Shown: positions 1 to 64,000 of the stretch, piece by piece
Numbering within the stretch: position 1 is the stretch's first letter
Layout of the letters: each line of letters begins with the position of its first letter
Source of the DNA: a virus
Direction: 5' to 3' (one strand)
Length of the DNA stretch: 64,000 bases
Virus record (IMG/VR): IMGVR_UViG_3300013111_000141
Location: 32,761-96,760 of that record
Translations under genes and position numbers: made by a program
The notes under the pieces: generated by a model
Told to the model about the DNA's origin: nothing
The model's database searches: none
What the model saw: the letters and a program-made list of their open reading frames with translations, nothing else

Positions 1-597
1 ACAATCAAAATATTTTAATAATCCAATATGTCTGAATCCAACAAGTTCTAATGGGTGTCGTGTAACTATATCACAATTATTTTTAAATCTATAAAATGTT
101 GGAGTAAACGAATCAGCAAACTCAGAATCACCCACTCTAGGCGACCCAAATGTATATCCTATAGAATCTTTCCCACCAAACCGTGATGAAGCTAAAGTAC
201 ATAAAGCAGCTCCCAAACTATGACCTGTAAAATATACATTCCTGTGTTTATCTCCGGCCATTGAATAATCTACATAATGTTGAAGCAAATCATCATATAT
301 CAAGTCTAATGCACCTTTAAATCCCCTATGAACACTACCAATACTGTCTGATTCAACCTTTCTAAATTTTATATCTGCCTCAATATCTGACAATTGTGTT
401 GGTTCCGTCCCACGAAATACATATATAATATCTTCATCATCCCATAATCCATAACATTGAGTAGACCCATTATTAAAAAACTTAATATCATATTTCTCTG
501 AATATATTTCTGAGAAATCTACAACATCCAAATAAGCATTCATAGACAATCCAGAAAAAAACATTGCATTTTTATAACTAAATTCCCTATTTAACAT
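1..597 (-). CDS. Class 3 lipase (partial, cut by window edge)
   Basis: Predicted triacylglycerol lipase of the fungal-type (class 3) alpha/beta-hydrolase family. I translated 199 residues from ATG at 597; the C-terminus lies beyond the window. The nucleophile elbow GHSLGAA is visible with Ser127. Asp176 in CDIVTRHP and His190 in GFRHIGLL stand at the spacing expected for the rest of the triad, so the catalytic core is complete. There is no signal peptide, so it probably acts in the cytoplasm or is released at lysis. A GGAG ribosome site precedes the start and the gene follows the lipoprotein gene directly. Lipase activity is inferred from motifs; the natural substrate is unknown. Confidence 0.85.
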   Translation of the reverse strand, partial: MLNREFSYKNAMFFSGLSMNAYLDVVDFSEIYSEKYDIKFFNNGSTQCYGLWDDEDIIYVFRGTEPTQLSDIEADIKFRKVESDSIGSVHRGFKGALDLIYDDLLQHYVDYSMAGDKHRNVYFTGHSLGAALCTLASSRFGGKDSIGYTFGSPRVGDSEFADSFTPTFYRFKNNCDIVTRHPLELVGFRHIGLLKYFDC

Positions 598-598
598 A

Positions 599-805
599 TC
601 AATCTCCAGAGCAATTAACAGAAATAGAATTTGGTGATACTGCCTTAGCTACTTGTTTCCTAAGTGCAACCCTCCCCCCTTCAGGGATTGAACAATAACG
701 TTCTACTGTATGGGATGCTGCCAATTTTACAGTATCCATCTTAGAACAACCTTGTATAAGTATAATACTTAATATCACTAAACACCACTTAAATAATTTC
801 TTCAT
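599..805 (-). CDS. Small lipoprotein
   Basis: 68 residues. The N-terminus is a typical lipoprotein signal: two lysines, a hydrophobic stretch and the lipobox LIQGC with Cys20 as the lipidation site. The mature part is about 48 residues, contains two further cysteines and has no domain I recognise. The start overlaps the previous stop by ATGA and has a GGAG site. Small phage lipoproteins can be o-spanins or superinfection-exclusion proteins. No neighbouring i-spanin is seen, so the role stays open. Confidence 0.7.
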   Translation of the reverse strand: MKKLFKWCLVILSIILIQGCSKMDTVKLAASHTVERYCSIPEGGRVALRKQVAKAVSPNSISVNCSGD

Positions 806-972
806 TTCCCACTCCTTAATAAGTTTTCAAATCGTTTTTCTTGTTTCACCTTTGACTCCTTCTCAACATTTAATGCCGACATTTCACGGACAATAACCCT
901 ATACCGTAAAGCACATATAAGAATATCCTTATCAATATTTTCAATTGATCGATCAAATTTATTACAATTCAT
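802..972 (-). CDS. Hypothetical protein, 56 aa
   Basis: A short reading frame running from ATG at 972 to TGA at 802, which overlaps the lipoprotein start (ATGA). It is rich in charged residues with a helical C-terminal half (EKESKVKQEKRFENLL). It has no transmembrane segment or recognised domain. The coupling to the lipoprotein and the absence of overlap with other genes support it as real. Confidence 0.55.
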   Translation of the reverse strand: MNCNKFDRSIENIDKDILICALRYRVIVREMSALNVEKESKVKQEKRFENLLRSGK

Positions 973-996
973 TATATATCTCTTCTTGTTAGAATA

Positions 997-1018
997 ATTC
1001 CGCCAAAATTGACGGAAT
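997..1018 (-). terminator. Possible terminator hairpin
   Basis: An 8-bp stem (one G-U pair) with a 6-nt loop lies just after the stop of the secreted-protein gene. The following sequence is only weakly T-rich, so termination is uncertain. Confidence 0.35.
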
Positions 1019-1034
1019 ATTCATAATAAATATA

Positions 1035-1355
1035 TTATTTAAAATTATATCGGTACTCTACCGCTACATTTTCTGCATGTTGATCAGTACCCTCAAATAA
1101 ATCCCATGGTCCAGACATATTGAATCGATTATACATTAAACCAACTTCATGAACCTTTCCAGTTCCAATATAAGCATTAGTAAAAAGTCGTAACGCGTTA
1201 GTATCTTGTGAACCAGACCAAAAATTACTCATTCCATCTGCATCTTGTGTCCAACGAAATCCAGCATCTTTCATCTGAATTGAAAATGCATCCTCGGCCA
1301 TAGATGTTGTTGTAAACGCAAATAATACTGTAAATAACATTAATATTTTTTTCAT
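1035..1355 (-). CDS. Secreted protein with signal peptide, 106 aa
   Basis: The start at 1355 is chosen over an upstream ATG at 1412 because AGAGGA lies just before it and the protein then begins with a classic signal peptide (MKKILMLFTVLFAFTTTSMA, cleavage after the last Ala). The longer frame would also cross a terminator-like hairpin. The mature 85 residues include several aromatic-rich stretches and an alternating C-terminal strand (VAVEYRYNF), reminiscent of a small outer-membrane or periplasmic beta protein. I recognise no family. It sits between the tmRNA locus and the lipoprotein/lipase genes. Confidence 0.65.
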   Translation of the reverse strand: MKKILMLFTVLFAFTTTSMAEDAFSIQMKDAGFRWTQDADGMSNFWSGSQDTNALRLFTNAYIGTGKVHEVGLMYNRFNMSGPWDLFEGTDQHAENVAVEYRYNFK

Positions 1356-1377
1356 ATTTTTTCCTCTTTGTTGTAAA

Positions 1378-1417
1378 AATGAAACATAATGTGGATATTT
1401 TCCAACACCCACATTAT
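1378..1417 (-). terminator. Rho-independent-type terminator after tmRNA
   Basis: A perfect 9-bp inverted repeat (ATAATGTGG / CCACATTAT, 1386-1394 and 1409-1417) with a 14-nt loop is followed on the minus strand by GTTTCATTTTT. It lies just downstream of the tmRNA coding half. The stem is AT-rich, which is normal for this genome. Confidence 0.5.
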
Positions 1418-1439
1418 ATATATAAGAGGATTTCTGTTG

Positions 1440-1919
1440 CCAAGTATCCCCAAACTCCGCATACTTATATACTAAGCTGCAACCGCAAAATTATCATCTG
1501 CATTTATTTTTTTGATTTTTACATCTTTCTTGATGAATAGTCCATATACAATATAATACATTGTCGAATCTGTTCTCCCCCACAAAAATTGTCTAGTCAC
1601 AACCCAAAAGTCCTGCAGAACTTCATGAACGCCACTTGCGGCTAAGGATACCCGGGAGTTTGTTGTCCCGTGTTCACATACGTCCATATATACATTGTAG
1701 AACCCATCATCGCTGGTTTGGTGCTAAGTTAAATGAACCCGTTGGCTCTGGGGGAATTCCCCCTCACCATCTCTCGTACGCTCCATCTATTCTACTAAGT
1801 ATACCGTGTGTCACACATTCCGTATACATTGAATAATATACATCTACACTAAACAATTTATGTGGAAGAGGTGGGAATCGCACCCACGTCCAACATACAT
1901 AAAATATACTTCAAACTAT
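1440..1919 (-). ncRNA. ssrA: tmRNA, circularly permuted (two-piece) gene
   Basis: Rescues stalled ribosomes by acting as tRNA-Ala and as mRNA for a degradation tag. In transcription order the acceptor half comes first (about 1919-1861). It ends in a T arm (GTGGG, loop TGCGATT, CCCAC), acceptor strand CTCTTCC and discriminator A; CCA is not encoded. The coding half starts near 1581 with acceptor strand GGGGGAG and the tmRNA signature GATTCGAC. The two strands form 7 pairs, including the G3-U70 alanine identity pair. AATGTAT after GATTCGAC can pair with ATGTATGTT before the T arm as helix P2. The tag frame ends GCA GAT GAT AAT TTT GCG GTT GCA GCT TAG (1501-1472), giving ADDNFAVAA. Outer ends are approximate. 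The permuted order is typical of alphaproteobacteria and cyanobacteria. Confidence 0.9.
1583..1860 (-). ncRNA. Structured intervening segment of the permuted tmRNA
   Basis: About 278 nt separate the two tmRNA halves and should be removed during maturation. It is much richer in G and C than its surroundings and contains several strong hairpins. These are GGGGG-AATT-CCCCC (1750-1763), a GCAA-tetraloop hairpin (1631-1642), CGGGA...TCCCG (1653-1670), a 6-bp stem with a 4-nt loop (1608-1623) and a GTATAC inverted repeat (1799-1827). No protein frame in it looks real. Its function is unknown; a separate structured RNA is possible. Confidence 0.55.
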
Positions 1920-2221
1920 TATGCTTTTAACTTTAAATCTTCCTCCGTTACAATATCTTCATACCCATCATACTCACGAACATAAAACTTTAACCCCTCT
2001 GTAACATATGACAATTTCATATTATCAAACTCATATAAATTATGAGTTGGTTCTGACATCGCCATCACCTGTTTATGAAATGATTTCTCATCCCCATGCA
2101 AAAATTCATAAATTAATTCAGCATCCATTCTAAGTGATTGGGGTTTAATGGCAAATCCACTACCCCAACCAGCATGTATAAGAACCCCTACTTTACCATC
2201 TGCACTATAATATTTACCCAC
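1919..2221 (-). CDS. Hypothetical protein, 100 aa
   Basis: No family recognised. It is a soluble, moderately acidic protein with an N-terminal beta-rich segment (KVGVLIHAGWGSGF) and a charged C-terminus. Its start overlaps the end of the FadB-like gene by 8 nt, so it is probably translationally coupled to the beta-oxidation pair. Its stop abuts the predicted 5' end of the tmRNA acceptor half. The context suggests, but does not show, a role linked to the fatty-acid genes. Confidence 0.65.
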   Translation of the reverse strand: MGKYYSADGKVGVLIHAGWGSGFAIKPQSLRMDAELIYEFLHGDEKSFHKQVMAMSEPTHNLYEFDNMKLSYVTEGLKFYVREYDGYEDIVTEEDLKLKA

Positions 2222-4202
2222 CTACGTTCTCCACTAATTGCGAACCTTGTGAATGATATTGTTTAGTAATTTCTTTGTTTACTTCATCTGAATAATGTAA
2301 TGGTCCACCCCTAAATGGAGCAAATCCAGTACCAAAAATAATACCAGAATCTATAAGGTCAGAAGATTCTACAATACCCTCATCTAAACATAATTTACAC
2401 TCTGAAATAATTTTCCCTATTAACCTTGACTTTATCTCTATTTTAGGATCTGCATAAATCTTATCTACGGGTTTACCTTTATTATATATATAAAACCCCC
2501 TACCAGATTTAATACCCAATTTACCTTTGTCTACTAACTTCTTTAATCTCTTTGGAACAGTAATTCCAAGATCCTCACTTATTATATCCGTAACAAAATA
2601 ACAAACATCAAGTCCTACAGTATCTGCCAATAATAAAGGTCCCATTGGCATACCAAAATCAGTAAAAGAATTGTCAATTTCTTCTTTACTATATCCTTCA
2701 TCTAACATATTAATAGCCTCAATAAGTGTAGGCATTAACACACGATTAACTAAAAATCCTGGACTTGATTTAACTTTTAATGGTAACTTATCAATATGTC
2801 TACAAAATGACATAGACTTCTCTATAACATCCTCTGAAGTAATATCTGAATATACCACTTCAACCAAAGGCATTTTTGCAACTGGATTAAAAAAGTGTAT
2901 ACCAACTAATCTCTCAGGATTTTTCATTTCACTTGATAATACTTCCAACTTGATAGAAGATGTATTAGTGCCCAATATAGCGGTACTTTTCATTTCAGAT
3001 TCTAATTCACTATATAAGTGACGTTTAATATCCGCATTTTCAACAATAGCCTCAATGACTATATCTGCGGAAGATATACCATATCCATTTTTATCAGGAA
3101 TCAACCTATCATACACTTCATTGATTAAATAATCCTTCCCAGAAAATCTTTTTGCATAAAATTTATACGATCTTTTCATTGCGGCAGCTATGGTGTTATC
3201 ATCAATATCCTGTAAAGTCACCTTATATCCCCTTAGAGACGCCCACATTGCAATATCTCCACCCATTGCACCAGCACCTATAACGTGGACATGTTTAAGA
3301 TCTAACTTAGATTTATCACCAGAAGATTTAAGTAAATCCTGTAACTTAAACACTCGTAATAAATTCTTCGCAGTATCTGTCATTGCTAACTTAGAAACTG
3401 ACTCCGCCTCTGCATTCATAAGATGATGCTCATTATATCCATATTTTTCCCATATATCAACTAAAGCATATGGTGCTGGATAGTGTGATTTTTTTACCTC
3501 TTTCCTTAAAGTTCTACGCAATTGCATTGATAATAACCTTCTACCAATACCAGAATTCAATACATAATCTAATTTATCTGGTCTTCTAACTGGTGGACAC
3601 TTTGCAAGTACATCTTCCGCAGATTTAACTAATAAACGTTCAGGAACCGCATAATCAACTAATCCCATCTTTTTTGCTTGATATACTGATAAAGTACGTC
3701 CACTTAACATCATACCCATAGCCTTAATAACACCAAGAACTCTAATAGACCTAACAGAACCACCAAATCCAGGATGTATACCCAACTTAACTTCAGGAAA
3801 TCCGACTCGGATATTAGGTGAATCTAATATAATTCTATAATCACATGATAATGCAAGTTCCAATCCACCACCAAGACACAATCCATTAATTAATGCTAAT
3901 GTAGGAAATTCCATGTCATCAATTAACCACATCACTTCTTGTCCTTTAGTAATGGCTTCATAAGCATCATCATACTCATGAAAATCCTTAAATTCTGTAA
4001 CATCAGCACCAGCAATAAACCCAGTTGATTTATCAGAACAAATAACCATACCATCAGGATTATCAGATTTAACCTCTAATAATACATCTTTTAATTCCGT
4101 TAATACTTCACCAGATAATACATTCATACTACCATAAGAATAATCAAAATGTACCCATGCTATATTGCTAAAATATTTTAATTTGAAATGTTTATAATTC
4201 AT
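2214..4202 (-). CDS. fadJ: Bifunctional enoyl-CoA hydratase / 3-hydroxyacyl-CoA dehydrogenase
   Basis: Catalyses hydration of trans-2-enoyl-CoA and NAD-dependent oxidation of the resulting 3-hydroxyacyl-CoA, the second and third steps of beta-oxidation. The hydratase domain is at residues 1-190, with NGLCLGGGLELAL and GFPEVKLGIHPGFGG; Glu115 and Glu137 match the two catalytic acids of E. coli FadB. The Rossmann motif GAGAMG is at 309-314, the catalytic His436 is in GIHFFNP, and the C-terminal dehydrogenase domain follows (PGFLVNR, GMPMGPLLLADTVG). At 662 aa it is a little shorter than FadB/FadJ (about 715-730) but seems intact. It lies 3 nt downstream of the thiolase gene, recreating the host fad arrangement. 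FadB versus FadJ type is not resolved. Confidence 0.93.
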   Translation of the reverse strand: MNYKHFKLKYFSNIAWVHFDYSYGSMNVLSGEVLTELKDVLLEVKSDNPDGMVICSDKSTGFIAGADVTEFKDFHEYDDAYEAITKGQEVMWLIDDMEFPTLALINGLCLGGGLELALSCDYRIILDSPNIRVGFPEVKLGIHPGFGGSVRSIRVLGVIKAMGMMLSGRTLSVYQAKKMGLVDYAVPERLLVKSAEDVLAKCPPVRRPDKLDYVLNSGIGRRLLSMQLRRTLRKEVKKSHYPAPYALVDIWEKYGYNEHHLMNAEAESVSKLAMTDTAKNLLRVFKLQDLLKSSGDKSKLDLKHVHVIGAGAMGGDIAMWASLRGYKVTLQDIDDNTIAAAMKRSYKFYAKRFSGKDYLINEVYDRLIPDKNGYGISSADIVIEAIVENADIKRHLYSELESEMKSTAILGTNTSSIKLEVLSSEMKNPERLVGIHFFNPVAKMPLVEVVYSDITSEDVIEKSMSFCRHIDKLPLKVKSSPGFLVNRVLMPTLIEAINMLDEGYSKEEIDNSFTDFGMPMGPLLLADTVGLDVCYFVTDIISEDLGITVPKRLKKLVDKGKLGIKSGRGFYIYNKGKPVDKIYADPKIEIKSRLIGKIISECKLCLDEGIVESSDLIDSGIIFGTGFAPFRGGPLHYSDEVNKEITKQYHSQGSQLVENVGG

Positions 4203-4205
4203 AAG

Positions 4206-5510
4206 TTATCTCTTTAAATTTTCAACTAATATTGCACCACCTTGCCCATGCCCAATACATAAAGATGCAACCCCATAATGACCACCATTTGATTCTAACG
4301 TCTTAATTAAATGATATACTATCCGTGTTCCAGAAGCACCTACAGGATGACCCATACTAATAGAACCACCATGAACATTTAGTTTTTCATCAGGTATTAA
4401 CCCAAATGGTTCATCCAATCCAAACTCAGATAAACAATAATCCACATCATTCATTGCCCTTGTACAACCAATAACTTGTGATGCAAAAGCTTCATTTAAT
4501 TCCCAACTATCAATATCATCACATCGTAACCCATTTCTCATAACAAGAGGAACTATTGACTGAACTGGACCCAATCCCATCTCTGATGGATCTACTCCAG
4601 CCCACTTAGTATCAATAATTTTTGCAATAGCTTTATCACGTAACCCATACTTATCCAAGGCATCCTCACTTGCCAACAAAACAAATGAAGCACCATCCGT
4701 AATAGGTGAAGAATTACCCGCAGTCACATTACCAAATATTTTATCAAAAACTGGTCTTAATTTCCCTAATTTTTCAATAGTGTTCTTAGATCTAACAGAT
4801 TCGTCTTTATTATAAAAATTCCCATCAGTATCATATATAGTAACAATCTCATCCTCTAATACATTAGTATTTTGTGATATCGACGCTTTCATATGACTGT
4901 TTAATGAATAATCATCCATATCATTTCTAGATATATTAAACTTATATGCCAAATTCTCAGCAGTCTGACCCATTGATAAATTAATAGTTGGATCTTTTAA
5001 TGCACGTAATAAACTAATCACTGGGACTAATAACTTAGGTCTAAACTTAAGTAACACAGACAACTTCTTAGATAATGTCTTAGCTAATGTAAATTCAGAC
5101 AACCACATAGTCATATCATCATTAAATAATAATGGTGCCCTACTCATAGTTTCCGTACCACCAGCAATAATCAAATCGGACTGTCCACAAGATATACTCC
5201 TATATGCCGAATCAATTGACTGCAAACCAGAAGCACAATTTCGTTGTACCGTATATGCCGGTATATTAACATTAAGACCTAATCGTAATGCTAACAATTT
5301 TGCAATATTACACTCATCAGCGTTAGGATTCATACAACCAACAACCAATTCATCCACATCATCATTACTAATATCATTACGAATTAACATAGGTCTAACC
5401 GCCTGAATCGCCAAATCCAATGCCTTAAACTTTCCAGGACTTCCCTTCGCCTTTAAAAAAGGTGTCCTACTACCATCTACAATATATACATCATTTAACT
5501 TGTATTTCAT
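4206..5510 (-). CDS. fadA: Acetyl-CoA acyltransferase (3-ketoacyl-CoA thiolase)
   Basis: Cleaves 3-ketoacyl-CoA with CoA to acetyl-CoA and a shortened acyl-CoA, the last step of beta-oxidation. Thiolase signatures are complete: nucleophile Cys92 in QRNCASGLQ, His388 in GGSISMGHPVGASG and Cys418 in CIGHGQGGA. At 434 aa it matches the FadI/AtoB size range. The gene ends 3 nt before the FadB/J-like gene, so both subunits of a trifunctional-type complex are encoded together. It could also work biosynthetically as an acetyl-CoA acetyltransferase. The hydratase/dehydrogenase partner favours degradation. Confidence 0.93.
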   Translation of the reverse strand: MKYKLNDVYIVDGSRTPFLKAKGSPGKFKALDLAIQAVRPMLIRNDISNDDVDELVVGCMNPNADECNIAKLLALRLGLNVNIPAYTVQRNCASGLQSIDSAYRSISCGQSDLIIAGGTETMSRAPLLFNDDMTMWLSEFTLAKTLSKKLSVLLKFRPKLLVPVISLLRALKDPTINLSMGQTAENLAYKFNISRNDMDDYSLNSHMKASISQNTNVLEDEIVTIYDTDGNFYNKDESVRSKNTIEKLGKLRPVFDKIFGNVTAGNSSPITDGASFVLLASEDALDKYGLRDKAIAKIIDTKWAGVDPSEMGLGPVQSIVPLVMRNGLRCDDIDSWELNEAFASQVIGCTRAMNDVDYCLSEFGLDEPFGLIPDEKLNVHGGSISMGHPVGASGTRIVYHLIKTLESNGGHYGVASLCIGHGQGGAILVENLKR

Positions 5511-5527
5511 AACTACTATCTCCCTTC

Positions 5528-5698
5528 TTAAGGGTCATCCTTTAAATTCATAAATTTCTTACGTTCCAATAATAACATATAACACCTACCACAATGCCAC
5601 GTGCTATCGTCTTTTAATAATTCTTCAATCAATGTCAAATTCATCTCACTATAACTAATATCATTACATAAACATATTATATTCCTATGTCTATTCAT
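5528..5698 (-). CDS. Small putative zinc-binding protein, 56 aa
   Basis: A short frame from ATG at 5698 to TAA at 5528. It carries CLC near the N-terminus and HCGRC in the middle, a C-x-C / C-x-x-C arrangement that could bind zinc. It fills the gap between the small membrane protein and the thiolase gene. No family recognised. Confidence 0.55.
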   Translation of the reverse strand: MNRHRNIICLCNDISYSEMNLTLIEELLKDDSTWHCGRCYMLLLERKKFMNLKDDP

Positions 5699-5711
5699 AT
5701 TTTGATATATC

Positions 5712-5900
5712 CTATATCGGTATGTTATCCTTAACTAAAATAAGTCCTGTTGCAATAATTATCCATATCGGTATTAATACAAATAAAATACCTAACAATA
5801 TTTTATTTGTAATATCTTCAGCTTTCACCGACATAGACATAACGTTACATAAAATCACAAATGAAAGTACACATAACCAAACTATTTCAAACCACCCCAT
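5712..5900 (-). CDS. Small membrane protein, 62 aa
   Basis: Two hydrophobic helices (about residues 4-24 and 33-55) are separated by a short polar loop, so it is probably an inner-membrane hairpin. A strong AGGAG ribosome site supports the start. It lies directly after dnaJ. Function unknown. Confidence 0.6.
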   Translation of the reverse strand: MGWFEIVWLCVLSFVILCNVMSMSVKAEDITNKILLGILFVLIPIWIIIATGLILVKDNIPI

Positions 5901-5909
5901 ATTAAACTC

Positions 5910-6929
<1,020 letters not shown>

Positions 6930-6941
6930 TAAATCACCGCA

Positions 6942-8873
6942 TTATTTGGTTTCGGGTTTACCCTCTGGAACAGGATCCACTGGTTCTTCAACCACCTCTG
7001 CATTGACAACTTCGGCATCTACAGTCTCGGATGTTGTAGTGGAATCATCTCCAACATCTTCCCCTGTTGGTTCTGGTTTTTGTAATTTTGCAGACAACTC
7101 TACTAATGATTGTACTTTAGTATTAATATCATCTAAATCTTCACCAGACATAGACTCTTTTAATTCTGCAACACTATTTACAATATCAGTTCTTTCTTCA
7201 TCAGTAATTACAATTTCCTCATCTGATAATTTACCCTCAACATCATTAATAAATCCTTCAGCCATATTTCTAGCACCAACTAATGCAGTATACTTCTCAT
7301 CTGCCTCTTTATGTTCTTCACCCTCTTTAATCATACGTTCTACATCCTCATCAGATAATCCAGATGAAGATTTAATTTCAATGGACTGTTCCTTACCAGT
7401 ATTTTTATCTTTGGCAGAAACATGCATAATACCATTAGCATCAATATTGAATTCAACTTCAATTTGTGGTGTTCCGCGTGGTCCTGGTTGAATTTCTGTC
7501 AAATCAAACCTACCTAAAGAATTGTTACCAGAAGCAACTGAACGTTCACCTTGCAGAACATGAATAGTAACTGCCGGTTGATTATCTTCGGCAGTTGAAA
7601 ATACTTCACTTTTTTTCGTTGGAATAGTAGTATTCTTTTCAATTAATGTGGTCATTACACCACCCATAGTTTCAATACCTAATGATAATGGAGTTACATC
7701 AAGCAATAATACATTATCAATACCACCAGATAACACACCACCCTGTGTAGCAGCACCAAGAGCAACTGACTCATCAGGATTTACATCCTTTCTCGGTTCA
7801 ATACCAAAAATAGATTTTACCATTTCTTGAACTTTAGGCATTCTAGTTTGTCCACCAACTAAAATAACATCATCAACCTTAGTAACATCTGCATCCTTTA
7901 AAGCAGTAACACATGGGGTTTTTGTACGTTCAATTAATTCAGATACCATCTTCTCCAATTTAGAACGTGAAATCTTAACATTTAAATGTTTAGGACCAGT
8001 TGCATCCGCAGTAATATATGGTAAATTTACTTCAGTTTCTTGAGTCGATGACAACTCAATTTTACACTTCTCTGCCGATTCTTTTAATCGTTGTAATGCA
8101 ATAGGGTCATTATGAAGATCCACCCCGTTTTCTTTTTTAAATTCATCACAAAGATAATCAATAAGTCGTAAATCAAAATCCTCACCACCTAAAAATGTAT
8201 CACCATTAGTAGACAATACTTCAAAGGAATATTCTCCATCCACATTAGACATCTCAATAATAGAAACATCAAAAGTACCACCACCAAGATCATAAACAGC
8301 AACTACCTTATCATCTTTAACATCACCTTTATCTAAACCATAAGATAAAGCTGCAGCTGTAGGTTCATTGATAATTCGCATAACATCTAGTCCAGCAATC
8401 TTACCAGCATCCTTTGTTGCTTGTCTTTGTGAATCATTAAAATAAGCAGGAACAGTAATAACTGCCTGTGTCACTTCAGAACCCAAATATGACTCCGCAT
8501 CTTTTTTTAATTTCATTAAAATTTTTGATGAAATTTCTGGGGGAGATAATAACTCACCACCAGATTTTACCCACGCATCACCATTATCCGCCTCTACAAT
8601 GTCATAAGGCACCATGGATATGTCCTTTTGAACTGCATCATCTTTAAACTTTCTGCCAATTAATCTCTTAACCGCAAACAATGTATCTTTTGGATTAGTC
8701 ACCGATTGTCTCTTAGCTGACTGTCCTACTAATATTTCCGAATCCGAATGTGAAACTATAGATGGTGTCGTCCTAGAACCTTCACCATTTTCAATTACTA
8801 CTGCCTTACCATTCTCTAACACAGCTGCGCATGAATTAGTAGTACCCAAATCAATACCAATAATATTACCCAT
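6942..8873 (-). CDS. dnaK: DnaK (Hsp70) chaperone
   Basis: ATP-dependent chaperone for protein folding, possibly for phage capsid or replication proteins. It is a full-length Hsp70 (643 aa). The N-terminal ATPase has [38 protein letters not shown] and VGGQTRMP motifs. The substrate-binding domain and lid follow. The acidic tail ends in [10 protein letters not shown] rather than the bacterial EEVDDK-type end and has repeated [14 protein letters not shown] good GGAG site lies before the start. Paired with dnaJ it forms a chaperone operon, which is rare in tailed phages. It was presumably acquired from a bacterial host. Confidence 0.97.
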
Positions 8874-8894
8874 TTTACTTCTCCTTTCTCAATT

Positions 8895-9200
8895 TTAAAT
8901 TAAACCACTCTTCTTTCTTGCATTATCAATAATCTCTGTATTCTTTACAGTTTTCGCATCCCTACCACCCATTTTTTCTGCAAATGGAGTATAAGGATTT
9001 TGATCTGCAACTTTACGCAATACATCATTAAATCCATCGGACGGTTTCATACCACCCATCCTACCAGATATTATTTTAGGTGCCCCTATTATTTGTGTTA
9101 TATGTGAATTTTCTGACAAAAATACATCCTTTTCAGATATACTAATAAACCTATCAAATACTTCTTCAGTATCATTATTTTTAAATGTATACGTTGGCAT
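8895..9200 (-). CDS. FmdB-like small protein lacking zinc cysteines
   Basis: 101 residues. The N-terminus MPTYTFKNNDTEEVFDRFIS resembles the start of the FmdB-type zinc-ribbon family common in T4-like marine phages, but there are no cysteines, so no zinc site. The C-terminal half (PYTPFAEKMGGRD) is polar. It has a GAGAGGA ribosome site and lies between the DHFR-like gene and dnaK. Function unknown; the family link is tentative. Confidence 0.55.
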   Translation of the reverse strand: MPTYTFKNNDTEEVFDRFISISEKDVFLSENSHITQIIGAPKIISGRMGGMKPSDGFNDVLRKVADQNPYTPFAEKMGGRDAKTVKNTEIIDNARKKSGLI

Positions 9201-9692
9201 TTATTTATTCCTCTCCACTATCCTGAGATCCAATTCATTAGTTACATTATTAAACACATTATAATATTCATCTTCAAAAACATCCATATAATAACCGGGT
9301 ATATGAATATTACTATCTATCTTCTTGTCTAAAATTTTTGCAATATAAAACTTATCAATAAGTTTCCAGTATGTCATATATATATAATACCCACCAACTA
9401 CATGTATATCAACATGTGAATGAGAATGTAACCACGACACAGCATCCGATATATTAACTTTAAACGAATTCTTATCATAATTTATTTCATTATTTGTTAT
9501 AACATATTTAATTAACTCTGATGGTAATATATCAAATAATTCCTTATATGCATTATGACCCATTACCAATATAGCATTTCTCGATATACTACGATTAAAC
9601 CATCTGCGAGTTGTATTATTATAGAATATAAGACTATTACCATTGTCATCAATACCATAATCATTACTTAATATCAAACTAGACGTAATCAC
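9201..9692 (-). CDS. Dihydrofolate reductase-like protein (divergent)
   Basis: Fits the DHFR fold over its whole length (163 aa). It has the early Gly-rich loop (GIDDNGNS), ILVMGHNAYKEL matching the NADPH-binding VIMGR-T region, HVVGGYYIY matching the VIGG-xxY segment, and a final LRIVERN like the last strand. The catalytic acid (Asp27 in E. coli) aligns with Thr in NTTRRWF, so activity is doubtful. It starts with GTG behind a GAGG. ThyX-type thymidylate synthesis nearby does not produce dihydrofolate, which may explain relaxed selection. Confidence 0.7.
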   Translation of the reverse strand: MITSSLILSNDYGIDDNGNSLIFYNNTTRRWFNRSISRNAILVMGHNAYKELFDILPSELIKYVITNNEINYDKNSFKVNISDAVSWLHSHSHVDIHVVGGYYIYMTYWKLIDKFYIAKILDKKIDSNIHIPGYYMDVFEDEYYNVFNNVTNELDLRIVERNK

Positions 9693-9704
9693 CTAAAACA
9701 AACC

Positions 9705-10109
9705 TCAATCTAATAAATTAGGAAATACCTCGTCTACTAATTTTCTAGTCAACCATTTTACTTTCATTTTTTTATTCAATATATTAAAAACAACATCAGA
9801 TTCACCACGATGTAAACTCTCCATAAATTGAATAAATCTACGTTCACTTCTACCAGTAATAACATAAGATTCCTCTAAAAAGACTTCCAATTCAGGCAAA
9901 GTTTTATTTAAATTAGTATAACTGTATCCTTCTGGTGAATCATCAGGTATATAATTAGGCATTTTGTCAAATGCAAAATGAAAATCATCAAACATCAACT
10001 TTAATATTCGTAATAATAATGTACTATTATTCATTAATAGTACATTCTTCCTTTCTTGTGTATTTTTAGCATTATCAAATTCAAAAAACACTTCGTGTAT
10101 AAGTTTCAT
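9705..10109 (-). CDS. Stand-alone N-terminal domain of T4-type DNA ligase
   Basis: The 134 residues resemble the first roughly 130 residues of T4 gp30 ligase. Shared features are an early LL-RIL helix, the middle LPELEVFLE helix, a GD/ESDVVF-type segment and VKWLTRKLVDEVFPNL, which corresponds to the end of the ligase DNA-binding domain. The protein stops there, with no adenylation domain after it. It overlaps the RNase H gene by 29 nt. It may be a DNA-binding accessory for Okazaki processing, or half of a split ligase whose catalytic part lies elsewhere. Confidence 0.65.
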   Translation of the reverse strand: MKLIHEVFFEFDNAKNTQERKNVLLMNNSTLLLRILKLMFDDFHFAFDKMPNYIPDDSPEGYSYTNLNKTLPELEVFLEESYVITGRSERRFIQFMESLHRGESDVVFNILNKKMKVKWLTRKLVDEVFPNLLD

Positions 10110-10974
10110 TTATATCCTCTTTTAAATTATTCATTTCTGAATATAACATAATCATTTTATTTTTAGTAAAATATTCCATCATGGTGTTATTATTTCCACC
10201 AGGCATTTTAACAAAATCATTCAATATAGATTCTGATATAACCTCTGGTATAAAATTAAAATCAATTAATTTCTCATTTCGTTTATATGCATCCACTAAA
10301 TCATCATCCAAAAGTTCATAAGGATTCTTACTCAAATCTAACCATTCGATAAGTTTATTCTTTCTCAATGGGGTTTGTCTATAATCACTCAAAAACACAT
10401 CATCTGGTGATAATACATTAGGAATACCATCTGATCTATCACCACGTAATATATGTTCTCTTAAATATTTTTTAGGATCTGTAGTTTTAATAAATTTACC
10501 AGTATTATAACTATACTGAGAAACCCCTTTATATATTTGTAGTTGTTTAAAATCTTTATCTGATGATAATATTAATATATTTTCTCTATCATGATATTCC
10601 TTTGTCAAAATAGCAATAATATCATCAGCCTCAACGGTATCTAACTCTAACAATCTATAAGGAAACCAATCAACCAAATCTTTTTTCACCGTTCTAATCG
10701 TATCAAATATAACTTTCCAATCTATATTAGAATTCTCTCTATCCTTTTTACGAGAATGTTTATAATAAGGAAATACTTCCTTTCTCCAAAAATTCTTACT
10801 GTCACAGCATATAACAACATTACCATATTTATCAGAATAACGTTTCTTTATCGATAATATATAAGTAATAAATGAATTCATCACCGACATATCTCTAATA
10901 GACTCATCAGTATTCTTCTTTTCTTCATTAATAGATAATGAAATTATAATCTGATTAAAATCCAACAATATCAT
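10081..10974 (-). CDS. rnh: RNase H / 5'-3' flap exonuclease (T4 rnh type)
   Basis: Removes RNA primers and flaps from lagging-strand fragments. It belongs to the FEN-1-like family of T4 RNase H (305 aa; here 297). Metal-binding carboxylates are visible in MILLDFNQ, ICCDSKN, VEADDIIA and SSDKDFKQLQ. The helix-hairpin-type GDRSDGIPNVLS follows. It is transcribed just ahead of the ligase-N-domain gene, consistent with Okazaki-fragment maturation. Confidence 0.9.
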   Translation of the reverse strand: MILLDFNQIIISLSINEEKKNTDESIRDMSVMNSFITYILSIKKRYSDKYGNVVICCDSKNFWRKEVFPYYKHSRKKDRENSNIDWKVIFDTIRTVKKDLVDWFPYRLLELDTVEADDIIAILTKEYHDRENILILSSDKDFKQLQIYKGVSQYSYNTGKFIKTTDPKKYLREHILRGDRSDGIPNVLSPDDVFLSDYRQTPLRKNKLIEWLDLSKNPYELLDDDLVDAYKRNEKLIDFNFIPEVISESILNDFVKMPGGNNNTMMEYFTKNKMIMLYSEMNNLKEDINETYTRSVF

Positions 10975-10983
10975 AAAATTCCT

Positions 10984-11133
10984 TCAATCATTATTAAAAT
11001 CCAAATTATTATAATCACACACCTCAACTACTGACCCACACATAGAACAATACTTAATTTCTAATACATCATCAGTAACAGTCTGTATCACATACTCCAC
11101 ATTACAATTAGTACATACCACTTCCGTTTCCAT
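10984..11133 (-). CDS. Small zinc-ribbon protein, 49 aa
   Basis: A short frame with two CxxC knuckles, VCTNC and YCSMCG, 22 residues apart, the pattern of a zinc ribbon. It ends about 10 nt before the RNase H start. The role is unknown; such phage ribbons may bind nucleic acid or RNA polymerase. Confidence 0.65.
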   Translation of the reverse strand: METEVVCTNCNVEYVIQTVTDDVLEIKYCSMCGSVVEVCDYNNLDFNND

Positions 11134-11158
11134 TCAACACATCCATTTGTATCATATA

Positions 11159-11344
11159 TTAATATTCATCATCTTGTTGATGATGACCCCTTCGATTATT
11201 CTTTGGAACATATTCTTTAGAATATCTTTTATCTATCTGTTCCCATACTCTTTTACCATACATAGAAATAAAACTTTCTTTATCCATTTCTAACCAATCA
11301 TTCTCAGACTCAAAATCGATATCATGTAAATTCATTTTAGACAT
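11159..11344 (-). CDS. Hypothetical protein, 61 aa
   Basis: A small acidic protein with a charged, His/Gln-rich C-terminus (RRGHHQQDDEY). No family recognised. It sits in a run of closely packed small genes typical of T4-like early regions. Confidence 0.5.
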   Translation of the reverse strand: MSKMNLHDIDFESENDWLEMDKESFISMYGKRVWEQIDKRYSKEYVPKNNRRGHHQQDDEY

Positions 11345-11367
11345 AATACTACACCTACTCTCCTAAC

Positions 11368-11505
11368 TCATTTTTTTAACAATTCTTCTATATGATCAAC
11401 TACAGAAGTACTCCTTGCGGCCAACCATACATTAATATACTTATATCCATATTTTTTACCAAATTCAATCATACTCATACTTTCAACATCATCACTCATA
11501 CTCAT
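11368..11505 (-). CDS. Hypothetical protein, 45 aa
   Basis: A short frame starting MSMSDDVESM, whose ATG overlaps the stop of the preceding gene (ATGA). It is predicted helical and soluble. Its translational coupling and coding-strand context support it. No family recognised. Confidence 0.45.
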   Translation of the reverse strand: MSMSDDVESMSMIEFGKKYGYKYINVWLAARSTSVVDHIEELLKK

Positions 11506-11915
11506 ACTCCAATAACCCTATTAGCCTCTTCTATCATATCATCCGCCTCTTTTGAATATGTATAAAATTCATATTCATGTCTATCCCAATCTTCAATACA
11601 GTATTTATTGACAAAATCTTCTTTTGTCATATCATACCACTCTTCCGACTGTCCTGCATAATTATATAAATACTTAAATTCGGTAACATTCTCTGGTCGA
11701 AATGATCGCCAACCTTGTGACTTTACATCCCACACAGAGATAACTAATTCAGATACATTACCATTACCCTTTGGTAAAAACGATTCAGGAACAAAAATCA
11801 TATCTAATGTACATGACATAACACGTAAATCACCATTAACTTTATTAAAAGTTACTTCACACACACCCTCTTTTAAAGAGTTAACCATTCCACTCTTACT
11901 TCTAATATCATTCAT
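11502..11915 (-). CDS. SH3-like small barrel protein (DUF2693/WYL_2-like)
   Basis: The N-terminal 70 residues (LKEGVCEVTFNKVNGDLRVM, then VPESFLP and WDVKSQGWRSFRPENVTEF) match the small beta-barrel family widespread in T4-like phages and often called DUF2693/WYL_2. These may bind nucleic acid. The C-terminal half is acidic and unrecognised. I start at ATG 11915; a TTG two codons upstream is less likely. Confidence 0.65.
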   Translation of the reverse strand: MNDIRSKSGMVNSLKEGVCEVTFNKVNGDLRVMSCTLDMIFVPESFLPKGNGNVSELVISVWDVKSQGWRSFRPENVTEFKYLYNYAGQSEEWYDMTKEDFVNKYCIEDWDRHEYEFYTYSKEADDMIEEANRVIGV

Positions 11916-11917
11916 AA

Positions 11918-12076
11918 TCAATCACCCTCATATAACGACACACCAGCAATCATTGATAAAAACCCAACAAACGAATATGAAATCATAGAACCAATATCAT
12001 ACGTCACAGAATCAACAACACCTAGAATAACAAAAAAACCCAAAACACTCAATAAAACACATAAAAAATTATACAT
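11918..12076 (-). CDS. Small membrane protein, 52 aa
   Basis: A short frame with two hydrophobic helices (residues 3-21 and about 29-46), ending two nucleotides before the next start. It is probably an inner-membrane hairpin. Function unknown. Confidence 0.5.
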   Translation of the reverse strand: MYNFLCVLLSVLGFFVILGVVDSVTYDIGSMISYSFVGFLSMIAGVSLYEGD

Positions 12077-12158
12077 ATATCCTCATGTTAAACTAATTAA
12101 AAAACAAAACCAAACTATATTAATACATATCAACTCTATTAATATATCTACTATAAAA

Positions 12159-12341
12159 TCACTTATTCTTTTTAGCAATATAATCATGACTATAGTCTAT
12201 CTCACTATGCATATCCCTCTCATGATCGTGAACACTCGCATAATCACCATTTATAATCGGTATAACAAATAATATCCATAAAAAACCAACTACTATACAC
12301 CATATAGTAAGTATAATTTTCTGTATAGTTAACTTATCCAT
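12159..12341 (-). CDS. Single-pass membrane protein, 60 aa
   Basis: An N-terminal hydrophobic helix (residues 9-31) is followed by a His/Asp-rich polar tail (SVHDHERDMHSEIDYSHDY). The tail could bind metal but no family is recognised. It belongs to a cluster of four tiny membrane proteins between 11.9 and 12.7 kb. Confidence 0.5.
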   Translation of the reverse strand: MDKLTIQKIILTIWCIVVGFLWILFVIPIINGDYASVHDHERDMHSEIDYSHDYIAKKNK

Positions 12342-12347
12342 GATAGA

Positions 12348-12494
12348 TTACCCCACTAATATACTCTTTTGTACTTCCTCTATCTCAACATCAGTAAATA
12401 CCTTATTACCAACTAAAGCTGGAAACACTAATAACATTATAACTAAACCAAACATCAATCCCAATAAAACCAATCTTCTTATTAAAATACTCAT
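12348..12494 (-). CDS. Small membrane protein, 48 aa
   Basis: One hydrophobic helix (about residues 8-28) with Arg-Arg just before it and an acidic tail. The start and stop fit tightly between neighbours. Function unknown. Confidence 0.45.
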   Translation of the reverse strand: MSILIRRLVLLGLMFGLVIMLLVFPALVGNKVFTDVEIEEVQKSILVG

Positions 12495-12512
12495 TTTAAT
12501 ACCCCATTAAAT

Positions 12513-12734
12513 TTAAAAAAACCATCTATAAACCGCAAAAGAATCAATTATAAAATAAACAACGTTCATCCACATTAGAGAATATTCATGTATCCTATAT
12601 GCATAAATACACCAAAGAACAGACGAAATACCAAACAATATAAAAGAATATGGACTAATAGTTATATTCAATGCCAACAATATTGCAGCAACAATACCAA
12701 AAATAGTTCCCCAATCATCAATATTAAGTTTCAT
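12513..12734 (-). CDS. Three-helix membrane protein, 73 aa
   Basis: Predicted three transmembrane helices over almost the full length, with little loop sequence. It loosely recalls a PnuC- or semiSWEET-like half transporter, but this is weak. A consensus promoter ends only 5 nt before the ATG, so its mRNA would be leaderless from that promoter. Function unknown. Confidence 0.55.
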   Translation of the reverse strand: MKLNIDDWGTIFGIVAAILLALNITISPYSFILFGISSVLWCIYAYRIHEYSLMWMNVVYFIIDSFAVYRWFF

Positions 12735-12739
12735 AACAC

Positions 12740-12768
12740 ATTATACCATAACAACAACTAATTGTCAA
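12740..12768 (-). promoter_or_regulatory. Consensus host-type promoter
   Basis: TTGACA (12768-12763), 17-nt spacer, TATAAT (12745-12740) on the minus strand. The -35 box overlaps the end of the upstream gene. The next gene's ATG begins 6 nt after the -10 box. Confidence 0.85.
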
Positions 12769-13049
12769 GTCTTTCTTTGTAATAATTCAAAAACAATATT
12801 CACTAATTTTTCATGTGAATTGCGTCTATCCAACTCTACATTTAAAAACTCTCTAGCATAACACTCTAATTGTAATTTACTCATCAATAACAAATCATCA
12901 CGAACTAATGAATTTGGATAATTATCCAAATCATTTAAATCTAATTCAACATTAGATCGTTCTTCAATATTATCTACTGGTTTAGGTATAACACCTGCCG
13001 GTTCTTGTATTGAAGATACAAACATATCTTTAATCCATTCAAATATCAT
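12765..13049 (-). CDS. Hypothetical protein with C-terminal SAP/LEM-like helix pair
   Basis: 94 residues. The C-terminal part (LLLMSKLQLECYAREFLNVELDRRN then HEKLVNIVFELL, read across two helices) has the pattern of SAP/HeH-type DNA-binding helices common in phage proteins. The N-terminal half is unrecognised. It follows the RecB-like nuclease gene. Confidence 0.5.
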   Translation of the reverse strand: MIFEWIKDMFVSSIQEPAGVIPKPVDNIEERSNVELDLNDLDNYPNSLVRDDLLLMSKLQLECYAREFLNVELDRRNSHEKLVNIVFELLQRKT

Positions 13050-13058
13050 ATTAACACC

Positions 13059-13724
13059 TCATAAACTATTATTATATCTATATATAATATCCTTAAGATT
13101 TGTTGTCCAATTGTCACGATGTTCTTTAAATACTTGTGGTGTATTATCATCAACCGCAATAATAATTACCAATTGTACTATTGGTATATTAGTACGTTCT
13201 TCCCACATTATTGCATAAGCAGCACATTGCATAAAATATGAAGATATCCATTCTTTCTTTTTCAGTTTCTTCGATGTTTTAAAATCTATAATACTTAACT
13301 TTCCATCAAATTCAGCAACACAATCTACTCTACCAGCCAACTTTAAATGATTAGAATATAACGCACATTCTTGTTCATATATACTACCAATACGGTCAAG
13401 CGTCGGTTTCACCGATGATAAGGATGATATTATATTAGGAAAATATCCTTTCGTATAATTAACATCATTATCAAGATACTTCTCTATTATTTCATGTACT
13501 TGTGTTCCACGATAAGACGCAGCATAAGAAATCTTATTAGCCTCTTCAATACCAACACGTCTTTTCCATTTATCAATAAATTCCTTTGATAATATAGATA
13601 GGACAGTTGTAACAGACGGATATTCAATACCATCTGGTGTCACATATTTCCTAGAACCATCAGATGACGTGACCGATTCCAAATCATCATAATCCTTAAA
13701 ATTAATCGGGCAATGTTCAAACAC
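13059..13724 (-). CDS. RecB/Cas4-like PD-(D/E)XK exonuclease
   Basis: A predicted DNA exonuclease of the kind common in marine T4-like phages. The core motifs are an early His (VHEIIEKYL), Asp in GRVDCVAEFDG, the IDFKTSKK motif with catalytic Asp and Lys, and the Q-x3-Y helix (QCAAYAIMWEE). At 221 aa it is a minimal nuclease domain without helicase or iron-sulfur cysteines. It may act in recombination or host DNA breakdown. It overlaps the dut stop by one nucleotide. Confidence 0.8.
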   Translation of the reverse strand: MFEHCPINFKDYDDLESVTSSDGSRKYVTPDGIEYPSVTTVLSILSKEFIDKWKRRVGIEEANKISYAASYRGTQVHEIIEKYLDNDVNYTKGYFPNIISSLSSVKPTLDRIGSIYEQECALYSNHLKLAGRVDCVAEFDGKLSIIDFKTSKKLKKKEWISSYFMQCAAYAIMWEERTNIPIVQLVIIIAVDDNTPQVFKEHRDNWTTNLKDIIYRYNNSL

Positions 13725-14245
13725 TAATTAACTCCAGTTGAACCAAATCCACCAGATCCCCTACTAGAAGAACCATCACCAGTACTTGGTAATTCATGCA
13801 AATCACTACATACAACTATATCAGGACTTTCATGTGGTATAAACATAATCTGAGCAATCCTATCTCCATCATTTACTCTAAATTTCTCTGAACCATGATT
13901 CTGCAATACAACACCAACAACACCACGATAATCAGAATCTATCACACCAGCTAATACATCAATCCCATGTCTTAATGCCAACCCCGACCTTGGTTTAATT
14001 ATACCTACAAATCCTTGACGTATACCAAACACCACACCAGTAGATATCAATAAACGTTCTCCTGGATATACATATGACGTTCTATGTTTTATACCAGTAG
14101 GATTATATTCATATGTAATTGTTTCATCTACAGATGCATATAAGTCGTACCCAGCAGAATAATTAGTACCTCTAGTTGGTTTTTTAGCGGTCTCATTCAT
14201 TAATATAACTTTCACACCTAATAGAGAATTTTCATCATATATCAT
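13724..14245 (-). CDS. dut: dUTP diphosphatase
   Basis: Hydrolyses dUTP to dUMP, keeping uracil out of DNA and supplying ThyX. The trimeric dUTPase motifs are all visible: AGYDLYA, KPRSGLALRHG, GVIDSDYRG, NDGDRIAQ and the C-terminal P-loop-like RGSGGFGSTG. There is a roughly 15-residue N-terminal extension, and an insertion between motifs 1 and 2. It is part of a nucleotide block with thyX and nrdB. Confidence 0.95.
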   Translation of the reverse strand: MIYDENSLLGVKVILMNETAKKPTRGTNYSAGYDLYASVDETITYEYNPTGIKHRTSYVYPGERLLISTGVVFGIRQGFVGIIKPRSGLALRHGIDVLAGVIDSDYRGVVGVVLQNHGSEKFRVNDGDRIAQIMFIPHESPDIVVCSDLHELPSTGDGSSSRGSGGFGSTGVN

Positions 14246-14436
14246 TCCCCACCCCCTATTTGATATTCATATCTCAGAACATTCCAATTCAACTTATCAT
14301 ACGGTAACATACCTTCATCTGTTGGTTTCGGTAAATTAACCCAAACCATATTAGTACCCCTATATCTAACTCTAATACGTTTATTAGATTTCCATTCATA
14401 ATTCAAATGTAACGGATTTAACACATTTTTACTCAT
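14242..14436 (-). CDS. Hypothetical protein, 64 aa
   Basis: A small basic, aromatic-rich protein with beta character. It overlaps thyX at its start (8 nt) and dut at its end (ATGA). No family recognised. It is almost certainly co-translated with the dTMP-synthesis genes. Confidence 0.55.
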   Translation of the reverse strand: MSKNVLNPLHLNYEWKSNKRIRVRYRGTNMVWVNLPKPTDEGMLPYDKLNWNVLRYEYQIGGGE

Positions 14437-15193
14437 AATCTCTTACCACCTTAGTCATAGTTAATGCTTCCCACGAAATAGGGTACAACGCCCCTAATAT
14501 CCTATTCCACTCATCAGCAAGTTCACGTATCTCCAATTGAGCAGTAGAACTTTTTCTTAAATTATATGCCCGGGCCCAAGCATATAATGACCCTGTTACG
14601 AAATATTCAGTCATCATTGACTGTGGTAGAACCATTCTAGCTTGTTCTGGACACACCCCCGACGAAATCATCTCCGTATATAATCTATTTGATTTAATGA
14701 TATGAGTCATATACTCTTCTTCTAATAAGGTAGAAGTTAATCCATTCATGAATGGTTCTTTGAAATGAGTTACAAAATCAGTAGTAGAAGAACCCTGTTT
14801 AACTTTTTCTGGACGAGTTCTCCAACCATTAGTCTCTGGTACATGAAAATCAGGAACATCTGATACATATCGTCTAGACACCTCATTATAACTAAATCCA
14901 ACAACATGCTTAAATCGTTGTCTAGCAACAAAAATAGGCACCTTCTCACGTAACGTAACCATTTCATGTGTAAATGGTGTAAAATGATTATGTTTGGCCA
15001 AATACCTAATCAACTTCTTATCACCATCTTTAAGATTTGGAATAAATGCGTGTAATGTACACTCTCCATCCTCATCCACATGTTCTACAATTTCATCAAT
15101 ACCAACACCTTCAGAAAACTTATCAAATGAAACACGAGCAGAATTAACTACCGTAATATCATCACCCATATGATTAACATATTCCACTTTCAT
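14429..15193 (-). CDS. thyX: FAD-dependent thymidylate synthase
   Basis: Makes dTMP from dUMP using methylene-tetrahydrofolate and NADPH via FAD. The ThyX signature (R-x-R-x7-S) is seen as RQRFKHVVGFS, then YNEVSRRY. A second conserved region, PEQARMVLPQSMMTEYF, holds the substrate-binding Arg and Ser. At 254 aa it is typical for the family. This enzyme does not oxidise folate, so it needs no DHFR, which is relevant to the degenerate DHFR at 9.2 kb. Confidence 0.95.
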   Translation of the reverse strand: MKVEYVNHMGDDITVVNSARVSFDKFSEGVGIDEIVEHVDEDGECTLHAFIPNLKDGDKKLIRYLAKHNHFTPFTHEMVTLREKVPIFVARQRFKHVVGFSYNEVSRRYVSDVPDFHVPETNGWRTRPEKVKQGSSTTDFVTHFKEPFMNGLTSTLLEEEYMTHIIKSNRLYTEMISSGVCPEQARMVLPQSMMTEYFVTGSLYAWARAYNLRKSSTAQLEIRELADEWNRILGALYPISWEALTMTKVVRDYE

Positions 15194-15203
15194 ATATACC
15201 CCT

Positions 15204-15611
15204 TCATAACCTATTTAAATGTGACTTCCGAACCTTAACCATTATCCATGAATTATAATATTCATCACTCTCTAATACCTTGTAATCAAATTGATACTTA
15301 GCCTCAAAATACGCACATTCAGACTTAGTTTTACACAACCTTAAAATCTTTCTATCAAATTGTTCAACACCAATTTTATTTAAATCTTCTAATAATAATT
15401 CAGAAGAACCATAATAATCTCGCCAATCAGATTCTACCTTCTTCTTCTTTCTCTTTTTATTCTTTTGATATGACTTAATAGACCAAAAGAATTTCTTACC
15501 TATATACTTCTTACCATTATCTTTATTAGTTATTTCATATACAAACCCATATAAAAGTTTTGGATCTAAATTCTTGGGTACATATACCTTATTCCTATAC
15601 ATCCATGTCAT
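15204..15611 (-). CDS. GIY-YIG-type endonuclease-like protein
   Basis: The N-terminal segment YGFVYEITNKDNGKKYIGKK matches the GIY...YIG core of this nuclease fold, followed by YYGSS, EQFDRKILR and ECAYFEAKYQ with a candidate catalytic Glu. Conserved relatives occur in T4-like marine phages. I use ATG 15611, which has AAGGA at good spacing, rather than the GTG two codons upstream. It could be a homing-type nuclease or a resident nuclease for host DNA. Confidence 0.65.
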   Translation of the reverse strand: MTWMYRNKVYVPKNLDPKLLYGFVYEITNKDNGKKYIGKKFFWSIKSYQKNKKRKKKKVESDWRDYYGSSELLLEDLNKIGVEQFDRKILRLCKTKSECAYFEAKYQFDYKVLESDEYYNSWIMVKVRKSHLNRL

Positions 15612-15626
15612 ACACACATCCTTATA

Positions 15627-16232
15627 TTACAAAATAATATCCCTCCAATCCTTATCATCAATATGTTCAATACTTCTTAATGATATTGGACCAAAATCAG
15701 TCCTACTAATTAAATTATATGATTCAAATACAAATGCCCTATTATTTACCCTAGAAAATCCACTTATTCCGGTTTTACCAAACTTAGGTTTACCCAACTT
15801 TTCTTTAACTCCAACCTTACCAAATCCTGGCCAACTGTTCTCACACATATTAGTAGATACTGCATAATAATCAGACTCCTTTTCTGCATACGTTATTGCA
15901 TCCTGTTCAAAATCCTTTCCAAGTTCAATAAGATCTTTTAATAACTTACCAGAATCCTTAAGATCAACAACATAATATGATGCCTCTGATACCTCTTTAC
16001 CACCATTCTCAATCCAAGAACCCTTTATTTTAGTAATACCATATCCACGTTTTAGTAACTTAGAACGTAAAATACTATTCTTACCCATATTCTGTTTCTT
16101 TGTATACCTAACCCCATCACCACATTCAGTCATATCTCTAAATGCCGTAATAGTACCAGTATCGTGTTCTGTCCACGCCGTCCGAATACGATTTAATGTC
16201 GATTCCGATAGAATCTTTGTTATACTGCTCAT
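15627..16232 (-). CDS. Conserved phage protein (DUF3293-like)
   Basis: 201 residues, soluble. The pattern N-S-x-L-x3-L-x2-GYGI-K-x-GSW-E, then EASYYVVDL and FEQDAITYAE, resembles the DUF3293 family (unknown function, seen in phages and bacteria). Ser/Lys/Gly-rich C-terminus. It lies between nrdB and the GIY-YIG gene. Function unknown. Confidence 0.55.
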   Translation of the reverse strand: MSSITKILSESTLNRIRTAWTEHDTGTITAFRDMTECGDGVRYTKKQNMGKNSILRSKLLKRGYGITKIKGSWIENGGKEVSEASYYVVDLKDSGKLLKDLIELGKDFEQDAITYAEKESDYYAVSTNMCENSWPGFGKVGVKEKLGKPKFGKTGISGFSRVNNRAFVFESYNLISRTDFGPISLRSIEHIDDKDWRDIIL

Positions 16233-16241
16233 AAATTTCCC

Positions 16242-17435
16242 CTAATAAACATCCGTCCAATCTCCCCTTAAACCACCAACTTCATATTCTGTAACACGAT
16301 TCTCAAAAAAGTTAGTATGATCAGGTGCATTTAATACCCAATCTAACCACGGTAACGGATTCTCTTTAACTCTATAATTAGGTTTGAATCCTAATTGTAA
16401 TAACCTTCTATCAGCAATATATCGGATATATTGTTTTACATCATCTTTATCTAAACCTTCTATACTACCGTCACCATATGACAGGTCTATAAATTTATCT
16501 TCCAATTTAACAACTTTACGTAACATACTATATATATCTTTCTTAAATTCATCAGTAACAATTCTTGGATGTTCTTCACAAAATTTCTTAAAAATTTGTG
16601 TCATACCATCAACATGCATTGTTTCATCACGGATTGACCATTCTACAACTTTACACATTCCTTTCATTTTACCAAATCTTTGAAAATTTAATAACATTAC
16701 AAATGAAGCAAATAATGAGATACCTTCAGAAAATACAGATTTGGCAATAGCAAATGTCAAATTAGAATAATTAGAGTTATCATTATCTCGCATAAAGTCA
16801 ACCTTATTAGACATTTCTTTATATTCTAAGAATGCATGAAACTCTGATTCAGGAAGTCCTAATGTATCATTCAGTAGAGCATATGCTCTTTGATGTATAC
16901 CTTCTCTAGCCGCAAACGAACCTAACATATTACGTATCTCGTTATTCTTTAACTTAGGAATAAAAAAATCATAATAATTTTGTCCTACTGCAACATCAGA
17001 TTGTGTAAATAATCTTAACACTTGAGTAATATAATCCCTTTCAGACTCCGATAATTTACCATTCTTCCAATCAGCAACGTCATCAGATAAATCAATCTCA
17101 TCTTCAATCCAATGTGACTGTTCATGTCTTTTTGTCAATTCAACAGCCCACGGATACCTAAATGGTTTATATGTTTCTGATGGTGTATTCATATTAACAG
17201 GAGTATTAAATAAAAATTTCTCTTTATTTTTCATCAATGTATCATAATTACCAAAATACTCACCATCCACAACAATTTGCGGTACAGTTCTTTGATTTAA
17301 CTTTGCAAACTCGTCCCAAACATCCCCACTTGACTGTATATCTCTTACCGTATACGTAACATCATGTTTATCAAACCATTGCTTTACATTCAAACAAAAT
17401 GAACAAGTCGGTTGTGAATATACTATTATCTCCAT
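16242..17435 (-). CDS. nrdB: Glutaredoxin-NrdB fusion: class I ribonucleotide reductase beta subunit
   Basis: The radical-generating subunit of class I RNR with its own reductant fused in front. Residues 1-75 are a glutaredoxin (active site C11-SF-C14 and the TVPQI cis-proline motif). Residues about 90-397 are the ferritin-like NrdB. Metal ligands and the radical tyrosine are all present: Asp147, Glu178, His181, Tyr185, Glu237, Glu271, His274. The C-terminus is acidic and aromatic (GDWTDVY), as needed to dock NrdA. The partner nrdA is about 10 kb downstream. The fusion would couple electron delivery to the enzyme. Confidence 0.93.
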   Translation of the reverse strand: MEIIVYSQPTCSFCLNVKQWFDKHDVTYTVRDIQSSGDVWDEFAKLNQRTVPQIVVDGEYFGNYDTLMKNKEKFLFNTPVNMNTPSETYKPFRYPWAVELTKRHEQSHWIEDEIDLSDDVADWKNGKLSESERDYITQVLRLFTQSDVAVGQNYYDFFIPKLKNNEIRNMLGSFAAREGIHQRAYALLNDTLGLPESEFHAFLEYKEMSNKVDFMRDNDNSNYSNLTFAIAKSVFSEGISLFASFVMLLNFQRFGKMKGMCKVVEWSIRDETMHVDGMTQIFKKFCEEHPRIVTDEFKKDIYSMLRKVVKLEDKFIDLSYGDGSIEGLDKDDVKQYIRYIADRRLLQLGFKPNYRVKENPLPWLDWVLNAPDHTNFFENRVTEYEVGGLRGDWTDVY

Positions 17436-17447
17436 TTATTTCTCCCT

Positions 17448-18728
17448 TTATAAAAAACTATCCAAATCAGTCACAGGTTCAACCGAATCTATTCTTGATG
17501 TTGCAATCTCAAAATACTCTTGTTCTTTCTCGATACCGATAAAATCAAAACCCTCATCTTTTGCAGCCATTCCAGTTGAACCACTTCCCATAAATGGGTC
17601 AAGAACAGTTCCACCTTTTGGTGTTACGAGTCTGCATAGGTATTTCATTAACTCTACAGGTTTAACCGTTGGATGTATATTCTTTCGTTCTGTTACAAAT
17701 CTTCCAGTAACATCATTATCTATCTTTGATTTATCCATTTCATGTGGATCTCGTCTACCAGACATACTTGATGTCTTTTTGATAGGCATTTCATCACAAC
17801 CCTGATTTCTTTCTTTCTTAGACACCTTTGGCGAATAGAAATATCTTGCAGCTGAACCATCATCTCCATATTCTCTACCGGATGGGGATCCTGTTGATTT
17901 ATCCCAAATACCACCAGATTTTGAACCTTCACCTTTGTATTTACCAGCTTTAGTATATGGAAATACCTCTTTCACAACATCAGAACCATCATGCATTACA
18001 TTTGATGGGAATCTACCAATTGAAGTGGATTCAATATCAGACGGTTTCCAATTATCATCATGCATTACACCTAATGAAGACATTCCCCTATGTGTTCTTT
18101 CTTCATTTCGTACTCTACAACCATCAATATTAATACCACCAGTTCCATGTTTCAATACATTTGTGACAATAGTCTTTTCTGATAATGGTTTCCTAGCCAT
18201 TACAATCGGTTCGTGTGCCGGTTTTAATGCAGTTCCCCAACCTTCCCATTCTGAATTACCTCTATCTACAACAACCTCTGTAGTTGCATTTGTCTCGTTT
18301 GGTCTATAACCCTGTTCTTTTCTAGTTTTAGAAATACTTACCTGATATCCACAACTTTTAGTTCCAACTACTTCTCTTTCATTGCCCTGTTTTGCATCTA
18401 CCGATTTTCCGATGTTGTGCGACTTTGGAAACCCAGAACCATAGAGCCACATAATCTGATCTCGTATCTCAAACCCTGCGTCCTCAATAGCAACTGCCAT
18501 TCTATGATAGGTTCTAGAACCAGAAAATGCAAGTAAATGACCACCGGGTTTCAATAACTTTAATGCAAGTTCCCACGTTTCTTTAGAAAATGCTATACCA
18601 GTATCATCCCATTGTTTCCCCATAAATCCTAACTCATATGGAGGATCCGTAACAATTGATTCAACTTGCACACCATCATCTATCATCTGTTTCATTCTAT
18701 CAATACAATCATCACAATACAGTATCAT
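17448..18728 (-). CDS. DNA methyltransferase, N6-adenine/N4-cytosine type
   Basis: Transfers methyl from SAM to an exocyclic amine in DNA. The catalytic motif IV DPPYELGFMG near the start, followed much later by the SAM-binding motif DPFMGSGSTG, gives the beta-class order. A long central Gly/Ser-rich region may be the target recognition part. No restriction enzyme gene is adjacent. I start at ATG 18728 because AAGG lies 9 nt before it; ATGs at 18758 and 18737 are alternatives. It overlaps the preceding gene by 17 nt. Confidence 0.85.
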   Translation of the reverse strand: MILYCDDCIDRMKQMIDDGVQVESIVTDPPYELGFMGKQWDDTGIAFSKETWELALKLLKPGGHLLAFSGSRTYHRMAVAIEDAGFEIRDQIMWLYGSGFPKSHNIGKSVDAKQGNEREVVGTKSCGYQVSISKTRKEQGYRPNETNATTEVVVDRGNSEWEGWGTALKPAHEPIVMARKPLSEKTIVTNVLKHGTGGINIDGCRVRNEERTHRGMSSLGVMHDDNWKPSDIESTSIGRFPSNVMHDGSDVVKEVFPYTKAGKYKGEGSKSGGIWDKSTGSPSGREYGDDGSAARYFYSPKVSKKERNQGCDEMPIKKTSSMSGRRDPHEMDKSKIDNDVTGRFVTERKNIHPTVKPVELMKYLCRLVTPKGGTVLDPFMGSGSTGMAAKDEGFDFIGIEKEQEYFEIATSRIDSVEPVTDLDSFL

Positions 18729-18990
18729 CACCACCATCCTTACTGGGGAAAAAATCATTTACTTGATGACCTTTAAATTTAATAGTATCAGGTTTTTCAA
18801 AACACGACACATACACACGCCCCAATTCTTCCATTCTCAACTCAAATAATTTAGATACTGCAACTACATCTTCACGTTCTGAACTATCCTTCATTTTTTT
18901 AATGATTAATTCTAAATCATCAGAAAATCCCCACACCCTCATTATTAATTGATCTAACTCATACAACTTATCTATTTTATCTTTCTTCAT
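18712..18990 (-). CDS. Hypothetical protein, 92 aa
   Basis: A charged, mainly helical protein (residues 1-60 possibly coiled coil: DDLELIIKKMKDSSEREDVV). No family recognised. It overlaps both neighbours by short stretches, so it is co-translated with the methyltransferase. Confidence 0.55.
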   Translation of the reverse strand: MKKDKIDKLYELDQLIMRVWGFSDDLELIIKKMKDSSEREDVVAVSKLFELRMEELGRVYVSCFEKPDTIKFKGHQVNDFFPSKDGGDDTVL

Positions 18991-19232
18991 AATATACCTC
19001 TATACTTGTTATACATCCCCATATAATAATTATAACACATAGCAGAACAATACATATTTTCACACTTTTCTATCCATTCATCACTAGGATATCCATCACC
19101 ATAATAAACCATCAATGGGTTATATATCGGTGCATTTATATCAAAAAAGGCATACTTCCCATTTACTCGTTGTAATTCTGGTATATTAATAAGTCCAGCA
19201 GCCACTTTCTTTATCACATATAAATGTTTCAT
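18987..19232 (-). CDS. Hypothetical protein, 81 aa
   Basis: Soluble, with a Tyr/Met/Cys-rich C-terminus (CENMYCSAMCYNYYMGMYN) that might bind metal. No family recognised. ATGA overlap with the following gene. Confidence 0.5.
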   Translation of the reverse strand: MKHLYVIKKVAAGLINIPELQRVNGKYAFFDINAPIYNPLMVYYGDGYPSDEWIEKCENMYCSAMCYNYYMGMYNKYRGIL

Positions 19233-19235
19233 ATA

Positions 19236-19451
19236 TCACCCACGTTCTGGAACTTCAGTACAAGTCACAAACCTTCTCATATAAAAAAAACAAAGTCTCC
19301 ATTTATTATCCTCTAATATCCACCTAGAAGTCAACCCCCACAATGCAAATTCTTCCATATTATCAGGTTTCACACCATCCATATATCTTGGTTCAGAATA
19401 TACATTAATAGATAACATAAACAATAACATAAATGTAATTAAAATCTTCAT
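19236..19451 (-). CDS. Small secreted protein, 71 aa
   Basis: Begins with a cleavable signal peptide (MKILITFMLLFMLSINVYS). The mature part is about 52 residues with two cysteines (RLCFF and VTCTE) that could form a disulfide in the periplasm. ATGA overlap with the upstream small gene. Function unknown; one of several exported small proteins in this accessory region. Confidence 0.6.
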   Translation of the reverse strand: MKILITFMLLFMLSINVYSEPRYMDGVKPDNMEEFALWGLTSRWILEDNKWRLCFFYMRRFVTCTEVPERG

Positions 19452-19612
19452 AGACCACTTTTGACATTAGTCAACGAACACACCCATTTAACACCATATC
19501 TATCAAATGAAACCTTATAAATATTAAACACATTACATATATTAACATCTAATACAATACCATATCCATATCGTCCAGATATAACACCATCTCCACTACA
19601 TATTTCTTTCAT
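19448..19612 (-). CDS. Hypothetical protein, 54 aa
   Basis: A short frame from ATG 19612 to TGA 19448, beta-rich (GYGIVLDVNICNVFNIYKV). It resembles a small barrel but no family is recognised. It couples by ATGA to the secreted-protein gene and starts just after the tRNA. Confidence 0.5.
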   Translation of the reverse strand: MKEICSGDGVISGRYGYGIVLDVNICNVFNIYKVSFDRYGVKWVCSLTNVKSGL

Positions 19613-19631
19613 AACTATTCCTTACTAAAAC

Positions 19632-19707
19632 TGGTGGGTCTGGTAGGAGTCGAACCTACACTCGGCCGATTATGAGTCGGATGCATTAACCATTATGCTA
19701 CAGACCC
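19632..19707 (-). tRNA. tRNA with CAT anticodon (Met, or Ile if lysidine-modified)
   Basis: Full cloverleaf on the minus strand: acceptor GGGTCTG/CAGACCC, D arm, anticodon loop CTCATAA (anticodon 19674-19672), T arm GTAGG-TTCGACT-CCTAC and encoded CCA. The top pair of the anticodon stem is mismatched. The loop is identical in E. coli elongator Met and Ile2 tRNAs, so identity is not settled by sequence alone. Confidence 0.95.
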
Positions 19708-19713
19708 TATTAT

Positions 19714-19815
19714 TTAAAACAAATGATAAGCAAAATATATTCCAGTTGCAACCAAATGAAATAAAACTAAATTCGGTTCAAACGTTATTTTTCTATCTAT
19801 TAAATTAATTAACAT
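19714..19815 (-). CDS. Possible 33-aa peptide
   Basis: A short frame between the tRNA and the glycine-zipper gene, with one hydrophobic stretch in the second half (LVLFHLVATGIYFAYHLF). It could be a tiny membrane peptide. Support is only the open frame and the lack of other content here. Confidence 0.3.
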   Translation of the reverse strand: MLINLIDRKITFEPNLVLFHLVATGIYFAYHLF

Positions 19816-19820
19816 ATTTT

Positions 19821-20312
19821 TTATCTCAACAAACGATAAGAACGATTAATATTAACCCGAACACTTTCTCCTGGCTCATAACTTAAAACAGATGACATAA
19901 GATTACCATCAACTTTATACGACACACTATAACCACTAACATATTGCTCTGTATGCGTATTTTCTTCAATAACACAATCATTCACATACTGTTTTTTTGA
20001 TTTATAACTATCTTCAATACTAGAACCAATCATAGCACCAGCCGCAGTACCAAGCATTCTATTAACAGTAGAACCTGTTAATTTTCTAGTAATAACGTGT
20101 CCAGCAAAAGCACCAACAACCCCACCAAGCAAATTAGAGGAATTAGAATCAACATATACCTCACGTTTAACACATGTTCTAGTTGGTGTATCATACACCA
20201 CTCTGTTATTATATATAGGGGTTGACGATATAACTGGAACCGTAACCACCTCAGCATATGCATTAGTCGTTAACATTAATGACGTTAATAACAATAATTT
20301 ACCACCTTTCAT
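19821..20312 (-). CDS. Glycine-zipper 17-kDa-antigen-like exported protein
   Basis: The signal peptide (KGGKLLLLTSLMLTTNAYA) is followed by a region ending in a glycine-zipper hairpin (LLGGVVGAFAGHVI and MLGTAAGAMIGSSI, about residues 61-99) like the Rickettsia 17-kDa antigen/SlyB group. A C-terminal domain (about 105-163) resembles the beta part of those proteins. It lacks a lipobox Cys. Family members sit in or under the outer membrane. Its own consensus-like promoter 35 nt upstream suggests early expression, so it may alter the envelope of the infected cell. Confidence 0.75.
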   Translation of the reverse strand: MKGGKLLLLTSLMLTTNAYAEVVTVPVISSTPIYNNRVVYDTPTRTCVKREVYVDSNSSNLLGGVVGAFAGHVITRKLTGSTVNRMLGTAAGAMIGSSIEDSYKSKKQYVNDCVIEENTHTEQYVSGYSVSYKVDGNLMSSVLSYEPGESVRVNINRSYRLLR

Positions 20313-20345
20313 GACTTTACTCCAATATTTCTAACTAATATATAT

Positions 20346-20374
20346 ATAATAACACAAAAACAACTATAAGTCAA
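20346..20374 (-). promoter_or_regulatory. Host-type promoter for the glycine-zipper gene
   Basis: TTGACT (20374-20369), 17-nt spacer, TATTAT (20351-20346), minus strand. It overlaps the 3' end of the acyltransferase-hydrolase gene. Confidence 0.75.
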
Positions 20375-22646
20375 GTCTTTTTTCAATAAAAATTGAAATT
20401 CTTTCCCATATTAAATCCGAATTATTATACAATATACCATGACAATCTGAACCAATAATATGCATTTCCTTATCAGAGGAAACCACATTATTATATATAT
20501 AATCAGCACCCCTAACTGAAACCAATGAATCATCTTTAGAATATATAATCAACATAGGAACTGTTACATTAGATAATGTACTCTTAATACTTTTAACCAA
20601 TCTTCCTACCTCATATATACTAAACGTTGGTATTATCCAATAATTAATATGTTCATTCTCAGGGATATTCTTAAAAAATGTTTTAACTCCATTACATGAT
20701 AATAATGTACTAACAACCTTATTAATACCGTTAATTATAGGTACAAACTTAATTCTAGTATCATCATAAAAAATAGGAGCAGATATAACAACTATAGATT
20801 TAACCCTAGAATCATTTATAAACTCTTTACGTAATGCAATTGCACCACCAGTAGAAAACCCAACAATCACAATATTTTTAGACAACATAGAAGCCATGTC
20901 AAAATAACTATAAACCGATTTTATCCAATCATTATGGTTATATTGCATCAACTCATATGGTGACGTACCATGACCAACGATTCTAGCACCAACAACAATA
21001 TAACCAATTCCACACAAATAATCACCAAACCCCCTAACTTCTGCCGGTGATGACAATAATCCATGAATTAACAATATTACCACACCATTAGACTTTTTAG
21101 GAAATAAAATAAAAGGATTATCATCAGAAGTATTAATTTCAGAAAATTTAGAATTATATTTATCATTACTATATAATTTCTTATCATATGTTAACGATAG
21201 TTTCTGATCATCCAATAAATGTAATGCTATATCTTTATTAGTAACCTTATGCATATCACTAATAACACTCTTAACAACATTACCAACCAAAGAAACTGGT
21301 TGTATCTCATTATAATATACAACTAATAAATTCTCAACCCTAACTGTTAATGGATCAACATTAAAATTAAACTTACCAGATAAATATATAGTATTACTCC
21401 CTATGACCAATACACCTTGTTTCTCAAGAGACTCAATATATTTTAATACATCTACATTATTACCACTTAATATATCACCATAAAGATGTGGAGTTAATAA
21501 CCCACTATGTAATCTAATTCCAGACTTCTGTTGTAATGTCTTTAACACCAAATATAATTCTTTATGTAATTGATCCTTGGAAATAGATACTATATTTTGT
21601 TTAAATCTATACATCAATAAGCAAGATATTAAATGACTTAAATTAATAGTAACATAAGAATAAATACTCTTAGTGTAATAGTCACGTGTAAGATTAGAAC
21701 ACTTTATAAGATGCTTATGCAACATATCGACTTTCCAAGACTTATCAACATCACCAATAGAAAACACATCATCTAAGGATTTTATAGAATCAGTAAATGT
21801 TTCAGTTAACGACGACTTCCATGAATGCCAAATACCGGAGGTAGATATCACTTTGCTCATAACAACATCCATATCAGTATCTTTAGTAATTAAATTACCC
21901 TCAACTAACAACTCTTCTGTTTGTCGTAATGTGAGTCCATTAGAAATATATTCAACTGCCTTCAATAAAACATTATCAGTTACACGCAAAGGATAAAACG
22001 TTATATTAGATGCAACTATATTAGTAGGTTTTGATACTGCATCCAATAACTCATCCAAACTATTAAAATCTAATTCCTTTTGCCACATTAATAATCTATC
22101 CATGTCCATATCTCTATGAGCATTACGAACTATAAACTTAAACACCTCCAACCCATGTGACAAAACAGCTGCCCCAGTATGTTGTTTCCGTACTTTCATA
22201 GTTGTTTGACATAACATATTATAATGTCCTTCATCATCAACAACCCTATGATCCTTTACCATTCCACCTTCAGGAAAAATAACAACTTTATGTCCGTGTA
22301 ATATTTGTTTCGCTAAAATAGGAAATAATCTGGGGTGATTATGAGGGACAACTCCTAACTTACTTAAATAGGATGATAATATATTATCATTTTTAAAAAA
22401 TTCACCAGACCCAACAGAATAACAATAACTACCATTTTCTTCATGTATCAAATATTGAGGGATAAATGTTTCTATACGAGAAAAATGATTAAATACAAAT
22501 ATACTACCATCGTCAATATTAATATCAGAATGAATATTAATATTAATTCTTAATAATCGTTTCAGAATTCTAAATGAACGTATAGATAATCTATACATAC
22601 GTTTATCTATATCAATCCAATCACGATTATACTTAAACCCACTCAT
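20364..22646 (-). CDS. Acyltransferase - alpha/beta hydrolase fusion
   Basis: A 760-residue two-domain lipid enzyme. The N-terminal part resembles PlsC-type glycerolipid acyltransferases: NHFSRIET at 53-60 (NHx4D motif with Glu in place of Asp) and FPEG at 124-127. A middle region of about 300 residues is unrecognised and mostly helical. The C-terminal 240 residues are an alpha/beta hydrolase like monoglyceride lipases or carboxylesterases: HGLLSSPAE oxyanion region, GFSTGG with Ser598, Asp706 and His736. It could remodel or recycle membrane acyl chains. It overlaps the methyltransferase gene by ATGA. Domain calls are solid; the combined reaction is inferred. Confidence 0.8.
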   Translation of the reverse strand: MSGFKYNRDWIDIDKRMYRLSIRSFRILKRLLRININIHSDINIDDGSIFVFNHFSRIETFIPQYLIHEENGSYCYSVGSGEFFKNDNILSSYLSKLGVVPHNHPRLFPILAKQILHGHKVVIFPEGGMVKDHRVVDDEGHYNMLCQTTMKVRKQHTGAAVLSHGLEVFKFIVRNAHRDMDMDRLLMWQKELDFNSLDELLDAVSKPTNIVASNITFYPLRVTDNVLLKAVEYISNGLTLRQTEELLVEGNLITKDTDMDVVMSKVISTSGIWHSWKSSLTETFTDSIKSLDDVFSIGDVDKSWKVDMLHKHLIKCSNLTRDYYTKSIYSYVTINLSHLISCLLMYRFKQNIVSISKDQLHKELYLVLKTLQQKSGIRLHSGLLTPHLYGDILSGNNVDVLKYIESLEKQGVLVIGSNTIYLSGKFNFNVDPLTVRVENLLVVYYNEIQPVSLVGNVVKSVISDMHKVTNKDIALHLLDDQKLSLTYDKKLYSNDKYNSKFSEINTSDDNPFILFPKKSNGVVILLIHGLLSSPAEVRGFGDYLCGIGYIVVGARIVGHGTSPYELMQYNHNDWIKSVYSYFDMASMLSKNIVIVGFSTGGAIALRKEFINDSRVKSIVVISAPIFYDDTRIKFVPIINGINKVVSTLLSCNGVKTFFKNIPENEHINYWIIPTFSIYEVGRLVKSIKSTLSNVTVPMLIIYSKDDSLVSVRGADYIYNNVVSSDKEMHIIGSDCHGILYNNSDLIWERISIFIEKRLDL

Positions 22647-23650
22647 GTTATTAAAAACTCATCAAGCGTGACAGCATTCTTACGTTCAGTCTCAGTATTA
22701 ACATTCTCTTTAGTTATCTTAAAAAACTGTTCTGATGCTTCAAATCCAATATACTTTCTACCAAGTTGTGATGCTCTAACTAATGTAGTGCCTGTGCCAG
22801 AAAAGGGGTCAAGAACAACACCACCTACTGGACAACCCGCAATTATAGGTTTATCAATTAATTCTGAATTATATGAAGCAAGGTGTGAAGAACGATTACC
22901 CTTTATCGTGATATTCCAAAAATCAGCAACATCACCCGGGTTCTTTCCTTTTGGATTTAATGAAGTATTACCACTATTGTATTCATCAATATCACGTCCA
23001 CCATTCTTTGGTCTAGAAAGACTTTGAGCAGAACTCACCCCAATACCAGTAGAATACTTATTTTCATTAGTACCACGTAAGGCTCTTTTAATAGAAGTAG
23101 TCATATTCTCATCACGAATAGAATCAAGGTCAAAATAATAACCTTTAGGTTTCTTCGTCATTAAAAATATATATTCGTGTTTCTTTGAGAATCTATCACG
23201 AACTGATTCCGGCATACCATTTCTCTTTGCCCAGATTATATCATTACGAATAGTCCAACCACGATCATAACAACCAATAGCAAATCTATGAGGAATCAAT
23301 AATAAACTTTTAGATCTCAAATCAGATGGTTGTTTTATCACCATACCACCCAAATATTCACCAGTTCTACTTCCGGTATATCCCATATTAAGTCCACCAG
23401 ATTTAGTAGAATATGTGTCGCCAAGATTGATCCACACAGTACCAGTATCTTTTAAAACTCTATATATCTCATCCATCATTTCCCATAAATGTTCAAGATA
23501 TTCTTGAAATGTGGGTTCTAATCCCCACTGCCCATCAAACCCATAGTCTCTTAATTGCCAATATGGCGGTGACGTAATGACACAATCAATAGATGCATCA
23601 TCTAACTTTTTGAAACCTTCCATGATGTCACAATTATATATTTTATCCAA
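22643..23650 (-). CDS. DNA methyltransferase, SPPY (N4-cytosine-like) type
   Basis: SAM-dependent DNA amino-methyltransferase with motif IV TSPPYWQLRDYG near the N-terminus and motif I DPFSGTGTTLVRASQLGRKYIGFE at the C-terminus (beta-type order). SPPY is frequent in N4-cytosine enzymes but specificity cannot be read here. I start at TTG 23650, with GGAGGG 6 nt upstream. A GTG at 23683 lies upstream of the promoter's -10 box and could not be translated from that mRNA. No partner nuclease is seen. Confidence 0.88.
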   Translation of the reverse strand: MDKIYNCDIMEGFKKLDDASIDCVITSPPYWQLRDYGFDGQWGLEPTFQEYLEHLWEMMDEIYRVLKDTGTVWINLGDTYSTKSGGLNMGYTGSRTGEYLGGMVIKQPSDLRSKSLLLIPHRFAIGCYDRGWTIRNDIIWAKRNGMPESVRDRFSKKHEYIFLMTKKPKGYYFDLDSIRDENMTTSIKRALRGTNENKYSTGIGVSSAQSLSRPKNGGRDIDEYNSGNTSLNPKGKNPGDVADFWNITIKGNRSSHLASYNSELIDKPIIAGCPVGGVVLDPFSGTGTTLVRASQLGRKYIGFEASEQFFKITKENVNTETERKNAVTLDEFLIT

Positions 23651-23673
23651 ATCAAACCCTCCACTATATTCAT

Positions 23674-23702
23674 AGTATACCACACCCCAACTTAATTGTC
23701 AA
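23674..23702 (-). promoter_or_regulatory. Host-type promoter for the methyltransferase gene
   Basis: TTGACA (23702-23697), 17-nt spacer, TATACT (23679-23674), minus strand. It is followed by GGAGGG and a TTG start. Confidence 0.85.
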
Positions 23703-23710
23703 GGTGTTTA

Positions 23711-24349
23711 TTAATTTTTTTCCAATGCTAATTGAAACGAAGGTCTGACTATACAACGGTCAACATACGATTTAAGATGTGGGAAGTCATGTAAAAGTTC
23801 TGGGAACCAATTCAATGTAGATGATACCATTATATCAACAACAGAAAATTCATGTCCTATCATATATGGACGTTGAACCATCATTGGATTATTACCATTC
23901 ATAGAATTGTCTATAACTACTAATATTTTTTTATATCGTTCTAAAGAATATTCAACAACCGACTGTCTACGTTTTTCTTTAGGCAACAACTTACTATGTA
24001 AAAATATATCCACCAACGGATACTCCATAGTAGAAGTAACATAAAACATCCACTTCAAATACTCAGTCCGATACAAACTAGACACGTCAGGAGACAACCC
24101 CGATTCAGGATTCATATCACACAAATACATACAAATAGCACCAGCCTCCCATATAACATTATTATTATACTTTAATGTCGGTACGGATGCATTTGGATTC
24201 AATGTCAAATAATCTCTATCTGTTTTACCATCACCAAATATATTGATTGGTGTTAACTGATACTCAATACCTAATTCTTCTAATAACCATAAAGGTCTAA
24301 ATGACCTCGTATCAGTACAATGATACAACTCAATAATATCGTTACTCAT
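23711..24349 (-). CDS. Glutathione S-transferase family protein
   Basis: The N-terminal thioredoxin-like domain (SFRPLWLLEELGIEYQL; NPNASVPTL with cis-Pro; WEAGAICMYL, the E-S/A glutathione-binding spot) is followed by the all-helical GST domain with SVVDIMVSSTLNW. The length (212 aa) is typical. It would conjugate or reduce substrates with glutathione, perhaps detoxifying lipid peroxides. Start ATG 24349 has AGGAG at good spacing; the GTG two codons earlier is less likely. Unusual in a T4-like phage. Confidence 0.9.
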   Translation of the reverse strand: MSNDIIELYHCTDTRSFRPLWLLEELGIEYQLTPINIFGDGKTDRDYLTLNPNASVPTLKYNNNVIWEAGAICMYLCDMNPESGLSPDVSSLYRTEYLKWMFYVTSTMEYPLVDIFLHSKLLPKEKRRQSVVEYSLERYKKILVVIDNSMNGNNPMMVQRPYMIGHEFSVVDIMVSSTLNWFPELLHDFPHLKSYVDRCIVRPSFQLALEKN

Positions 24350-24357
24350 ATTCACTC

Positions 24358-24675
24358 CTACAGATTAGTTGGGTTCACTGAGAAATATAATGCAAATGTC
24401 TTTACCGTATCTGGGTATACATGTTCATTATATTCTAATACCTTTCCTTCCTCTAAAAATTCACGTTTTAATAAACACTTATCCACGTGATTTGGTAAAT
24501 TGTCAAAATTGTCATATAAATGTTTCATCACCTCATAATGTCTTATCTCTGAATATATATTATTACTATCTGGATGATGAGTAAACATATATGAATACAT
24601 TAAATAATATCCTATTTCCTTTTCTAATTTATATTTATCAGACTCCATATACTCATAATACTTATCAATCTTCAT
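24358..24675 (-). CDS. Hypothetical protein, 105 aa
   Basis: A soluble, helix-rich protein with many Tyr, Glu and Lys residues. No family recognised. It lies between the ParB-like gene and the GST gene, each a few nucleotides away, so it is probably in the same late transcript. Confidence 0.5.
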   Translation of the reverse strand: MKIDKYYEYMESDKYKLEKEIGYYLMYSYMFTHHPDSNNIYSEIRHYEVMKHLYDNFDNLPNHVDKCLLKREFLEEGKVLEYNEHVYPDTVKTFALYFSVNPTNL

Positions 24676-24676
24676 A

Positions 24677-25381
24677 TTATTTATTTCGTCTATTACCTAT
24701 AGAATCACCATAAGCTACTGCCAATGGTAACAACTTAGCTAAAGGTAAACTAATCTTTAAAACATTAAGTTTCATATCTCTATCTAACAATATAGCAGAT
24801 AAAAACCTATGGTGTCCATCAATAATGCGATTATCCGATGATACTATTAATACTTTGGAATTTAATAATTTTATAGTCCCATTAACACCATTCTTAGCTA
24901 TAGTACCAAGTCCCTTATCAAAATATATTTGATCCTGAATTGGAGTCAAATCTTTCGCTGAAATTTTATCACGTGTAACTTTTACCACATCATCCCGTTC
25001 ATTACCATCATTCTTTTTTAACCCAGCCTTTAAAAACTTATCAGCCTTATCACCTGATAATCCTTCTGGAAATGGATTTGACGGAACTGTATCTTTAGAA
25101 AATGGTTTTATTATATCCAATTTTCCCTTTGACAATCTCTTTTGAAATTTATCAATATCTTTAGATGTTATAACGGGCATATCCTTTCTCTTAGTATGAC
25201 CTTTATATGATAGTTTCTGAGCCAAAACATAATTCTTATCAAAATCTGGAATATCTTTATCTAGTGTTGGTAGTTTAGATAACGCATATTCCCTTGCATC
25301 TTCTAAGGACGTAGTAACAACTTCAAGTTTACCAGCCGCAGCACCACCATTTTCCATTAAATAACTCTTAAATGTCTTCAT
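24677..25381 (-). CDS. ParB-like nuclease-domain protein with capsid-targeting-like N-terminus
   Basis: The C-terminal 100 residues hold the ParB/sulfiredoxin-like core, ending in the signature DNRIIDGHHRFLSAILL. The first ten residues (MKTFKSYLME, then NGG) closely resemble the T4 capsid-targeting sequence MKTYQEFIAE, which gp21 protease cleaves after L/I-x-E. The start overlaps the stop of the upstream ligase-like gene by ATGA, and that gene has a late promoter. Together these suggest a protein packaged in the head and injected. The biochemical activity (nuclease, CTPase or DNA binding) is not shown. Confidence 0.75.
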   Translation of the reverse strand: MKTFKSYLMENGGAAAGKLEVVTTSLEDAREYALSKLPTLDKDIPDFDKNYVLAQKLSYKGHTKRKDMPVITSKDIDKFQKRLSKGKLDIIKPFSKDTVPSNPFPEGLSGDKADKFLKAGLKKNDGNERDDVVKVTRDKISAKDLTPIQDQIYFDKGLGTIAKNGVNGTIKLLNSKVLIVSSDNRIIDGHHRFLSAILLDRDMKLNVLKISLPLAKLLPLAVAYGDSIGNRRNK

Positions 25382-26595
25382 TTCTCCCAACCTTTTATTA
25401 TATCTTTTGAAAAATTATTTGCTGAAAATTCCATTCGGTTTACCAATTTAACAGCATTATCATCACGATCAATTGCAACAAATCCCTCTGAACCAGATAC
25501 TTTAAATCCATTCTTAGTTCTTACAAAGGTGGATATATCAGACACACTCTCCATTTTATCTATTAAAATCTCTTTAGCATCAACTAAATGATTTTGTAAT
25601 TCAAACATCAATCTTAAATTCTTTTTATTAGAATCCGAAAAAAAACTTAAAACATCTTCTCTTGATTTAGACTTTTTAGCTTTACCTTTATCCGACTTCA
25701 ATTTGTCAATATCTTTTTGATACTTATCTGAAATATATTTAATAAGTTCATCTGTATGTTTTCTAGTATTTGTAATCTTCTCTTGTGACCTAACTTTAGT
25801 ATTATTAAACGTATTAATCAACTGATTAATAACTGAATTGGTAGAAACATCATTTAATGTTGTTGCAGATATTTTTCTAAATATCTTACCAGCATCAGAT
25901 AAATGTGATGTAACTATATCAGTCTCAGATTTAGTCATAGTAGCAGTACCAGACAAATCAGTAAGATCAGCAGTTCTCATCCATACACTTGAAGTCTTTT
26001 TAAAATCACGAATACTAATATTAAATGATGCAGACATATTCTCAAAAGAATCACCAGTATATTTTGTATGCCAAACAACTCCTATCTTTGATTGTAATAT
26101 AGAACCAGCCTGTGATGTTGGTACAGCGTATACTATCGTATTAGGATGAAAGGTAACATAAGACTCACCATCAATTGTTTCATTCTTAAGATCAGAATTA
26201 GTATACATAATATCACCTTGCACGACACCCTTAATACCAAGTTTCTTTAATTCAGTATATGCAATCTTTAACTTACTAGACAAATCACCAGAAGTATCAT
26301 CATCTATATCACTATGTGACTTGTATACTTTTGGATTCTTATTAAATATACCCTTCTTCGCAACAAAAAACTGTCCATCTGTCGGGTCAATACCAGCAAA
26401 CACAGCAGGTGCGCCATCCCACTTAACAGTCACTGAATGTGAAGTATTAGAATTACCAGACAACATATCTCTCAATGACCTTAAAGCGTTAATGGCACCA
26501 CGTGTACCATTAACGCCACCATCAAGGACAAGATCCTCAATATGAGTCATATGAGTATTTTTAGCTTCTGTTACATATTCTTGAAATGTTAACAT
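25378..26595 (-). CDS. Ligase-like nucleotidyltransferase with capsid-targeting-like N-terminus
   Basis: 405 residues. The pattern of covalent nucleotidyltransferases (DNA/RNA ligases) is visible: motif I VKWDGAP (Lys about residue 58), motif III-like GVVQGDIMYT, motif IV SEGFVAID and motif V VKLVNR. A long Lys-rich helical segment lies between motifs III and IV, an unusual insertion. The N-terminus MLTFQEYVTE-AKN resembles the T4 capsid-targeting peptide with a gp21 cleavage site. A TATAAATA late promoter lies 27 nt upstream. Likely a late, head-internal protein; ligase activity is inferred from motifs only. Confidence 0.7.
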   Translation of the reverse strand: MLTFQEYVTEAKNTHMTHIEDLVLDGGVNGTRGAINALRSLRDMLSGNSNTSHSVTVKWDGAPAVFAGIDPTDGQFFVAKKGIFNKNPKVYKSHSDIDDDTSGDLSSKLKIAYTELKKLGIKGVVQGDIMYTNSDLKNETIDGESYVTFHPNTIVYAVPTSQAGSILQSKIGVVWHTKYTGDSFENMSASFNISIRDFKKTSSVWMRTADLTDLSGTATMTKSETDIVTSHLSDAGKIFRKISATTLNDVSTNSVINQLINTFNNTKVRSQEKITNTRKHTDELIKYISDKYQKDIDKLKSDKGKAKKSKSREDVLSFFSDSNKKNLRLMFELQNHLVDAKEILIDKMESVSDISTFVRTKNGFKVSGSEGFVAIDRDDNAVKLVNRMEFSANNFSKDIIKGWEK

Positions 26596-26621
26596 ATATT
26601 ACAACTCTAATTGTAAAATTA

Positions 26622-26629
26622 TATTTATA
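26622..26629 (-). promoter_or_regulatory. T4-type late promoter (TATAAATA)
   Basis: An exact TATAAATA box on the minus strand, about 27 nt before the ligase-like gene and just after isocitrate lyase. It is the same box seen before capsid and tail genes. Confidence 0.75.
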
Positions 26630-26632
26630 ATA

Positions 26633-27910
26633 TTAAAACTGTTCCTCTTCAGTAGAACCGTCCATAGCAGTAACAGATGATTTACCACCTTGTATAACAT
26701 TTGTAACAGAATCAAAATAACCAGCACCAACTTCCTCTTGATGCCTTGCAAATGTATATCCATCTTTAACCGAAGCAAACTCAGGTTCTTGGACACCCTC
26801 CACATAAGCAGTCATACCACGTTCAACATAATCCTTTGACAACTCAAACATAGAATGCCACATATCATGAATACCAGCCAACGTAATAAATTGCCATTTG
26901 AACCCCATCTCCCCCAATTTTTGTTGATAGTGTCTTATTTCTTCGTCACTTAAATTCTTCTTCCAGTTGAATGACGGAGAGCAATTATACGCCAACAATT
27001 TTCCAGGGTACTGTTGATGGATTGCCGTAGCGAACTTCTGTGCCTCTTCTAAGTTCGGGACCGCAGTTTCGCACCATAACATATCAGCATACGCCGCATA
27101 AGATAATCCCCTTGATATCGCCTGATCTATTCCGCAGTTAACTCGGAAAAACCCTTCCTCAGTTCTCTCCCCTGTGACGAATTCCTTGTCACGGACATCA
27201 ATATCAGATGTTAACAAAGTTGCTGCATTAGCGTCGGTTCTTGCGATAATAACGATAGGCACTCCCATAACATCAGATGCCAATCTGGCAGAAATTAATT
27301 TCTGAATCGCCTCTTGTGTTGGTACTAACACCTTACCACCCATATGTCCACATTTCTTAGCAGATGATAATTGATCTTCTAAATGAATACCCGATACACC
27401 ACACTCTATCATAGATTTAGTCAACTCATAAGAATTCAACACCCCGCCAAACCCAGCCTCAGCATCAGCGATAATTGGAGCAAAGTAATCAATATCATTT
27501 CTTCCCTTATTCCATTGAATTTCATCTGCTCTACGGAATGTATTATTAATACGTCTTACCATCATTGGTACTGAATTATATGCATATAATGATTGATCTG
27601 GATACATTGTTTCTGACGAATTACCATCAGCAGCAACTTGCCAACCTGATAAATATATAACCTTAATACCAGCCTTAACTTGTTGCATAGCCTGTCCAGC
27701 AGTTATAGCCCCCATAGAATTAACATATCCATCTTCGTTAATCAATTTCCAAAGTTTTTTAGAACCCACGGTAGACACTGTATATTCTTCATCAAACGAA
27801 CCGCTTAACCTAATAACATCTTCTGCCGAATAATCACGTTTGACATTCAACCAACGTTCATTCTCACTCCAATCTTTCTCTAAAGTTCGTACTCTACCCA
27901 ATTGTTCCAT
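26633..27910 (-). CDS. aceA: Isocitrate lyase
   Basis: Splits isocitrate into glyoxylate and succinate, the first step of the glyoxylate shunt that allows growth on acetyl-CoA. The active-site signature KKCGHMGGK is intact. So are [10 protein letters not shown], DADAxGFGG-type metal residues ([10 protein letters not shown]), NCSPSFNW and the C-terminal lid ending GSTEEEQF. At 425 aa it is full length and close to the E. coli-type enzyme. The middle of the gene is visibly richer in G and C than its neighbours, suggesting later acquisition. No malate synthase is in the window. It complements the beta-oxidation genes at 2.2-5.5 kb. Confidence 0.97.
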
Positions 27911-27931
27911 AAATAAATCATCCTATTTTAA

Positions 27932-29695
27932 TTAACCTTCACAACTACTGCAACCATCCTGACTAACAAACTCACCCCTTACACCTGTTAACAAATCTTG
28001 TCCAGATGGGGTTTCTGTATAATCAGTCATAGTATTCTGTTCTATCTTCTCCGATAATATTTCTGTACGATTCGATGTTTCTGTTCTTAAATAATATAAC
28101 GACTTATTACCCAATTTCCAAGCATTATAATGGACTTCATGTAAATATTTCTTATCAACTCCGGCGGGGAAAAACACATTAAGTGATTGTGATTGACAAA
28201 TATATTTTGCACGTTGTCCCCCCAATCTAACAATATCATTTTGATCTATTTCTATTGCAGTCTTAAATACTTCTTTTTCATGATCAGATAAAAATGATAA
28301 ATGTTGAACAGAACCATTATTAGAAATGATAGAATTCCATACATATTCAGTATCATGTCCATACCCCTTAAGTACCTTTTCTATGTATTTATTTTTAATT
28401 AAATGACTACCAACTCTAGTCCTATGAACAAATGCATTAGCCTTAATAGGTTCAATTGATGGAGATGTTGCGGCAATACTTGAACTATTAGCATTTGGAG
28501 CGATTGCTAATAAATTGGCATTCCTACGGCCAGTACCTATCATATCTGGACATTCACCACGTTCTTCCCCTAGTATCAATGATTGTTTAACAGCCTCAGA
28601 TTTAATATATGAAAAAATTTCTTCATTATATTCTGCAGCAGTCTGACTACCAAACGGAACAGACTTACTCATTAAAAAATTATGCCAACCCATTGTACCA
28701 ACACCAATAGATCGTTCCTGACTAGCAGAAAAACTAGCCTTTGATATTTCATTTGGGGCATGTTCTATAAAATAAGTTAATACGTTATCTAAAAATGTAA
28801 TTAAATCCGCAACTAACTTACTACCTTTCCACTCATCATAAGTTTCAAGATTCAACGAACTTAAACAACAGACAGCTGTGCGTTCTTCATTAGTCGGCAA
28901 TGTGATTTCACAACAAAGATTAGAACCTCTTGAAAACAATCCTTTATCCTTTTGTGTTTGTGGATATGCATCATTTGCTTTATCAATAAAATATATGTAT
29001 GGTTCACCTGTACGATATCGTGTTTCTAATAAAGTTTCCCATAACTCCCTAGCCATAACAGTATCAGTTGATTCACCTGTTTTTGGATCAATCAATTCCC
29101 AGACTAAATCTTGTTCAACTGACTCCATAAAACTATCAGGTACATTAACACCATGATGTAGATTAAGACACTTCCTATTAACATCACCAGTAGGTATTCT
29201 AAGTGACATAAATTCCATAATATCAGGGTGAGATATATCTAAATAAGAAGCATAAGACCCCTTTCGTGTTATACCCTGTTTATATGCAGTCATATCGGCA
29301 TCTACAGTATGTAAAAATGGAATAGGACCAGGTGCTATATCTGAAACAGAACGAACATCTGACCAATGTCCACCAACACCACCCCCCTTAACTGACAACC
29401 ACCGTAATTCAGATGTATGATCTATTAATCCATCCAATGTATCTGGTACATATCCTAAAAAACATGATATTGGTAATCCTCTTACATGTTCTTCCTTTTC
29501 TGGAGCATTTGATAAAACAGGAGATGAAAACATAAACCAATTCTTATCTATATATGAATATATTCTAGTTGCTAACTTTTCATCATTAAAACTAAATGCA
29601 TTTGAAGTCCTCTTAAATGCTTCCTCTGGGGTATCTTCATACTCCCTCATATAATAATCACGTAATAATTTCAACCCCTGTTCACTTATATTCAT
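27932..29695 (-). CDS. nrdA: Ribonucleotide reductase class I alpha subunit
   Basis: Reduces ribonucleoside diphosphates to deoxynucleotides with NrdB. Catalytic residues are present: Cys78 and Cys276 (redox pair), Asn259/Cys261/Glu263 in SNLCCEI, and the C-terminal shuttle pair CSSC at 582-585. The N-terminus begins directly at the catalytic barrel with no ATP-cone, so the usual dATP off-switch is absent. At 587 aa it is shorter than E. coli NrdA (761). It lies next to aceA, away from nrdB. Confidence 0.95.
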   Translation of the reverse strand: MNISEQGLKLLRDYYMREYEDTPEEAFKRTSNAFSFNDEKLATRIYSYIDKNWFMFSSPVLSNAPEKEEHVRGLPISCFLGYVPDTLDGLIDHTSELRWLSVKGGGVGGHWSDVRSVSDIAPGPIPFLHTVDADMTAYKQGITRKGSYASYLDISHPDIMEFMSLRIPTGDVNRKCLNLHHGVNVPDSFMESVEQDLVWELIDPKTGESTDTVMARELWETLLETRYRTGEPYIYFIDKANDAYPQTQKDKGLFSRGSNLCCEITLPTNEERTAVCCLSSLNLETYDEWKGSKLVADLITFLDNVLTYFIEHAPNEISKASFSASQERSIGVGTMGWHNFLMSKSVPFGSQTAAEYNEEIFSYIKSEAVKQSLILGEERGECPDMIGTGRRNANLLAIAPNANSSSIAATSPSIEPIKANAFVHRTRVGSHLIKNKYIEKVLKGYGHDTEYVWNSIISNNGSVQHLSFLSDHEKEVFKTAIEIDQNDIVRLGGQRAKYICQSQSLNVFFPAGVDKKYLHEVHYNAWKLGNKSLYYLRTETSNRTEILSEKIEQNTMTDYTETPSGQDLLTGVRGEFVSQDGCSSCEG

Positions 29696-29704
29696 ATATC
29701 ATTC

Positions 29705-29860
29705 CTATTTTCGTATTTCGTTATAATCATTATCCATGGCATCCCACAAGACTTCATCTTTAACTTGATGTTCCGCATTATCATATTCCAAATCCTTTAT
29801 CTTATGTTTTAATTCGTCATTCTCTTTTTTTAAAAAGTCAAGTTCATCTCTAATTTCCAT
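29705..29860 (-). CDS. Small coiled-coil protein, 51 aa
   Basis: A short frame from ATG 29860 with a GGAGAG ribosome site. The first 30 residues form a strong heptad coiled coil (ELDFLKKENDELKHKIKDLE). It fits exactly between primase and nrdA. Probably a dimeric adaptor; function unknown. Confidence 0.6.
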   Translation of the reverse strand: MEIRDELDFLKKENDELKHKIKDLEYDNAEHQVKDEVLWDAMDNDYNEIRK

Positions 29861-29869
29861 AAATCTCTC

Positions 29870-30889
29870 CTAACATCGTTTCCATTGATTAAGACACGCC
29901 TTCGCCGATAATCCATATTTTATGTTATTACGTATTAATGTTTGTAATTTATCCTCCGTATATCCATTAACTACCATATCGTTAATATCTTTTTCTTTAA
30001 CATCTTCAGGCCATATAAATATCCCATATGAGTTATCAACGACATTCTGCATTTTTTTTACTATTTGACTATTTCTAGGTTCATTATCATATATAAAAAC
30101 TACATCCTTAAATTTTTTAAAATACTCTAAATCACAATCACTTCCAGCCATTGCAACCGAATTATCAATAAATAATGAATCTAATGGACCCTCTAATACA
30201 TATACCGTATTATCCTTTTTAACATTGTCCAATCCATATAACTTCAAAACATCATCTTTTATTTTTATAGTTATATACCTAATAGATGAATCATTAATTG
30301 TCCTACCTTGTATTGCAACTAAATTATATTTATCATCAAAAAATGGTATCACAATTCTAGGATCATTCTTAATTAAATTATAAGAATGATTTGGTAATAT
30401 AGATTTAACCAAAAGTTCAAAATCATCAGAATAATATAACAAATCTAATTTAGTAATCTTTCTATTCTTTATATACTGTAATGCTATATGTCCTTCTTCT
30501 AGTTCAGACAATTTAATAACATTATCATAATCAAAACGTCTTCTTTTCCTATTATAAGAAAAATTCATATTATATTCAGGGTCATCGGATTTCTTTACCT
30601 TATCCGATAAACTCTTACCATACTTCCACAATTCCATAACATATTCATCATACAAAGGTTTATCAATCATCTTAATAAAATTCTTAAAATTCATTGATGC
30701 ACCACAATTATGACACATATAAAAATAATTATTCTTTTTTAAATATAAAAACCCTCTAGATTTTGTTTTATTTTTCTTAGAGTCACCACATAATGGACAT
30801 CTAAAATTGTACAAATTATCCTTTTTCTTCACAAACATATCAAACTTATAAGACATTCTCATAATATAAGAATTATCTATATAACTCAT
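29870..30889 (-). CDS. 61: DNA primase (T4 gp61 type)
   Basis: Synthesises RNA primers for lagging-strand replication with helicase gp41. The N-terminal zinc-binding domain has CPLCGD and CHNCG. The TOPRIM region shows VYVLEGPLDSLF with the acidic residue and VFIYDNEPRNSQI with the DxE-type pair. The length, 339 aa, matches T4 gp61 (342). It follows the helicase block as in other T4-likes, separated by accessory genes. Confidence 0.9.
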   Translation of the reverse strand: MSYIDNSYIMRMSYKFDMFVKKKDNLYNFRCPLCGDSKKNKTKSRGFLYLKKNNYFYMCHNCGASMNFKNFIKMIDKPLYDEYVMELWKYGKSLSDKVKKSDDPEYNMNFSYNRKRRRFDYDNVIKLSELEEGHIALQYIKNRKITKLDLLYYSDDFELLVKSILPNHSYNLIKNDPRIVIPFFDDKYNLVAIQGRTINDSSIRYITIKIKDDVLKLYGLDNVKKDNTVYVLEGPLDSLFIDNSVAMAGSDCDLEYFKKFKDVVFIYDNEPRNSQIVKKMQNVVDNSYGIFIWPEDVKEKDINDMVVNGYTEDKLQTLIRNNIKYGLSAKACLNQWKRC

Positions 30890-30917
30890 ATCACCACCTC
30901 ACATCATATTAAATAAA

Positions 30918-31586
30918 TTACACCTCATTATGTCTATATAATATCATCATATTACCATAAGTATCATCCTGAATCACAACATTCTTTTTTGGGTTATTTT
31001 TAATATACTTCCTAACATCCTTTGACTCTTCTGACGACATATAATTCTTCCATCTCGCATACTTCTTCTTACCTTTCATCAAATTGACATATGTATCAAA
31101 TTTTACAGGATATACTGCAAACCCACCAAATTTAAATGGGGGAGTTTTCCCCAACCCTGCAAAATTACTAGTCTCTCCAGATGATCCAATAGGTCCAATA
31201 GCATTTGCAAAATTCTCATCAATACATTTCTTTTCACAATTATCAAATTCCATAACATTAACATACTCAATCAAACAACCTTTAAGTATCCTTTGACTTT
31301 CATCCGACAACTCACTCTCACGAATTAATGCAAAAGCAGCAACATATGATGCTATTTGACTACCACCACCCGGAATTTTAGACAATATACGTTTTATATT
31401 AAATACCAATCTATGAAGAAGTGTATATGACTCCTTTTCCTTTTTGGTCTTTAAAGTTTTACTAGTCCTCAAATTTTTACCATTCTTATCAATAATACCA
31501 TGTTTATAAGCTTCTTGTTTATGCCATGGTGTAGTCAAAATTCTCAAAAACTTATATGATATATAACCATCTATCATTGCCGACAT
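30918..31586 (-). CDS. Conserved phage protein, 222 aa
   Basis: No domain assigned. The N-terminal part (KFLRILTTPWHKQEAYKHGI then LHRLVFNIKRILSKIPGGGSQIASYVAAFALIRE) is of a type I associate with conserved proteins of T4-like marine phages. A Gly-rich central stretch (GPIGSSGETSNFAGLG) and a basic C-terminus follow. It overlaps the next gene by one nucleotide. It may be a structural or packaging accessory; function unknown. Confidence 0.55.
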   Translation of the reverse strand: MSAMIDGYISYKFLRILTTPWHKQEAYKHGIIDKNGKNLRTSKTLKTKKEKESYTLLHRLVFNIKRILSKIPGGGSQIASYVAAFALIRESELSDESQRILKGCLIEYVNVMEFDNCEKKCIDENFANAIGPIGSSGETSNFAGLGKTPPFKFGGFAVYPVKFDTYVNLMKGKKKYARWKNYMSSEESKDVRKYIKNNPKKNVVIQDDTYGNMMILYRHNEV

Positions 31587-31966
31587 TATATCTCCTTTAA
31601 CTTTGTATATATATATGGGTCAGCATTAATAGTTTTTATATTAACACCATCCACATCAACCCTTGTGGGCAACCTGTCTATAAATAATAAAAATGTTTTC
31701 AAAATATAATGATATTCCCCATCAATCTTAAAAAACAATAATCTAGTACACGGTTCGCCATCTAAAACATTATACAATACTATTAAATGATTCAATATTA
31801 ATCTCTCTTTAAGAATACCACGATTATGATACCTATAAAATAATCGTTTAATATACTCAAATCGTTTCATATCATCCGTAAACTCTTCCAACGTATGACA
31901 ATTATAATTAACATACGACCTCATCTGATATATAACTATATTTTTATCATTTAAAATTTCAAACAT
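31586..31966 (-). CDS. Conserved T4-like protein, 126 aa
   Basis: A soluble protein with the pattern CHTLEEFTDDMKRFEYIKRLF, then LKERLILNHLIVLYNVL and TRLLFFKIDGEY. I recognise it as a family of unknown function (DUF7207-like) recurrent in T4-type phages. It overlaps its neighbour by one nucleotide. Function unknown. Confidence 0.65.
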   Translation of the reverse strand: MFEILNDKNIVIYQMRSYVNYNCHTLEEFTDDMKRFEYIKRLFYRYHNRGILKERLILNHLIVLYNVLDGEPCTRLLFFKIDGEYHYILKTFLLFIDRLPTRVDVDGVNIKTINADPYIYTKLKEI

Positions 31967-31989
31967 ACATTAAACTATTAAATAATATT

Positions 31990-32190
31990 TCAATCTTTTT
32001 TAACTGTTTTTTTAGAGGGTTTAGGTTTTTTCTTTACTTTTTCTACAGTCTCAACAACTTTCTCTGTATTAACAAGATCTAATAATCCTTTACGAGAAAT
32101 TAATAATTCATTAGTTCTGGGGTGTCTCCAACCCTCATTACTAGGTACTGCATCCGAACACCACTTTGGTGGATCTATTTTAACTGACAT
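31990..32190 (-). CDS. Small basic-tailed protein, 66 aa
   Basis: The N-terminal segment (PPKWCSDAVPSNEGWRHPRTNELLISRKGL) is a compact module found in T4-like phages, and the C-terminal third is Lys/Pro-rich (KKKPKPSKKTVKKD). Possibly nucleic-acid binding. It overlaps the nucleotidyltransferase gene by 11 nt. Confidence 0.5.
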   Translation of the reverse strand: MSVKIDPPKWCSDAVPSNEGWRHPRTNELLISRKGLLDLVNTEKVVETVEKVKKKPKPSKKTVKKD

Positions 32191-32947
32191 TTTTTTCTCC
32201 TATTTCTTTTAAATTTTTAAATTTAGTTGACTTTTCGTTCAAGTAACTGTTATATTTATATAACTCTTCAATAATAAAATACTCAGATATATTATCTTGT
32301 GTTGAATCTATCATATCATACGAATCCACACAATCAAAATACTCACTTAACATATCACCACCTTGCAGAAAATCAAATACATGTTCTTCCACATTCATAT
32401 TTTTTCTAATGGTATCAAATAATAATTTACCATCCTTAAAGTTTGACGGTAATCCTTTTTTAAAATTATCATAATCATTAGAAACTGCGGCAACTCTCAT
32501 CTTCGAAGCTGACATACCAATCACTCCATCCGAATCCGGATCACGTTTTCCAGCAGATTTCACTTCAATACTTGTAAAATTATAATACCCATGTCTAGAC
32601 TTAATATCATTATACTTATCCATTAACATTTTAAATTCATTAACACGGTCAGAACCAACAACCATAACAACATTATTAAAACCATCATCATATAATTTAA
32701 CTAAAATATCAAAAACATTACGTATATTATCATCATTAATAATACTTTTAGAATGTTTTGGAAACATTTTCTTTATAAATTTAACCTTATCTTTCAATGA
32801 AAGTGGGTTTTTCTTAGAATCATGACTCTTTGATAAATACATTCTATATTCACCAGAAGACACAGACGCCAACGCATCTAATAATTTACCGTGTCCTGTT
32901 GTTGGTGGATTCAATCTACCAAATGAAAAGGTAATTTCTTTACTCAT
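32180..32947 (-). CDS. Cytidylyltransferase-like / NMN adenylyltransferase-like protein
   Basis: The HxGH nucleotidyltransferase fold is visible as FSFGRLNPPTTGHGKLL (TxGH variant), with a VVGSDRVNEF segment and GMSASKMRVAA, which corresponds to the ISSTxxR motif. Such enzymes attach AMP or CMP to small molecules, for example NMN to NAD. The C-terminal 90 residues are an unassigned helical extension. Start ATG 32947 is chosen over a TTG five codons upstream. A role in NAD or cofactor metabolism is inference. Confidence 0.7.
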   Translation of the reverse strand: MSKEITFSFGRLNPPTTGHGKLLDALASVSSGEYRMYLSKSHDSKKNPLSLKDKVKFIKKMFPKHSKSIINDDNIRNVFDILVKLYDDGFNNVVMVVGSDRVNEFKMLMDKYNDIKSRHGYYNFTSIEVKSAGKRDPDSDGVIGMSASKMRVAAVSNDYDNFKKGLPSNFKDGKLLFDTIRKNMNVEEHVFDFLQGGDMLSEYFDCVDSYDMIDSTQDNISEYFIIEELYKYNSYLNEKSTKFKNLKEIGEKNVS

Positions 32948-33359
32948 TATCGCTATCCCCACCAGTTAATAACAATATATCGTCAATCTGTTTTTTTATT
33001 ATTACTTCACGATTTGGCCAATAAATATAATCTTTATCATCATTCTTCATTAAATTATATAATAAAGGCATAATCATACGTTCAACTTGCAATAGTTTAT
33101 CCTCTACCACTTCTTTACTTATATCCATACTACTAGATTTATCTTCATACAATTGTTTTGTAGATAATAATTCACGCAATACATCATTTTGTTTCTCCAG
33201 AAAAACATCCATCTTCTCTAATACATGTTTTACTTCCACATTAGTAGTATCTATCTTTTTTGAAACTTCATCATTTGTTGATTTTATACTAACCAATTCT
33301 TCTTCATCTACTGCTGTAAATCCGAAATCTATCTCATCATATTTATATTCATTAACCAT
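32940..33359 (-). CDS. Hypothetical coiled-coil protein, 139 aa
   Basis: An acidic N-terminus is followed by a long predicted coiled coil (about residues 25-95, VLEKMDVFLEKQNDVLRELL). No recognised domain. It overlaps the nucleotidyltransferase gene by 8 nt, so the two are co-translated. Confidence 0.55.
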   Translation of the reverse strand: MVNEYKYDEIDFGFTAVDEEELVSIKSTNDEVSKKIDTTNVEVKHVLEKMDVFLEKQNDVLRELLSTKQLYEDKSSSMDISKEVVEDKLLQVERMIMPLLYNLMKNDDKDYIYWPNREVIIKKQIDDILLLTGGDSDNE

Positions 33360-33367
33360 GTTAATTC

Positions 33368-33679
33368 CTACTTATTAAATATATATTTATCTTTTTCATG
33401 ATATAGTTCTTCCATAAGTCCATCTACAATAATTTCTACATTCTCAATATTACTAGATTCTATAGTCTCAGACCTACAAGTGAACCATCTTTTTAATTCA
33501 TTTAATATTGTTTTTTCTAAAGAAAAAATATCTTTCTTTTCAATATCAAGTTCATAAATTTTATAATAACTCAAGGTTGGATCACTAGTTCTATATGACT
33601 TAATCCGTTGGTCTGTGTTCTTTGTGATACCAACCTTGACTCTACTATCATGTATCTTTATTATATAATAGTAATACAT
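33368..33679 (-). CDS. GIY-YIG-like protein (T5orf172/MUG113 type)
   Basis: 103 residues. YYIIKIHDSRVKVGITKNTDQRIKSY matches the small GIY-YIG variant seen in T5orf172-type proteins, with a Glu in FSLEKTILNELKRWF as the likely catalytic acid. It could be a nuclease. It overlaps the SNase-like gene by one nucleotide. Confidence 0.65.
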   Translation of the reverse strand: MYYYYIIKIHDSRVKVGITKNTDQRIKSYRTSDPTLSYYKIYELDIEKKDIFSLEKTILNELKRWFTCRSETIESSNIENVEIIVDGLMEELYHEKDKYIFNK

Positions 33680-34101
33680 TACTCCAATCTACTTTCAATA
33701 AACATCTTTCGATTACGTTGCAACATATCCCACTTTTCATCCGTTTCCATCTTCGATCCACCATCATATGGCACGGCAAATCCTTCCATAACAAGAGTAT
33801 CATTAATACTTCTATCATCAGATTCTGTTATAAACAACTCACCTAGTACTCTACCATACTTACCAACACCATGAGATTTTATAATAAACTCACCATCGTT
33901 CTCATCTATTATCTCATATAAACGATGTTTGGCAGCTATCCCCAATTCCTTTTCTTCAAGAAACTTAGTCCTTGACTCTGCCGTATCAATAAACATTAAT
34001 CTAATTCGTTTTGTAACTGATACATCAAATCCTAAATCAATATAAGCATCTAATGTATCACCGTCAACAATGCGTTTTAAAATGGCATTATAGGTATACA
34101 C
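33679..34101 (-). CDS. Staphylococcal-nuclease-like (thermonuclease) protein
   Basis: An OB-fold Ca-dependent nuclease. The signature residues are present: RIVDGDTL with the metal-binding Asp, RIRLMFIDTAESR (Arg and Asp near the active site), and GVGKYGRVLGEL with the second catalytic Arg. There is no signal peptide (140 aa), so it is likely to act on nucleic acid inside the cell. Confidence 0.88.
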   Translation of the reverse strand: MYTYNAILKRIVDGDTLDAYIDLGFDVSVTKRIRLMFIDTAESRTKFLEEKELGIAAKHRLYEIIDENDGEFIIKSHGVGKYGRVLGELFITESDDRSINDTLVMEGFAVPYDGGSKMETDEKWDMLQRNRKMFIESRLE

Positions 34102-34844
34102 TATTCTTTCTCAGACGTTTCATCAACTTCTTCAATAGAACCATCTAAATAATGCATATATGTACCCATAATATATTTATCATTGGATTTAGGTTGTTCT
34201 CCTAAATGCGGGTGTGTCCAAAATGGAGGAAATATAGCAATACTCCCTTTTTTAGCAGGTATAGTAATGCCATATTCAGGGAACACCGTTTGTCCACCTT
34301 CTTCAACATCATTTAAATATAACAATATAACCAAAAACCTTCTTGCAGATGCATGGTCACCAACGTCAACATGATAATTAAAAAAATGATTTTCTTTATG
34401 TTCATACTTCTTTATACGAATTTCCTCACACGCAGCATTAGATGGAAAAAATGATATGTTATAAAATCTACGATAACTCTCAATATAATCATAAATTTTA
34501 TGCATAAATTCAACCGATAATTTAGACGAGTCAGTAGTCGGTTTAGACCCCTTAACCAGTTCTTCATCAAATAAATTAACTTCTTTAAAACATCTATAAT
34601 CCTCATGTTCGGTCAATTGTTGTCTATCTTCATTTTCATCAAAAAACTTAACAACCTTATCACACCATTCATCATCCACCGCATTTTCATATACAGTAAT
34701 AAAAGCCTTATTCATATCAGGTTCAATAACTACAAAATCATCTTTACTTTCAGTAGAATCTTCTGTTATATCTTCCAACTCAAGGGTTGGTTCAACACTT
34801 TCTTCAACTTCAACTTCAACTGTCTCTACATCCTTTTTACTCAT
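34101..34844 (-). CDS. 2-oxoglutarate/Fe(II) dioxygenase, prolyl-4-hydroxylase type
   Basis: The double-stranded beta-helix core at residues about 130-235 has the iron triad HVD (FNYHVDVG) and the distal His in FWTHPHLG. KYIMGTYMHY supplies the basic residue binding 2-oxoglutarate, and ARRFLVILLYLND is typical of P4H-like phage enzymes. The N-terminal 40 residues are highly acidic. The substrate is unknown; phage relatives are abundant in marine T4-like genomes. It overlaps the helicase 41 gene by ATGA. Confidence 0.88.
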   Translation of the reverse strand: MSKKDVETVEVEVEESVEPTLELEDITEDSTESKDDFVVIEPDMNKAFITVYENAVDDEWCDKVVKFFDENEDRQQLTEHEDYRCFKEVNLFDEELVKGSKPTTDSSKLSVEFMHKIYDYIESYRRFYNISFFPSNAACEEIRIKKYEHKENHFFNYHVDVGDHASARRFLVILLYLNDVEEGGQTVFPEYGITIPAKKGSIAIFPPFWTHPHLGEQPKSNDKYIMGTYMHYLDGSIEEVDETSEKE

Positions 34845-36214
34845 AATACTATCTCCACATTTCCTATACGTTTATTAAAATTCTTAGTCGCAACATCATT
34901 ACTACTTGTTTCATTAGTTATAGTTGATTGTGCATTATCAGACACATCATATAACCTCATTTTAGATTTATCAATCCCAACAACAAACCGCTTGGTTACA
35001 TTGGGATCATTATATCTATTCTTTAATTGTTTCACCATAATCTGATTCATTTGTTCTAATTCATCATTAGACATTAACGCAAACATCAAATCAGCCGTAG
35101 CCGGTAATCCAAAACTCTCTGACGTATCTTCTAAACCAATATCAGAAGATACAAATCCTTGTCTATTAACTTGAGTAGCACTAAATATTGGAACGTTATG
35201 TTCTACCGCAAGACCACGCACTTCTTCTGCTATTGATTTAATTAAAGTGTACGAATTTACATTACTACCATTCTTCAATCTAGAAGAACTACATATATTC
35301 AAATAGTCTATAAAAATAACATCCGGTTTAAATGTATTCTTAATCCATAACTCATTTAACAAATGATTAAAATGACTAACCGACGCAGATGCAGTTGGAT
35401 ATTCTTTTATTATCAACCTACCCGTACTCTTTTTCTTAACACGGTCAATGCGTTTAGTATATACATCAAAACTAAGTTCCTTCAATTGATGTATTGGAAT
35501 GTCCAATAAATTAGTGTCAACACGTTCAGCAATTTTTTCTTCCGACATCTCCAATGTAATATATAATACATTATACCCACCCATCATATGAGAAGCAGCA
35601 AGATCACACATAAATAAAGATTTCCCAACACCAGTTCCTGCCATTGCAATATTTAAGGTCTTTCTTGGTACACCACCATTAGTTATCTTATTAAATTTAT
35701 CTAAATGAAATGGGATTTTTTCTTCCTTTTCATTATAAAAATCAAATCGTTTCTTATAATCATCTATGAAATCATGCCCAACATTATTATCAAATGAAAC
35801 TGCCAAAGCATCACTCAATATCTTTGGCAGTTGTCCTTTATCCTTTTCACCATCACCATCAATTATACTAATTGACTCCAAAACAGCATTGTATAAAGCT
35901 CGTTCTTGACACCAATCTTCCGTAGTATTAACTACATATTCCAAATCCTCTTTAATATATTCATCTAATACTTCAACAACACTAACCACATTACTATACA
36001 AATTATCGTTTATATTAACAGAATCTAAACTAATCCGTAAAGCATTTGTAGTTGGAACATTATTATAATGTTCAAAATAATTATCAATTATATCATATAA
36101 GGTTCTATATTTATCTTCACTAAAATAATCACTCTTAACATAAGGCAATACCTTTCTACAATATTCTTCATTATGTGTTAAGTTCTTCAGTATCATCAAT
36201 TCCGTTAGACTCAT
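34841..36214 (-). CDS. 41: Replicative DNA helicase (T4 gp41, DnaB family)
   Basis: Hexameric 5'-3' helicase that loads primase gp61. Walker A GTGVGKSLF, then the DnaB motif YITLEMSEEKIAER, Walker B DVIFIDYLNIC and Gln in FSATQVNRQG are visible. At 457 aa it matches T4 gp41 (475). ATG 36214 aligns with the T4 N-terminus; a second ATG at 36196 would shorten the overlap with the upstream gene. Confidence 0.95.
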   Translation of the reverse strand: MSLTELMILKNLTHNEEYCRKVLPYVKSDYFSEDKYRTLYDIIDNYFEHYNNVPTTNALRISLDSVNINDNLYSNVVSVVEVLDEYIKEDLEYVVNTTEDWCQERALYNAVLESISIIDGDGEKDKGQLPKILSDALAVSFDNNVGHDFIDDYKKRFDFYNEKEEKIPFHLDKFNKITNGGVPRKTLNIAMAGTGVGKSLFMCDLAASHMMGGYNVLYITLEMSEEKIAERVDTNLLDIPIHQLKELSFDVYTKRIDRVKKKSTGRLIIKEYPTASASVSHFNHLLNELWIKNTFKPDVIFIDYLNICSSSRLKNGSNVNSYTLIKSIAEEVRGLAVEHNVPIFSATQVNRQGFVSSDIGLEDTSESFGLPATADLMFALMSNDELEQMNQIMVKQLKNRYNDPNVTKRFVVGIDKSKMRLYDVSDNAQSTITNETSSNDVATKNFNKRIGNVEIVL

Positions 36215-36566
36215 CTACACTCTCATATTTATCAACATATTCATATAAAACAAAATTTAAAATCTTACCAACCAATACTTTAAATTCATCTGAACTATCT
36301 GCGGTTTTAACGCTAAAGTCATCATTACCAACCAAAGTATTATACCCATACTTGATTGTTAATTCATCACCACTTTCATCAATATTAACACCATCATATT
36401 TATATATAATGTCTTTAAACTCCCCCGTCTTAATTCTAATAGCATAATAATCCTCATGCTCAGACTCCACCACTTCATACATTTTCTTAAATTCCGATAC
36501 ACCATCTTCAGAAGTCATAAATGTAGCACAATCACTTAATTTCTTTAACTCATCTATATTATCCAT
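36171..36566 (-). CDS. Acidic hypothetical protein between uvsX and 41
   Basis: 131 residues, strongly acidic, with alternating beta segments (YYAIRIKTGEFKDIIYKYDGV). No family recognised. Its position between uvsX and the helicase, where T4 keeps gene 40 and accessory replication genes, suggests a replication role (inference). Confidence 0.55.
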   Translation of the reverse strand: MDNIDELKKLSDCATFMTSEDGVSEFKKMYEVVESEHEDYYAIRIKTGEFKDIIYKYDGVNIDESGDELTIKYGYNTLVGNDDFSVKTADSSDEFKVLVGKILNFVLYEYVDKYESVDESNGIDDTEELNT

Positions 36567-36575
36567 AATAATTCC

Positions 36576-37631
36576 CTACTTAATATTAAACAAATAATCA
36601 TCATCTGTCATAATCGTCTTATTACTTGATATACAATATCTGTTGCTTAAATAAGTTAAAAATTTCTCAGATTTCAGTATAGGTTTCCAAAATTCTATAT
36701 TATTAGTAGTAGACCCCCTAAACTTTTTATCTATAATCTCACCAGTTTCTAAATCAATAAGATTATACCAACCACCAGATCTCTTTATTATACCACAATC
36801 CACAGCCATGTCAAGTAACCCAGACCATCTATCTAATCCATCCTCAAAGGAAACATTTATAGGTATCTTCGACTTCTCTTTAACATACCTAGATTTCTCT
36901 ATATTAATTATAAAATTATAACCAGCCAAATCAGAACCAACCTTTTCTTGTTGTCTACCAACAATCCATATATTATCGGAAGAATAGTATGCACCCTTAC
37001 CACCAGACACCACTTGTTTTGAAAACATTTCCTGTGTGTCATACGTATGATTAATAACAATCATTGGAATGTCATTTAATGTAAGATGTGGTGTAACCAT
37101 CCTAAATAATGACTTGAATTGTTTTGCCCTTGTCATATCAGTAGCACTCTTCTCAGCATGAGCATCATCTACCTCTTTTTTCGATGCCAAATTACCAACA
37201 GAATCTATCATAATAAATATTCTATCATCACGACTAATTTCCTTCACTTGATTCATAATATCAAATTTAAGTTCCTCTAAATCTGTAACAGGAACATGTA
37301 ACACTCTACTAGTATCAATCTCAAATGTGTCAAAATATGATTGTGGTGTACCAAATTCACTGTCATAAAATATACATATAGACTCTTCATACTTATCCAT
37401 ATACGATTTCATACATAATAAACCGAATGCCGTCTTAAAATGTTTTGATGGTCCAGCAATCATAGTTAACCCAGAACTAAATCCACCAAAAGGACTTCCA
37501 GAAAAAGCAATATTAATAGCAGGAACTTTAGTAGTAACCACATCATTGCTATTCAAATAAATAGAATCTTGTAATACAGAAATTCTATCTTGTAAAGTAG
37601 AATTCTTCCTCATTCGTTCCATTAACCCCAT
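36576..37631 (-). CDS. uvsX: UvsX RecA-like recombinase
   Basis: ATP-dependent strand exchange protein for recombination-dependent replication. Walker A is GPSKHFKT (T4: GPSKSFKS). IFYDSEFGTPQSYF, the Walker B region FIMIDSVGNLASK and MIVINHTYDT are characteristic of UvsX. At 351 aa it is close to T4 UvsX (391). It is paired functionally with uvsY at 49.2 kb and uvsW at 47.7 kb. Confidence 0.95.
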   Translation of the reverse strand: MGLMERMRKNSTLQDRISVLQDSIYLNSNDVVTTKVPAINIAFSGSPFGGFSSGLTMIAGPSKHFKTAFGLLCMKSYMDKYEESICIFYDSEFGTPQSYFDTFEIDTSRVLHVPVTDLEELKFDIMNQVKEISRDDRIFIMIDSVGNLASKKEVDDAHAEKSATDMTRAKQFKSLFRMVTPHLTLNDIPMIVINHTYDTQEMFSKQVVSGGKGAYYSSDNIWIVGRQQEKVGSDLAGYNFIINIEKSRYVKEKSKIPINVSFEDGLDRWSGLLDMAVDCGIIKRSGGWYNLIDLETGEIIDKKFRGSTTNNIEFWKPILKSEKFLTYLSNRYCISSNKTIMTDDDYLFNIK

Positions 37632-37643
37632 ATACTTCTCTCC

Positions 37644-40196
37644 TTATAAAAAATCATCTAAAACATTCCTATGTTCAACATCCCAACCAATAGAGTCGGT
37701 TATTGTCTTAATTGGATCTAAAAACGCTTTAGTAAATTGAACATCATAATTAATATACTTATTCAATTTAAATTCTGGCGGTAACACATCCAACATAGAA
37801 ATAGTATTATTATTAATAGGATTCGGTACTATTAAATAACAAAACTTTATCTTATCTCCCGATTTAATCGTTTGATATTTACCATTCAACCCCAAATCAC
37901 CAAGTAGAAAATTATAAAATAAAGCACCCTTTACGTGTATTGGAGTACCTTTAGTATATACATCTCTACTACTATAATATTTGTTAATACCCTCATTAAT
38001 ACCGCGTGGAAATGATATATCCATTATATCCATTTTTTTAAATTCCGTCCTGAAATCATCAATAAAATCTATTAAATCATCATTATTTTTATTAATTATA
38101 ATTCCCAAAGACTCTTTAATTTTTTCTCTACATCGTTCTGGAGTAGAACTTCTAACTGCCTCTATACCCATCATCTTCAATTTAGGTGTAGAATATCTAA
38201 CACCCTCATCATCAAATACATTTAATATATATCGTTTCTTGGATGTCCATATACCAACATCTGCAATAACTTCACGTGACATAACCATCTTATTTTCATA
38301 ACAACCCATATAATTATATAAATCCAAATACGCAGATAACAACATCGGTTCAAACTTTTCTTTACATATCTTATCAAGAATATCAACAACCTTAGATTTA
38401 TCAGAAACCGGTAATCCCAATTTACTAACTAAAGGAGTAAAATTAACATATAATGAATCAGTATCAATAGCAACAACATAATCACCACCAGTTGTTCCTA
38501 CAATAGAATCAATATAATCATTCATATATTTCTCTGCCCACTTAATAGACAGTTGTCCAGATAAAGTAACAGCCTCCGCAATTCTCAAATCATAATATCT
38601 AAAATAAGGATTACCCATAGCACCATATAATGCATTCATCATAATCTTAATAGCTAATTGTTGATTATGTAATGATGATATATTATTATCTAAATCATTA
38701 CCAACTTCCACTTCACGTTTCTTCTTAAGTGTAATCATGTCAGATTTAATCACACGACGTTCAGAATACAACTTATCAATTACAGATGGTATCACACCAA
38801 CAACATCTGTTCTATAATGTGTTCCATTCGCCGCCATAGTTGTTTCTGTCGAATCATATTGTCTGTCAAACTCTTTCACACTCAAACACCCCTCAACATC
38901 AACACCACTAGTACTAGATGGTAATATTGTCTCAGGAGACATGTTATATTGTTGTAATAACATAGGATATAGACTGTTTAAATCAAATGACACAACCCAC
39001 TCATGTTTACCTAAAATCGGTGGTTTAACATATCCACCGGCAAATGTAGACTTAATATTTTCCTTTTTTGGTGGGGGAACCATATTACTACCACACAATA
39101 ATCTATATATATAAGTATCCCATATCAATGTAGTACCGAACACAGAATCATAATTAACACCAGCTTTATATGCCATCGTAAAACACAAAGACATCAACCG
39201 TAATTTATCATCCAACCTGTCAACAATTTCAACATCTTTTATATTATAATCAATATACAATTGAAAATCATTTAAATATAACTCATGCAAACTGGAATGT
39301 TCAGAATAATCTAATTTACGATCACCCAATTCAACATACGCAATATGATCTAATCTATATGACTCTCTATTTACATATGTAAACTTTTTATATAAATCTA
39401 TATAATCCACCTGTTCAACACCAACAATACTATAATATTGATGGTCCTTTCCCATCTTAACAGCACTATGGTTACGAACAATTTTCCATGGTGAAATCTT
39501 ACTAACATAATATTTACCAAGTACTTTTTCTACTCTATTAACAATATATGGAATATCAAAAAATTTAATATTCCACCCAGTTATTACATCTGGTCTATGT
39601 TTTGGTGATGACCAAAAATTTATAAAACGTTTTAAAAGATCATCCTCATCTAAACACCTAATATACTTAATATTTAAATGTTTATGTGGTGATTTATCAA
39701 CATCATAATCCCTATAACCGAAAACATAATAGATATTCTCATTATCTTTAACAGTTATTGCAGTTATAGGTTGGGCACTTATTTGTGGATCTGGGAAACC
39801 ATCACTAGATTCAACTTCAATATCAATATTAGATACATTAATAAACTTCTCATTATATTCTATATCATTTGGATATCTATTATAGATATATTGAGATATA
39901 TAATTAGACATACCATGAATAGAAACATCAGTATCATTATATCTAGAAATAAATTCAGTAGACTCTTTCATACTACTGAATTGCATTTCCTTTAAAGGTA
40001 CTCCTTGAATAGACAACCAATCTTTATTAGGATTGCCAAATTTGTAGTAATCTTCTGCATTAGAATTACACTCTAAATACATAGTGGGTTCAAACTTAGT
40101 TCTCTCTGATTTGAAATTCCCATCTCTATCATACCCATTATACAATATATCATTACCTGAACGAGCAACAGTAGTATAGAAAAAATCAACACTCAT
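37644..40196 (-). CDS. 43: DNA polymerase, family B (T4 gp43)
   Basis: The phage replicase. The 3'-5' exonuclease motifs begin with NIDIEVES and GWNIKFFDIPYI. Polymerase motif A is FDLNSLYPML, motif B is in IKIMMNALYGAMGNPYFRYYD and motif C is AIDTDSLYVNF. The C-terminus ends in a short clamp-binding-like tail (NVLDDFL). At 850 aa it is near the T4 size (898). It lies between regA/clamp genes and uvsX as in the T4 core. Confidence 0.97.
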   Translation of the reverse strand: MSVDFFYTTVARSGNDILYNGYDRDGNFKSERTKFEPTMYLECNSNAEDYYKFGNPNKDWLSIQGVPLKEMQFSSMKESTEFISRYNDTDVSIHGMSNYISQYIYNRYPNDIEYNEKFINVSNIDIEVESSDGFPDPQISAQPITAITVKDNENIYYVFGYRDYDVDKSPHKHLNIKYIRCLDEDDLLKRFINFWSSPKHRPDVITGWNIKFFDIPYIVNRVEKVLGKYYVSKISPWKIVRNHSAVKMGKDHQYYSIVGVEQVDYIDLYKKFTYVNRESYRLDHIAYVELGDRKLDYSEHSSLHELYLNDFQLYIDYNIKDVEIVDRLDDKLRLMSLCFTMAYKAGVNYDSVFGTTLIWDTYIYRLLCGSNMVPPPKKENIKSTFAGGYVKPPILGKHEWVVSFDLNSLYPMLLQQYNMSPETILPSSTSGVDVEGCLSVKEFDRQYDSTETTMAANGTHYRTDVVGVIPSVIDKLYSERRVIKSDMITLKKKREVEVGNDLDNNISSLHNQQLAIKIMMNALYGAMGNPYFRYYDLRIAEAVTLSGQLSIKWAEKYMNDYIDSIVGTTGGDYVVAIDTDSLYVNFTPLVSKLGLPVSDKSKVVDILDKICKEKFEPMLLSAYLDLYNYMGCYENKMVMSREVIADVGIWTSKKRYILNVFDDEGVRYSTPKLKMMGIEAVRSSTPERCREKIKESLGIIINKNNDDLIDFIDDFRTEFKKMDIMDISFPRGINEGINKYYSSRDVYTKGTPIHVKGALFYNFLLGDLGLNGKYQTIKSGDKIKFCYLIVPNPINNNTISMLDVLPPEFKLNKYINYDVQFTKAFLDPIKTITDSIGWDVEHRNVLDDFL

Positions 40197-40221
40197 AATA
40201 AAAAAAACTCCAAATTATAAA

Positions 40222-40557
40222 CTATATTTTAACAAATGCAGAACTACCAGATTTAATAGGTTTGTTCGAACTCGGTATTACTATACCAGCACCAAATATT
40301 TTATTATATTCATTCACCAAATCAACCACGGGATCAACAACAAATGCAACAAAATCAACACTCATATTAATACAATCTTTCGCATCAGTATATGGCATAA
40401 ACGGTGCCAACCCAATCCTAGCAGTGGCAGTAGTAGGGTCAGAATATGAAGTAGCTAATTGACAAACATTTTTTAATTCGTAAATACCATCTTCTAACTT
40501 AACCTCACCCATTAATTCCTCACCAGATATCAATCTGACCACTTTAATACTACTCAC
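40222..40557 (-). CDS. LSm-like small barrel protein A
   Basis: The pattern VVRLISGEELMGEVKLEDGIYELKN then IGLAPFMPY and VAFVVDPVVDLVNEYNKIFG looks like an Sm/Hfq-like strand arrangement followed by a helix. The protein at 47401-47718 has a similar opening. I place the start at GTG 40557, because the longer frame begins with TTG inside the upstream gene. Possible RNA-binding role, by fold resemblance only. Confidence 0.5.
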   Translation of the reverse strand: MSSIKVVRLISGEELMGEVKLEDGIYELKNVCQLATSYSDPTTATARIGLAPFMPYTDAKDCINMSVDFVAFVVDPVVDLVNEYNKIFGAGIVIPSSNKPIKSGSSAFVKI

Positions 40558-40804
40558 TTTTTGTTTCTTCGTCTTTTTGTGCAAAATGCACTAACAAACT
40601 TTTTAATTTATTTTCAGCATCACTCAATTTATGTAACCATGAATCCAACTCATCAGTGATAGACGGTTCACTGTTTGTTTGATAATCCGAAACAACCGGA
40701 TTATCAAACAAATTTTTAATATGTGCTATAGCATCATCTCTCTCATACTCATACTTACGTATCATAGTTCTCATAAACAAATTATTTACATAGTTATTAC
40801 TCAT
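40550..40804 (-). CDS. Hypothetical protein, 84 aa
   Basis: A helical, charged protein (AENKLKSLLVHFAQKDEE) with no recognised family. It lies in the tight replication cluster, overlapping the LSm-like gene by 8 nt. Confidence 0.5.
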   Translation of the reverse strand: MSNNYVNNLFMRTMIRKYEYERDDAIAHIKNLFDNPVVSDYQTNSEPSITDELDSWLHKLSDAENKLKSLLVHFAQKDEETKSE

Positions 40805-40825
40805 TACACTCTCCCATTAATTAAA

Positions 40826-41098
40826 TCAATCTTCCCAATCATAAGACTCACCTTCTTTAAGTCCATATTTTCTTGCCATTCTTCTGGCATGTTCTCCAAC
40901 ATAATTACCTTCTCCATATGTAGAAACAATCCATTTTCTTTCTTCTAATATTTCATCTCTCCGTATTGAACATACACGAACAATATCCAATAAGCAACGG
41001 CGTGCTCTTTTAGATGCAGAATAATTATTATTTAAAAATTTATCATTTTCTATCTTATACTCATCAACCAATCGTTGCAATTGTTCATGAGTCTCCAT
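40826..41098 (-). CDS. Small basic helical protein, histone-H1/Hc1-like
   Basis: 90 residues. The central stretch NNYSASKRARRCLLDIVRVCSIRRDEILEERK resembles the conserved part of Hc1-like proteins that cyanophages and relatives carry (SAAKRAR motif followed by an amphipathic helix). No Lys-rich repeats are present. It directly follows regA. The assignment is tentative. Confidence 0.45.
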   Translation of the reverse strand: METHEQLQRLVDEYKIENDKFLNNNYSASKRARRCLLDIVRVCSIRRDEILEERKWIVSTYGEGNYVGEHARRMARKYGLKEGESYDWED

Positions 41099-41099
41099 A

Positions 41100-41513
41100 T
41101 TATTTACGTTTCCCTATATTATATTTTGGAATCAACTCCCATTCTTCTTTTTCTTTGTATGGTATCACCTTTATCTGTGATATTGGTGCAATTTCAAACT
41201 CATCAGGTCTAACAACCGTAATCAATCCCCATTCATCAAGTAACTCAACAATCTTGTTTCTTCTAGCACGATCATTGTCAGAAAAATCTGACATTTTACC
41301 ATCTAATAAAAACAATTCCTTAAAATGTACAATATAATACTTATTCTTTTTGTGTAATATATGACACGATTGAAACAGTTTCTTCTCACGTTTAGAAGAA
41401 ACCCCAATACGTGTTAATGTTTCAATAACCCTAAGAAAATTATCCTCATCTTCTAATTCCACTTGAACCAATCTATCTACGACATCCATCATCTCCATAA
41501 ACTCCCATGTCAA
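41100..41513 (-). CDS. regA: RegA translational repressor
   Basis: Binds ribosome-binding regions of early mRNAs to repress translation. The match to T4 RegA runs from about residue 18 to the end: ETLTRIG, FQSCHILHKKNKYYIVHFKEL, WGLI, EWELIPKYNIGK. There is a short N-terminal extension (MTWEFMEMMDVVDRLV), so a later start is possible. It lies between 62 and polymerase 43, the same order as T4. Confidence 0.95.
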   Translation of the reverse strand: MTWEFMEMMDVVDRLVQVELEDEDNFLRVIETLTRIGVSSKREKKLFQSCHILHKKNKYYIVHFKELFLLDGKMSDFSDNDRARRNKIVELLDEWGLITVVRPDEFEIAPISQIKVIPYKEKEEWELIPKYNIGKRK

Positions 41514-41896
41514 TCACCCTTATACATAATATTTTTAATATCTTCAATTTGACACTCCGTTAAGATATCCATTACAACCTCAGTTTTTTTATTACTATAA
41601 TTATAATACTCCTTAACAAAGTCAAAATCCCTATGTTTTTTCTTCTTTGGCCAAGTCGCATATCGCTTACTCGGACGTATTATATTTAGTAAATAATCAA
41701 ACTGTAACTTATTATCTAAGTGATGTAACATATTCATTTCGTTTGAATATAAAATAGTATCCTTATACATAGAAAACACTTTACATATCATATATGGACT
41801 ATAATTAGTTGTCCAATTTTCATCATCAGAATCTAATAACTTCTCCTTCGTATATGATATAGAATTAACATAATCTTTAAAAAGGTCATAACTCAT
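41510..41896 (-). CDS. 62: Clamp loader small subunit (T4 gp62)
   Basis: Forms the clamp loader with gp44. YDLFKDYVNSI, SPYMICKVFSMYKDTI and HHLDNKLQFDYLLNIIRPSKRYATWPK are typical of gp62. The second ATG (41896) is preferred, as it lies just past the gp44 stop with a GAGTGG site. Its end overlaps regA by ATGA. Confidence 0.88.
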   Translation of the reverse strand: MSYDLFKDYVNSISYTKEKLLDSDDENWTTNYSPYMICKVFSMYKDTILYSNEMNMLHHLDNKLQFDYLLNIIRPSKRYATWPKKKKHRDFDFVKEYYNYSNKKTEVVMDILTECQIEDIKNIMYKGD

Positions 41897-41897
41897 A

Positions 41898-42827
41898 TCA
41901 TTTCCACTCACATTCAACCATTAATTCAGTCAAACACGCAACTAAATTAATCTCATCGTTTGCAACAAAATATGATTTATACTGATACTCACCAAGAATA
42001 ATAACAGCCTGTGGGATTGACCGACTCTCAACATACTGATATAACCCATCATATATCAGTCGGAATATAGTATTAACATCATTATCTAAATTAGACACCA
42101 CCCACTTTCTCATTTCACTAAACTTTTTATTTTTTAATGAAACACATAAGTCTTTAATATCAGTAACATCCGATAATATGCCAACATCAATTACACCATT
42201 ACTAGAATATGACTGTAATTCATTAATACACCTACGCCAATCTGGGAAATAATCAACTAATAATGATCTAACAACATCTGATTCATATGTAACACCTTCT
42301 TCCTTTAAGATATAACACAGACGATTATAAAATTTAGAAGCTAATTTAGACTTTTCTTTATTATCTATATTAAAGTCAACAACACTACACCTACTATGTA
42401 GTGGTTTTATTATCTTATTCTTAAAATTACATGTGAAAATAAACCTACAATTATGTGAAAATTCTTCAATAAATCCACGTAAAGCTGGTTGTGCCATATG
42501 AGATAAATAGTCAGCCTCATCAATAATAATAACTTTATCTTTTCCATCCAAAGATACTGATGATGCATATTGTCTCAAAGTAGTACGTATACCATCTATA
42601 CCATTATCTTCAGTACCATTAACAAAGAGATAATCATAATTCAATTCTTCACACAAAGCCTTTGCAACCGTAGTTTTACCAACACCCGGTCCACCAGATA
42701 ACAACAGATTAGGCATAACACCGTTTTCCACTATAGAACTAAAGGTTCTACCTATACCATCTGGTAATATACAGTCATTAATAGTTTTAGGTCTGTATTT
42801 TTCCACCCATAAAAAATTATCACTCAT
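41898..42827 (-). CDS. 44: Clamp loader large subunit (T4 gp44)
   Basis: AAA+ ATPase that opens the sliding clamp. KYRPKTINDCILP, Walker A SGGPGVGKTT, Walker B VIIIDEADYLS, sensor FIFTCNFKNKI and the SRC arginine finger (LHSRCSVVDF) are all present. The length, 309 aa, is near T4 gp44 (319). Confidence 0.95.
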   Translation of the reverse strand: MSDNFLWVEKYRPKTINDCILPDGIGRTFSSIVENGVMPNLLLSGGPGVGKTTVAKALCEELNYDYLFVNGTEDNGIDGIRTTLRQYASSVSLDGKDKVIIIDEADYLSHMAQPALRGFIEEFSHNCRFIFTCNFKNKIIKPLHSRCSVVDFNIDNKEKSKLASKFYNRLCYILKEEGVTYESDVVRSLLVDYFPDWRRCINELQSYSSNGVIDVGILSDVTDIKDLCVSLKNKKFSEMRKWVVSNLDNDVNTIFRLIYDGLYQYVESRSIPQAVIILGEYQYKSYFVANDEINLVACLTELMVECEWK

Positions 42828-42855
42828 AATAAAAACCCCATAATATATACATCAA

Positions 42856-43554
42856 TCAAACAGACTTATAATAAGAATCAGACTCCAATGACACCCAATA
42901 TTGAATAGATTCACTCTGATGTTTAAATGTTGCTAATTTACCACCAGAAACATCAATCTCATACGCACCATCATATAACTTAAGATTCTCAGACTTAAAA
43001 TATATCTTGAAATCATCATCAGATTTACCAACTGGTTCTCTAGCAATATCCGATAAATCACTCTTTTTATCTATTGCCACAAAATAAATAATGCCACTAT
43101 CCGTCATTAATGCATAATCTGGCAACGAATTAATGTAAGATACTTTCTTAATTCGTTGCAAACAATCATCAGACAAGACAACTGAAAAATCAATCTCTGG
43201 GAAATCCTTACTATTGTCGGGATTATGGTCAGAACCACCCATCTTAAATGTTTTTTTAGGATGAACAATTACAGTTTCATCCGAAGATCTAAACTCATAA
43301 GTTCTATCATCATTTGACATCATAATACAGTTTTCCATAAATTCCAAATTAGGATATATCTGTAAATTAGATAAAAATCTAGGCAAATCATATATGCCTA
43401 TCTTGTTAGGAAATACTTCATCAACATCAGCAGATACCAAAACATTTCTCATAATAGACATAGACGACAAACGGCTACCACTATTCAATAAAATTGATGG
43501 ATTTACTAATGCAAAATTTCTTAAAATTTGTTGTGTTTTCTCACTAATTATCAT
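42856..43554 (-). CDS. 45: Sliding clamp (T4 gp45)
   Basis: Trimeric processivity clamp, also the late-transcription coactivator. The length (232 aa) and position before 44/62 match T4. Segments such as LRNFALVNPSILL, IYDLPRFLSNLQ and the C-terminal YWVSLES are typical of gp45. The stretch of about 70 nt upstream of the next gene holds a strong promoter. Confidence 0.92.
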   Translation of the reverse strand: MIISEKTQQILRNFALVNPSILLNSGSRLSSMSIMRNVLVSADVDEVFPNKIGIYDLPRFLSNLQIYPNLEFMENCIMMSNDDRTYEFRSSDETVIVHPKKTFKMGGSDHNPDNSKDFPEIDFSVVLSDDCLQRIKKVSYINSLPDYALMTDSGIIYFVAIDKKSDLSDIAREPVGKSDDDFKIYFKSENLKLYDGAYEIDVSGGKLATFKHQSESIQYWVSLESDSYYKSV

Positions 43555-43775
43555 GTTGTACTCTCCTGTTCATCTTTATATTCCAATTCATATCTACTTT
43601 GGGTATCTTCCTCCACCATTCTTTCTGATAAGTTATCTGAAGAAAATCGTCTCATCCTATCGAATTTTCTTTTCATCCCCATCATCATCTTTTCAATATT
43701 ATATTTTTTCGTGATAAGTTTCGTTCTTCTTATCTTCTTCAATTGTTTCCGTTTCTGCATATTTGTCATAGACAT
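43551..43775 (-). CDS. Small basic protein upstream of gp45
   Basis: 74 residues with a very Lys/Arg-rich first half (QKRKQLKKIRRTKLITKKY) and an acidic tail. Occupies the place of T4 rpbA/45.2 but no clear similarity is seen. It is directly behind a consensus-like promoter and overlaps gene 45, so it is expressed with the clamp. Confidence 0.5.
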   Translation of the reverse strand: MSMTNMQKRKQLKKIRRTKLITKKYNIEKMMMGMKRKFDRMRRFSSDNLSERMVEEDTQSRYELEYKDEQESTT

Positions 43776-43810
43776 TACTTTATATCCTCAATTATCATTC
43801 AATCAATACA

Positions 43811-43839
43811 AGTATAACACATAATTACATAATTGTCAA
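43811..43839 (-). promoter_or_regulatory. Host-type promoter before the clamp/replication genes
   Basis: TTGACA (43839-43834), 17-nt spacer, TATACT (43816-43811), minus strand. It lies in the short gap between gene 46 and the basic protein gene. Confidence 0.85.
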
Positions 43840-43842
43840 GTA

Positions 43843-45552
43843 TTATTGAATAATACTGAAATTACCAACCTTTTTATACGATATTATATTCTTAAACTTA
43901 TCATATAAAATATCACCTTTATGTGATATAATAAATATATTATGATCCACAAAAAATCCAATCAACCTCAAAAAATCTTCAGTACCATTAAAATCTAAAC
44001 TAGAATCAAATACTTCATCTAATATTAATAAATTAGTGTTTACTGAATTCTTCATCCTTGCAATATCTCTCCACGTGAACAATAAAGCCAAATCAATTCG
44101 CATTCGCTCACCTTCAGAAAAGGAACTATATGTGAACTTATCACGATTCCTAGAATTTATAGTTTCATTAAACTTCTCATCCAATTGGAAATTAACGTAA
44201 AAATTCATCTCCCTAAGATACTTATTAATATAATTATTAATAAGAGGTAAATAATATCTTATTATTGAATTCTTAACACCATCATCATTTAATATCCTAG
44301 ACACAATATCATAATAATGTCTATCTTCCAATAACTCTCGTTTTCGTTCTACATAATCATCATGTTCGTGAGTATATGATTCAAGATCGTCATATAACCC
44401 ATTGATTGAAGTATTATCATTTTGCATTGTTTCAGTTTCATTTTGAATGGATGTTATATTATTATTAATATGTTCAACATTCCAATTACACTCTGCAATA
44501 ATTGATTTATATTCTGAAATTTCACGTTCAACTAACTCAACCCTTTCTATATTCTCACTTATTCTTTCACATTCTAAAACAACTTCACTTAATGATGAAT
44601 TAATTTTATCAACCTTAGTATCACAATCACTAACCATGAACTCTTTATATTCGGAACATATGTTTTGTTTACATGATGGACATTCATCATTATTATGAAA
44701 CCATTCTATCATATCAACTTTAGTACGTATTATATTCTCAAGTTTATACCTTATCTTATCAATAGCAACCTTACGTGTCTTCAATTCAGTAATATCCAAA
44801 ACATCATCAGATATATTAACAATTTTAATTTCATTTTCTTTAATCTTGTCAACATGTTCTTTAATATTTAAGTTATACGTTAATATCTTATTATCATTTC
44901 GTTTAATAATATCATCAGTATTACGCTCAGTATCTTTAATATATCCTTCTTGTAATGATATTTTTTGTTCTAATAGATCTATTCTACCCGATACATCCAA
45001 TAATTCCACCTTACACTCAGAACTTTTAACCTTAATATTCTCATTCATAATGGAAAATATCTTAATATCAAGGATATCTTCAATTATATCTCGTCTATCT
45101 GATGTATTCAACTGCATAAATGGTATGAACGTGGCAGACCCTAATAAAACAGTTTGTGTAAATGATTTATAATTCAATTTTAATATATTACATTCTAAAT
45201 ACTTTTGAGAATCTTTAATCTTTGAATCCTGATCTAGTAAAATATCATTTATATATAACCTAAAATTATTAGGTTTAATTGAGCGGATTACCTTGTATTC
45301 ATTATCTCCTATTGTAAACTCTATCTCAATTACACAATCCTTATTATTAACAGAATTAACTAATTGGGGTTTATTAATCTTCCTAAATGATTTACCAAAC
45401 AATCCAAAAGTAAGTGCATCCAATATAGTAGATTTCCCAGAACCATTATCTCCAACTATTAATGTAGAATGATTAACATTTAACTCAACCTCCGTAAACC
45501 TATCACCAGTAGATAAAAAATTCTTCCATCTAATTCTTTCAAATATAATCAT
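43843..45552 (-). CDS. 46: Recombination endonuclease subunit (T4 gp46, SbcC/Rad50-like)
   Basis: The ATPase/coiled-coil half of the end-resection complex. Walker A GDNGSGKSTIL, a long central coiled coil (about residues 160-400) with the zinc hook CPSCKQNIC, then the ABC signature FSEGERMRIDLALLF and Walker B NLLILDEVFDSSLD. At 569 aa it equals T4 gp46 (560). It pairs with gp47 4 nt away. Confidence 0.95.
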   Translation of the reverse strand: MIIFERIRWKNFLSTGDRFTEVELNVNHSTLIVGDNGSGKSTILDALTFGLFGKSFRKINKPQLVNSVNNKDCVIEIEFTIGDNEYKVIRSIKPNNFRLYINDILLDQDSKIKDSQKYLECNILKLNYKSFTQTVLLGSATFIPFMQLNTSDRRDIIEDILDIKIFSIMNENIKVKSSECKVELLDVSGRIDLLEQKISLQEGYIKDTERNTDDIIKRNDNKILTYNLNIKEHVDKIKENEIKIVNISDDVLDITELKTRKVAIDKIRYKLENIIRTKVDMIEWFHNNDECPSCKQNICSEYKEFMVSDCDTKVDKINSSLSEVVLECERISENIERVELVEREISEYKSIIAECNWNVEHINNNITSIQNETETMQNDNTSINGLYDDLESYTHEHDDYVERKRELLEDRHYYDIVSRILNDDGVKNSIIRYYLPLINNYINKYLREMNFYVNFQLDEKFNETINSRNRDKFTYSSFSEGERMRIDLALLFTWRDIARMKNSVNTNLLILDEVFDSSLDFNGTEDFLRLIGFFVDHNIFIISHKGDILYDKFKNIISYKKVGNFSIIQ

Positions 45553-45555
45553 ATA

Positions 45556-46599
45556 CTACATCTCTCTCAGAACATCCATATATACATCATTCAATATAAC
45601 CTTCAATCTAGATTTATCTACATTAACATCATATCCATCTATATATTTTGATAATAATGATATAGTATCATCTTCTAATGATAATACATTTTCATTTAAT
45701 CTATCTTCAATTTCAATATCATCTATAATATCAACATCGGCTACATTATTTTTATACAACATATCAATAAATAAATCAAACTTATATATATCCAACTTTT
45801 CACGAACAATAACCTTAACAAATTTACCAGTATATTTAAGATAATCAACAGTCATATCATCATAATATTCAATCTTCTCAAACATGGTATAAGTATTCTG
45901 TATAAATTCTAACTCACGTGTCTCTGTATCAAATATATGGAATCCTCTTTTATCTTTATAATCCGACCAAGTTAACTCATAAGGATTACCTAGATATGTA
46001 ACATTTCCATCTGTAGATTTATGATGAAAATGTCCGCTATATACAACATCAAATTTATTAAATTTAGATTTATCAACACCATCAATACATTTAATACCAC
46101 CATTCATCAAAAACCCAGATATCTCTAAATGCCCCATTAAAATATCAGCATTAGTATCAGATATATGACTATCCACTTCATTATAATTATCATCATTTAT
46201 CCACGGACACATACATATATCAACCCCATCAAACTCAACAGTTTCAATAGAAGAATAAATTTTAGGTGAGTGTACATTATTACTATCTATCAAAGAATCC
46301 ATTGCATTAACTTTATTAGAATTCTTAAAATAAGTATCATGATTACCTATAATAATATGCATATCAATTTCATTATCATAAATCTTTTTAAGAAACCCAT
46401 TCTTAAATTTATGCAATATATTAAAATTTATAAATTTCCTACGATCTACTACATCACCCAAATGAATAACCGTATTAATATGTCTATCCTTTAATTCTTT
46501 AAAAAATATATTATCATAAAATTTCATCATATAATCATAAAATAATAAAGAATCGTTCCTGGCTCCCCAATGTGTATCAGTTATCAATGCTATTTTCAT
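45556..46599 (-). CDS. 47: Recombination endonuclease subunit (T4 gp47, SbcD/Mre11-like)
   Basis: Metal-dependent nuclease. The phosphoesterase motifs are DTHWGAR, GDVVDRR, GNHDTYF and GHFHHKS. Start ATG 46599 fits the family N-terminus (MKIALITDTHWG), rather than an upstream GTG. Works with gp46 to make 3' tails for UvsX. Confidence 0.95.
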   Translation of the reverse strand: MKIALITDTHWGARNDSLLFYDYMMKFYDNIFFKELKDRHINTVIHLGDVVDRRKFINFNILHKFKNGFLKKIYDNEIDMHIIIGNHDTYFKNSNKVNAMDSLIDSNNVHSPKIYSSIETVEFDGVDICMCPWINDDNYNEVDSHISDTNADILMGHLEISGFLMNGGIKCIDGVDKSKFNKFDVVYSGHFHHKSTDGNVTYLGNPYELTWSDYKDKRGFHIFDTETRELEFIQNTYTMFEKIEYYDDMTVDYLKYTGKFVKVIVREKLDIYKFDLFIDMLYKNNVADVDIIDDIEIEDRLNENVLSLEDDTISLLSKYIDGYDVNVDKSRLKVILNDVYMDVLREM

Positions 46600-47281
46600 T
46601 ATGTTTCTCACTTTTCTTAAGTTTTACAGGTTTAACACTGTTACGTGATATACGCTTATCTTCCTGAAATTTCTCAAATTCATGTAAGAATTTATCAATA
46701 TTACTTCTATTATCCCTAATATAATCTAAATAAGAATCCTTAACGCTAGTAACGTCATTATCATTCATACCATCAGATTCTAATGCATTAGAACTATATA
46801 TCGATTTATATTTGATATATAATTGTTTCTTCTCTTTCTGAATTCTTCTAATAAATGCAAAATATATTATCTGAGTGAAATATGAAAACGGATTATCTGA
46901 CTTGTCAGGATTAAAATTATTAATATATAATAAACAATTCTCAATACCATCACTAACCATATCATCTCTATAAGTATAATTTATAAAATTAGGTCTGTAC
47001 GATAAACCCTCGGATATTTTCATTATACATTCACATATATATGATGATACTTTAGGCGAAACTCTATATAAATGATAACTCTGTCGGGGTATTGGTAAAA
47101 TAAGATTTTCTAAAATATATATATTAATGTCTATATCGATAATATACCATGAGTAACGATTACCAACAGTATCTGAATAAGACTTATAATTAACATATGA
47201 TGTCCTATATATTATCATCTGTTTTAAAAACTCAGAATTATCAACATAATGTTGGGTTTTTTTAATATACCCTTTCTTCAT
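46577..47281 (-). CDS. 55: Late-transcription sigma factor (T4 gp55)
   Basis: Directs host RNA polymerase to TATAAATA late promoters. The conserved core is clear: ISEGLSYRPNFINYTYRDDMVSDGIENC, then NPFSYFTQIIYFAFIRRIQKEKKQ (sigma region 2 type). The N-terminal 90 residues look longer than in T4 (185 aa versus 234 here). A perfect promoter lies about 35-60 nt upstream. Seven late boxes in this window are its expected targets. Confidence 0.92.
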   Translation of the reverse strand: MKKGYIKKTQHYVDNSEFLKQMIIYRTSYVNYKSYSDTVGNRYSWYIIDIDINIYILENLILPIPRQSYHLYRVSPKVSSYICECIMKISEGLSYRPNFINYTYRDDMVSDGIENCLLYINNFNPDKSDNPFSYFTQIIYFAFIRRIQKEKKQLYIKYKSIYSSNALESDGMNDNDVTSVKDSYLDYIRDNRSNIDKFLHEFEKFQEDKRISRNSVKPVKLKKSEKHNENSIDN

Positions 47282-47315
47282 TTATATTCTCCATAATTAA
47301 ATACACATAATATGT

Positions 47316-47344
47316 ATTATACACTAATATTACCTATTTGTCAA
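47316..47344 (-). promoter_or_regulatory. Perfect consensus promoter before gene 55
   Basis: TTGACA (47344-47339), 17-nt spacer, TATAAT (47321-47316), minus strand. It points left into gene 55. Confidence 0.9.
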
Positions 47345-47349
47345 CCAGC

Positions 47350-47378
47350 TTGACAATTCATCAATTTTATGTTATTAT
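47350..47378 (+). promoter_or_regulatory. Divergent plus-strand promoter
   Basis: TTGACA (47350-47355), 17-nt spacer, TATTAT (47373-47378). It points right, opposite to all genes. Its -35 box and that of the gene 55 promoter form an inverted repeat (TTGTCAA-CCAGC-TTGACAA) spanning about 47338-47356. Confidence 0.6.
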
Positions 47379-47400
47379 GGTTCTGTTGGGGGTTAAAGTT

Positions 47401-47718
47401 TTAATTAATATAGTATTTTCCAATTGGTTTAAAATCTATTAGATCATCCATAGTATTTTCAGTCACAATTGTCGATGTGAATTTATTATATATCATCATT
47501 ACTTCATTTGTTGGATTGTTAATTGTTATTATTTTATCATATGATAAAAATGATGTAATGTCATCTGTAAATATATTATCTTCCATAATATATATGTTGT
47601 TTTCTTTATATGATAATTTTAATATATTTGTAATATTAACACCACCATTATCCTCATCATATTCTAAGTCACCTATGATAAATTCATTTGTAATTAATTT
47701 AATAACATATATTGTCAT
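47401..47718 (-). CDS. LSm-like small barrel protein B
   Basis: 105 residues. IKLITNEFIIGDLEYDEDNGGVNITNILKL followed by IITINNPTNEVMMIYNKFTST recalls the opening and middle of the protein at 40222-40557. This suggests two members of a small Sm-like family. It overlaps uvsW by ATGA. An antisense frame on the plus strand (47477-47737) is hydrophobic and looks like a shadow. Confidence 0.5.
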   Translation of the reverse strand: MTIYVIKLITNEFIIGDLEYDEDNGGVNITNILKLSYKENNIYIMEDNIFTDDITSFLSYDKIITINNPTNEVMMIYNKFTSTIVTENTMDDLIDFKPIGKYYIN

Positions 47719-49214
47719 TCTATATTCATATTATTAATTTTAAAGTTAAATTTCTCTTCATTATATATATTTAATCTTTCATAAAAATGTTTACATACAA
47801 AGTTTACATATTTCTTATATCTTAAATCATCAACAATATCATATAAAATTGATATATTATTATTATCACTTTTACGTAATGCACGCCCAATTGACTGTAA
47901 ACTTCTAATACGACTTTTCGTTGGAGATGCAAATATAATATTGTGTAGATTTTTTATATTGATACCCGTAGAATAAGTTCCATATGATGCTATTATTATA
48001 GATTCAGTATCATTATTCTCAACCTTTAATCTTATTTCTTCTCTAATATCAGCTGATACTTGTCCAGAAATAAAATATATAGACTTATTTTTAATATTAT
48101 GTTTTATTAATTTATGTAATGGTATGCCATGTTTTTCTACATAATTATATAATATTAAAGTATTACCATTTAAGGATTGTGCTAAGTTACTTATTATTAT
48201 ATTCCTTCGTTTATTAGATATTATCCAATCCAGTTCTTCATGATATTTAAGTTTTCTTACTTCTTTACATTGAGATTCTTTATATTTTAATACAATACAT
48301 TGTATTTTAAAATCAGATAATGTGTTCGAATCTATTAACTTTTTTGTTGTTGTTATTTGTTTTATGTCACCAAATAATCCATTTAATACTAATTTATGTG
48401 TGTGTGTACCATCTAATGTGCCGGTTGTACCAAACCTATATTTACAATGAACTAAATTATTCATTATTTTTATAAGAGAGTTCGATTTAAAAGAATGACA
48501 TTCATCACCAATAACTAAACCAAATTGATCATAATATTCTCGTTTAAGTTTATATATCGACTGCCAAGTTGATATAATTACACATTTATCAGTATCTTTA
48601 GACTGCCCTTGATAGATTTTATGACACGACTTTTCAACGTTGAATCCATAATCTTTAAAGTCACCATACATTTGAGACACTAATGATGTGGTGGGCACAA
48701 TTATAAGAACTTTCTTATCGTTTAAATCTGGATGTAACAAGAAAAATCTAATAATAGAGTATATTATCAACGATTTACCGGAAGCAGTAGGAGACAACAA
48801 CACGGCACGACTGTTGTTAATCGCGTGCATAATGGCATCAAGCTGGTAGTCTCGGTAGACAATATCTTTACCCTTAGACTTTGGAGAAATATAACGAGAT
48901 AATTGACCCATGTCTGATTTGTTGAACTCTGTATTAGGGTCGGGAGTCTCAGTATCAACAACCCCATATCCGTTGATGTTGCAGAATTCTATTACTTTAT
49001 TTTTTAATCCTGTATATATTTTTCTGTCAACGGGATTAAATAATCTTATATTACCATCCCATATTTTCTTTTTATATGTGGGCATGAATTCTGCACCAGG
49101 AACTTTAAATGTAAAATAATCAACTAATTCTTTGAGTATATACATTTCCGGAGAATCAATTTGCAGATAAGACTCATCCAGTTTATGAATTATAATATGA
49201 TTATTATCCGTCAA
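47715..49214 (-). CDS. uvsW: UvsW DNA/RNA helicase
   Basis: SF2 helicase that unwinds R-loops and branched DNA and shuts off origin-dependent replication. The Q-type YRDYQLDAI, Walker A SPTASGKSLI, DEAH-variant VIGDECHSF, FGTTGTLDG and motif VI QSIGRALRK are all visible. An N-terminal domain of about 110 residues (FKVPGAEFMPTYKKKIWDG) is typical of UvsW. At 499 aa it is full length. Confidence 0.95.
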   Translation of the reverse strand: MTDNNHIIIHKLDESYLQIDSPEMYILKELVDYFTFKVPGAEFMPTYKKKIWDGNIRLFNPVDRKIYTGLKNKVIEFCNINGYGVVDTETPDPNTEFNKSDMGQLSRYISPKSKGKDIVYRDYQLDAIMHAINNSRAVLLSPTASGKSLIIYSIIRFFLLHPDLNDKKVLIIVPTTSLVSQMYGDFKDYGFNVEKSCHKIYQGQSKDTDKCVIISTWQSIYKLKREYYDQFGLVIGDECHSFKSNSLIKIMNNLVHCKYRFGTTGTLDGTHTHKLVLNGLFGDIKQITTTKKLIDSNTLSDFKIQCIVLKYKESQCKEVRKLKYHEELDWIISNKRRNIIISNLAQSLNGNTLILYNYVEKHGIPLHKLIKHNIKNKSIYFISGQVSADIREEIRLKVENNDTESIIIASYGTYSTGINIKNLHNIIFASPTKSRIRSLQSIGRALRKSDNNNISILYDIVDDLRYKKYVNFVCKHFYERLNIYNEEKFNFKINNMNIE

Positions 49215-49657
49215 GAAGCTTCCATGAATCGTTTAAAATCAATTAAATTCTTAACAGACCATCGTTTGTCACCCAATAAATCTAATGTTTTATCTATTAA
49301 GTATAATGTCTGTTTTGTCATTTCATATTTTAATTTATATTCACTTATATATTTATCACAATCTATCCATGACATTAATTCAGATTTAGATATTTTATTA
49401 CCATGTATTTCCCAACCTAAATCATTTATTTCTTTATCAGATAATTTACCATAATAATACAAAGTTCTTAATGCTGTTATTTTTTTATATTCTATAGATA
49501 TAGTTAATAACTTAGACTTATATATTTGTTGATATTCTAGCCATTTCCCAATCATTAATTGTGTATTAACTATTTCACCATTTTGATCACCAATAGTTAA
49601 TATATCAATTTCTAAATCGGATTTAGATTCTTTTATTAATGTTTCTAATGTAATCAT
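49211..49657 (-). CDS. uvsY: UvsY recombination mediator
   Basis: Loads UvsX onto ssDNA coated by gp32. At 148 aa it is close to T4 UvsY (137). The alignable features are an initial LE-L-x-ES-SDLEID, KWLEYQQIYKSKL-x6-YKKITALRTLYYYG and a C-terminal helix with SVKNLIDFKRFMEA. Overlaps uvsW by ATGA, the same linkage as in T4-like phages. Confidence 0.85.
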   Translation of the reverse strand: MITLETLIKESKSDLEIDILTIGDQNGEIVNTQLMIGKWLEYQQIYKSKLLTISIEYKKITALRTLYYYGKLSDKEINDLGWEIHGNKISKSELMSWIDCDKYISEYKLKYEMTKQTLYLIDKTLDLLGDKRWSVKNLIDFKRFMEAS

Positions 49658-50175
49658 ATTATATTATTTATTTTCTCCACTTTTAAATTAGTAAATTGAA
49701 AATCAACAATACAAGCAACATTATTAGTCATAGTATCAGTTGTCGTCAGTGTGACCTCAGATAATGAGGTAGGGAATACATCATAAAAAGATAATTTCAT
49801 TACTGGTTGTTGGTTATTATCATATAACAATAAAAATGCAGTTGATGTTATATGGTCAATAGTTTCTGTTAAAAATTCTCTTGACTTAAATCCCGAATAT
49901 TGTTGAAAATTATCTGGGAATCCTAATCCAGTAAACCATTCATATAATTCAAACCAGTTTTGTAAATCCTCATTAACTATAAATGAGATATTTATAGTAC
50001 CATAGGTTAACCTATCTCCAGGTTCTTTCCTTTGTATAAATGTAGTATCATGTGGAGTTTCACCTAGATTTATGGATGGAATGCCTATCGTCTGGATGAA
50101 CCCACTCAAAGAAGGACATAAGTCTACTTCAAATTTGAATGATTGGTTGTTAAAATAATTTGAGTTTATTTCCAT
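49654..50175 (-). CDS. gp19-like tail tube paralog
   Basis: 173 residues related to the tube protein at 55487-56068: GFIQTIGIPSINLGE at the start, ITISFIVNEDLQNW-type segment (INISFIVNEDLQNWFELYEWF) and FYDVFPTSLSEVTLTTTDT near the end. A late promoter lies about 30 nt upstream. It may cap or initiate the tube, or be another tail component; the sequence does not decide. Confidence 0.8.
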   Translation of the reverse strand: MEINSNYFNNQSFKFEVDLCPSLSGFIQTIGIPSINLGETPHDTTFIQRKEPGDRLTYGTINISFIVNEDLQNWFELYEWFTGLGFPDNFQQYSGFKSREFLTETIDHITSTAFLLLYDNNQQPVMKLSFYDVFPTSLSEVTLTTTDTMTNNVACIVDFQFTNLKVEKINNII

Positions 50176-50203
50176 AATAATATACTGTTAGTTAGTTATA
50201 TTA

Positions 50204-50211
50204 TATTTATA
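50204..50211 (-). promoter_or_regulatory. T4-type late promoter (TATAAATA)
   Basis: An exact box about 30 nt before the tube paralog and just downstream of the gene 23 terminator. Confidence 0.8.
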
Positions 50212-50228
50212 ACACAAATATTAAGCAT

Positions 50229-50254
50229 AAAAAAAGGGTCACCTAAGTGACCCC
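50229..50254 (-). terminator. Rho-independent terminator after capsid gene 23
   Basis: Perfect stem GGGTCAC/GTGACCC (50236-50242 and 50247-50253) with a 4-nt loop, followed on the minus strand by seven T residues. It isolates the capsid transcript from the next late unit. Confidence 0.9.
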
Positions 50255-50291
50255 TTAATAATTTCTTAATGTTTATTATTGTTATATTAAA

Positions 50292-51689
50292 TTAACTCAT
50301 TAAGTTGTCAATTCTAAATAAACGATAATATACATTTGAACGGGCAGTTAAACCAGAACCAGCATTTGCACCTTGAGAGAATGGGTTTGAAGCCAATCCA
50401 TAACGAGTTTTAAAACCGATTTTAGGTTGAAAAGTTTCATGTCCAACTGCACGAACCATTTGTAGTGGAACATATGGGCAATAGAAAATACCAGCATCAT
50501 AAGGTGAAGTACCTTTATATGCCAAACATGCCATTTCATAAGCACCAGCTGCATCAAAATATGGATCAATATAAACTCTTAATCTACCATTAAGAACACC
50601 AACAAATGTATTACCAGTGTCGTCAGGTGTTAATGATTTATTACCAGATAATGCTGGGTTAAAATCTAATACACCAGCCATTGATAATGCAGATGCAACA
50701 TCAGAAGAACATATTAAGATGTTAGCTTTACCACGACGAGTTAAACGAGCAATAACGTTCATTTCTCTTTCTAATTGAAACATTAAACCTTTAAATTTCT
50801 CAACAGACCAACGACCATCTGCATCAGCACCTAAATCAAAAACACCTTTAGTAGTTGTACCAGTTTGAGCACCTAATTTGGCAGCACCATATACAGTACG
50901 AATAACTTCACGATTTATTTCTGATACAATTTCAGTTGAAAGAATATTAGATAATTCAGACTCAGCGTCTAAACCATGAACAGCTTTTAAGTCTTGTGCT
51001 AATTCAGTAGTATACTCGGCTTTCAATGCACGACTTTCTGCGGTAACAGTAACACGTTCAATTGAGAATGCCATTTCGTTAAAGTCACCACCATGACCTA
51101 AAGAATTAGAACCAAACGCACCAGTTGCATCACGTGAACCTAGTTTTTCAGCATCTGATACTGGTCCACCTGTTCCAGATGTATGTCCATGTGAACCTGT
51201 ACCAGTATCAACCAATACTCCAGCTTCAACAACATTTCCAGCAAAAGGATCTGTTGAGGCATGTGTACCAAGACCAGAAAATGATGTATCTGATTCGTTA
51301 TAAAACGCTTCTGGACGAGAATCATCACTACGATCAACATAACGTGAACGCATTGCAAAGATTAATCCAGTTGGACCAGACATTGGTTGAACACCTAAAA
51401 CATCATATGCCATTAAATTAGGCATAGTACGTCTAACTAGTGCGATAAGTACTGGATCCATTCCTTGGAATTGACCCTCACCACCAACTGTTGGACTCAT
51501 ACCACCACCAACTACGTTAGCTTCTGACATGATTAAACGTTCTTCTTTAACTGCTTTTTCTTGGTTTTCAAGTAAAATAGCACATACTGCTTTTTTGTAT
51601 GGGTCTGAAATTGGGGCAATATTTTCATGCTCTAGAACAGGTTTCCATTTTTGTTGTAATTCTTCTGATAAATGCATTTCAGTGTACAT
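50292..51689 (-). CDS. 23: Major capsid protein (T4 gp23)
   Basis: Forms the head shell. It has the T4-like precursor start (LSEELQQKWKPVLEHE, which gp21 would remove) with an AILLENQ segment that may be the cleavage region. The HK97-type core includes LVRRTMPNLMAYDVLGVQPMSGPTGLIFAMR, RLTRRGKANILICSSDVASAL, FVGVLNGRLRVYIDPYF and YCPYVPLQMVRAV. At 465 aa it is a little shorter than T4 gp23 (521). It has its own late promoter and a strong terminator, as fits the most abundant protein. Confidence 0.96.
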   Translation of the reverse strand: MYTEMHLSEELQQKWKPVLEHENIAPISDPYKKAVCAILLENQEKAVKEERLIMSEANVVGGGMSPTVGGEGQFQGMDPVLIALVRRTMPNLMAYDVLGVQPMSGPTGLIFAMRSRYVDRSDDSRPEAFYNESDTSFSGLGTHASTDPFAGNVVEAGVLVDTGTGSHGHTSGTGGPVSDAEKLGSRDATGAFGSNSLGHGGDFNEMAFSIERVTVTAESRALKAEYTTELAQDLKAVHGLDAESELSNILSTEIVSEINREVIRTVYGAAKLGAQTGTTTKGVFDLGADADGRWSVEKFKGLMFQLEREMNVIARLTRRGKANILICSSDVASALSMAGVLDFNPALSGNKSLTPDDTGNTFVGVLNGRLRVYIDPYFDAAGAYEMACLAYKGTSPYDAGIFYCPYVPLQMVRAVGHETFQPKIGFKTRYGLASNPFSQGANAGSGLTARSNVYYRLFRIDNLMS

Positions 51690-51747
51690 CTCTTTCTCCT
51701 TTATTAATTTTTATTTTTTTATATTAAATTATTATAATATGTTTATA

Positions 51748-51755
51748 TATTTATA
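51748..51755 (-). promoter_or_regulatory. T4-type late promoter (TATAAATA) for gene 23
   Basis: An exact box about 59 nt before the capsid start, in the gap after gene 22. Confidence 0.8.
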
Positions 51756-51759
51756 ATTA

Positions 51760-52995
51760 TTACTTTTTACATCTTGACAATGTACTTGCATAATAACTCA
51801 TTAAGTCATTTGACCCCGTTACTTCAAGTTCTTCTTTCACCATAGGAGAATCTTCAATAGCAGTATCTGATGCACTTTCATCTAATATACGACTCTCTGT
51901 CACTTCTGATTCAGATGAAAAATAACTTTCAACGAAAATCTTTACTTTTTCCTTAAAAACTTCTTCTGAATTGAATTCTAAATGTTCACTCAACTTCTTA
52001 ACTTTTTCAATTTGAGTTAATGTTAATCCTTCAGTTAACTCTGTGACAATAGTATCACGTTGAATATGAACTAATTTTTCTGTTAATTCAATATTCTTGT
52101 TAATCTGAAAGTTTAAATCTTCTTGTAGTTTTTGTTCACTTTCTTTAGAAGTTTCATATATATCTAATTTATTTTCGGGAATATCAATATAATTTTCCTC
52201 AAAAACATCTTTAAGACCAGATACAAAATTTTCTAATATGGATGATTTAATACCAGATTCTATAGCTATTTTATTTTCTGATACCCATTCATCAACTGCA
52301 TATGATAAATATTTGTCAACATCTTCTAATAATTCAGTATGAATTAATTCCACTGATTCATTTAATTGTTTTTCATATTTTTCTTTATATTTTTCTTCTA
52401 ATATTTCTAAATGTTCATTAATCTTAGTTAATACCGCTGATTCATATATACTTTTAACTTTTTCTTTATATTCATCTGAAAAGTCATGTCCAGATAAAAT
52501 AGCATCAGTATCTTCTGAAATATCAATATCACTAGGTGTTAATTTAAATATTTCTTCTGTATCTTCTACTACTTCTTCTTCAGTATCTTCAGTATCTTCA
52601 GTATCTTCTACTACTTCCTCGGTATCTTCTACCACTTCTTCAGTATCTTCTACCACTTCTTCAGTATCTTCTACCACTTCTTCAGTATCTTCTACCACTT
52701 CATTTGTAACCAATTCATCTTCTGATTCATCAATTACGTCAGTATCATCTACCACTTCTTCACGTAATTCGTTATATATAGATTTCCAATCAATACTATC
52801 CCAATTAATACTAGAATAATCTTCAAATTGTTTTTTTAGTTTAGTCATATTCTTTTCCAAATCACCAACCGATTTAGACTTCAATGCAACCTTTAAAAGT
52901 TTAGCATCATTAAGAATATCTAGACTGGCCAATGACGTAGAAACCTTATCTTCTATCAAAGTTTCGTCATCTTTAATTGTTGTATCGTTGCCCAT
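51760..52995 (-). CDS. 22: Prohead core scaffold protein (T4 gp22-like)
   Basis: The internal scaffold degraded by gp21 during maturation. It is very acidic and helical, 411 aa (T4 gp22 is 269). Residues about 98-147 are a low-complexity run of EEVVEDT repeats. The C-terminal two thirds are coiled-coil-like. The position between 21 and 23 supports the assignment. A good GGGAG ribosome site lies before the ATG. Confidence 0.85.
   Translation of the reverse strand: MGNDTTIKDDETLIEDKVSTSLASLDILNDAKLLKVALKSKSVGDLEKNMTKLKKQFEDYSSINWDSIDWKSIYNELREEVVDDTDVIDESEDELVTNEVVEDTEEVVEDTEEVVEDTEEVVEDTEEVVEDTEDTEDTEEEVVEDTEEIFKLTPSDIDISEDTDAILSGHDFSDEYKEKVKSIYESAVLTKINEHLEILEEKYKEKYEKQLNESVELIHTELLEDVDKYLSYAVDEWVSENKIAIESGIKSSILENFVSGLKDVFEENYIDIPENKLDIYETSKESEQKLQEDLNFQINKNIELTEKLVHIQRDTIVTELTEGLTLTQIEKVKKLSEHLEFNSEEVFKEKVKIFVESYFSSESEVTESRILDESASDTAIEDSPMVKEELEVTGSNDLMSYYASTLSRCKK
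52561..52702 (-). repeat. Acidic tandem repeat in gene 22
   Basis: Seven-codon (21-nt) units encoding EEVVEDT are repeated about five times with near-identical DNA, plus shorter DTE units. The near-identity suggests recent expansion. Confidence 0.85.
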
Positions 52996-53039
52996 CAGTA
53001 TCTCCCAATTTTTTTATTTTAATTTATTTAGATATATAT

Positions 53040-53047
53040 TATTTATA
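53040..53047 (-). promoter_or_regulatory. T4-type late promoter (TATAAATA) for gene 22
   Basis: An exact box about 45 nt before the scaffold start. Confidence 0.8.
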
Positions 53048-53059
53048 ATATTTGTAAAG

Positions 53060-53704
53060 TTATAACTTATTTAAAAAATCTTCAAATATTAATATTTTAG
53101 TCTTTTCTAAATTAGTCATTTTTTCACGTTTAATTATATTATGATAATCATTTATATTACATTCTTGTATAACACCATTATTCCAAACCCAATCTACCCC
53201 TTCCATTATCCCATTAACAAATGCATCTGGTGCTGATGGATCAGCAACTATATCAGCAGCTGTTGCTAAATAGAAATCATCTTGTACCGTATTAACACCT
53301 TTACTTGTATTAACCGTACCCATACCCCTAGAAGAAACACCTAGTTTAGCACCTTCATTTATTAAATTCTTTACAATAGACCCATATGGTGTTTCCGACA
53401 TTATTTTAGCTTTTCCAATGAAGTTATTACCATCCTTATGTAAACTTTTAATTATATGTGAAACTCTTTCTAAATTAATAGATGGACCATTTGGATGTCC
53501 AAGTTCACCAAATGCACGACCTTTGTTTATATAATTATCACTATATCGTTTAACTTCTTTTTCTAAAATTTCTGTAGGATATAATCTACCGTTGCGGTTT
53601 TTTATACCAGATTGTAAAAAAATACCTTCAATATATAAACTTTTAGATTTATCATCTTCTACAATATAACTTAAATCTTCATGAATTTCTGTTATAAGTT
53701 TCAT
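53060..53704 (-). CDS. 21: Prohead protease (T4 gp21)
   Basis: Serine protease that cleaves scaffold, capsid and internal proteins at L/I-x-E sites. Catalytic His lies in FGELGHPNGPSINLERVSH and Ser in LGVSSRGMG. The length, 214 aa, equals T4 gp21 (212). Its own N-terminus contains LITE, a potential self-cleavage site. Confidence 0.94.
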   Translation of the reverse strand: MKLITEIHEDLSYIVEDDKSKSLYIEGIFLQSGIKNRNGRLYPTEILEKEVKRYSDNYINKGRAFGELGHPNGPSINLERVSHIIKSLHKDGNNFIGKAKIMSETPYGSIVKNLINEGAKLGVSSRGMGTVNTSKGVNTVQDDFYLATAADIVADPSAPDAFVNGIMEGVDWVWNNGVIQECNINDYHNIIKREKMTNLEKTKILIFEDFLNKL

Positions 53705-53705
53705 G

Positions 53706-53963
53706 TTAGAATCCTTTTCTCTTATTCATTGAAATTGAACGTTTCCTATTACTTTGAGCTCTCTTTCCCTTACTTTTTTTCGCTGATTTCTTATTTCTAA
53801 GCTTCATCATTATTCGTTCTTTATTATCTATACGTACTTCTTTGCCGTTTATGACTTTATATCCACCTTTAGTGGATATTTTTTTAACAACACGTTTTCC
53901 TTTTCTGATAACTTTTTTTCTAGTTATTCCTTCAAGTATCAAAAAATCTATAAAATTTTCCAT
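53706..53963 (-). CDS. Small basic head protein with capsid-targeting-like N-terminus
   Basis: 85 residues. The first eleven (MENFIDFLILE) resemble a gp21-cleavable capsid-targeting peptide. The rest is extremely Lys/Arg-rich (RKGKRVVKK, KKSAKKSKGKRAQSNRKRS). It lies between 20 and 21, where T4 encodes small core proteins 67 and 68. A DNA-binding internal head protein is the likely role. Confidence 0.65.
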   Translation of the reverse strand: MENFIDFLILEGITRKKVIRKGKRVVKKISTKGGYKVINGKEVRIDNKERIMMKLRNKKSAKKSKGKRAQSNRKRSISMNKRKGF

Positions 53964-53978
53964 ATAATTACCTACAAT

Positions 53979-55466
53979 TTATCTAAAATTATTACCAGAA
54001 CCTTCATCGTCTTGTTCTTTAAACTTAGTGTCTTTTAATTCATCTTTCATTTGTTTATCAATTGATGATATATCATCAATTGTCATCTTTAATATATTTT
54101 TTCTAACCCAATCATGTGAATAATATTTACCAATAGCACCTATATTTACCATATCTGATATAATTGAAATACGGTCACGTAATAACTCGGAATCTTGTAT
54201 TTCATCATAATATGAATCTTCATTATATACAAAATTTATTTCATATTTAATATTATCCCATTCTTCCAATGTTATTATATTCTTTAATATAAGTTGTTTC
54301 TTTAATAAATCATAAAACAAATTGTTAAATTTATTCCTTAATCTTTTAATGAATCTATCAAATTTCATCTCATCTCTAGTTATTTCAGTTGCCCTACCCA
54401 ATGCCATTGAATTATCTGATTCTAACCTAGATACTGGTACATTTAATGATTTATATAATTTCTTTTGAAAATATACTATATCTTCAATTTCACCTAAATT
54501 AGTACCACCCGGCAATGTTTCAATTTGTGCCGAATTACCTTCTCGTCTAGGAAACCAATAATCCTCTAACATAGACATATGATTCTTACCATCTTTAACT
54601 TCACCAGTAACACCATCATATACTACTTTATTCTTATATTTATTCATAACATCACTAAGATATTGTTCCGCTTTCATCTTAGGTAAATTACCAACATCTA
54701 TATAAAATACTCGTCTTTCTGGTGCGCGTGTATATCTATATATAACAGCAGAATTCTCAAGCATAACTAATTGATTTAAAGGTTTTATAGCTTTATGTAA
54801 ATGACCAACCGAATGATTCTTAGTAGAATTTCTCAAACCAGACGATATAAAACTTATAGAATCTAATTCTATCGGAATGCCTTTAAGATCTATATCCTTA
54901 TCAATACCATTCTCACTATATACATAATATTCCTTAACCGATTCAATAATATCATCTGCATTACGTTTAACTTCTTTAACCTTTTTAATCTTTCTTGGGT
55001 CAATTCTTCGTAATTCTTGTATACCCTCTTTACGTTTACTTGGATCTATTATTATATGATAATAAAGTTTTCCATCAATATACCAATTACGAAATATATC
55101 ATATGATGACATATTAAAATCTAATTTCTGTAATATTTTAGAAAATTCATTAGATATCTTTTCCGCTACCGGTTTAGATATCTCATCTGATATTGCAATT
55201 TTAATAATTTCAGAATCTTCAGTTATAACTGATTCCGAAACTATATCATCTATTGCCAATTCAACTTCAGCATTCATTGACATTTGACGATACTTATTTA
55301 TTAATTCGTTATCGCTCTTAAATTTATCATCAAAATTATAAAAGGAACCAGAAAAATTAGTGCTAGACACCATGGTGGAGTCATCGAGAATATTACCATC
55401 TTTCGGTACGAAAGATGGTAAACTCTTTTTCTTTTCTTTACCTAATGTAAACCCAAATAATTTCAT
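53979..55466 (-). CDS. 20: Portal protein (T4 gp20)
   Basis: The dodecameric vertex through which DNA enters and exits. 495 aa (T4: 524). The segments NAEVELAIDDIVSESV, YYHIIIDPSKRKEGIQELRRIDPRKIK, RYTRAPERRVFYIDVGNLPKMKAEQYL and SRLESDNSMALGRATEI are hallmarks of gp20. Confidence 0.96.
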   Translation of the reverse strand: MKLFGFTLGKEKKKSLPSFVPKDGNILDDSTMVSSTNFSGSFYNFDDKFKSDNELINKYRQMSMNAEVELAIDDIVSESVITEDSEIIKIAISDEISKPVAEKISNEFSKILQKLDFNMSSYDIFRNWYIDGKLYYHIIIDPSKRKEGIQELRRIDPRKIKKVKEVKRNADDIIESVKEYYVYSENGIDKDIDLKGIPIELDSISFISSGLRNSTKNHSVGHLHKAIKPLNQLVMLENSAVIYRYTRAPERRVFYIDVGNLPKMKAEQYLSDVMNKYKNKVVYDGVTGEVKDGKNHMSMLEDYWFPRREGNSAQIETLPGGTNLGEIEDIVYFQKKLYKSLNVPVSRLESDNSMALGRATEITRDEMKFDRFIKRLRNKFNNLFYDLLKKQLILKNIITLEEWDNIKYEINFVYNEDSYYDEIQDSELLRDRISIISDMVNIGAIGKYYSHDWVRKNILKMTIDDISSIDKQMKDELKDTKFKEQDDEGSGNNFR

Positions 55467-55486
55467 AATATACTCACCATTCTATA

Positions 55487-56068
55487 TTAAGTTATTGCCT
55501 GAACAATACCAGCAGCTTGACCAACCACACCTGACAGTTGTGAAGCAGTACTAACATTGCCACGTGTCCATAAGTCATATGCAAACGTCACAGTAAATTC
55601 TTCAATTTCATCATTAGTGCCCCAATTTAAATCAATAGCTTCAATCTCTGTGGGAAACATGTTTTTAAAATCATATACCGCAAGAGAACTACCATTTTTA
55701 CCTAACTGTTCGACAAACCCGTCCTGATATACGTTAGATGCCGAGGTGACTCCAAAGGGATCAATTCTAATATTTGATTCTGGAGTATTTATCTCTTCCA
55801 TCCATTTCTCAAATTTACTCCTAATTGACCAATTCTCATCATTAATAATAGTTACTGTCCAATCTTCATATGTTCTATTACCAGGTACTTTTAAAATTCT
55901 ACCCATATAATTAACATCAACTGATGATATGGTTGATGACGGTATATTCGCAGCCTTACACATGAATGAGAAGGTTGGGGAATTCATACCACCAATGTGA
56001 ACCTTAAATAAATTAGGTCTAGCACCGCCTCCATATAAGTTTGTTTTAAACGTGTTAACATTAAACAT
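55487..56068 (-). CDS. 19: Tail tube protein (T4 gp19)
   Basis: Polymerises into the inner tail tube. 193 aa (T4: 163). GGARPNLFKVHIGG, FMCKAANIPSSTISSVDVNYMGR, EDWTVTIINDENWSIRSKFEKW and MFPTEIEAIDLNWGTNDEIEEFTVTFAYD match the family. A late promoter precedes it. The paralog is at 49.7 kb. Confidence 0.95.
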   Translation of the reverse strand: MFNVNTFKTNLYGGGARPNLFKVHIGGMNSPTFSFMCKAANIPSSTISSVDVNYMGRILKVPGNRTYEDWTVTIINDENWSIRSKFEKWMEEINTPESNIRIDPFGVTSASNVYQDGFVEQLGKNGSSLAVYDFKNMFPTEIEAIDLNWGTNDEIEEFTVTFAYDLWTRGNVSTASQLSGVVGQAAGIVQAIT

Positions 56069-56103
56069 TTTTTATTCTCCTTATTTTAAAATTATTCTTA
56101 TTA

Positions 56104-56111
56104 TATTTATA
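56104..56111 (-). promoter_or_regulatory. T4-type late promoter (TATAAATA) for gene 19
   Basis: An exact box about 37 nt before the tube start, at the very end of gene 18. Confidence 0.8.
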
Positions 56112-56112
56112 T

Positions 56113-58821
56113 TTAGTTACCAACGACTTCATTAAACTCAATGCCGGTAGCAACTGCAACAAAATTTAATTGAATAAAGTTAATTGAACGACTTGGTTTT
56201 ATGTATATATCACCAATGAATCTATTAGAATCAATAACCGTTGGTGTATTATTAGTAGTATCACATACAACTTTAAAATCATATATTCCACGTCGTCCTT
56301 TAACATCACGTAAGAATGGTTCTACCATAGATACAAACTGAGCTCTAGTAAAATCATCATTAAACTCAAATAATAATTGATTTGAGGCAGACTCTATTAA
56401 TTTTTCTAAAACTATAAATAATCTCCGAACATTAATTCTATCAAAAGATGTAGATTTTCTAGTGAATGTCTTATCACCATACAATATAGTACCTTGTCCT
56501 GGGAATGTACATACAGGATTTATTGACTTCTTATACAACTCATCACGGTCTGCTCTATCTTGTGCAAACCGTAATTTAGTAACATTTTTAATACCACCAC
56601 GATTAAATCCTGCAGGAGAGAACCATGGGTCTCTGTCCTCATCAGTTCTAGACATCACACCCGCTATATCACCACATAATGGCACCCATCGATAAGTGTC
56701 ACCAAATACATCATATTGATATTTAAAATTAGAATCGGCAAATGCATAAGTCTGCATAGTATGATCACCCATAGTAGATCTAAGAGAATCAAAAAAATCA
56801 ACAACGTCACTGGTTTTAGTTGACTTTAATATATGTGGGGATAAAAGTGCCACAATATCTTTTCTCAAATACGCAGCATCTACTAAATTTAATAAAAACG
56901 TCTTATAATCAGATATATCTAGATTGTCACCAGCACCAAACAATAAAGATATATCAGATACTTCTTTATTCCTAAATGGTAGCATTGCACGTGTCCAATC
57001 ACCTAAATTAACATCACCGTTATTCCCATCCGCTAATATATATTTATGGTCTCCACTTGCCAAGAGATTTACATAAGTACGAACACCACCAGCAAAACTA
57101 CTATTCCAAACATTTCTCTGTAATGAACTTTCCCTATAAGAAAGTGGTACACCTAGTACCCATATTAACTCTGATTGTGCATTAATGGTATTAATCCAAT
57201 TTGAAGTACCTTGGGATTTAGTAAGGTTAATATAAACCTCTTCAATATTTTCATTACCACTATCGTCTACCACTGTTACCACAACTGCTAAGTCATTAGA
57301 TTCATCAAATATCATATCTAACCTATACTCCCACTTGTGCTGATAGATAGTGTCCATATCAATTAGATAAATTTTGATTCTATTGCCATATTCACCTGCA
57401 TATCTGGCAGCAAAAATAGAATCACCAGTATAGTCATCAAATGATTTTAATTCTCCATTTTCAAAAACAGTATATTCATTTAAAACTAAAAACCCTGTTG
57501 CAGTCCTAACATCATATGATGCACCCACACTTTCCAATATAAACTCACGCAAAACACTACCGTCATATAATGTATCAGTAATGTATATAAATTCATTTGT
57601 AGTGCTATCTGGTAAAATACCATATTGTGATACTGAACTTAATTCAGAACCACCTGAAAATAATTTAATAGAACCACCAGTATCTCTTACAGCTGTAGGT
57701 AAGTTGAAAGTATTACGTTGTGGTACACCGACTTCAATACCAGTTACCTCAGTAAAAGATGCCTCGGATGATAATCCACTATAATCATATGTAAGAGCAT
57801 TTAAATCTAAATTGGCACCAGGTGTCATACTAGTAACCACTATAGTACTAACACCCGACGCATCTATTGTGACAGTAACTGTTAATACTGCTGGAGTTGC
57901 ACCAGATGAAGTAACAGTTATAGTTCCACCAGTAACCGCACTTAAACCAAATGATGACCCAAATAGAATAGTAGTAAGATCAGCAGGCACATCTAACTCT
58001 CCACTTACTGCGGTATCAGTCCACGTACTAGATACATCACCAACTGGATTTTTTCTAAGATTTGGTAAAGTTGCAAAACTAAGTCTCACATCATCACCCA
58101 GTACATCAATGATCCATGGGTTATAAGTATCACCATATAATGGAGAATCTCCGGTTGAAGGATTAGATGCCGTTAAGAGTTTTACCCAGACTAATTCATT
58201 AAGAGTTACAAAATTTGTTGGTTGTCCTAATACATGATCAAAATTCCCTGTCCAATCAGTAGGCACTCCAGTTAATATATTATTTTCAGATACACTACTA
58301 CCATTACTATAGACTGCACCAATCTCAAATGTATCTCCTACAAAAAATGATCCCATACTATATGGGGAAGTTGTAAACTCCGAACCAAAAGTGCCAGACC
58401 AACTAGAAGGTAAAAGTGACACACCATCATTCACATAATTATTGTTTGTTTGTATCACACCACCAGCGTCAGTATTAGAAAAACTTATAAATTTATGAAT
58501 AGTTTCGGCAGTTGCAACTGGTACAGAATCTACTGCATTTGTTGTTGAGTCTTCACTATATATACGTGATACTTTTAAATCACGTGAGTAACTTAAGTAG
58601 TTTTTAGCAGTCATAAACGACATAATACTGTCACTTTTTGGTAAACCAAAAATTTCTTTTAATTCTGTAGATGTTGAAACTGTAGTTACTCTGTCAGGTA
58701 ACCCTAATGGACCCCACGAAAATATACCAACCAAACCACCAGCGGTTGTTGCGGTTTGTGGTACTGAGTCTGTTAAATCGATTTCCGATACGTTTACCCC
58801 TGGACTAATTTGAAAAGCCAT
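56113..58821 (-). CDS. 18: Tail sheath protein (T4 gp18)
   Basis: The contractile sheath subunit. The N-terminus SPGVNVSEIDLTDSVPQTATTAGGLVGIFSWGP and the C-terminal core (DRDPWFSPAGFNRGGI, GQGTILYGDKTFTRKSTSFDRINVRRLFIVLEKLI, GRRGIYDFKVVCD) are diagnostic. At 902 aa it is longer than T4 gp18 (659). The extra residues fall between about 130 and 430 and are Ser/Thr/Gly-rich and beta-like, probably surface insertions. Confidence 0.96.
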   Translation of the reverse strand: MAFQISPGVNVSEIDLTDSVPQTATTAGGLVGIFSWGPLGLPDRVTTVSTSTELKEIFGLPKSDSIMSFMTAKNYLSYSRDLKVSRIYSEDSTTNAVDSVPVATAETIHKFISFSNTDAGGVIQTNNNYVNDGVSLLPSSWSGTFGSEFTTSPYSMGSFFVGDTFEIGAVYSNGSSVSENNILTGVPTDWTGNFDHVLGQPTNFVTLNELVWVKLLTASNPSTGDSPLYGDTYNPWIIDVLGDDVRLSFATLPNLRKNPVGDVSSTWTDTAVSGELDVPADLTTILFGSSFGLSAVTGGTITVTSSGATPAVLTVTVTIDASGVSTIVVTSMTPGANLDLNALTYDYSGLSSEASFTEVTGIEVGVPQRNTFNLPTAVRDTGGSIKLFSGGSELSSVSQYGILPDSTTNEFIYITDTLYDGSVLREFILESVGASYDVRTATGFLVLNEYTVFENGELKSFDDYTGDSIFAARYAGEYGNRIKIYLIDMDTIYQHKWEYRLDMIFDESNDLAVVVTVVDDSGNENIEEVYINLTKSQGTSNWINTINAQSELIWVLGVPLSYRESSLQRNVWNSSFAGGVRTYVNLLASGDHKYILADGNNGDVNLGDWTRAMLPFRNKEVSDISLLFGAGDNLDISDYKTFLLNLVDAAYLRKDIVALLSPHILKSTKTSDVVDFFDSLRSTMGDHTMQTYAFADSNFKYQYDVFGDTYRWVPLCGDIAGVMSRTDEDRDPWFSPAGFNRGGIKNVTKLRFAQDRADRDELYKKSINPVCTFPGQGTILYGDKTFTRKSTSFDRINVRRLFIVLEKLIESASNQLLFEFNDDFTRAQFVSMVEPFLRDVKGRRGIYDFKVVCDTTNNTPTVIDSNRFIGDIYIKPSRSINFIQLNFVAVATGIEFNEVVGN

Positions 58822-58870
58822 TTCGATCTCCTTATATGTTAATGGAATGTTATTTTATATACGATAATAA

Positions 58871-58878
58871 TATTTATA
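58871..58878 (-). promoter_or_regulatory. T4-type late promoter (TATAAATA) for gene 18
   Basis: An exact box about 50 nt before the sheath start. A TTGACT lies 17 nt upstream of it, so a host-type promoter may overlap. Confidence 0.75.
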
Positions 58879-58905
58879 ATATTTAACATTCGGTAAGTCA
58901 ATATT

Positions 58906-60516
58906 CTATATTGATTCCCATATATTCCCATCGTTATCCATCGTTATTTCTTTTTCTTCCTTATTATTTATAAACCCAAATGGAAGTATTTGTTCTTCCA
59001 TATATCGGACTCTCTCTTTATATAATTCTTCTCTGATATTAATATCAGACAAATCCTTAAAATAATTATCAGTAGTTGCCCATGAAAACAATACCAAAGT
59101 ATCTACTAAATCATCATTTCTACCACTATCTGCTTCAAATTTTAACCCTTTAGATATAAATGATGATAATTCATCAATAGTATTAAAATCATTCACTATT
59201 AATTTATCTTCTTCTATTAGTGATTTTAAGTTAAAACAACCAGTTTTTTTTGTAGCTTTTGTTGTTCTTACTCCTATATTAATATTCTTTCCTGTTTCAT
59301 TTGATATAAATTGTCCTTTCCTTGTGTCAGTTTTAGTGTATATCATATTAGGATACTCTAATTCTGAGTGTAATATATCAGAAACCTGTGCGCCTATATC
59401 ATTTATTTCAACTAATATATAAGATTCATTATATAAATCTGCAACTAATTTAATAATATTTGGATATACTAATGGCGGAATTTCATTAGATCTATATGTT
59501 GCAACTTGAACATAAGGTAATTCTGTAACGTCTAATACAGAAAATGCAGAATAATCACTCCCCCTTGCACGTGATACATCAACAGTTAACCAATATATAT
59601 GATTAATTATAGGTTCATGATAAGTAAACAAAGTTCCATCATATTGTACCTTTATTGGATTCATATATGACAATGACTTTAACTTACTACCAGTAATTAA
59701 TGTATTGGAACTACCTAAAAAATCACACTCAAACTCTTGTTGAAATTGTAATTCTGAAGTGTTATTTATCGTTGTCTGTTTCCATTCCGCATCTCTGCCT
59801 GGAAGTTCAGACCAATGAACTTCTATATTTTCATAAGAATTTCTTTTGTGTATTGAATCATTCCATAATTTATAAAAATGATTCATACCATATGGTGTAG
59901 ATACTATGATTACTTTAGTAGACTTACCTGATGATATAGTAGGATATACTGAACGGAAAAAATCTTCTGCCATTTCATTAGGAACAAATGCAAACTCATC
60001 TAAAAAAAGTATATTAAAAGAACTACCACGTACTGCACTAGAAGATGTTGCAGATGCTAGAATTTTACACCCATTTTCTAATTCTATATTGGTTCTATTC
60101 CAAACAATAACACCCTGTTGTAACCAAAATGGTAAATTCTCATAACTTCTTTGCAATCTTCCCAATAATTCTCTTGCAGTAGACAGTTTATTTGCCAAAA
60201 TGGCAATAGATATATCGCTATTAAATAATACCTGATGTAAAAAAAAACTAATACATGTAATAGATTTACCAGATTGTCTTGCCATTTTACATATAGTAAA
60301 CCTAGATTCACTAAAAGTATTAATCATTTGTTCTTGAAAATCATATAACTCAAATGGTACCAATCCTTCATCCAAGTTAATTATTTTAACATATTTCCTT
60401 ATAAAATAGATAGGGTCGTTCATACATAATTTGTATTCCCTTACTGTTTCTTCAGTCCATTGTATCTCAACTTCTGGTGATTTTAATCTCGGATTTTTAT
60501 TATATATCTCTGTCAT
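58906..60516 (-). CDS. 17: Terminase large subunit (T4 gp17)
   Basis: The packaging ATPase and nuclease. Walker A-like KMARQSGKSIT, Walker B ILFLDEFAFV with adjacent VSTPYGMNHFY coupling motif. The nuclease acidic residues are in TVDVSRARGSDYSAF, VEINDIGAQ and NDDLVDTLVLF. 536 aa (T4: 610). It overlaps gene 16 by 17 nt. Confidence 0.96.
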   Translation of the reverse strand: MTEIYNKNPRLKSPEVEIQWTEETVREYKLCMNDPIYFIRKYVKIINLDEGLVPFELYDFQEQMINTFSESRFTICKMARQSGKSITCISFFLHQVLFNSDISIAILANKLSTARELLGRLQRSYENLPFWLQQGVIVWNRTNIELENGCKILASATSSSAVRGSSFNILFLDEFAFVPNEMAEDFFRSVYPTISSGKSTKVIIVSTPYGMNHFYKLWNDSIHKRNSYENIEVHWSELPGRDAEWKQTTINNTSELQFQQEFECDFLGSSNTLITGSKLKSLSYMNPIKVQYDGTLFTYHEPIINHIYWLTVDVSRARGSDYSAFSVLDVTELPYVQVATYRSNEIPPLVYPNIIKLVADLYNESYILVEINDIGAQVSDILHSELEYPNMIYTKTDTRKGQFISNETGKNINIGVRTTKATKKTGCFNLKSLIEEDKLIVNDFNTIDELSSFISKGLKFEADSGRNDDLVDTLVLFSWATTDNYFKDLSDINIREELYKERVRYMEEQILPFGFINNKEEKEITMDNDGNIWESI

Positions 60517-60925
60517 GGTCTTTCATCATCTTCAAAAAATCCTTTGTATTACCAACAAAAACATTATTATTAACAACATTTTTTCTAGTAGAATCTTTAA
60601 TATCAAGTTTGTCCATATTTTTTTGTAATACCACAAGTTCTTTTGTCAAATCACCAGTAGTTTTCAACAATTGTGATACTACTTCAAATGCACGTGGATG
60701 TTCACTTTCTTTAGCTAAAGAAATTATTGACGAAATTGAATCTTCACCATTCCGTATAAGATTATGTAATGTATTTCTTGCATGATTATAATCATTCTTT
60801 ATCTGTATATCTCTACCTTCATCTATATCTGGCAAAGTTTCTATTATACTGATTTCATTATTATCAGATTGTGGTAATATTTCAATATCAAGAACTTTAT
60901 TTAATTTTTCATCTATATTATTCAT
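60500..60925 (-). CDS. 16: Terminase small subunit (T4 gp16-like)
   Basis: Recognises DNA for packaging. Position directly before 17, 141 aa, with helical pattern DYNHARNTLHNLIRNGEDSISSIISLAKESEHPRAFEVVSQLLKT, which is the conserved part of gp16. I use ATG 60925 instead of TTG 60931. Confidence 0.9.
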   Translation of the reverse strand: MNNIDEKLNKVLDIEILPQSDNNEISIIETLPDIDEGRDIQIKNDYNHARNTLHNLIRNGEDSISSIISLAKESEHPRAFEVVSQLLKTTGDLTKELVVLQKNMDKLDIKDSTRKNVVNNNVFVGNTKDFLKMMKDHDRDI

Positions 60926-60927
60926 AA

Positions 60928-61656
60928 TCAAGTATTAGTAATATCAGTTGAAAACCCATAATCGTCAACAGGAGTAGATGTTATAGGATCAGGTGTAGTA
61001 ACAGAAGTTGATGATGCGCTATTATTAGTATCAGATACATTTGAAGTGATTTCTCGTATAATTGGAATATCTTTATCATTACCATATAAAAAACCTTTCA
61101 TCGTAAAGGATATAGTCCAAGTAATTGACCTTTTCGTATAAAAATCACCATCATAATCATCTTCTAATGATACCATATTTAATACTAATGGTGTATTCCT
61201 AAGTAAAGAATCACTAGATAATTCCTTTATGGGTATAGAAAATGATGGAGTGAAATACGGTAATATTTGTTCTAATATTTGTGTACCGTCATCTGCATTC
61301 TTTACCATTATAAATAAATCAAATTCAATATCATATGGAACTGGATTATATACAAATTTCTTTGATATAGATGTTATATCATGTGTATGACCACCAAGTT
61401 TAGATAATTTACGTTCTGAATCATATTGTAACGTAGTTATTTCAAATGCAATTCTAGGTAATTCTATGGTTTTATCATTACCATATATTAATGCCAAAAA
61501 TTTCTCACTAGGACCATACGCTAATGGTACTTTAATACTTTTTTGTATAGTATCATCCGAATTGCGTCTTACTATTGTTATATCATTGAAAATAGAACCA
61601 AATGCAATTACATAATTTCGTATTATACTGTTATATTGTTCATCATTACCTAACAT
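60928..61656 (-). CDS. 15: Tail completion / sheath terminator protein (T4 gp15)
   Basis: Caps the finished tail and joins it to the head neck. SIIRNYVIAFGSIFNDI, VPLAYGPSEKFLALI, RIAFEITTLQYDSERKL and the PYDIEFDLFIMVKNADDG segment are typical. 242 aa (T4: 272). The C-terminal 35 residues are Ser/Thr/Asp-rich and variable. Confidence 0.93.
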   Translation of the reverse strand: MLGNDEQYNSIIRNYVIAFGSIFNDITIVRRNSDDTIQKSIKVPLAYGPSEKFLALIYGNDKTIELPRIAFEITTLQYDSERKLSKLGGHTHDITSISKKFVYNPVPYDIEFDLFIMVKNADDGTQILEQILPYFTPSFSIPIKELSSDSLLRNTPLVLNMVSLEDDYDGDFYTKRSITWTISFTMKGFLYGNDKDIPIIREITSNVSDTNNSASSTSVTTPDPITSTPVDDYGFSTDITNT

Positions 61657-61667
61657 ATTATATCCTA

Positions 61668-62531
61668 TTAATAAGTTTCACTAAATGGGTTTTTAACTGA
61701 AAAATCTATAACTTCATCAGATTTACCATTAACACTAAAATTATCATTATCTGCGGTTACACTTGTTTCATTAAATATATATTCATGTGTTGCACCTAAC
61801 ATATATATAGAACCAGAAGTATCACCTTTCACATTATTATTTTGAATGAAATTACCATTCAAATCGTTTAATTTCAATACCTTAGTACCATTATTCCATG
61901 ATATAACCTTACCGGATGCGGTTAATGTATCAATATCAACACCTTGATATACTATTTCATCTATAATAAAATCACCAGAACCAGAACCTAATGTAAAATC
62001 AACTGTCACTATATTAAGATTAATGTCAACATTATCATCAATAAAGTCTAGTCCGGTGTCAATAACTTCATGTGAAAAATCAAATAATTCTGTAGTTATT
62101 TTATATATGTATTGCTTTCCTAATTGAAAAAATGGAACATCATCTTCAACAAATGTTATTGAAAATAGTTTATCGGCCATTGGGAAATATAATAAATCTC
62201 CTGCTAATGGTTGATCCATTCCAGTTTCATATTGAAATCTTTCAATAGATACATGTGTTATTAATTGATCTTTAATTTCCAAACCAAATTTAGACAAAAA
62301 GTCACCTTCACCCTCCCAACCATTGGCAGTTTCTATATACATTTCAATTAAAAATGAGTCACGAAATTCAACTAATGTCCGTTCATTAAAAATAGTGTCT
62401 TCATTCACACTATCTCGTTTTATATAATAAAAATTTACACCATGTATTTGAATAACTTCAGAAACAACATCAGATACTAAATTCTGTTCATTAACAATAT
62501 CTACTTGATTAAATATAGGATTAACTGCCAT
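61668..62531 (-). CDS. 14: Neck protein (T4 gp14)
   Basis: Forms the neck with gp13. The N-terminal block (EQNLVSDVVSEVIQIHGVNFYYIKRD, then DTIFNE) and GWEGEGDFLSKFGLEIKDQ match gp14. 287 aa (T4: 256). The C-terminal region carries an inserted beta-rich section (about 170-270). Confidence 0.92.
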   Translation of the reverse strand: MAVNPIFNQVDIVNEQNLVSDVVSEVIQIHGVNFYYIKRDSVNEDTIFNERTLVEFRDSFLIEMYIETANGWEGEGDFLSKFGLEIKDQLITHVSIERFQYETGMDQPLAGDLLYFPMADKLFSITFVEDDVPFFQLGKQYIYKITTELFDFSHEVIDTGLDFIDDNVDINLNIVTVDFTLGSGSGDFIIDEIVYQGVDIDTLTASGKVISWNNGTKVLKLNDLNGNFIQNNNVKGDTSGSIYMLGATHEYIFNETSVTADNDNFSVNGKSDEVIDFSVKNPFSETY

Positions 62532-62534
62532 ATC

Positions 62535-63278
62535 TTATCCAACCATGAAATCGCAAGGCAATTCGTATTTTAACGACATTTCTTCTTGTAATTTATTAAT
62601 CATTTCTGTGGATTCTGATATTAATCTAGCACCACTTAATGTAACACCACCTACCATTTCAACACCTTCATATTTGGATATATTTTCACCCCATTGACGT
62701 TTTATCAATGCAGTTGCATATTCTTTTAACCATCTATCATTCCATACATCTGTATAGGTATCGGGGTCTAAGATTTTCATAACTTCAATAATTATAATAT
62801 CACCTATACCCAATTTATTCCAATCCATATCTAATGATAATTTATTTAAATGTCTATTATATCTAATAGGTATATTATTAGTAGTATGTAATAAATCATT
62901 AATCATAGATATGTGTGATTGTGCCATATGATACGATACTAAATCCAATTGATTTAAATGATAAACATCATTCAATCTCATTTGATATTCTATACTAAAC
63001 ATATTATTAGAATGCAATTGTGTTAATGGTATAACTCGTTTAACACCTATAATTGTATCATTAATTGGTATATATCTATTAGTGAAGTCATCTTCAACTA
63101 ATATATGTTTCATGAAAACTTTCTCAACGGCATCATAATGATAATCACGATAGTATTCAAATGCATCATCCACACGATCTTCTATTTGTTCGGTAGATAC
63201 ATTAATTGTGATCACACCTTTCCCAAGTTTACGTAAACAATATTCCTTGAAATCTTCTCTATTTAATAATGTGGGCAT
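62535..63278 (-). CDS. 13: Neck protein (T4 gp13)
   Basis: Head-tail connector. LNREDFKEYCLRKLGKGVITINVSTEQIEDRVDDAFEYYRDYHYDAVEK and the later WNDRWLKEYATALIKRQWGENISKYEGVEMVGGVTLSGARL are highly characteristic. 247 aa (T4: 309). It is preceded by a late promoter. Confidence 0.94.
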   Translation of the reverse strand: MPTLLNREDFKEYCLRKLGKGVITINVSTEQIEDRVDDAFEYYRDYHYDAVEKVFMKHILVEDDFTNRYIPINDTIIGVKRVIPLTQLHSNNMFSIEYQMRLNDVYHLNQLDLVSYHMAQSHISMINDLLHTTNNIPIRYNRHLNKLSLDMDWNKLGIGDIIIIEVMKILDPDTYTDVWNDRWLKEYATALIKRQWGENISKYEGVEMVGGVTLSGARLISESTEMINKLQEEMSLKYELPCDFMVG

Positions 63279-63312
63279 TATAGTAATCCTTTATTATTTT
63301 CCATTTATTCTA

Positions 63313-63320
63313 TATTTATA
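63313..63320 (-). promoter_or_regulatory. T4-type late promoter (TATAAATA) for gene 13
   Basis: An exact box about 35 nt before the gene 13 start, in the gap after the fiber-like gene. Confidence 0.8.
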
Positions 63321-63334
63321 ATAATTCTTAAACA

Positions 63335-64000
63335 CTAACTAAAAATACCATGAGGTGACATAGATATTACCTCATATGAACCATAAACTCCATCAGTCGG
63401 AACTGTTGATATTATTAATTTTATTGGTGTGGTGCTAGACGATAAAGTAATACTTCTAGCAATTAATTCCGCACTGATGGCGTTGTTTGGATCATCATCC
63501 ACATCATTACAAGTTAAAGTTAATGTAGACCCATTACGAACCCATGTAAATCTACACCTCTTTGACGCTGGATACACACCATATGTATATGGATGAAATG
63601 CCCTCCATAAATCAGGACCATACGAAGAGTAATCTGTAAACTCGACATACCATTGAATACCAGTTCCACTAAGAGTATTATTATTTACAGAAATATCCCA
63701 AGATGATGGTATATCATGCACAGAATTAAAAGTAGTGACTCCTAATGTTATTTGTCCGTAGTTCTGTGGTTTATTACCAGCAATCACTATTGAACCAGAA
63801 TCCCCATTATTAATAAAATCAGACATATATAGATTCAACCCATTATAAAAATTAGTAGATGTTGTCTGACTTGTTGGAGAAAAAACAATATATTCTAACG
63901 GAAAAATCAAACTAAAGTTACTTATCGCATCTGCTACATTTGTTCCATCTGTCGCTCTGAATGTTATACTAAATGAACCCTCATTTGATTCATCCGTTGA
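63335..64000 (-). CDS. Fiber- or whisker-like structural protein (C-terminal part, cut by window edge)
   Basis: The frame is open to the right edge; 221 residues of the C-terminus are visible. The upstream edge reads as a cadherin-like beta domain (EGSFSITFRATDGTNVADAISNFSLIF). It is followed by a Ser/Thr/Gly-rich beta domain ending in SPHGIF. The position just before gene 13 is where T4 has whisker/fibritin (wac) and short fiber (12). It is probably exposed on the virion; host-binding function is inferred. Confidence 0.65.
   Translation of the reverse strand, partial: STDESNEGSFSITFRATDGTNVADAISNFSLIFPLEYIVFSPTSQTTSTNFYNGLNLYMSDFINNGDSGSIVIAGNKPQNYGQITLGVTTFNSVHDIPSSWDISVNNNTLSGTGIQWYVEFTDYSSYGPDLWRAFHPYTYGVYPASKRCRFTWVRNGSTLTLTCNDVDDDPNNAISAELIARSITLSSSTTPIKLIISTVPTDGVYGSYEVISMSPHGIFS

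What the first reader, a model, noticed from the sequence alone, without database searches (positions are those of the whole stretch)
24677..26629. Late-expressed ligase-like plus ParB-like pair with capsid-targeting N-termini: candidate injected two-protein system
Both proteins open with sequences like the T4 internal-protein targeting peptide (MLTFQEYVTE and MKTFKSYLME; T4 has MKTYQEFIAE) that end in an x-E site suited to gp21. The genes overlap by ATGA and sit behind an exact TATAAATA late promoter although they are far from other structural genes. One has nucleotidyltransferase motifs I, III, IV and V (KWDG, GVVQGD, EGFV, KLV). The other has the ParB signature GHHRFLSA. Two nucleic-acid enzymes made late and packaged into the head would act on host or phage DNA/RNA at the moment of injection.
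Basis: partly seen in the sequence, partly recalled or inferred. Interest (0 to 1): 0.85.

Follow-up and report, generated by a model that had tools for sequence, protein, structure and literature searches.

The report
Head-packaged ligase-like and ParB-like enzyme pair
A marine T4-like phage encodes two neighbouring, probably nucleic-acid-handling proteins that carry the short tag T4 uses to load proteins into its head, so they are probably injected into the host with the DNA; related phages carry the same tag on enzymes already found in their particles.

Summary
Gene 1 (26595-25378, minus strand) is a DUF6267 protein (E 8e-106), a widespread family of unknown function. Its motifs K58WDG, Q126GD, E370GxV and K383xV are nearly invariant. 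Its confident model best resembles DNA/RNA ligases and capping enzymes, but only weakly. Gene 2 (25381-24677) carries an invariant DGHHRF; its nearest folds are ParB and sulfiredoxin, also weakly. In 51 of 53 loci with gene 2, DUF6267 lies close by on the same strand, in either order. Both proteins start with a 10-residue leader in the register of the T4 capsid-targeting peptide (aromatic at 4 and 7, aliphatic at 8, E10). In DUF6267 this is a separable module: leaderless cyanophage relatives begin at the predicted cut site. A leader pattern fixed beforehand picked 4 of 147 S-CREM2 proteins, and all four are in its published virion proteome. The phage encodes the prohead protease. The operon's TATAAATA box is one of seven lying between genes; the other six precede head or tail genes. 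Best reading: two basic enzymes made late, packaged, trimmed and injected; DUF6267 is probably a new branch of ligase-type nucleotidyltransferases. Packaging is inferred, substrate unknown. Leaderless DUF6267 was not detected in S-SZBM1 virions.

The parts
26622..26629 (-). T4-type late promoter TATAAATA
   Evidence: same position (-34) in L005, L006, L085-L087, L095-L099 and L122
25378..26595 (-). DUF6267 protein, 405 aa, ligase-type nucleotidyltransferase-like; mature form predicted pI 9.0
   Evidence: Pfam PF19782 E 7.7e-106; AlphaFold2 pLDDT 87.8, pTM 0.83; Foldseek; pI
26566..26595 (-). Leader MLTFQEYVTE of DUF6267; predicted prohead-protease cut before AKNTH
26413..26424 (-). Motif I K58-W-D-G
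26212..26220 (-). Motif III-like Q126-G-D
25549..25932 (-). All-helical insertion (residues 222-349), much reduced in P-SSM2 and Syn19 orthologs
25477..25488 (-). Motif IV E370-G-F-V
   Evidence: hhalign places it on E-G-Y-V of T4 RNA ligase 1, not significant
25441..25449 (-). Motif V K383-L-V
25378..25381 (-). ATGA stop/start overlap of the two genes
24677..25381 (-). ParB/sulfiredoxin-like protein, 234 aa; mature form predicted pI 9.6
25352..25381 (-). Leader MKTFKSYLME of the ParB-like protein; predicted cut before NGG
24803..24820 (-). Invariant D188-G-H-H-R-F nucleotide-binding-type motif
53060..53704 (-). Prohead (gp21-like) maturation protease, the presumed leader peptidase
   Evidence: phrog_207 E 1.5e-78
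32180..32962 (-). NMNAT/cytidylyltransferase-like protein, leaderless here; leader-tagged relatives are virion proteins in cyanophages and are encoded beside DUF6267 or fused to it

Best explanation
Late in infection the phage makes both proteins from a gp55-type late promoter. Their 10-residue leaders draw them into the prohead core, as T4 capsid-targeting peptides do. The phage's gp21-like protease cuts after E10 and leaves basic mature enzymes (44 and 25 kDa) in the head, which enter the next host with the DNA. Mature DUF6267 is a covalent nucleotidyltransferase of the ligase/RNA-ligase/capping type, with K58 as the nucleotide-carrying lysine and a helical insert in place of the usual OB or C-terminal domain. 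It most likely seals or caps nucleic-acid ends, for instance host tRNA or phage DNA cut by host defences in the first minutes. The ParB-like protein is most likely an NTP-binding or end-processing partner. Shown by sequence: leaders, promoter, protease, motif invariance, pairing. Inferred: packaging, cleavage, injection, chemistry, substrate.
For: The leader is a module: leaderless orthologs start MAKNTH or MSKNTH exactly at the predicted cut, with about 3 gains or losses on the tree. Leader tracks virion presence: in S-CREM2, 4 of 147 proteins match and all 4 are virion proteins (Fisher p 0.014; table); in S-SZBM1, leadered _140 is detected and leaderless DUF6267 _141 is not. Own contig: 8 of 118 genes match, 1.1 expected. 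Late promoter and protease. Pairing: 51 of 53 loci. Motifs. Foldseek PDB ranks archaeal DNA ligases, T4 Rnl1, ligase IV and human guanylyltransferase near the top for DUF6267, and ParB-N and sulfiredoxin for the partner.
Against: No Foldseek hit to a solved structure is significant (best E 0.09 and 0.05), and profile comparisons with T4 ligases are not significant. There is no virion proteome of this phage, and no DUF6267 protein has been seen in any virion proteome checked here. In S-SZBM1, leadered _191 and _192 were not detected, so the leader does not guarantee detection. The P3 residue of the gene 1 site is V rather than L/I. A looser leader pattern loses significance in S-CREM2 (p 0.17).
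Confidence: 0.6

Rival explanations
1. The proteins are packaged but mainly structural: basic core fillers or DNA-condensing internal proteins with degenerate enzyme folds.
For: Both mature proteins are basic (pI 9.0 and 9.6), and gene 2 relatives are fused to a Lys/Arg-rich tail (L127, L130).
Against: The catalytic motifs are nearly invariant down to 25% identity, and leaderless orthologs, presumably cytoplasmic, keep them.
Confidence: 0.15
2. The proteins act in the cytoplasm late in infection and are not packaged; the N-terminal peptide has another role.
For: DUF6267 lies among replication genes and is leaderless and undetected in S-SZBM1 virions. In the cyanophage S-PM2 it is fused leaderless to the NMNAT-like domain, and S-PM2 virions lacked that domain (PMC3037559).
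Against: The exact T4 register with E10, the 4-of-4 virion result in S-CREM2, and the late promoter otherwise seen between genes only before structural genes.
Confidence: 0.2
3. DUF6267 works in NAD or nucleotide metabolism with the NMNAT-like protein (for example an adenylyl transfer step) rather than on nucleic acid.
For: Conserved neighbourhood and fusion with the NMNAT-like domain.
Against: KxDG-type enzymes known from the literature act on DNA or RNA ends (own knowledge); the ParB-like partner and basic charge fit nucleic acid better.
Confidence: 0.2

Closest known systems
T4 internal proteins IPI-III and Alt (capsid-targeting sequence plus gp21 cut)
   Same: 10-residue N-terminal leader with the same key positions, prohead protease, late promoter, basic mature proteins
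   Different: Cargo is unrelated in sequence: a DUF6267 nucleotidyltransferase-like and a ParB-like protein
DUF6267 (Pfam PF19782; T4-GC71 of cyanophages; phrog_455)
   Same: Full-length member (E 7.7e-106)
   Different: Carries a targeting leader that most cyanophage members lack; the family had no assigned function
T4 RNA ligase 1 / ATP-dependent DNA ligases / mRNA guanylyltransferase
   Same: Ordered motifs KxDG, III, EGxV, K-[LV]-V, each in a strand or strand edge of the model
   Different: No significant sequence or structure match, no OB or other C-terminal domain after motif V, unique HxxHxED N-terminus and helical insertion
ParB/sulfiredoxin (ParB-CTPase) fold; ParBc_2 PF08857
   Same: Invariant DGHHR; nearest PDB folds are pNOB8 ParB-N, sulfiredoxin and CDP-bound ParB
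   Different: No ParA partner was seen and no HTH or dimerisation domain was recognised; leader-tagged; paired with DUF6267
NMNAT-like/cytidylyltransferase virion proteins of cyanophages (T4-GC190)
   Same: Same leader type, same neighbourhood; fused to DUF6267 in S-PM2 and to a ParB-like GHHR domain in Stenotrophomonas phage DLP6
   Different: Different fold; leaderless and not adjacent in this phage

Membership tests
DUF6267 | Profile match over most of the model | tested here: met
   PF19782, 355 bits, cut-off 27
Covalent nucleotidyltransferase superfamily | Motif I KxDG with invariant Lys | tested here: met
   Invariant in A1 and A4
Covalent nucleotidyltransferase superfamily | Motifs III, IV and V in order with conserved acidic residue and Lys | tested here: met
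   Q126GD, E370GxV, K383xV; strand placement in model
Covalent nucleotidyltransferase superfamily | Adenylyltransferase-domain fold | tested here: inconclusive
   Ligases top-ranked but E at least 0.09; BFVD non-family hits at E 0.3 or more include RNA and DNA ligases
Covalent nucleotidyltransferase superfamily | OB-fold domain with motif VI, where present | tested here: not met
   About 20 residues follow motif V; the OB domain is not universal in the superfamily (own knowledge)
Covalent nucleotidyltransferase superfamily | Enzyme-nucleotide adduct on the motif I Lys | not testable with these tools
   Needs biochemistry
ParB/sulfiredoxin fold | Nucleotide-binding motif and fold | tested here: inconclusive
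   DGHHRF invariant; Foldseek E 0.05, prob 0.98; ParBc_2 weakly in 9 of 31 members, best E 0.039
Canonical ParB | HTH, C-terminal dimerisation domain, ParA partner | tested here: not met
   No Pfam domain recognised; no ParA recognised by eye among the neighbouring ORFs
T4-type CTS cargo | Leader with aromatic 4 and 7, aliphatic 8, E10 | tested here: met
T4-type CTS cargo | gp21-type protease and late promoter in the same genome | tested here: met
   gp55-like sigma candidate at 46577-47281 weak
T4-type CTS cargo | Present in virion in cleaved form | not testable with these tools
   No proteome of this phage; leader predicts virion presence in S-CREM2

The most novel reading that the evidence does not exclude
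A short T4-type leader marks a broad, swappable arsenal of injected enzymes in marine T4-like phages (NMNAT-like, kinase, SAM hydrolase, ADP-ribosyltransferase-like, ParB-like), and DUF6267 is a new branch of ligase-type nucleotidyltransferases that gained this tag, making its packaging an evolvable trait readable from sequence.
Probability: 0.45. Interest if true: 0.82.

Novelty: new variant of a known kind. Interest (0 to 1): 0.62.

Why it matters
It gives a testable role to DUF6267, found in 468 phage records with no assigned function. It also offers a simple sequence rule for which phage enzymes travel inside the head. Cyanophage virion proteomes have repeatedly reported puzzling regulatory enzymes (NMNAT-like, kinase, SAM hydrolase); the leader would explain in one step why they are there and predicts more in uncultured phages.

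Tried and rejected
Raw TATAAATA counts as proof of a late promoter were rejected: the motif is less frequent than chance, and only its placement is informative. Sequence searches of PDB, Pfam and NCBIfam found no ligase or strong ParB family match. hhalign against T4 Rnl1, Rnl2, gp30 and an Rnl1 family profile gave nothing significant; the polynucleotide kinase control was equally weak. Weak hits to PF03201, PF22333 and phrog_2205 were set aside as chance or coiled-coil. DUF6267 and the ParB-like gene as a universal pair was rejected: most DUF6267 loci lack gene 2. A looser leader pattern was rejected because it adds false positives. A search for the 165-aa ADP-ribosyltransferase-like protein outside the window found only 4 close relatives and no family.

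Full report
Check of the observation. Both genes, both N-termini, the ATGA overlap, the TATAAATA box and all named motifs are at the stated places on the minus strand. The window is part of a 96.8 kb virus contig. The head module gp18-gp19-gp20-small basic protein-gp21 protease-gp22-gp23 lies at 50-59 kb, more than 20 kb from the pair. TATAAATA is not over-represented overall. However, 8 of the 12 minus-strand copies lie within 100 nt upstream of a gene start (1.9 expected); seven of these are intergenic, six before structural genes and the seventh before this operon. The box is kept at -34 in 11 close relatives.

What gene 1 is. It is DUF6267. Relatives occur in 468 phage records, nearly all cyanophages, plus Pelagibacter, Methylophilales, Stenotrophomonas and others, and in at least several hundred IMG/VR contigs. 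Across 31 diverse sequences the motifs K58xDG, Q126xD, H176TxYxG, E370GxV and K383xV are invariant. The AlphaFold2 model is confident (pLDDT 87.8) except for residues 1-11, which are disordered as expected of a leader. Foldseek against PDB gives no significant hit, but the ranking is dominated by one superfamily: archaeal DNA ligases, T4 Rnl1, human ligases I and IV, capping guanylyltransferase and NAD-dependent ligase adenylation domains. Against viral models the significant hits are DUF6267-type proteins, including a DUF6267-NMNAT-like fusion in S-PM2; below them RNA and DNA ligases recur. I take this as a probable but unproven new branch of ligase-type nucleotidyltransferases with a large helical insertion (222-349) and no C-terminal domain after motif V.

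What gene 2 is. There is no match in annotated phages, but 51 IMG/VR loci hold relatives. D188GHHRF193 is invariant. The nearest solved folds are ParB-N, sulfiredoxin with nucleotide and CDP-bound ParB (E 0.05-0.5). The GHHR domain also appears fused to the NMNAT-like protein of phage DLP6, and weakly in DarB-like and PLxRFG multidomain phage proteins. The fold binds CTP, ATP or GTP in other proteins (PMC12704722).

Pairing. Of 53 loci with gene 2, 51 have DUF6267 on the same strand, mostly overlapping or within 5 nt, in both gene orders. The script counted 45 DUF6267-first and 6 ParB-first; the window itself was held in reverse in that count, so in transcription order it is 46 and 5. The reverse is not true: most DUF6267 loci lack gene 2.

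The leader. T4 work shows that residues 4 and 7 of the capsid-targeting peptide direct packaging, residues 8 and 10 direct processing, and gp21 cuts after L/I-x-E (PMC9026906). Both window leaders match this register. Among 73 distinct DUF6267 leaders, P3 is L or I in 52 of 71 scored sites and P1' is Ala in 35. Leaderless orthologs begin at the predicted mature end, MAKNTH. On a tree built without the leader, its presence changed about three times, and at least twice on well-supported branches. Where DUF6267 is leaderless, gene 2 keeps a leader. The NMNAT-like neighbour shows the same tag and is an experimentally found virion protein in S-SM1, S-SZBM1, S-SCSM1 and S-CREM2.

A test of the leader. 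I fixed a leader pattern, before reading S-CREM2 proteins, and applied it to 147 S-CREM2 proteins. It picked gp6 (SAM hydrolase), gp13, gp14 (kinase) and gp154 (NMNAT-like); all four are in the published virion list of 52 (p 0.014). In S-SZBM1 it picked _140 (in virions), _191 and _192 (not detected) and _162 (probable chance match); DUF6267 _141 has no leader and was not detected. In the window's own contig 8 of 118 genes match against 1.1 expected, including three at 1.4-3.6 kb outside the window.

Mechanism. Shown by sequence: late promoter, leader, protease, invariant motifs, pairing. Inferred: packaging in the head, cutting after E10, injection, nucleotidyl transfer by K58, and action on nucleic-acid ends. 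T4 provides the logic: Alt and IPI are injected to modify RNA polymerase and block restriction (PMC9026906). An injected ligase-like enzyme would fit early repair of cut tRNA or DNA. I give packaging about 0.75, the nucleotidyltransferase assignment about 0.75, and nucleic-acid end repair about 0.3.

Known versus new. Targeting peptides and DUF6267 are known separately. No paper in the library mentions DUF6267, and the only paper holding both 'capsid targeting' and 'cyanophage' is the T4 review. The connection, the mobility of the tag and its success in predicting virion enzymes are, as far as I could check, new; the library lacks most subscription journals.

Noticed in passing
G000:C1 1424-3617 (L284), outside the window: Three leader-tagged minus-strand genes: a 165-aa protein MKSFNRFINE|GRNTWYRGHKK that looks by eye like an ADP-ribosyltransferase (no family match), a 133-aa protein (phrog_23027 module) and an 87-aa basic protein; more MKTF/MKTY starts lie at the contig edge.
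   Followed up: partly
L118 9536-10684: A ParB-like relative fused behind a leader (MKNFKRFITE) and a domain resembling ADP-ribosyltransferases, with an internal E|GKGGAAAG junction; weakly similar (E 0.001) to the 165-aa protein of the window's own contig.
   Followed up: partly
S-CREM2 (OR473000) gp6, gp12, gp13, gp14, gp154: The leader accounts for four puzzling virion proteins (SAM hydrolase, gp13, kinase, NMNAT-like); the virion protein annotated as Cas9-like, gp12, has RFASFMAE|AA near its N-terminus.
   Followed up: partly
window 2214-5510, 26633-27910; G000:C1 1691-2701: Metabolic genes rarely expected in a phage: FadB-like and thiolase (beta-oxidation), isocitrate lyase, and an HpcH/HpaI aldolase (malyl-CoA-lyase type).
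   Followed up: partly
window 20364-22646: A 760-aa protein combining an acyltransferase-like N-terminus and an alpha/beta hydrolase C-terminus.
   Followed up: no
window 53706-53963: 85-aa basic protein MENFIDFLILE|GITRKK between portal and protease genes, in the position of T4 gp67, with a leader-like start.
   Followed up: no
L054, L065, L072: DUF6267 fused behind a cupin-like domain that is a separate gene in phage Melnitz.
   Followed up: no
L217 (S-PM2 NC_006820) 4992-6771: DUF6267 is split between two annotated genes in the RefSeq S-PM2 record, while another S-PM2 entry has one 591-aa fusion with the NMNAT-like domain; probably a sequencing or annotation difference.
   Followed up: no

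Follow-up and report, generated by a model that had tools for sequence, protein, structure and literature searches.

Marine T4-like phages rank with the most abundant viruses. T4 has transcription-primed (R-loop) replication origins, and the locus described here resembles them in having a predicted promoter-driven RNA near uvsY and uvsW. It differs from the T4 origins in its sigma70 consensus, in place of a T4 middle promoter, in its antisense orientation and in that an origin role found no support here. A review (PMC2984593) mentions a single predicted theta origin for cyanophage Syn9, and describes cyanomyoviruses as being without alt, mod, motA and asiA, by which T4 manages early and middle transcription; this absence raises the question of how these phages time infection.

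Two kinds of described element come close to the present one. Warman/Grainger reported bidirectional promoters of bacteria that are built around a common symmetrical -10 element (PMC12825309, PMC10268837). As in those promoters, one region here would engage sigma70 polymerase both ways, and one binding can exclude the other. The Warman/Grainger promoters share the -10, with starts on either side or within, whereas in the present pair the -10 elements are separate and the -35 region is the part that is shared, interleaved or phased at integer helix turns. The other is CfrI, an antisense RNA of cyanophage S-PM2 psbA that was shown experimentally; it is about 225 nt long and located at psbA and a homing-endonuclease gene (PMC2984593, PMC5931967). 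The RNA considered here would likewise be an antisense RNA in a marine T4-like phage, but it is predicted only and belongs to the uvsW / Sm-like / gene 55 locus. In the literature we found no paper describing this divergent element upstream of gene 55.

The promoter pair upstream of gene 55

The window, that is the whole stretch of 64,000 nucleotides analysed, covers bases 32761-96760 of a 96,760-base IMG/VR record. The source is a T4-like marine phage; among named phages, Mosig, Melnitz and P-SSM4 (Kyanoviridae) come closest to it in this region. The large genes here (46, 47, 55, the gene in the Sm-like position, uvsW, uvsY and gp23) are all leftward. The features around the promoter pair are as follows.

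46577..47281, minus strand: gene 55, late sigma factor, 234 aa (phrog_234, E 3.5e-50; tblastn to annotated gp55)
47316..47344, minus strand: leftward promoter TTGACA-17-TATAAT, 12/12, upstream of gene 55 (promoter scan; predicted start about 47308-47311)
47338..47356, no strand: the two -35 boxes as a palindrome, TTGTCAA-CCAGC-TTGACAA (hexamer centres 11 bp, or one helix turn, apart)
47350..47378, plus strand: rightward promoter TTGACA-17-TATTAT, 11/12, with a TGn extended -10, opposing all genes (promoter scan)
47383..47394, plus strand: CTGTTGGGGGTT, predicted rightward start and conserved first-transcribed bases
47401..47718, minus strand: Sm-like / 'methylamine utilization' position gene, 105 aa (phrog_527, E 1.4e-4)
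47715..49214, minus strand: uvsW helicase, second gene under the predicted rightward transcript (UvsW_N PF21241, E 1e-12)
49211..49657, minus strand: uvsY (PF11056, E 2e-11)

The preliminary description had proposed two divergent promoters with 17-nt spacers, one of them driving gene 55 and the other firing against all genes and antisense to uvsW. The promoter scan found both promoters, and the second, directed against all genes, would also be antisense to the Sm-like gene. Both -35 boxes lie inside the 119-bp gap upstream of gene 55, with 5 nt between them. The -35 and -10 elements are opposed and the starts point apart, as in a divergent (back-to-back) sigma70 promoter pair. The -10 elements are separate, and a shared -10 of the Warman type was not found at this site. 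The predicted rightward start is G47385 in TGT, the 7th base past the -10. The two predicted starts are separated by 76 bp in the window; in relatives the distance is mostly about 54-128 bp. Across the whole 64 kb, three 12/12 sigma70 matches were observed vs 0.4 expected, and no other intergenic match of at least 11/12 in the entire 96.8-kb record opposes its neighbouring gene as the rightward promoter does. In this AT-rich DNA, chance produces many palindromes of such a size: arms of 7 bp with a loop of 0-8 nt occur at 173 places in the window, so the palindrome alone is not unusual. It arises because two -35 boxes face each other, as a by-product and not as an element of its own; the site is non-random because of the two promoters and their conservation.

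On one side of the pair lie late genes (uvsW, capsid), on the other early genes (55, 47, 46). The gene in the Sm-like position is the first gene under the predicted rightward transcript, and an Sm-like gene was found at the same position beside the element in about 242 of about 260 relatives. The P-SSM4 homologue matches PF16243 Sm_like (E 8e-44); the 105-aa gene of the window phage (47401-47718) is strongly diverged and gave no match to Pfam Sm_like. The product of gene 55 is 234 aa long in the window vs about 158-188 aa in relatives. Other strong leftward sigma70 promoters, at window positions 43839, 23702, 12768 and others (minus strand), have a TG-extended -10 and a TTGACAATTA-like -35, and are probably the early promoters of the phage. 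In MZ577095 (Melnitz-1), three 12/12 sigma70 promoters lie within about 150 bp at 71657-71808 (minus strand), all opposing the adjoining genes.

Conservation and helical phase of the two promoters

Relatives were collected by seven scans of viral contigs. The main set consisted of 123 non-redundant gaps upstream of gp55 from marine T4-like phages, with a threshold of at least 10/12 and with dinucleotide shuffles as control. The reverse (rightward) sigma70 promoter was present in 91% of these gaps vs 6% in shuffles, and the forward (leftward) promoter in 89% vs 5%, the reverse one being equally strong. The held-out set gave 101/114 for the reverse and 99/114 for the forward promoter. Each promoter also had a start signature, with G at +1 (the 7th base past the -10) in 74% and T at -1 in 77% for the reverse, and A at +1, at the same position, in 75% for the forward. 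Other same-strand gaps of the same loci, used as controls, contained a reverse promoter in 6 of 42 cases, and these six look like the gp55 element split by a short ORF.

Close relatives of the window phage had both promoters unchanged, and S-PM2 and ACG-2014d had the one-turn geometry of the window; in S-PM2 the rightward promoter upstream of gene 55 reads TTGACA-17-TACAAT and is followed by a TGT. The -35 boxes were interleaved in S-RIM2, and in Bellamy one -35 was shared by both promoters. The forward side was weak in ACG-2014f. Sinorhizobium phage phiM12 had a 12/12 reverse promoter and the start-site palindrome, together with a weak forward promoter and a spacing out of phase. Among the isolates checked, the pair was absent from a Tequatrovirus, from Vibrio phage Va3 and from Stenotrophomonas phage Ps15.

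The preliminary description had looked to conservation of the palindrome among relatives. The relatives kept the two promoters and their helical phase, and the palindrome was not a conserved element: in some relatives one TTGTCAAG is shared, in others the boxes are interleaved, and in others again they are separated by tens of bp. The spacing, counted in bases from one -35 box to the other at their 5' edges, was between -16 and +57 for most relatives. It fell into classes of -16, -7, about 5, 14, about 25, about 35, about 45 and about 54, which correspond, centre to centre, to -1, 0, 1 (the window), 2, 3, 4, 5 and 6 helix turns. In the class of 0 turns a single TTGTCAAG is the -35 for both directions.

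The best period of the spacing was 10.5 bp (R=0.73, n=190), and jitter of up to 8 bp gave a maximum of 0.29. Control distances (leader lengths, gap lengths, promoter-to-gene) gave R of 0.07-0.20, one of them slightly above its own jitter maximum, and shuffled gaps gave R of 0.02-0.19. An algorithmic artefact as the source of the 10.5-bp period was rejected by the shuffled and reversed gaps and by the control distances. In a held-out test with the prediction fixed beforehand, 87 gaps gave V=0.74 (z about 9.8), again with a best period of 10.5. Because relatives share ancestry the gap counts are not fully independent, and the tree count and the cluster-level test are the safest; with 19 clusters at 70% gp55 identity V was 0.82. 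On a gp55 tree of 183 tips, 88 spacing changes were counted, about 73 of them of at least 3 bp. They were mostly of 8-12 bp or near multiples of this, and none of those listed was of 4-7 bp. The mean cosine on the tree was 0.54 vs a null maximum of 0.28, and 155 of 183 spacings lay within 2 bp of an integer turn vs 87 expected. In every bootstrap the -35 boxes held the phase more tightly than the -10 boxes did; a handful of gaps were out of phase.

As judged by comparison of these sequences, selection keeps the two -35 boxes integer turns apart, which would put them on the same side of the helix. That the phase is held across about 180 divergent relatives suggests that the promoters work as one unit, and argues against a chance palindrome.

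Possible functions of the promoter pair

We consider that the element is a composite, coupled divergent promoter of the sigma70 type, with both arms on the same DNA face, at the late/early boundary, and would give this reading a probability of about 0.6. The leftward arm would produce the 55-47-46 transcript and the rightward arm a predicted non-coding RNA antisense to the Sm-like gene and uvsW. With both boxes on the same face, two polymerases, or a polymerase and a shared factor, may compete or touch, and rightward firing may tune the firing of gene 55. Early in infection it may also oppose transcription of the Sm-like gene and uvsW. Binding or initiation itself may count, rather than the RNA product. 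The predicted rightward RNA itself seems of little importance, because there is no constraint in the overlapped gene, no terminator and no ORF: synonymous constraint was not found at the 3' end of the Sm-like gene, and the gaps of the relatives had neither a conserved ORF in the rightward RNA nor an excess of terminators or ORFs. A hidden sRNA or ORF was rejected on these grounds, and the same absences weigh against a defined antisense RNA product. Rfam gave no covariance-model match at the rightward transcript in the window or in relatives.

A control element at the gene for the late sigma factor, conserved across families and carrying a signature of helical phasing, is a concrete and testable device. 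The geometry of the window exists in identical form in the cultured phage S-PM2. The element also offers a natural test of communication between divergent promoters via a common DNA face.

Same-face polymerases, or a polymerase and a factor, at the opposed promoters might compete or touch as a phase-locked two-polymerase switch, the balance between the antisense and the gene 55 transcript might set the early-to-late switch of marine T4-like phages, and the spacing would evolve by whole turns only; we are more inclined to doubt this scheme than to accept it. The overlapping spacing classes cannot seat two polymerases, so contact between polymerases is not the sole reason for the phase. As the phase is kept in these classes, the idea of a third protein bound to that face has to be taken seriously as a rival. 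TTGTCAA and TTGACAA would then be the half-sites, on one face, at which a dimeric regulator from the phage or its host binds to control both promoters, and the phase would serve this regulator and not the polymerases. The repetition of TTGTCAA/TTGACAA in some relatives is consistent with such an operator, as are the phase being tightest at the -35 boxes, its persistence even where two polymerases cannot bind together, and a perfect 17-bp inverted repeat over the boxes in a sister group (L008/L009). However, a spacing of -1 to +6 turns is unlike that of a fixed dimer site, conservation outside the -35 hexamers is modest (C before, A after), and inverted repeats with arms of at least 10 bp are rare, occurring in 7 of 100 gaps. 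The preliminary description had suggested the palindrome as an operator; an inverted repeat at a fixed spacing was not found among the relatives, and because the box spacing varies from -16 to +57, a fixed-spacing operator does not fit. We regard the regulator as an unlikely explanation of the element.

Still less probable is that the rightward promoter merely silences the Sm-like gene and uvsW early, or blocks late polymerases entering early genes, with the phase as a secondary matter. Pure antisense or interference of this kind agrees with the Sm-like gene downstream (about 242 of about 260 relatives) and with the site at the late/early gene border, but it leaves the helical phase unexplained, and the antisense target region had no constraint. 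We give equally little credence to a replication origin, at which the rightward RNA would stay as an R-loop, prime the leading strand as at T4 origins and later be removed by UvsW. The conserved strong promoter without coding product or terminator, aimed into uvsW/uvsY, could be so interpreted. So could the GC skew at third codon positions (coding strand), which has a sharp step from 0.65 to 0.27 at window position about 46555 (record 79315), at the early/late border; the step lies less than 1 kb from the site in this record, 1.3 kb in Melnitz and 3.7 kb in Mosig. However, the skew also flips at other borders of early and late blocks and at an early-type module inside the Melnitz late genes, and the similar steps in Mosig and Melnitz follow early vs late gene class. 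Since gene class explains the skew, the step was rejected as evidence for an origin. Nor would an R-loop primer explain why the helical phase with the gene 55 promoter is kept. The origin-type element of the preliminary description thus gained no support here, and we hold an origin function of the site to be possible though improbable.

Start-site palindromes and inverted repeats

The reverse start of many relatives lies at the centre of a small palindrome with covarying arms (GGACT-ATGT-AGTCC, CCCT-ATGT-AGGG). Stems of at least 4 bp were found in 33 of 110 gaps, vs a mean of 7.6 and a maximum of 15 when arms were swapped between phages (partner-shuffled). Judged by this covariation, the start-site hairpin is real in many relatives and lost in the group of the window phage, in which the palindrome is degraded and the CTGTTGGGG half alone is left.

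The sister group L008/L009 has kept both promoters, with 11 extra nt between the -35 boxes, a gain that speaks for the coupled reading. Its perfect 17-bp inverted repeat upstream of gene 55, ATTGGTGTATTGTCAAG...CTTGACAATACACCAAT, corresponds to 7 bp in the window and gives the impression that one promoter spacer had been copied onto the other, possibly by a template switch. Elsewhere in the window, a permuted (two-piece) tmRNA was identified at 1472-1920 on the minus strand (Rfam RF04321, 89.9 bits), and an annotated tmRNA is present also in Mosig and Melnitz. A GGGGGAATTCCCCC palindrome occurs at window position 1750, within the permuted tmRNA.
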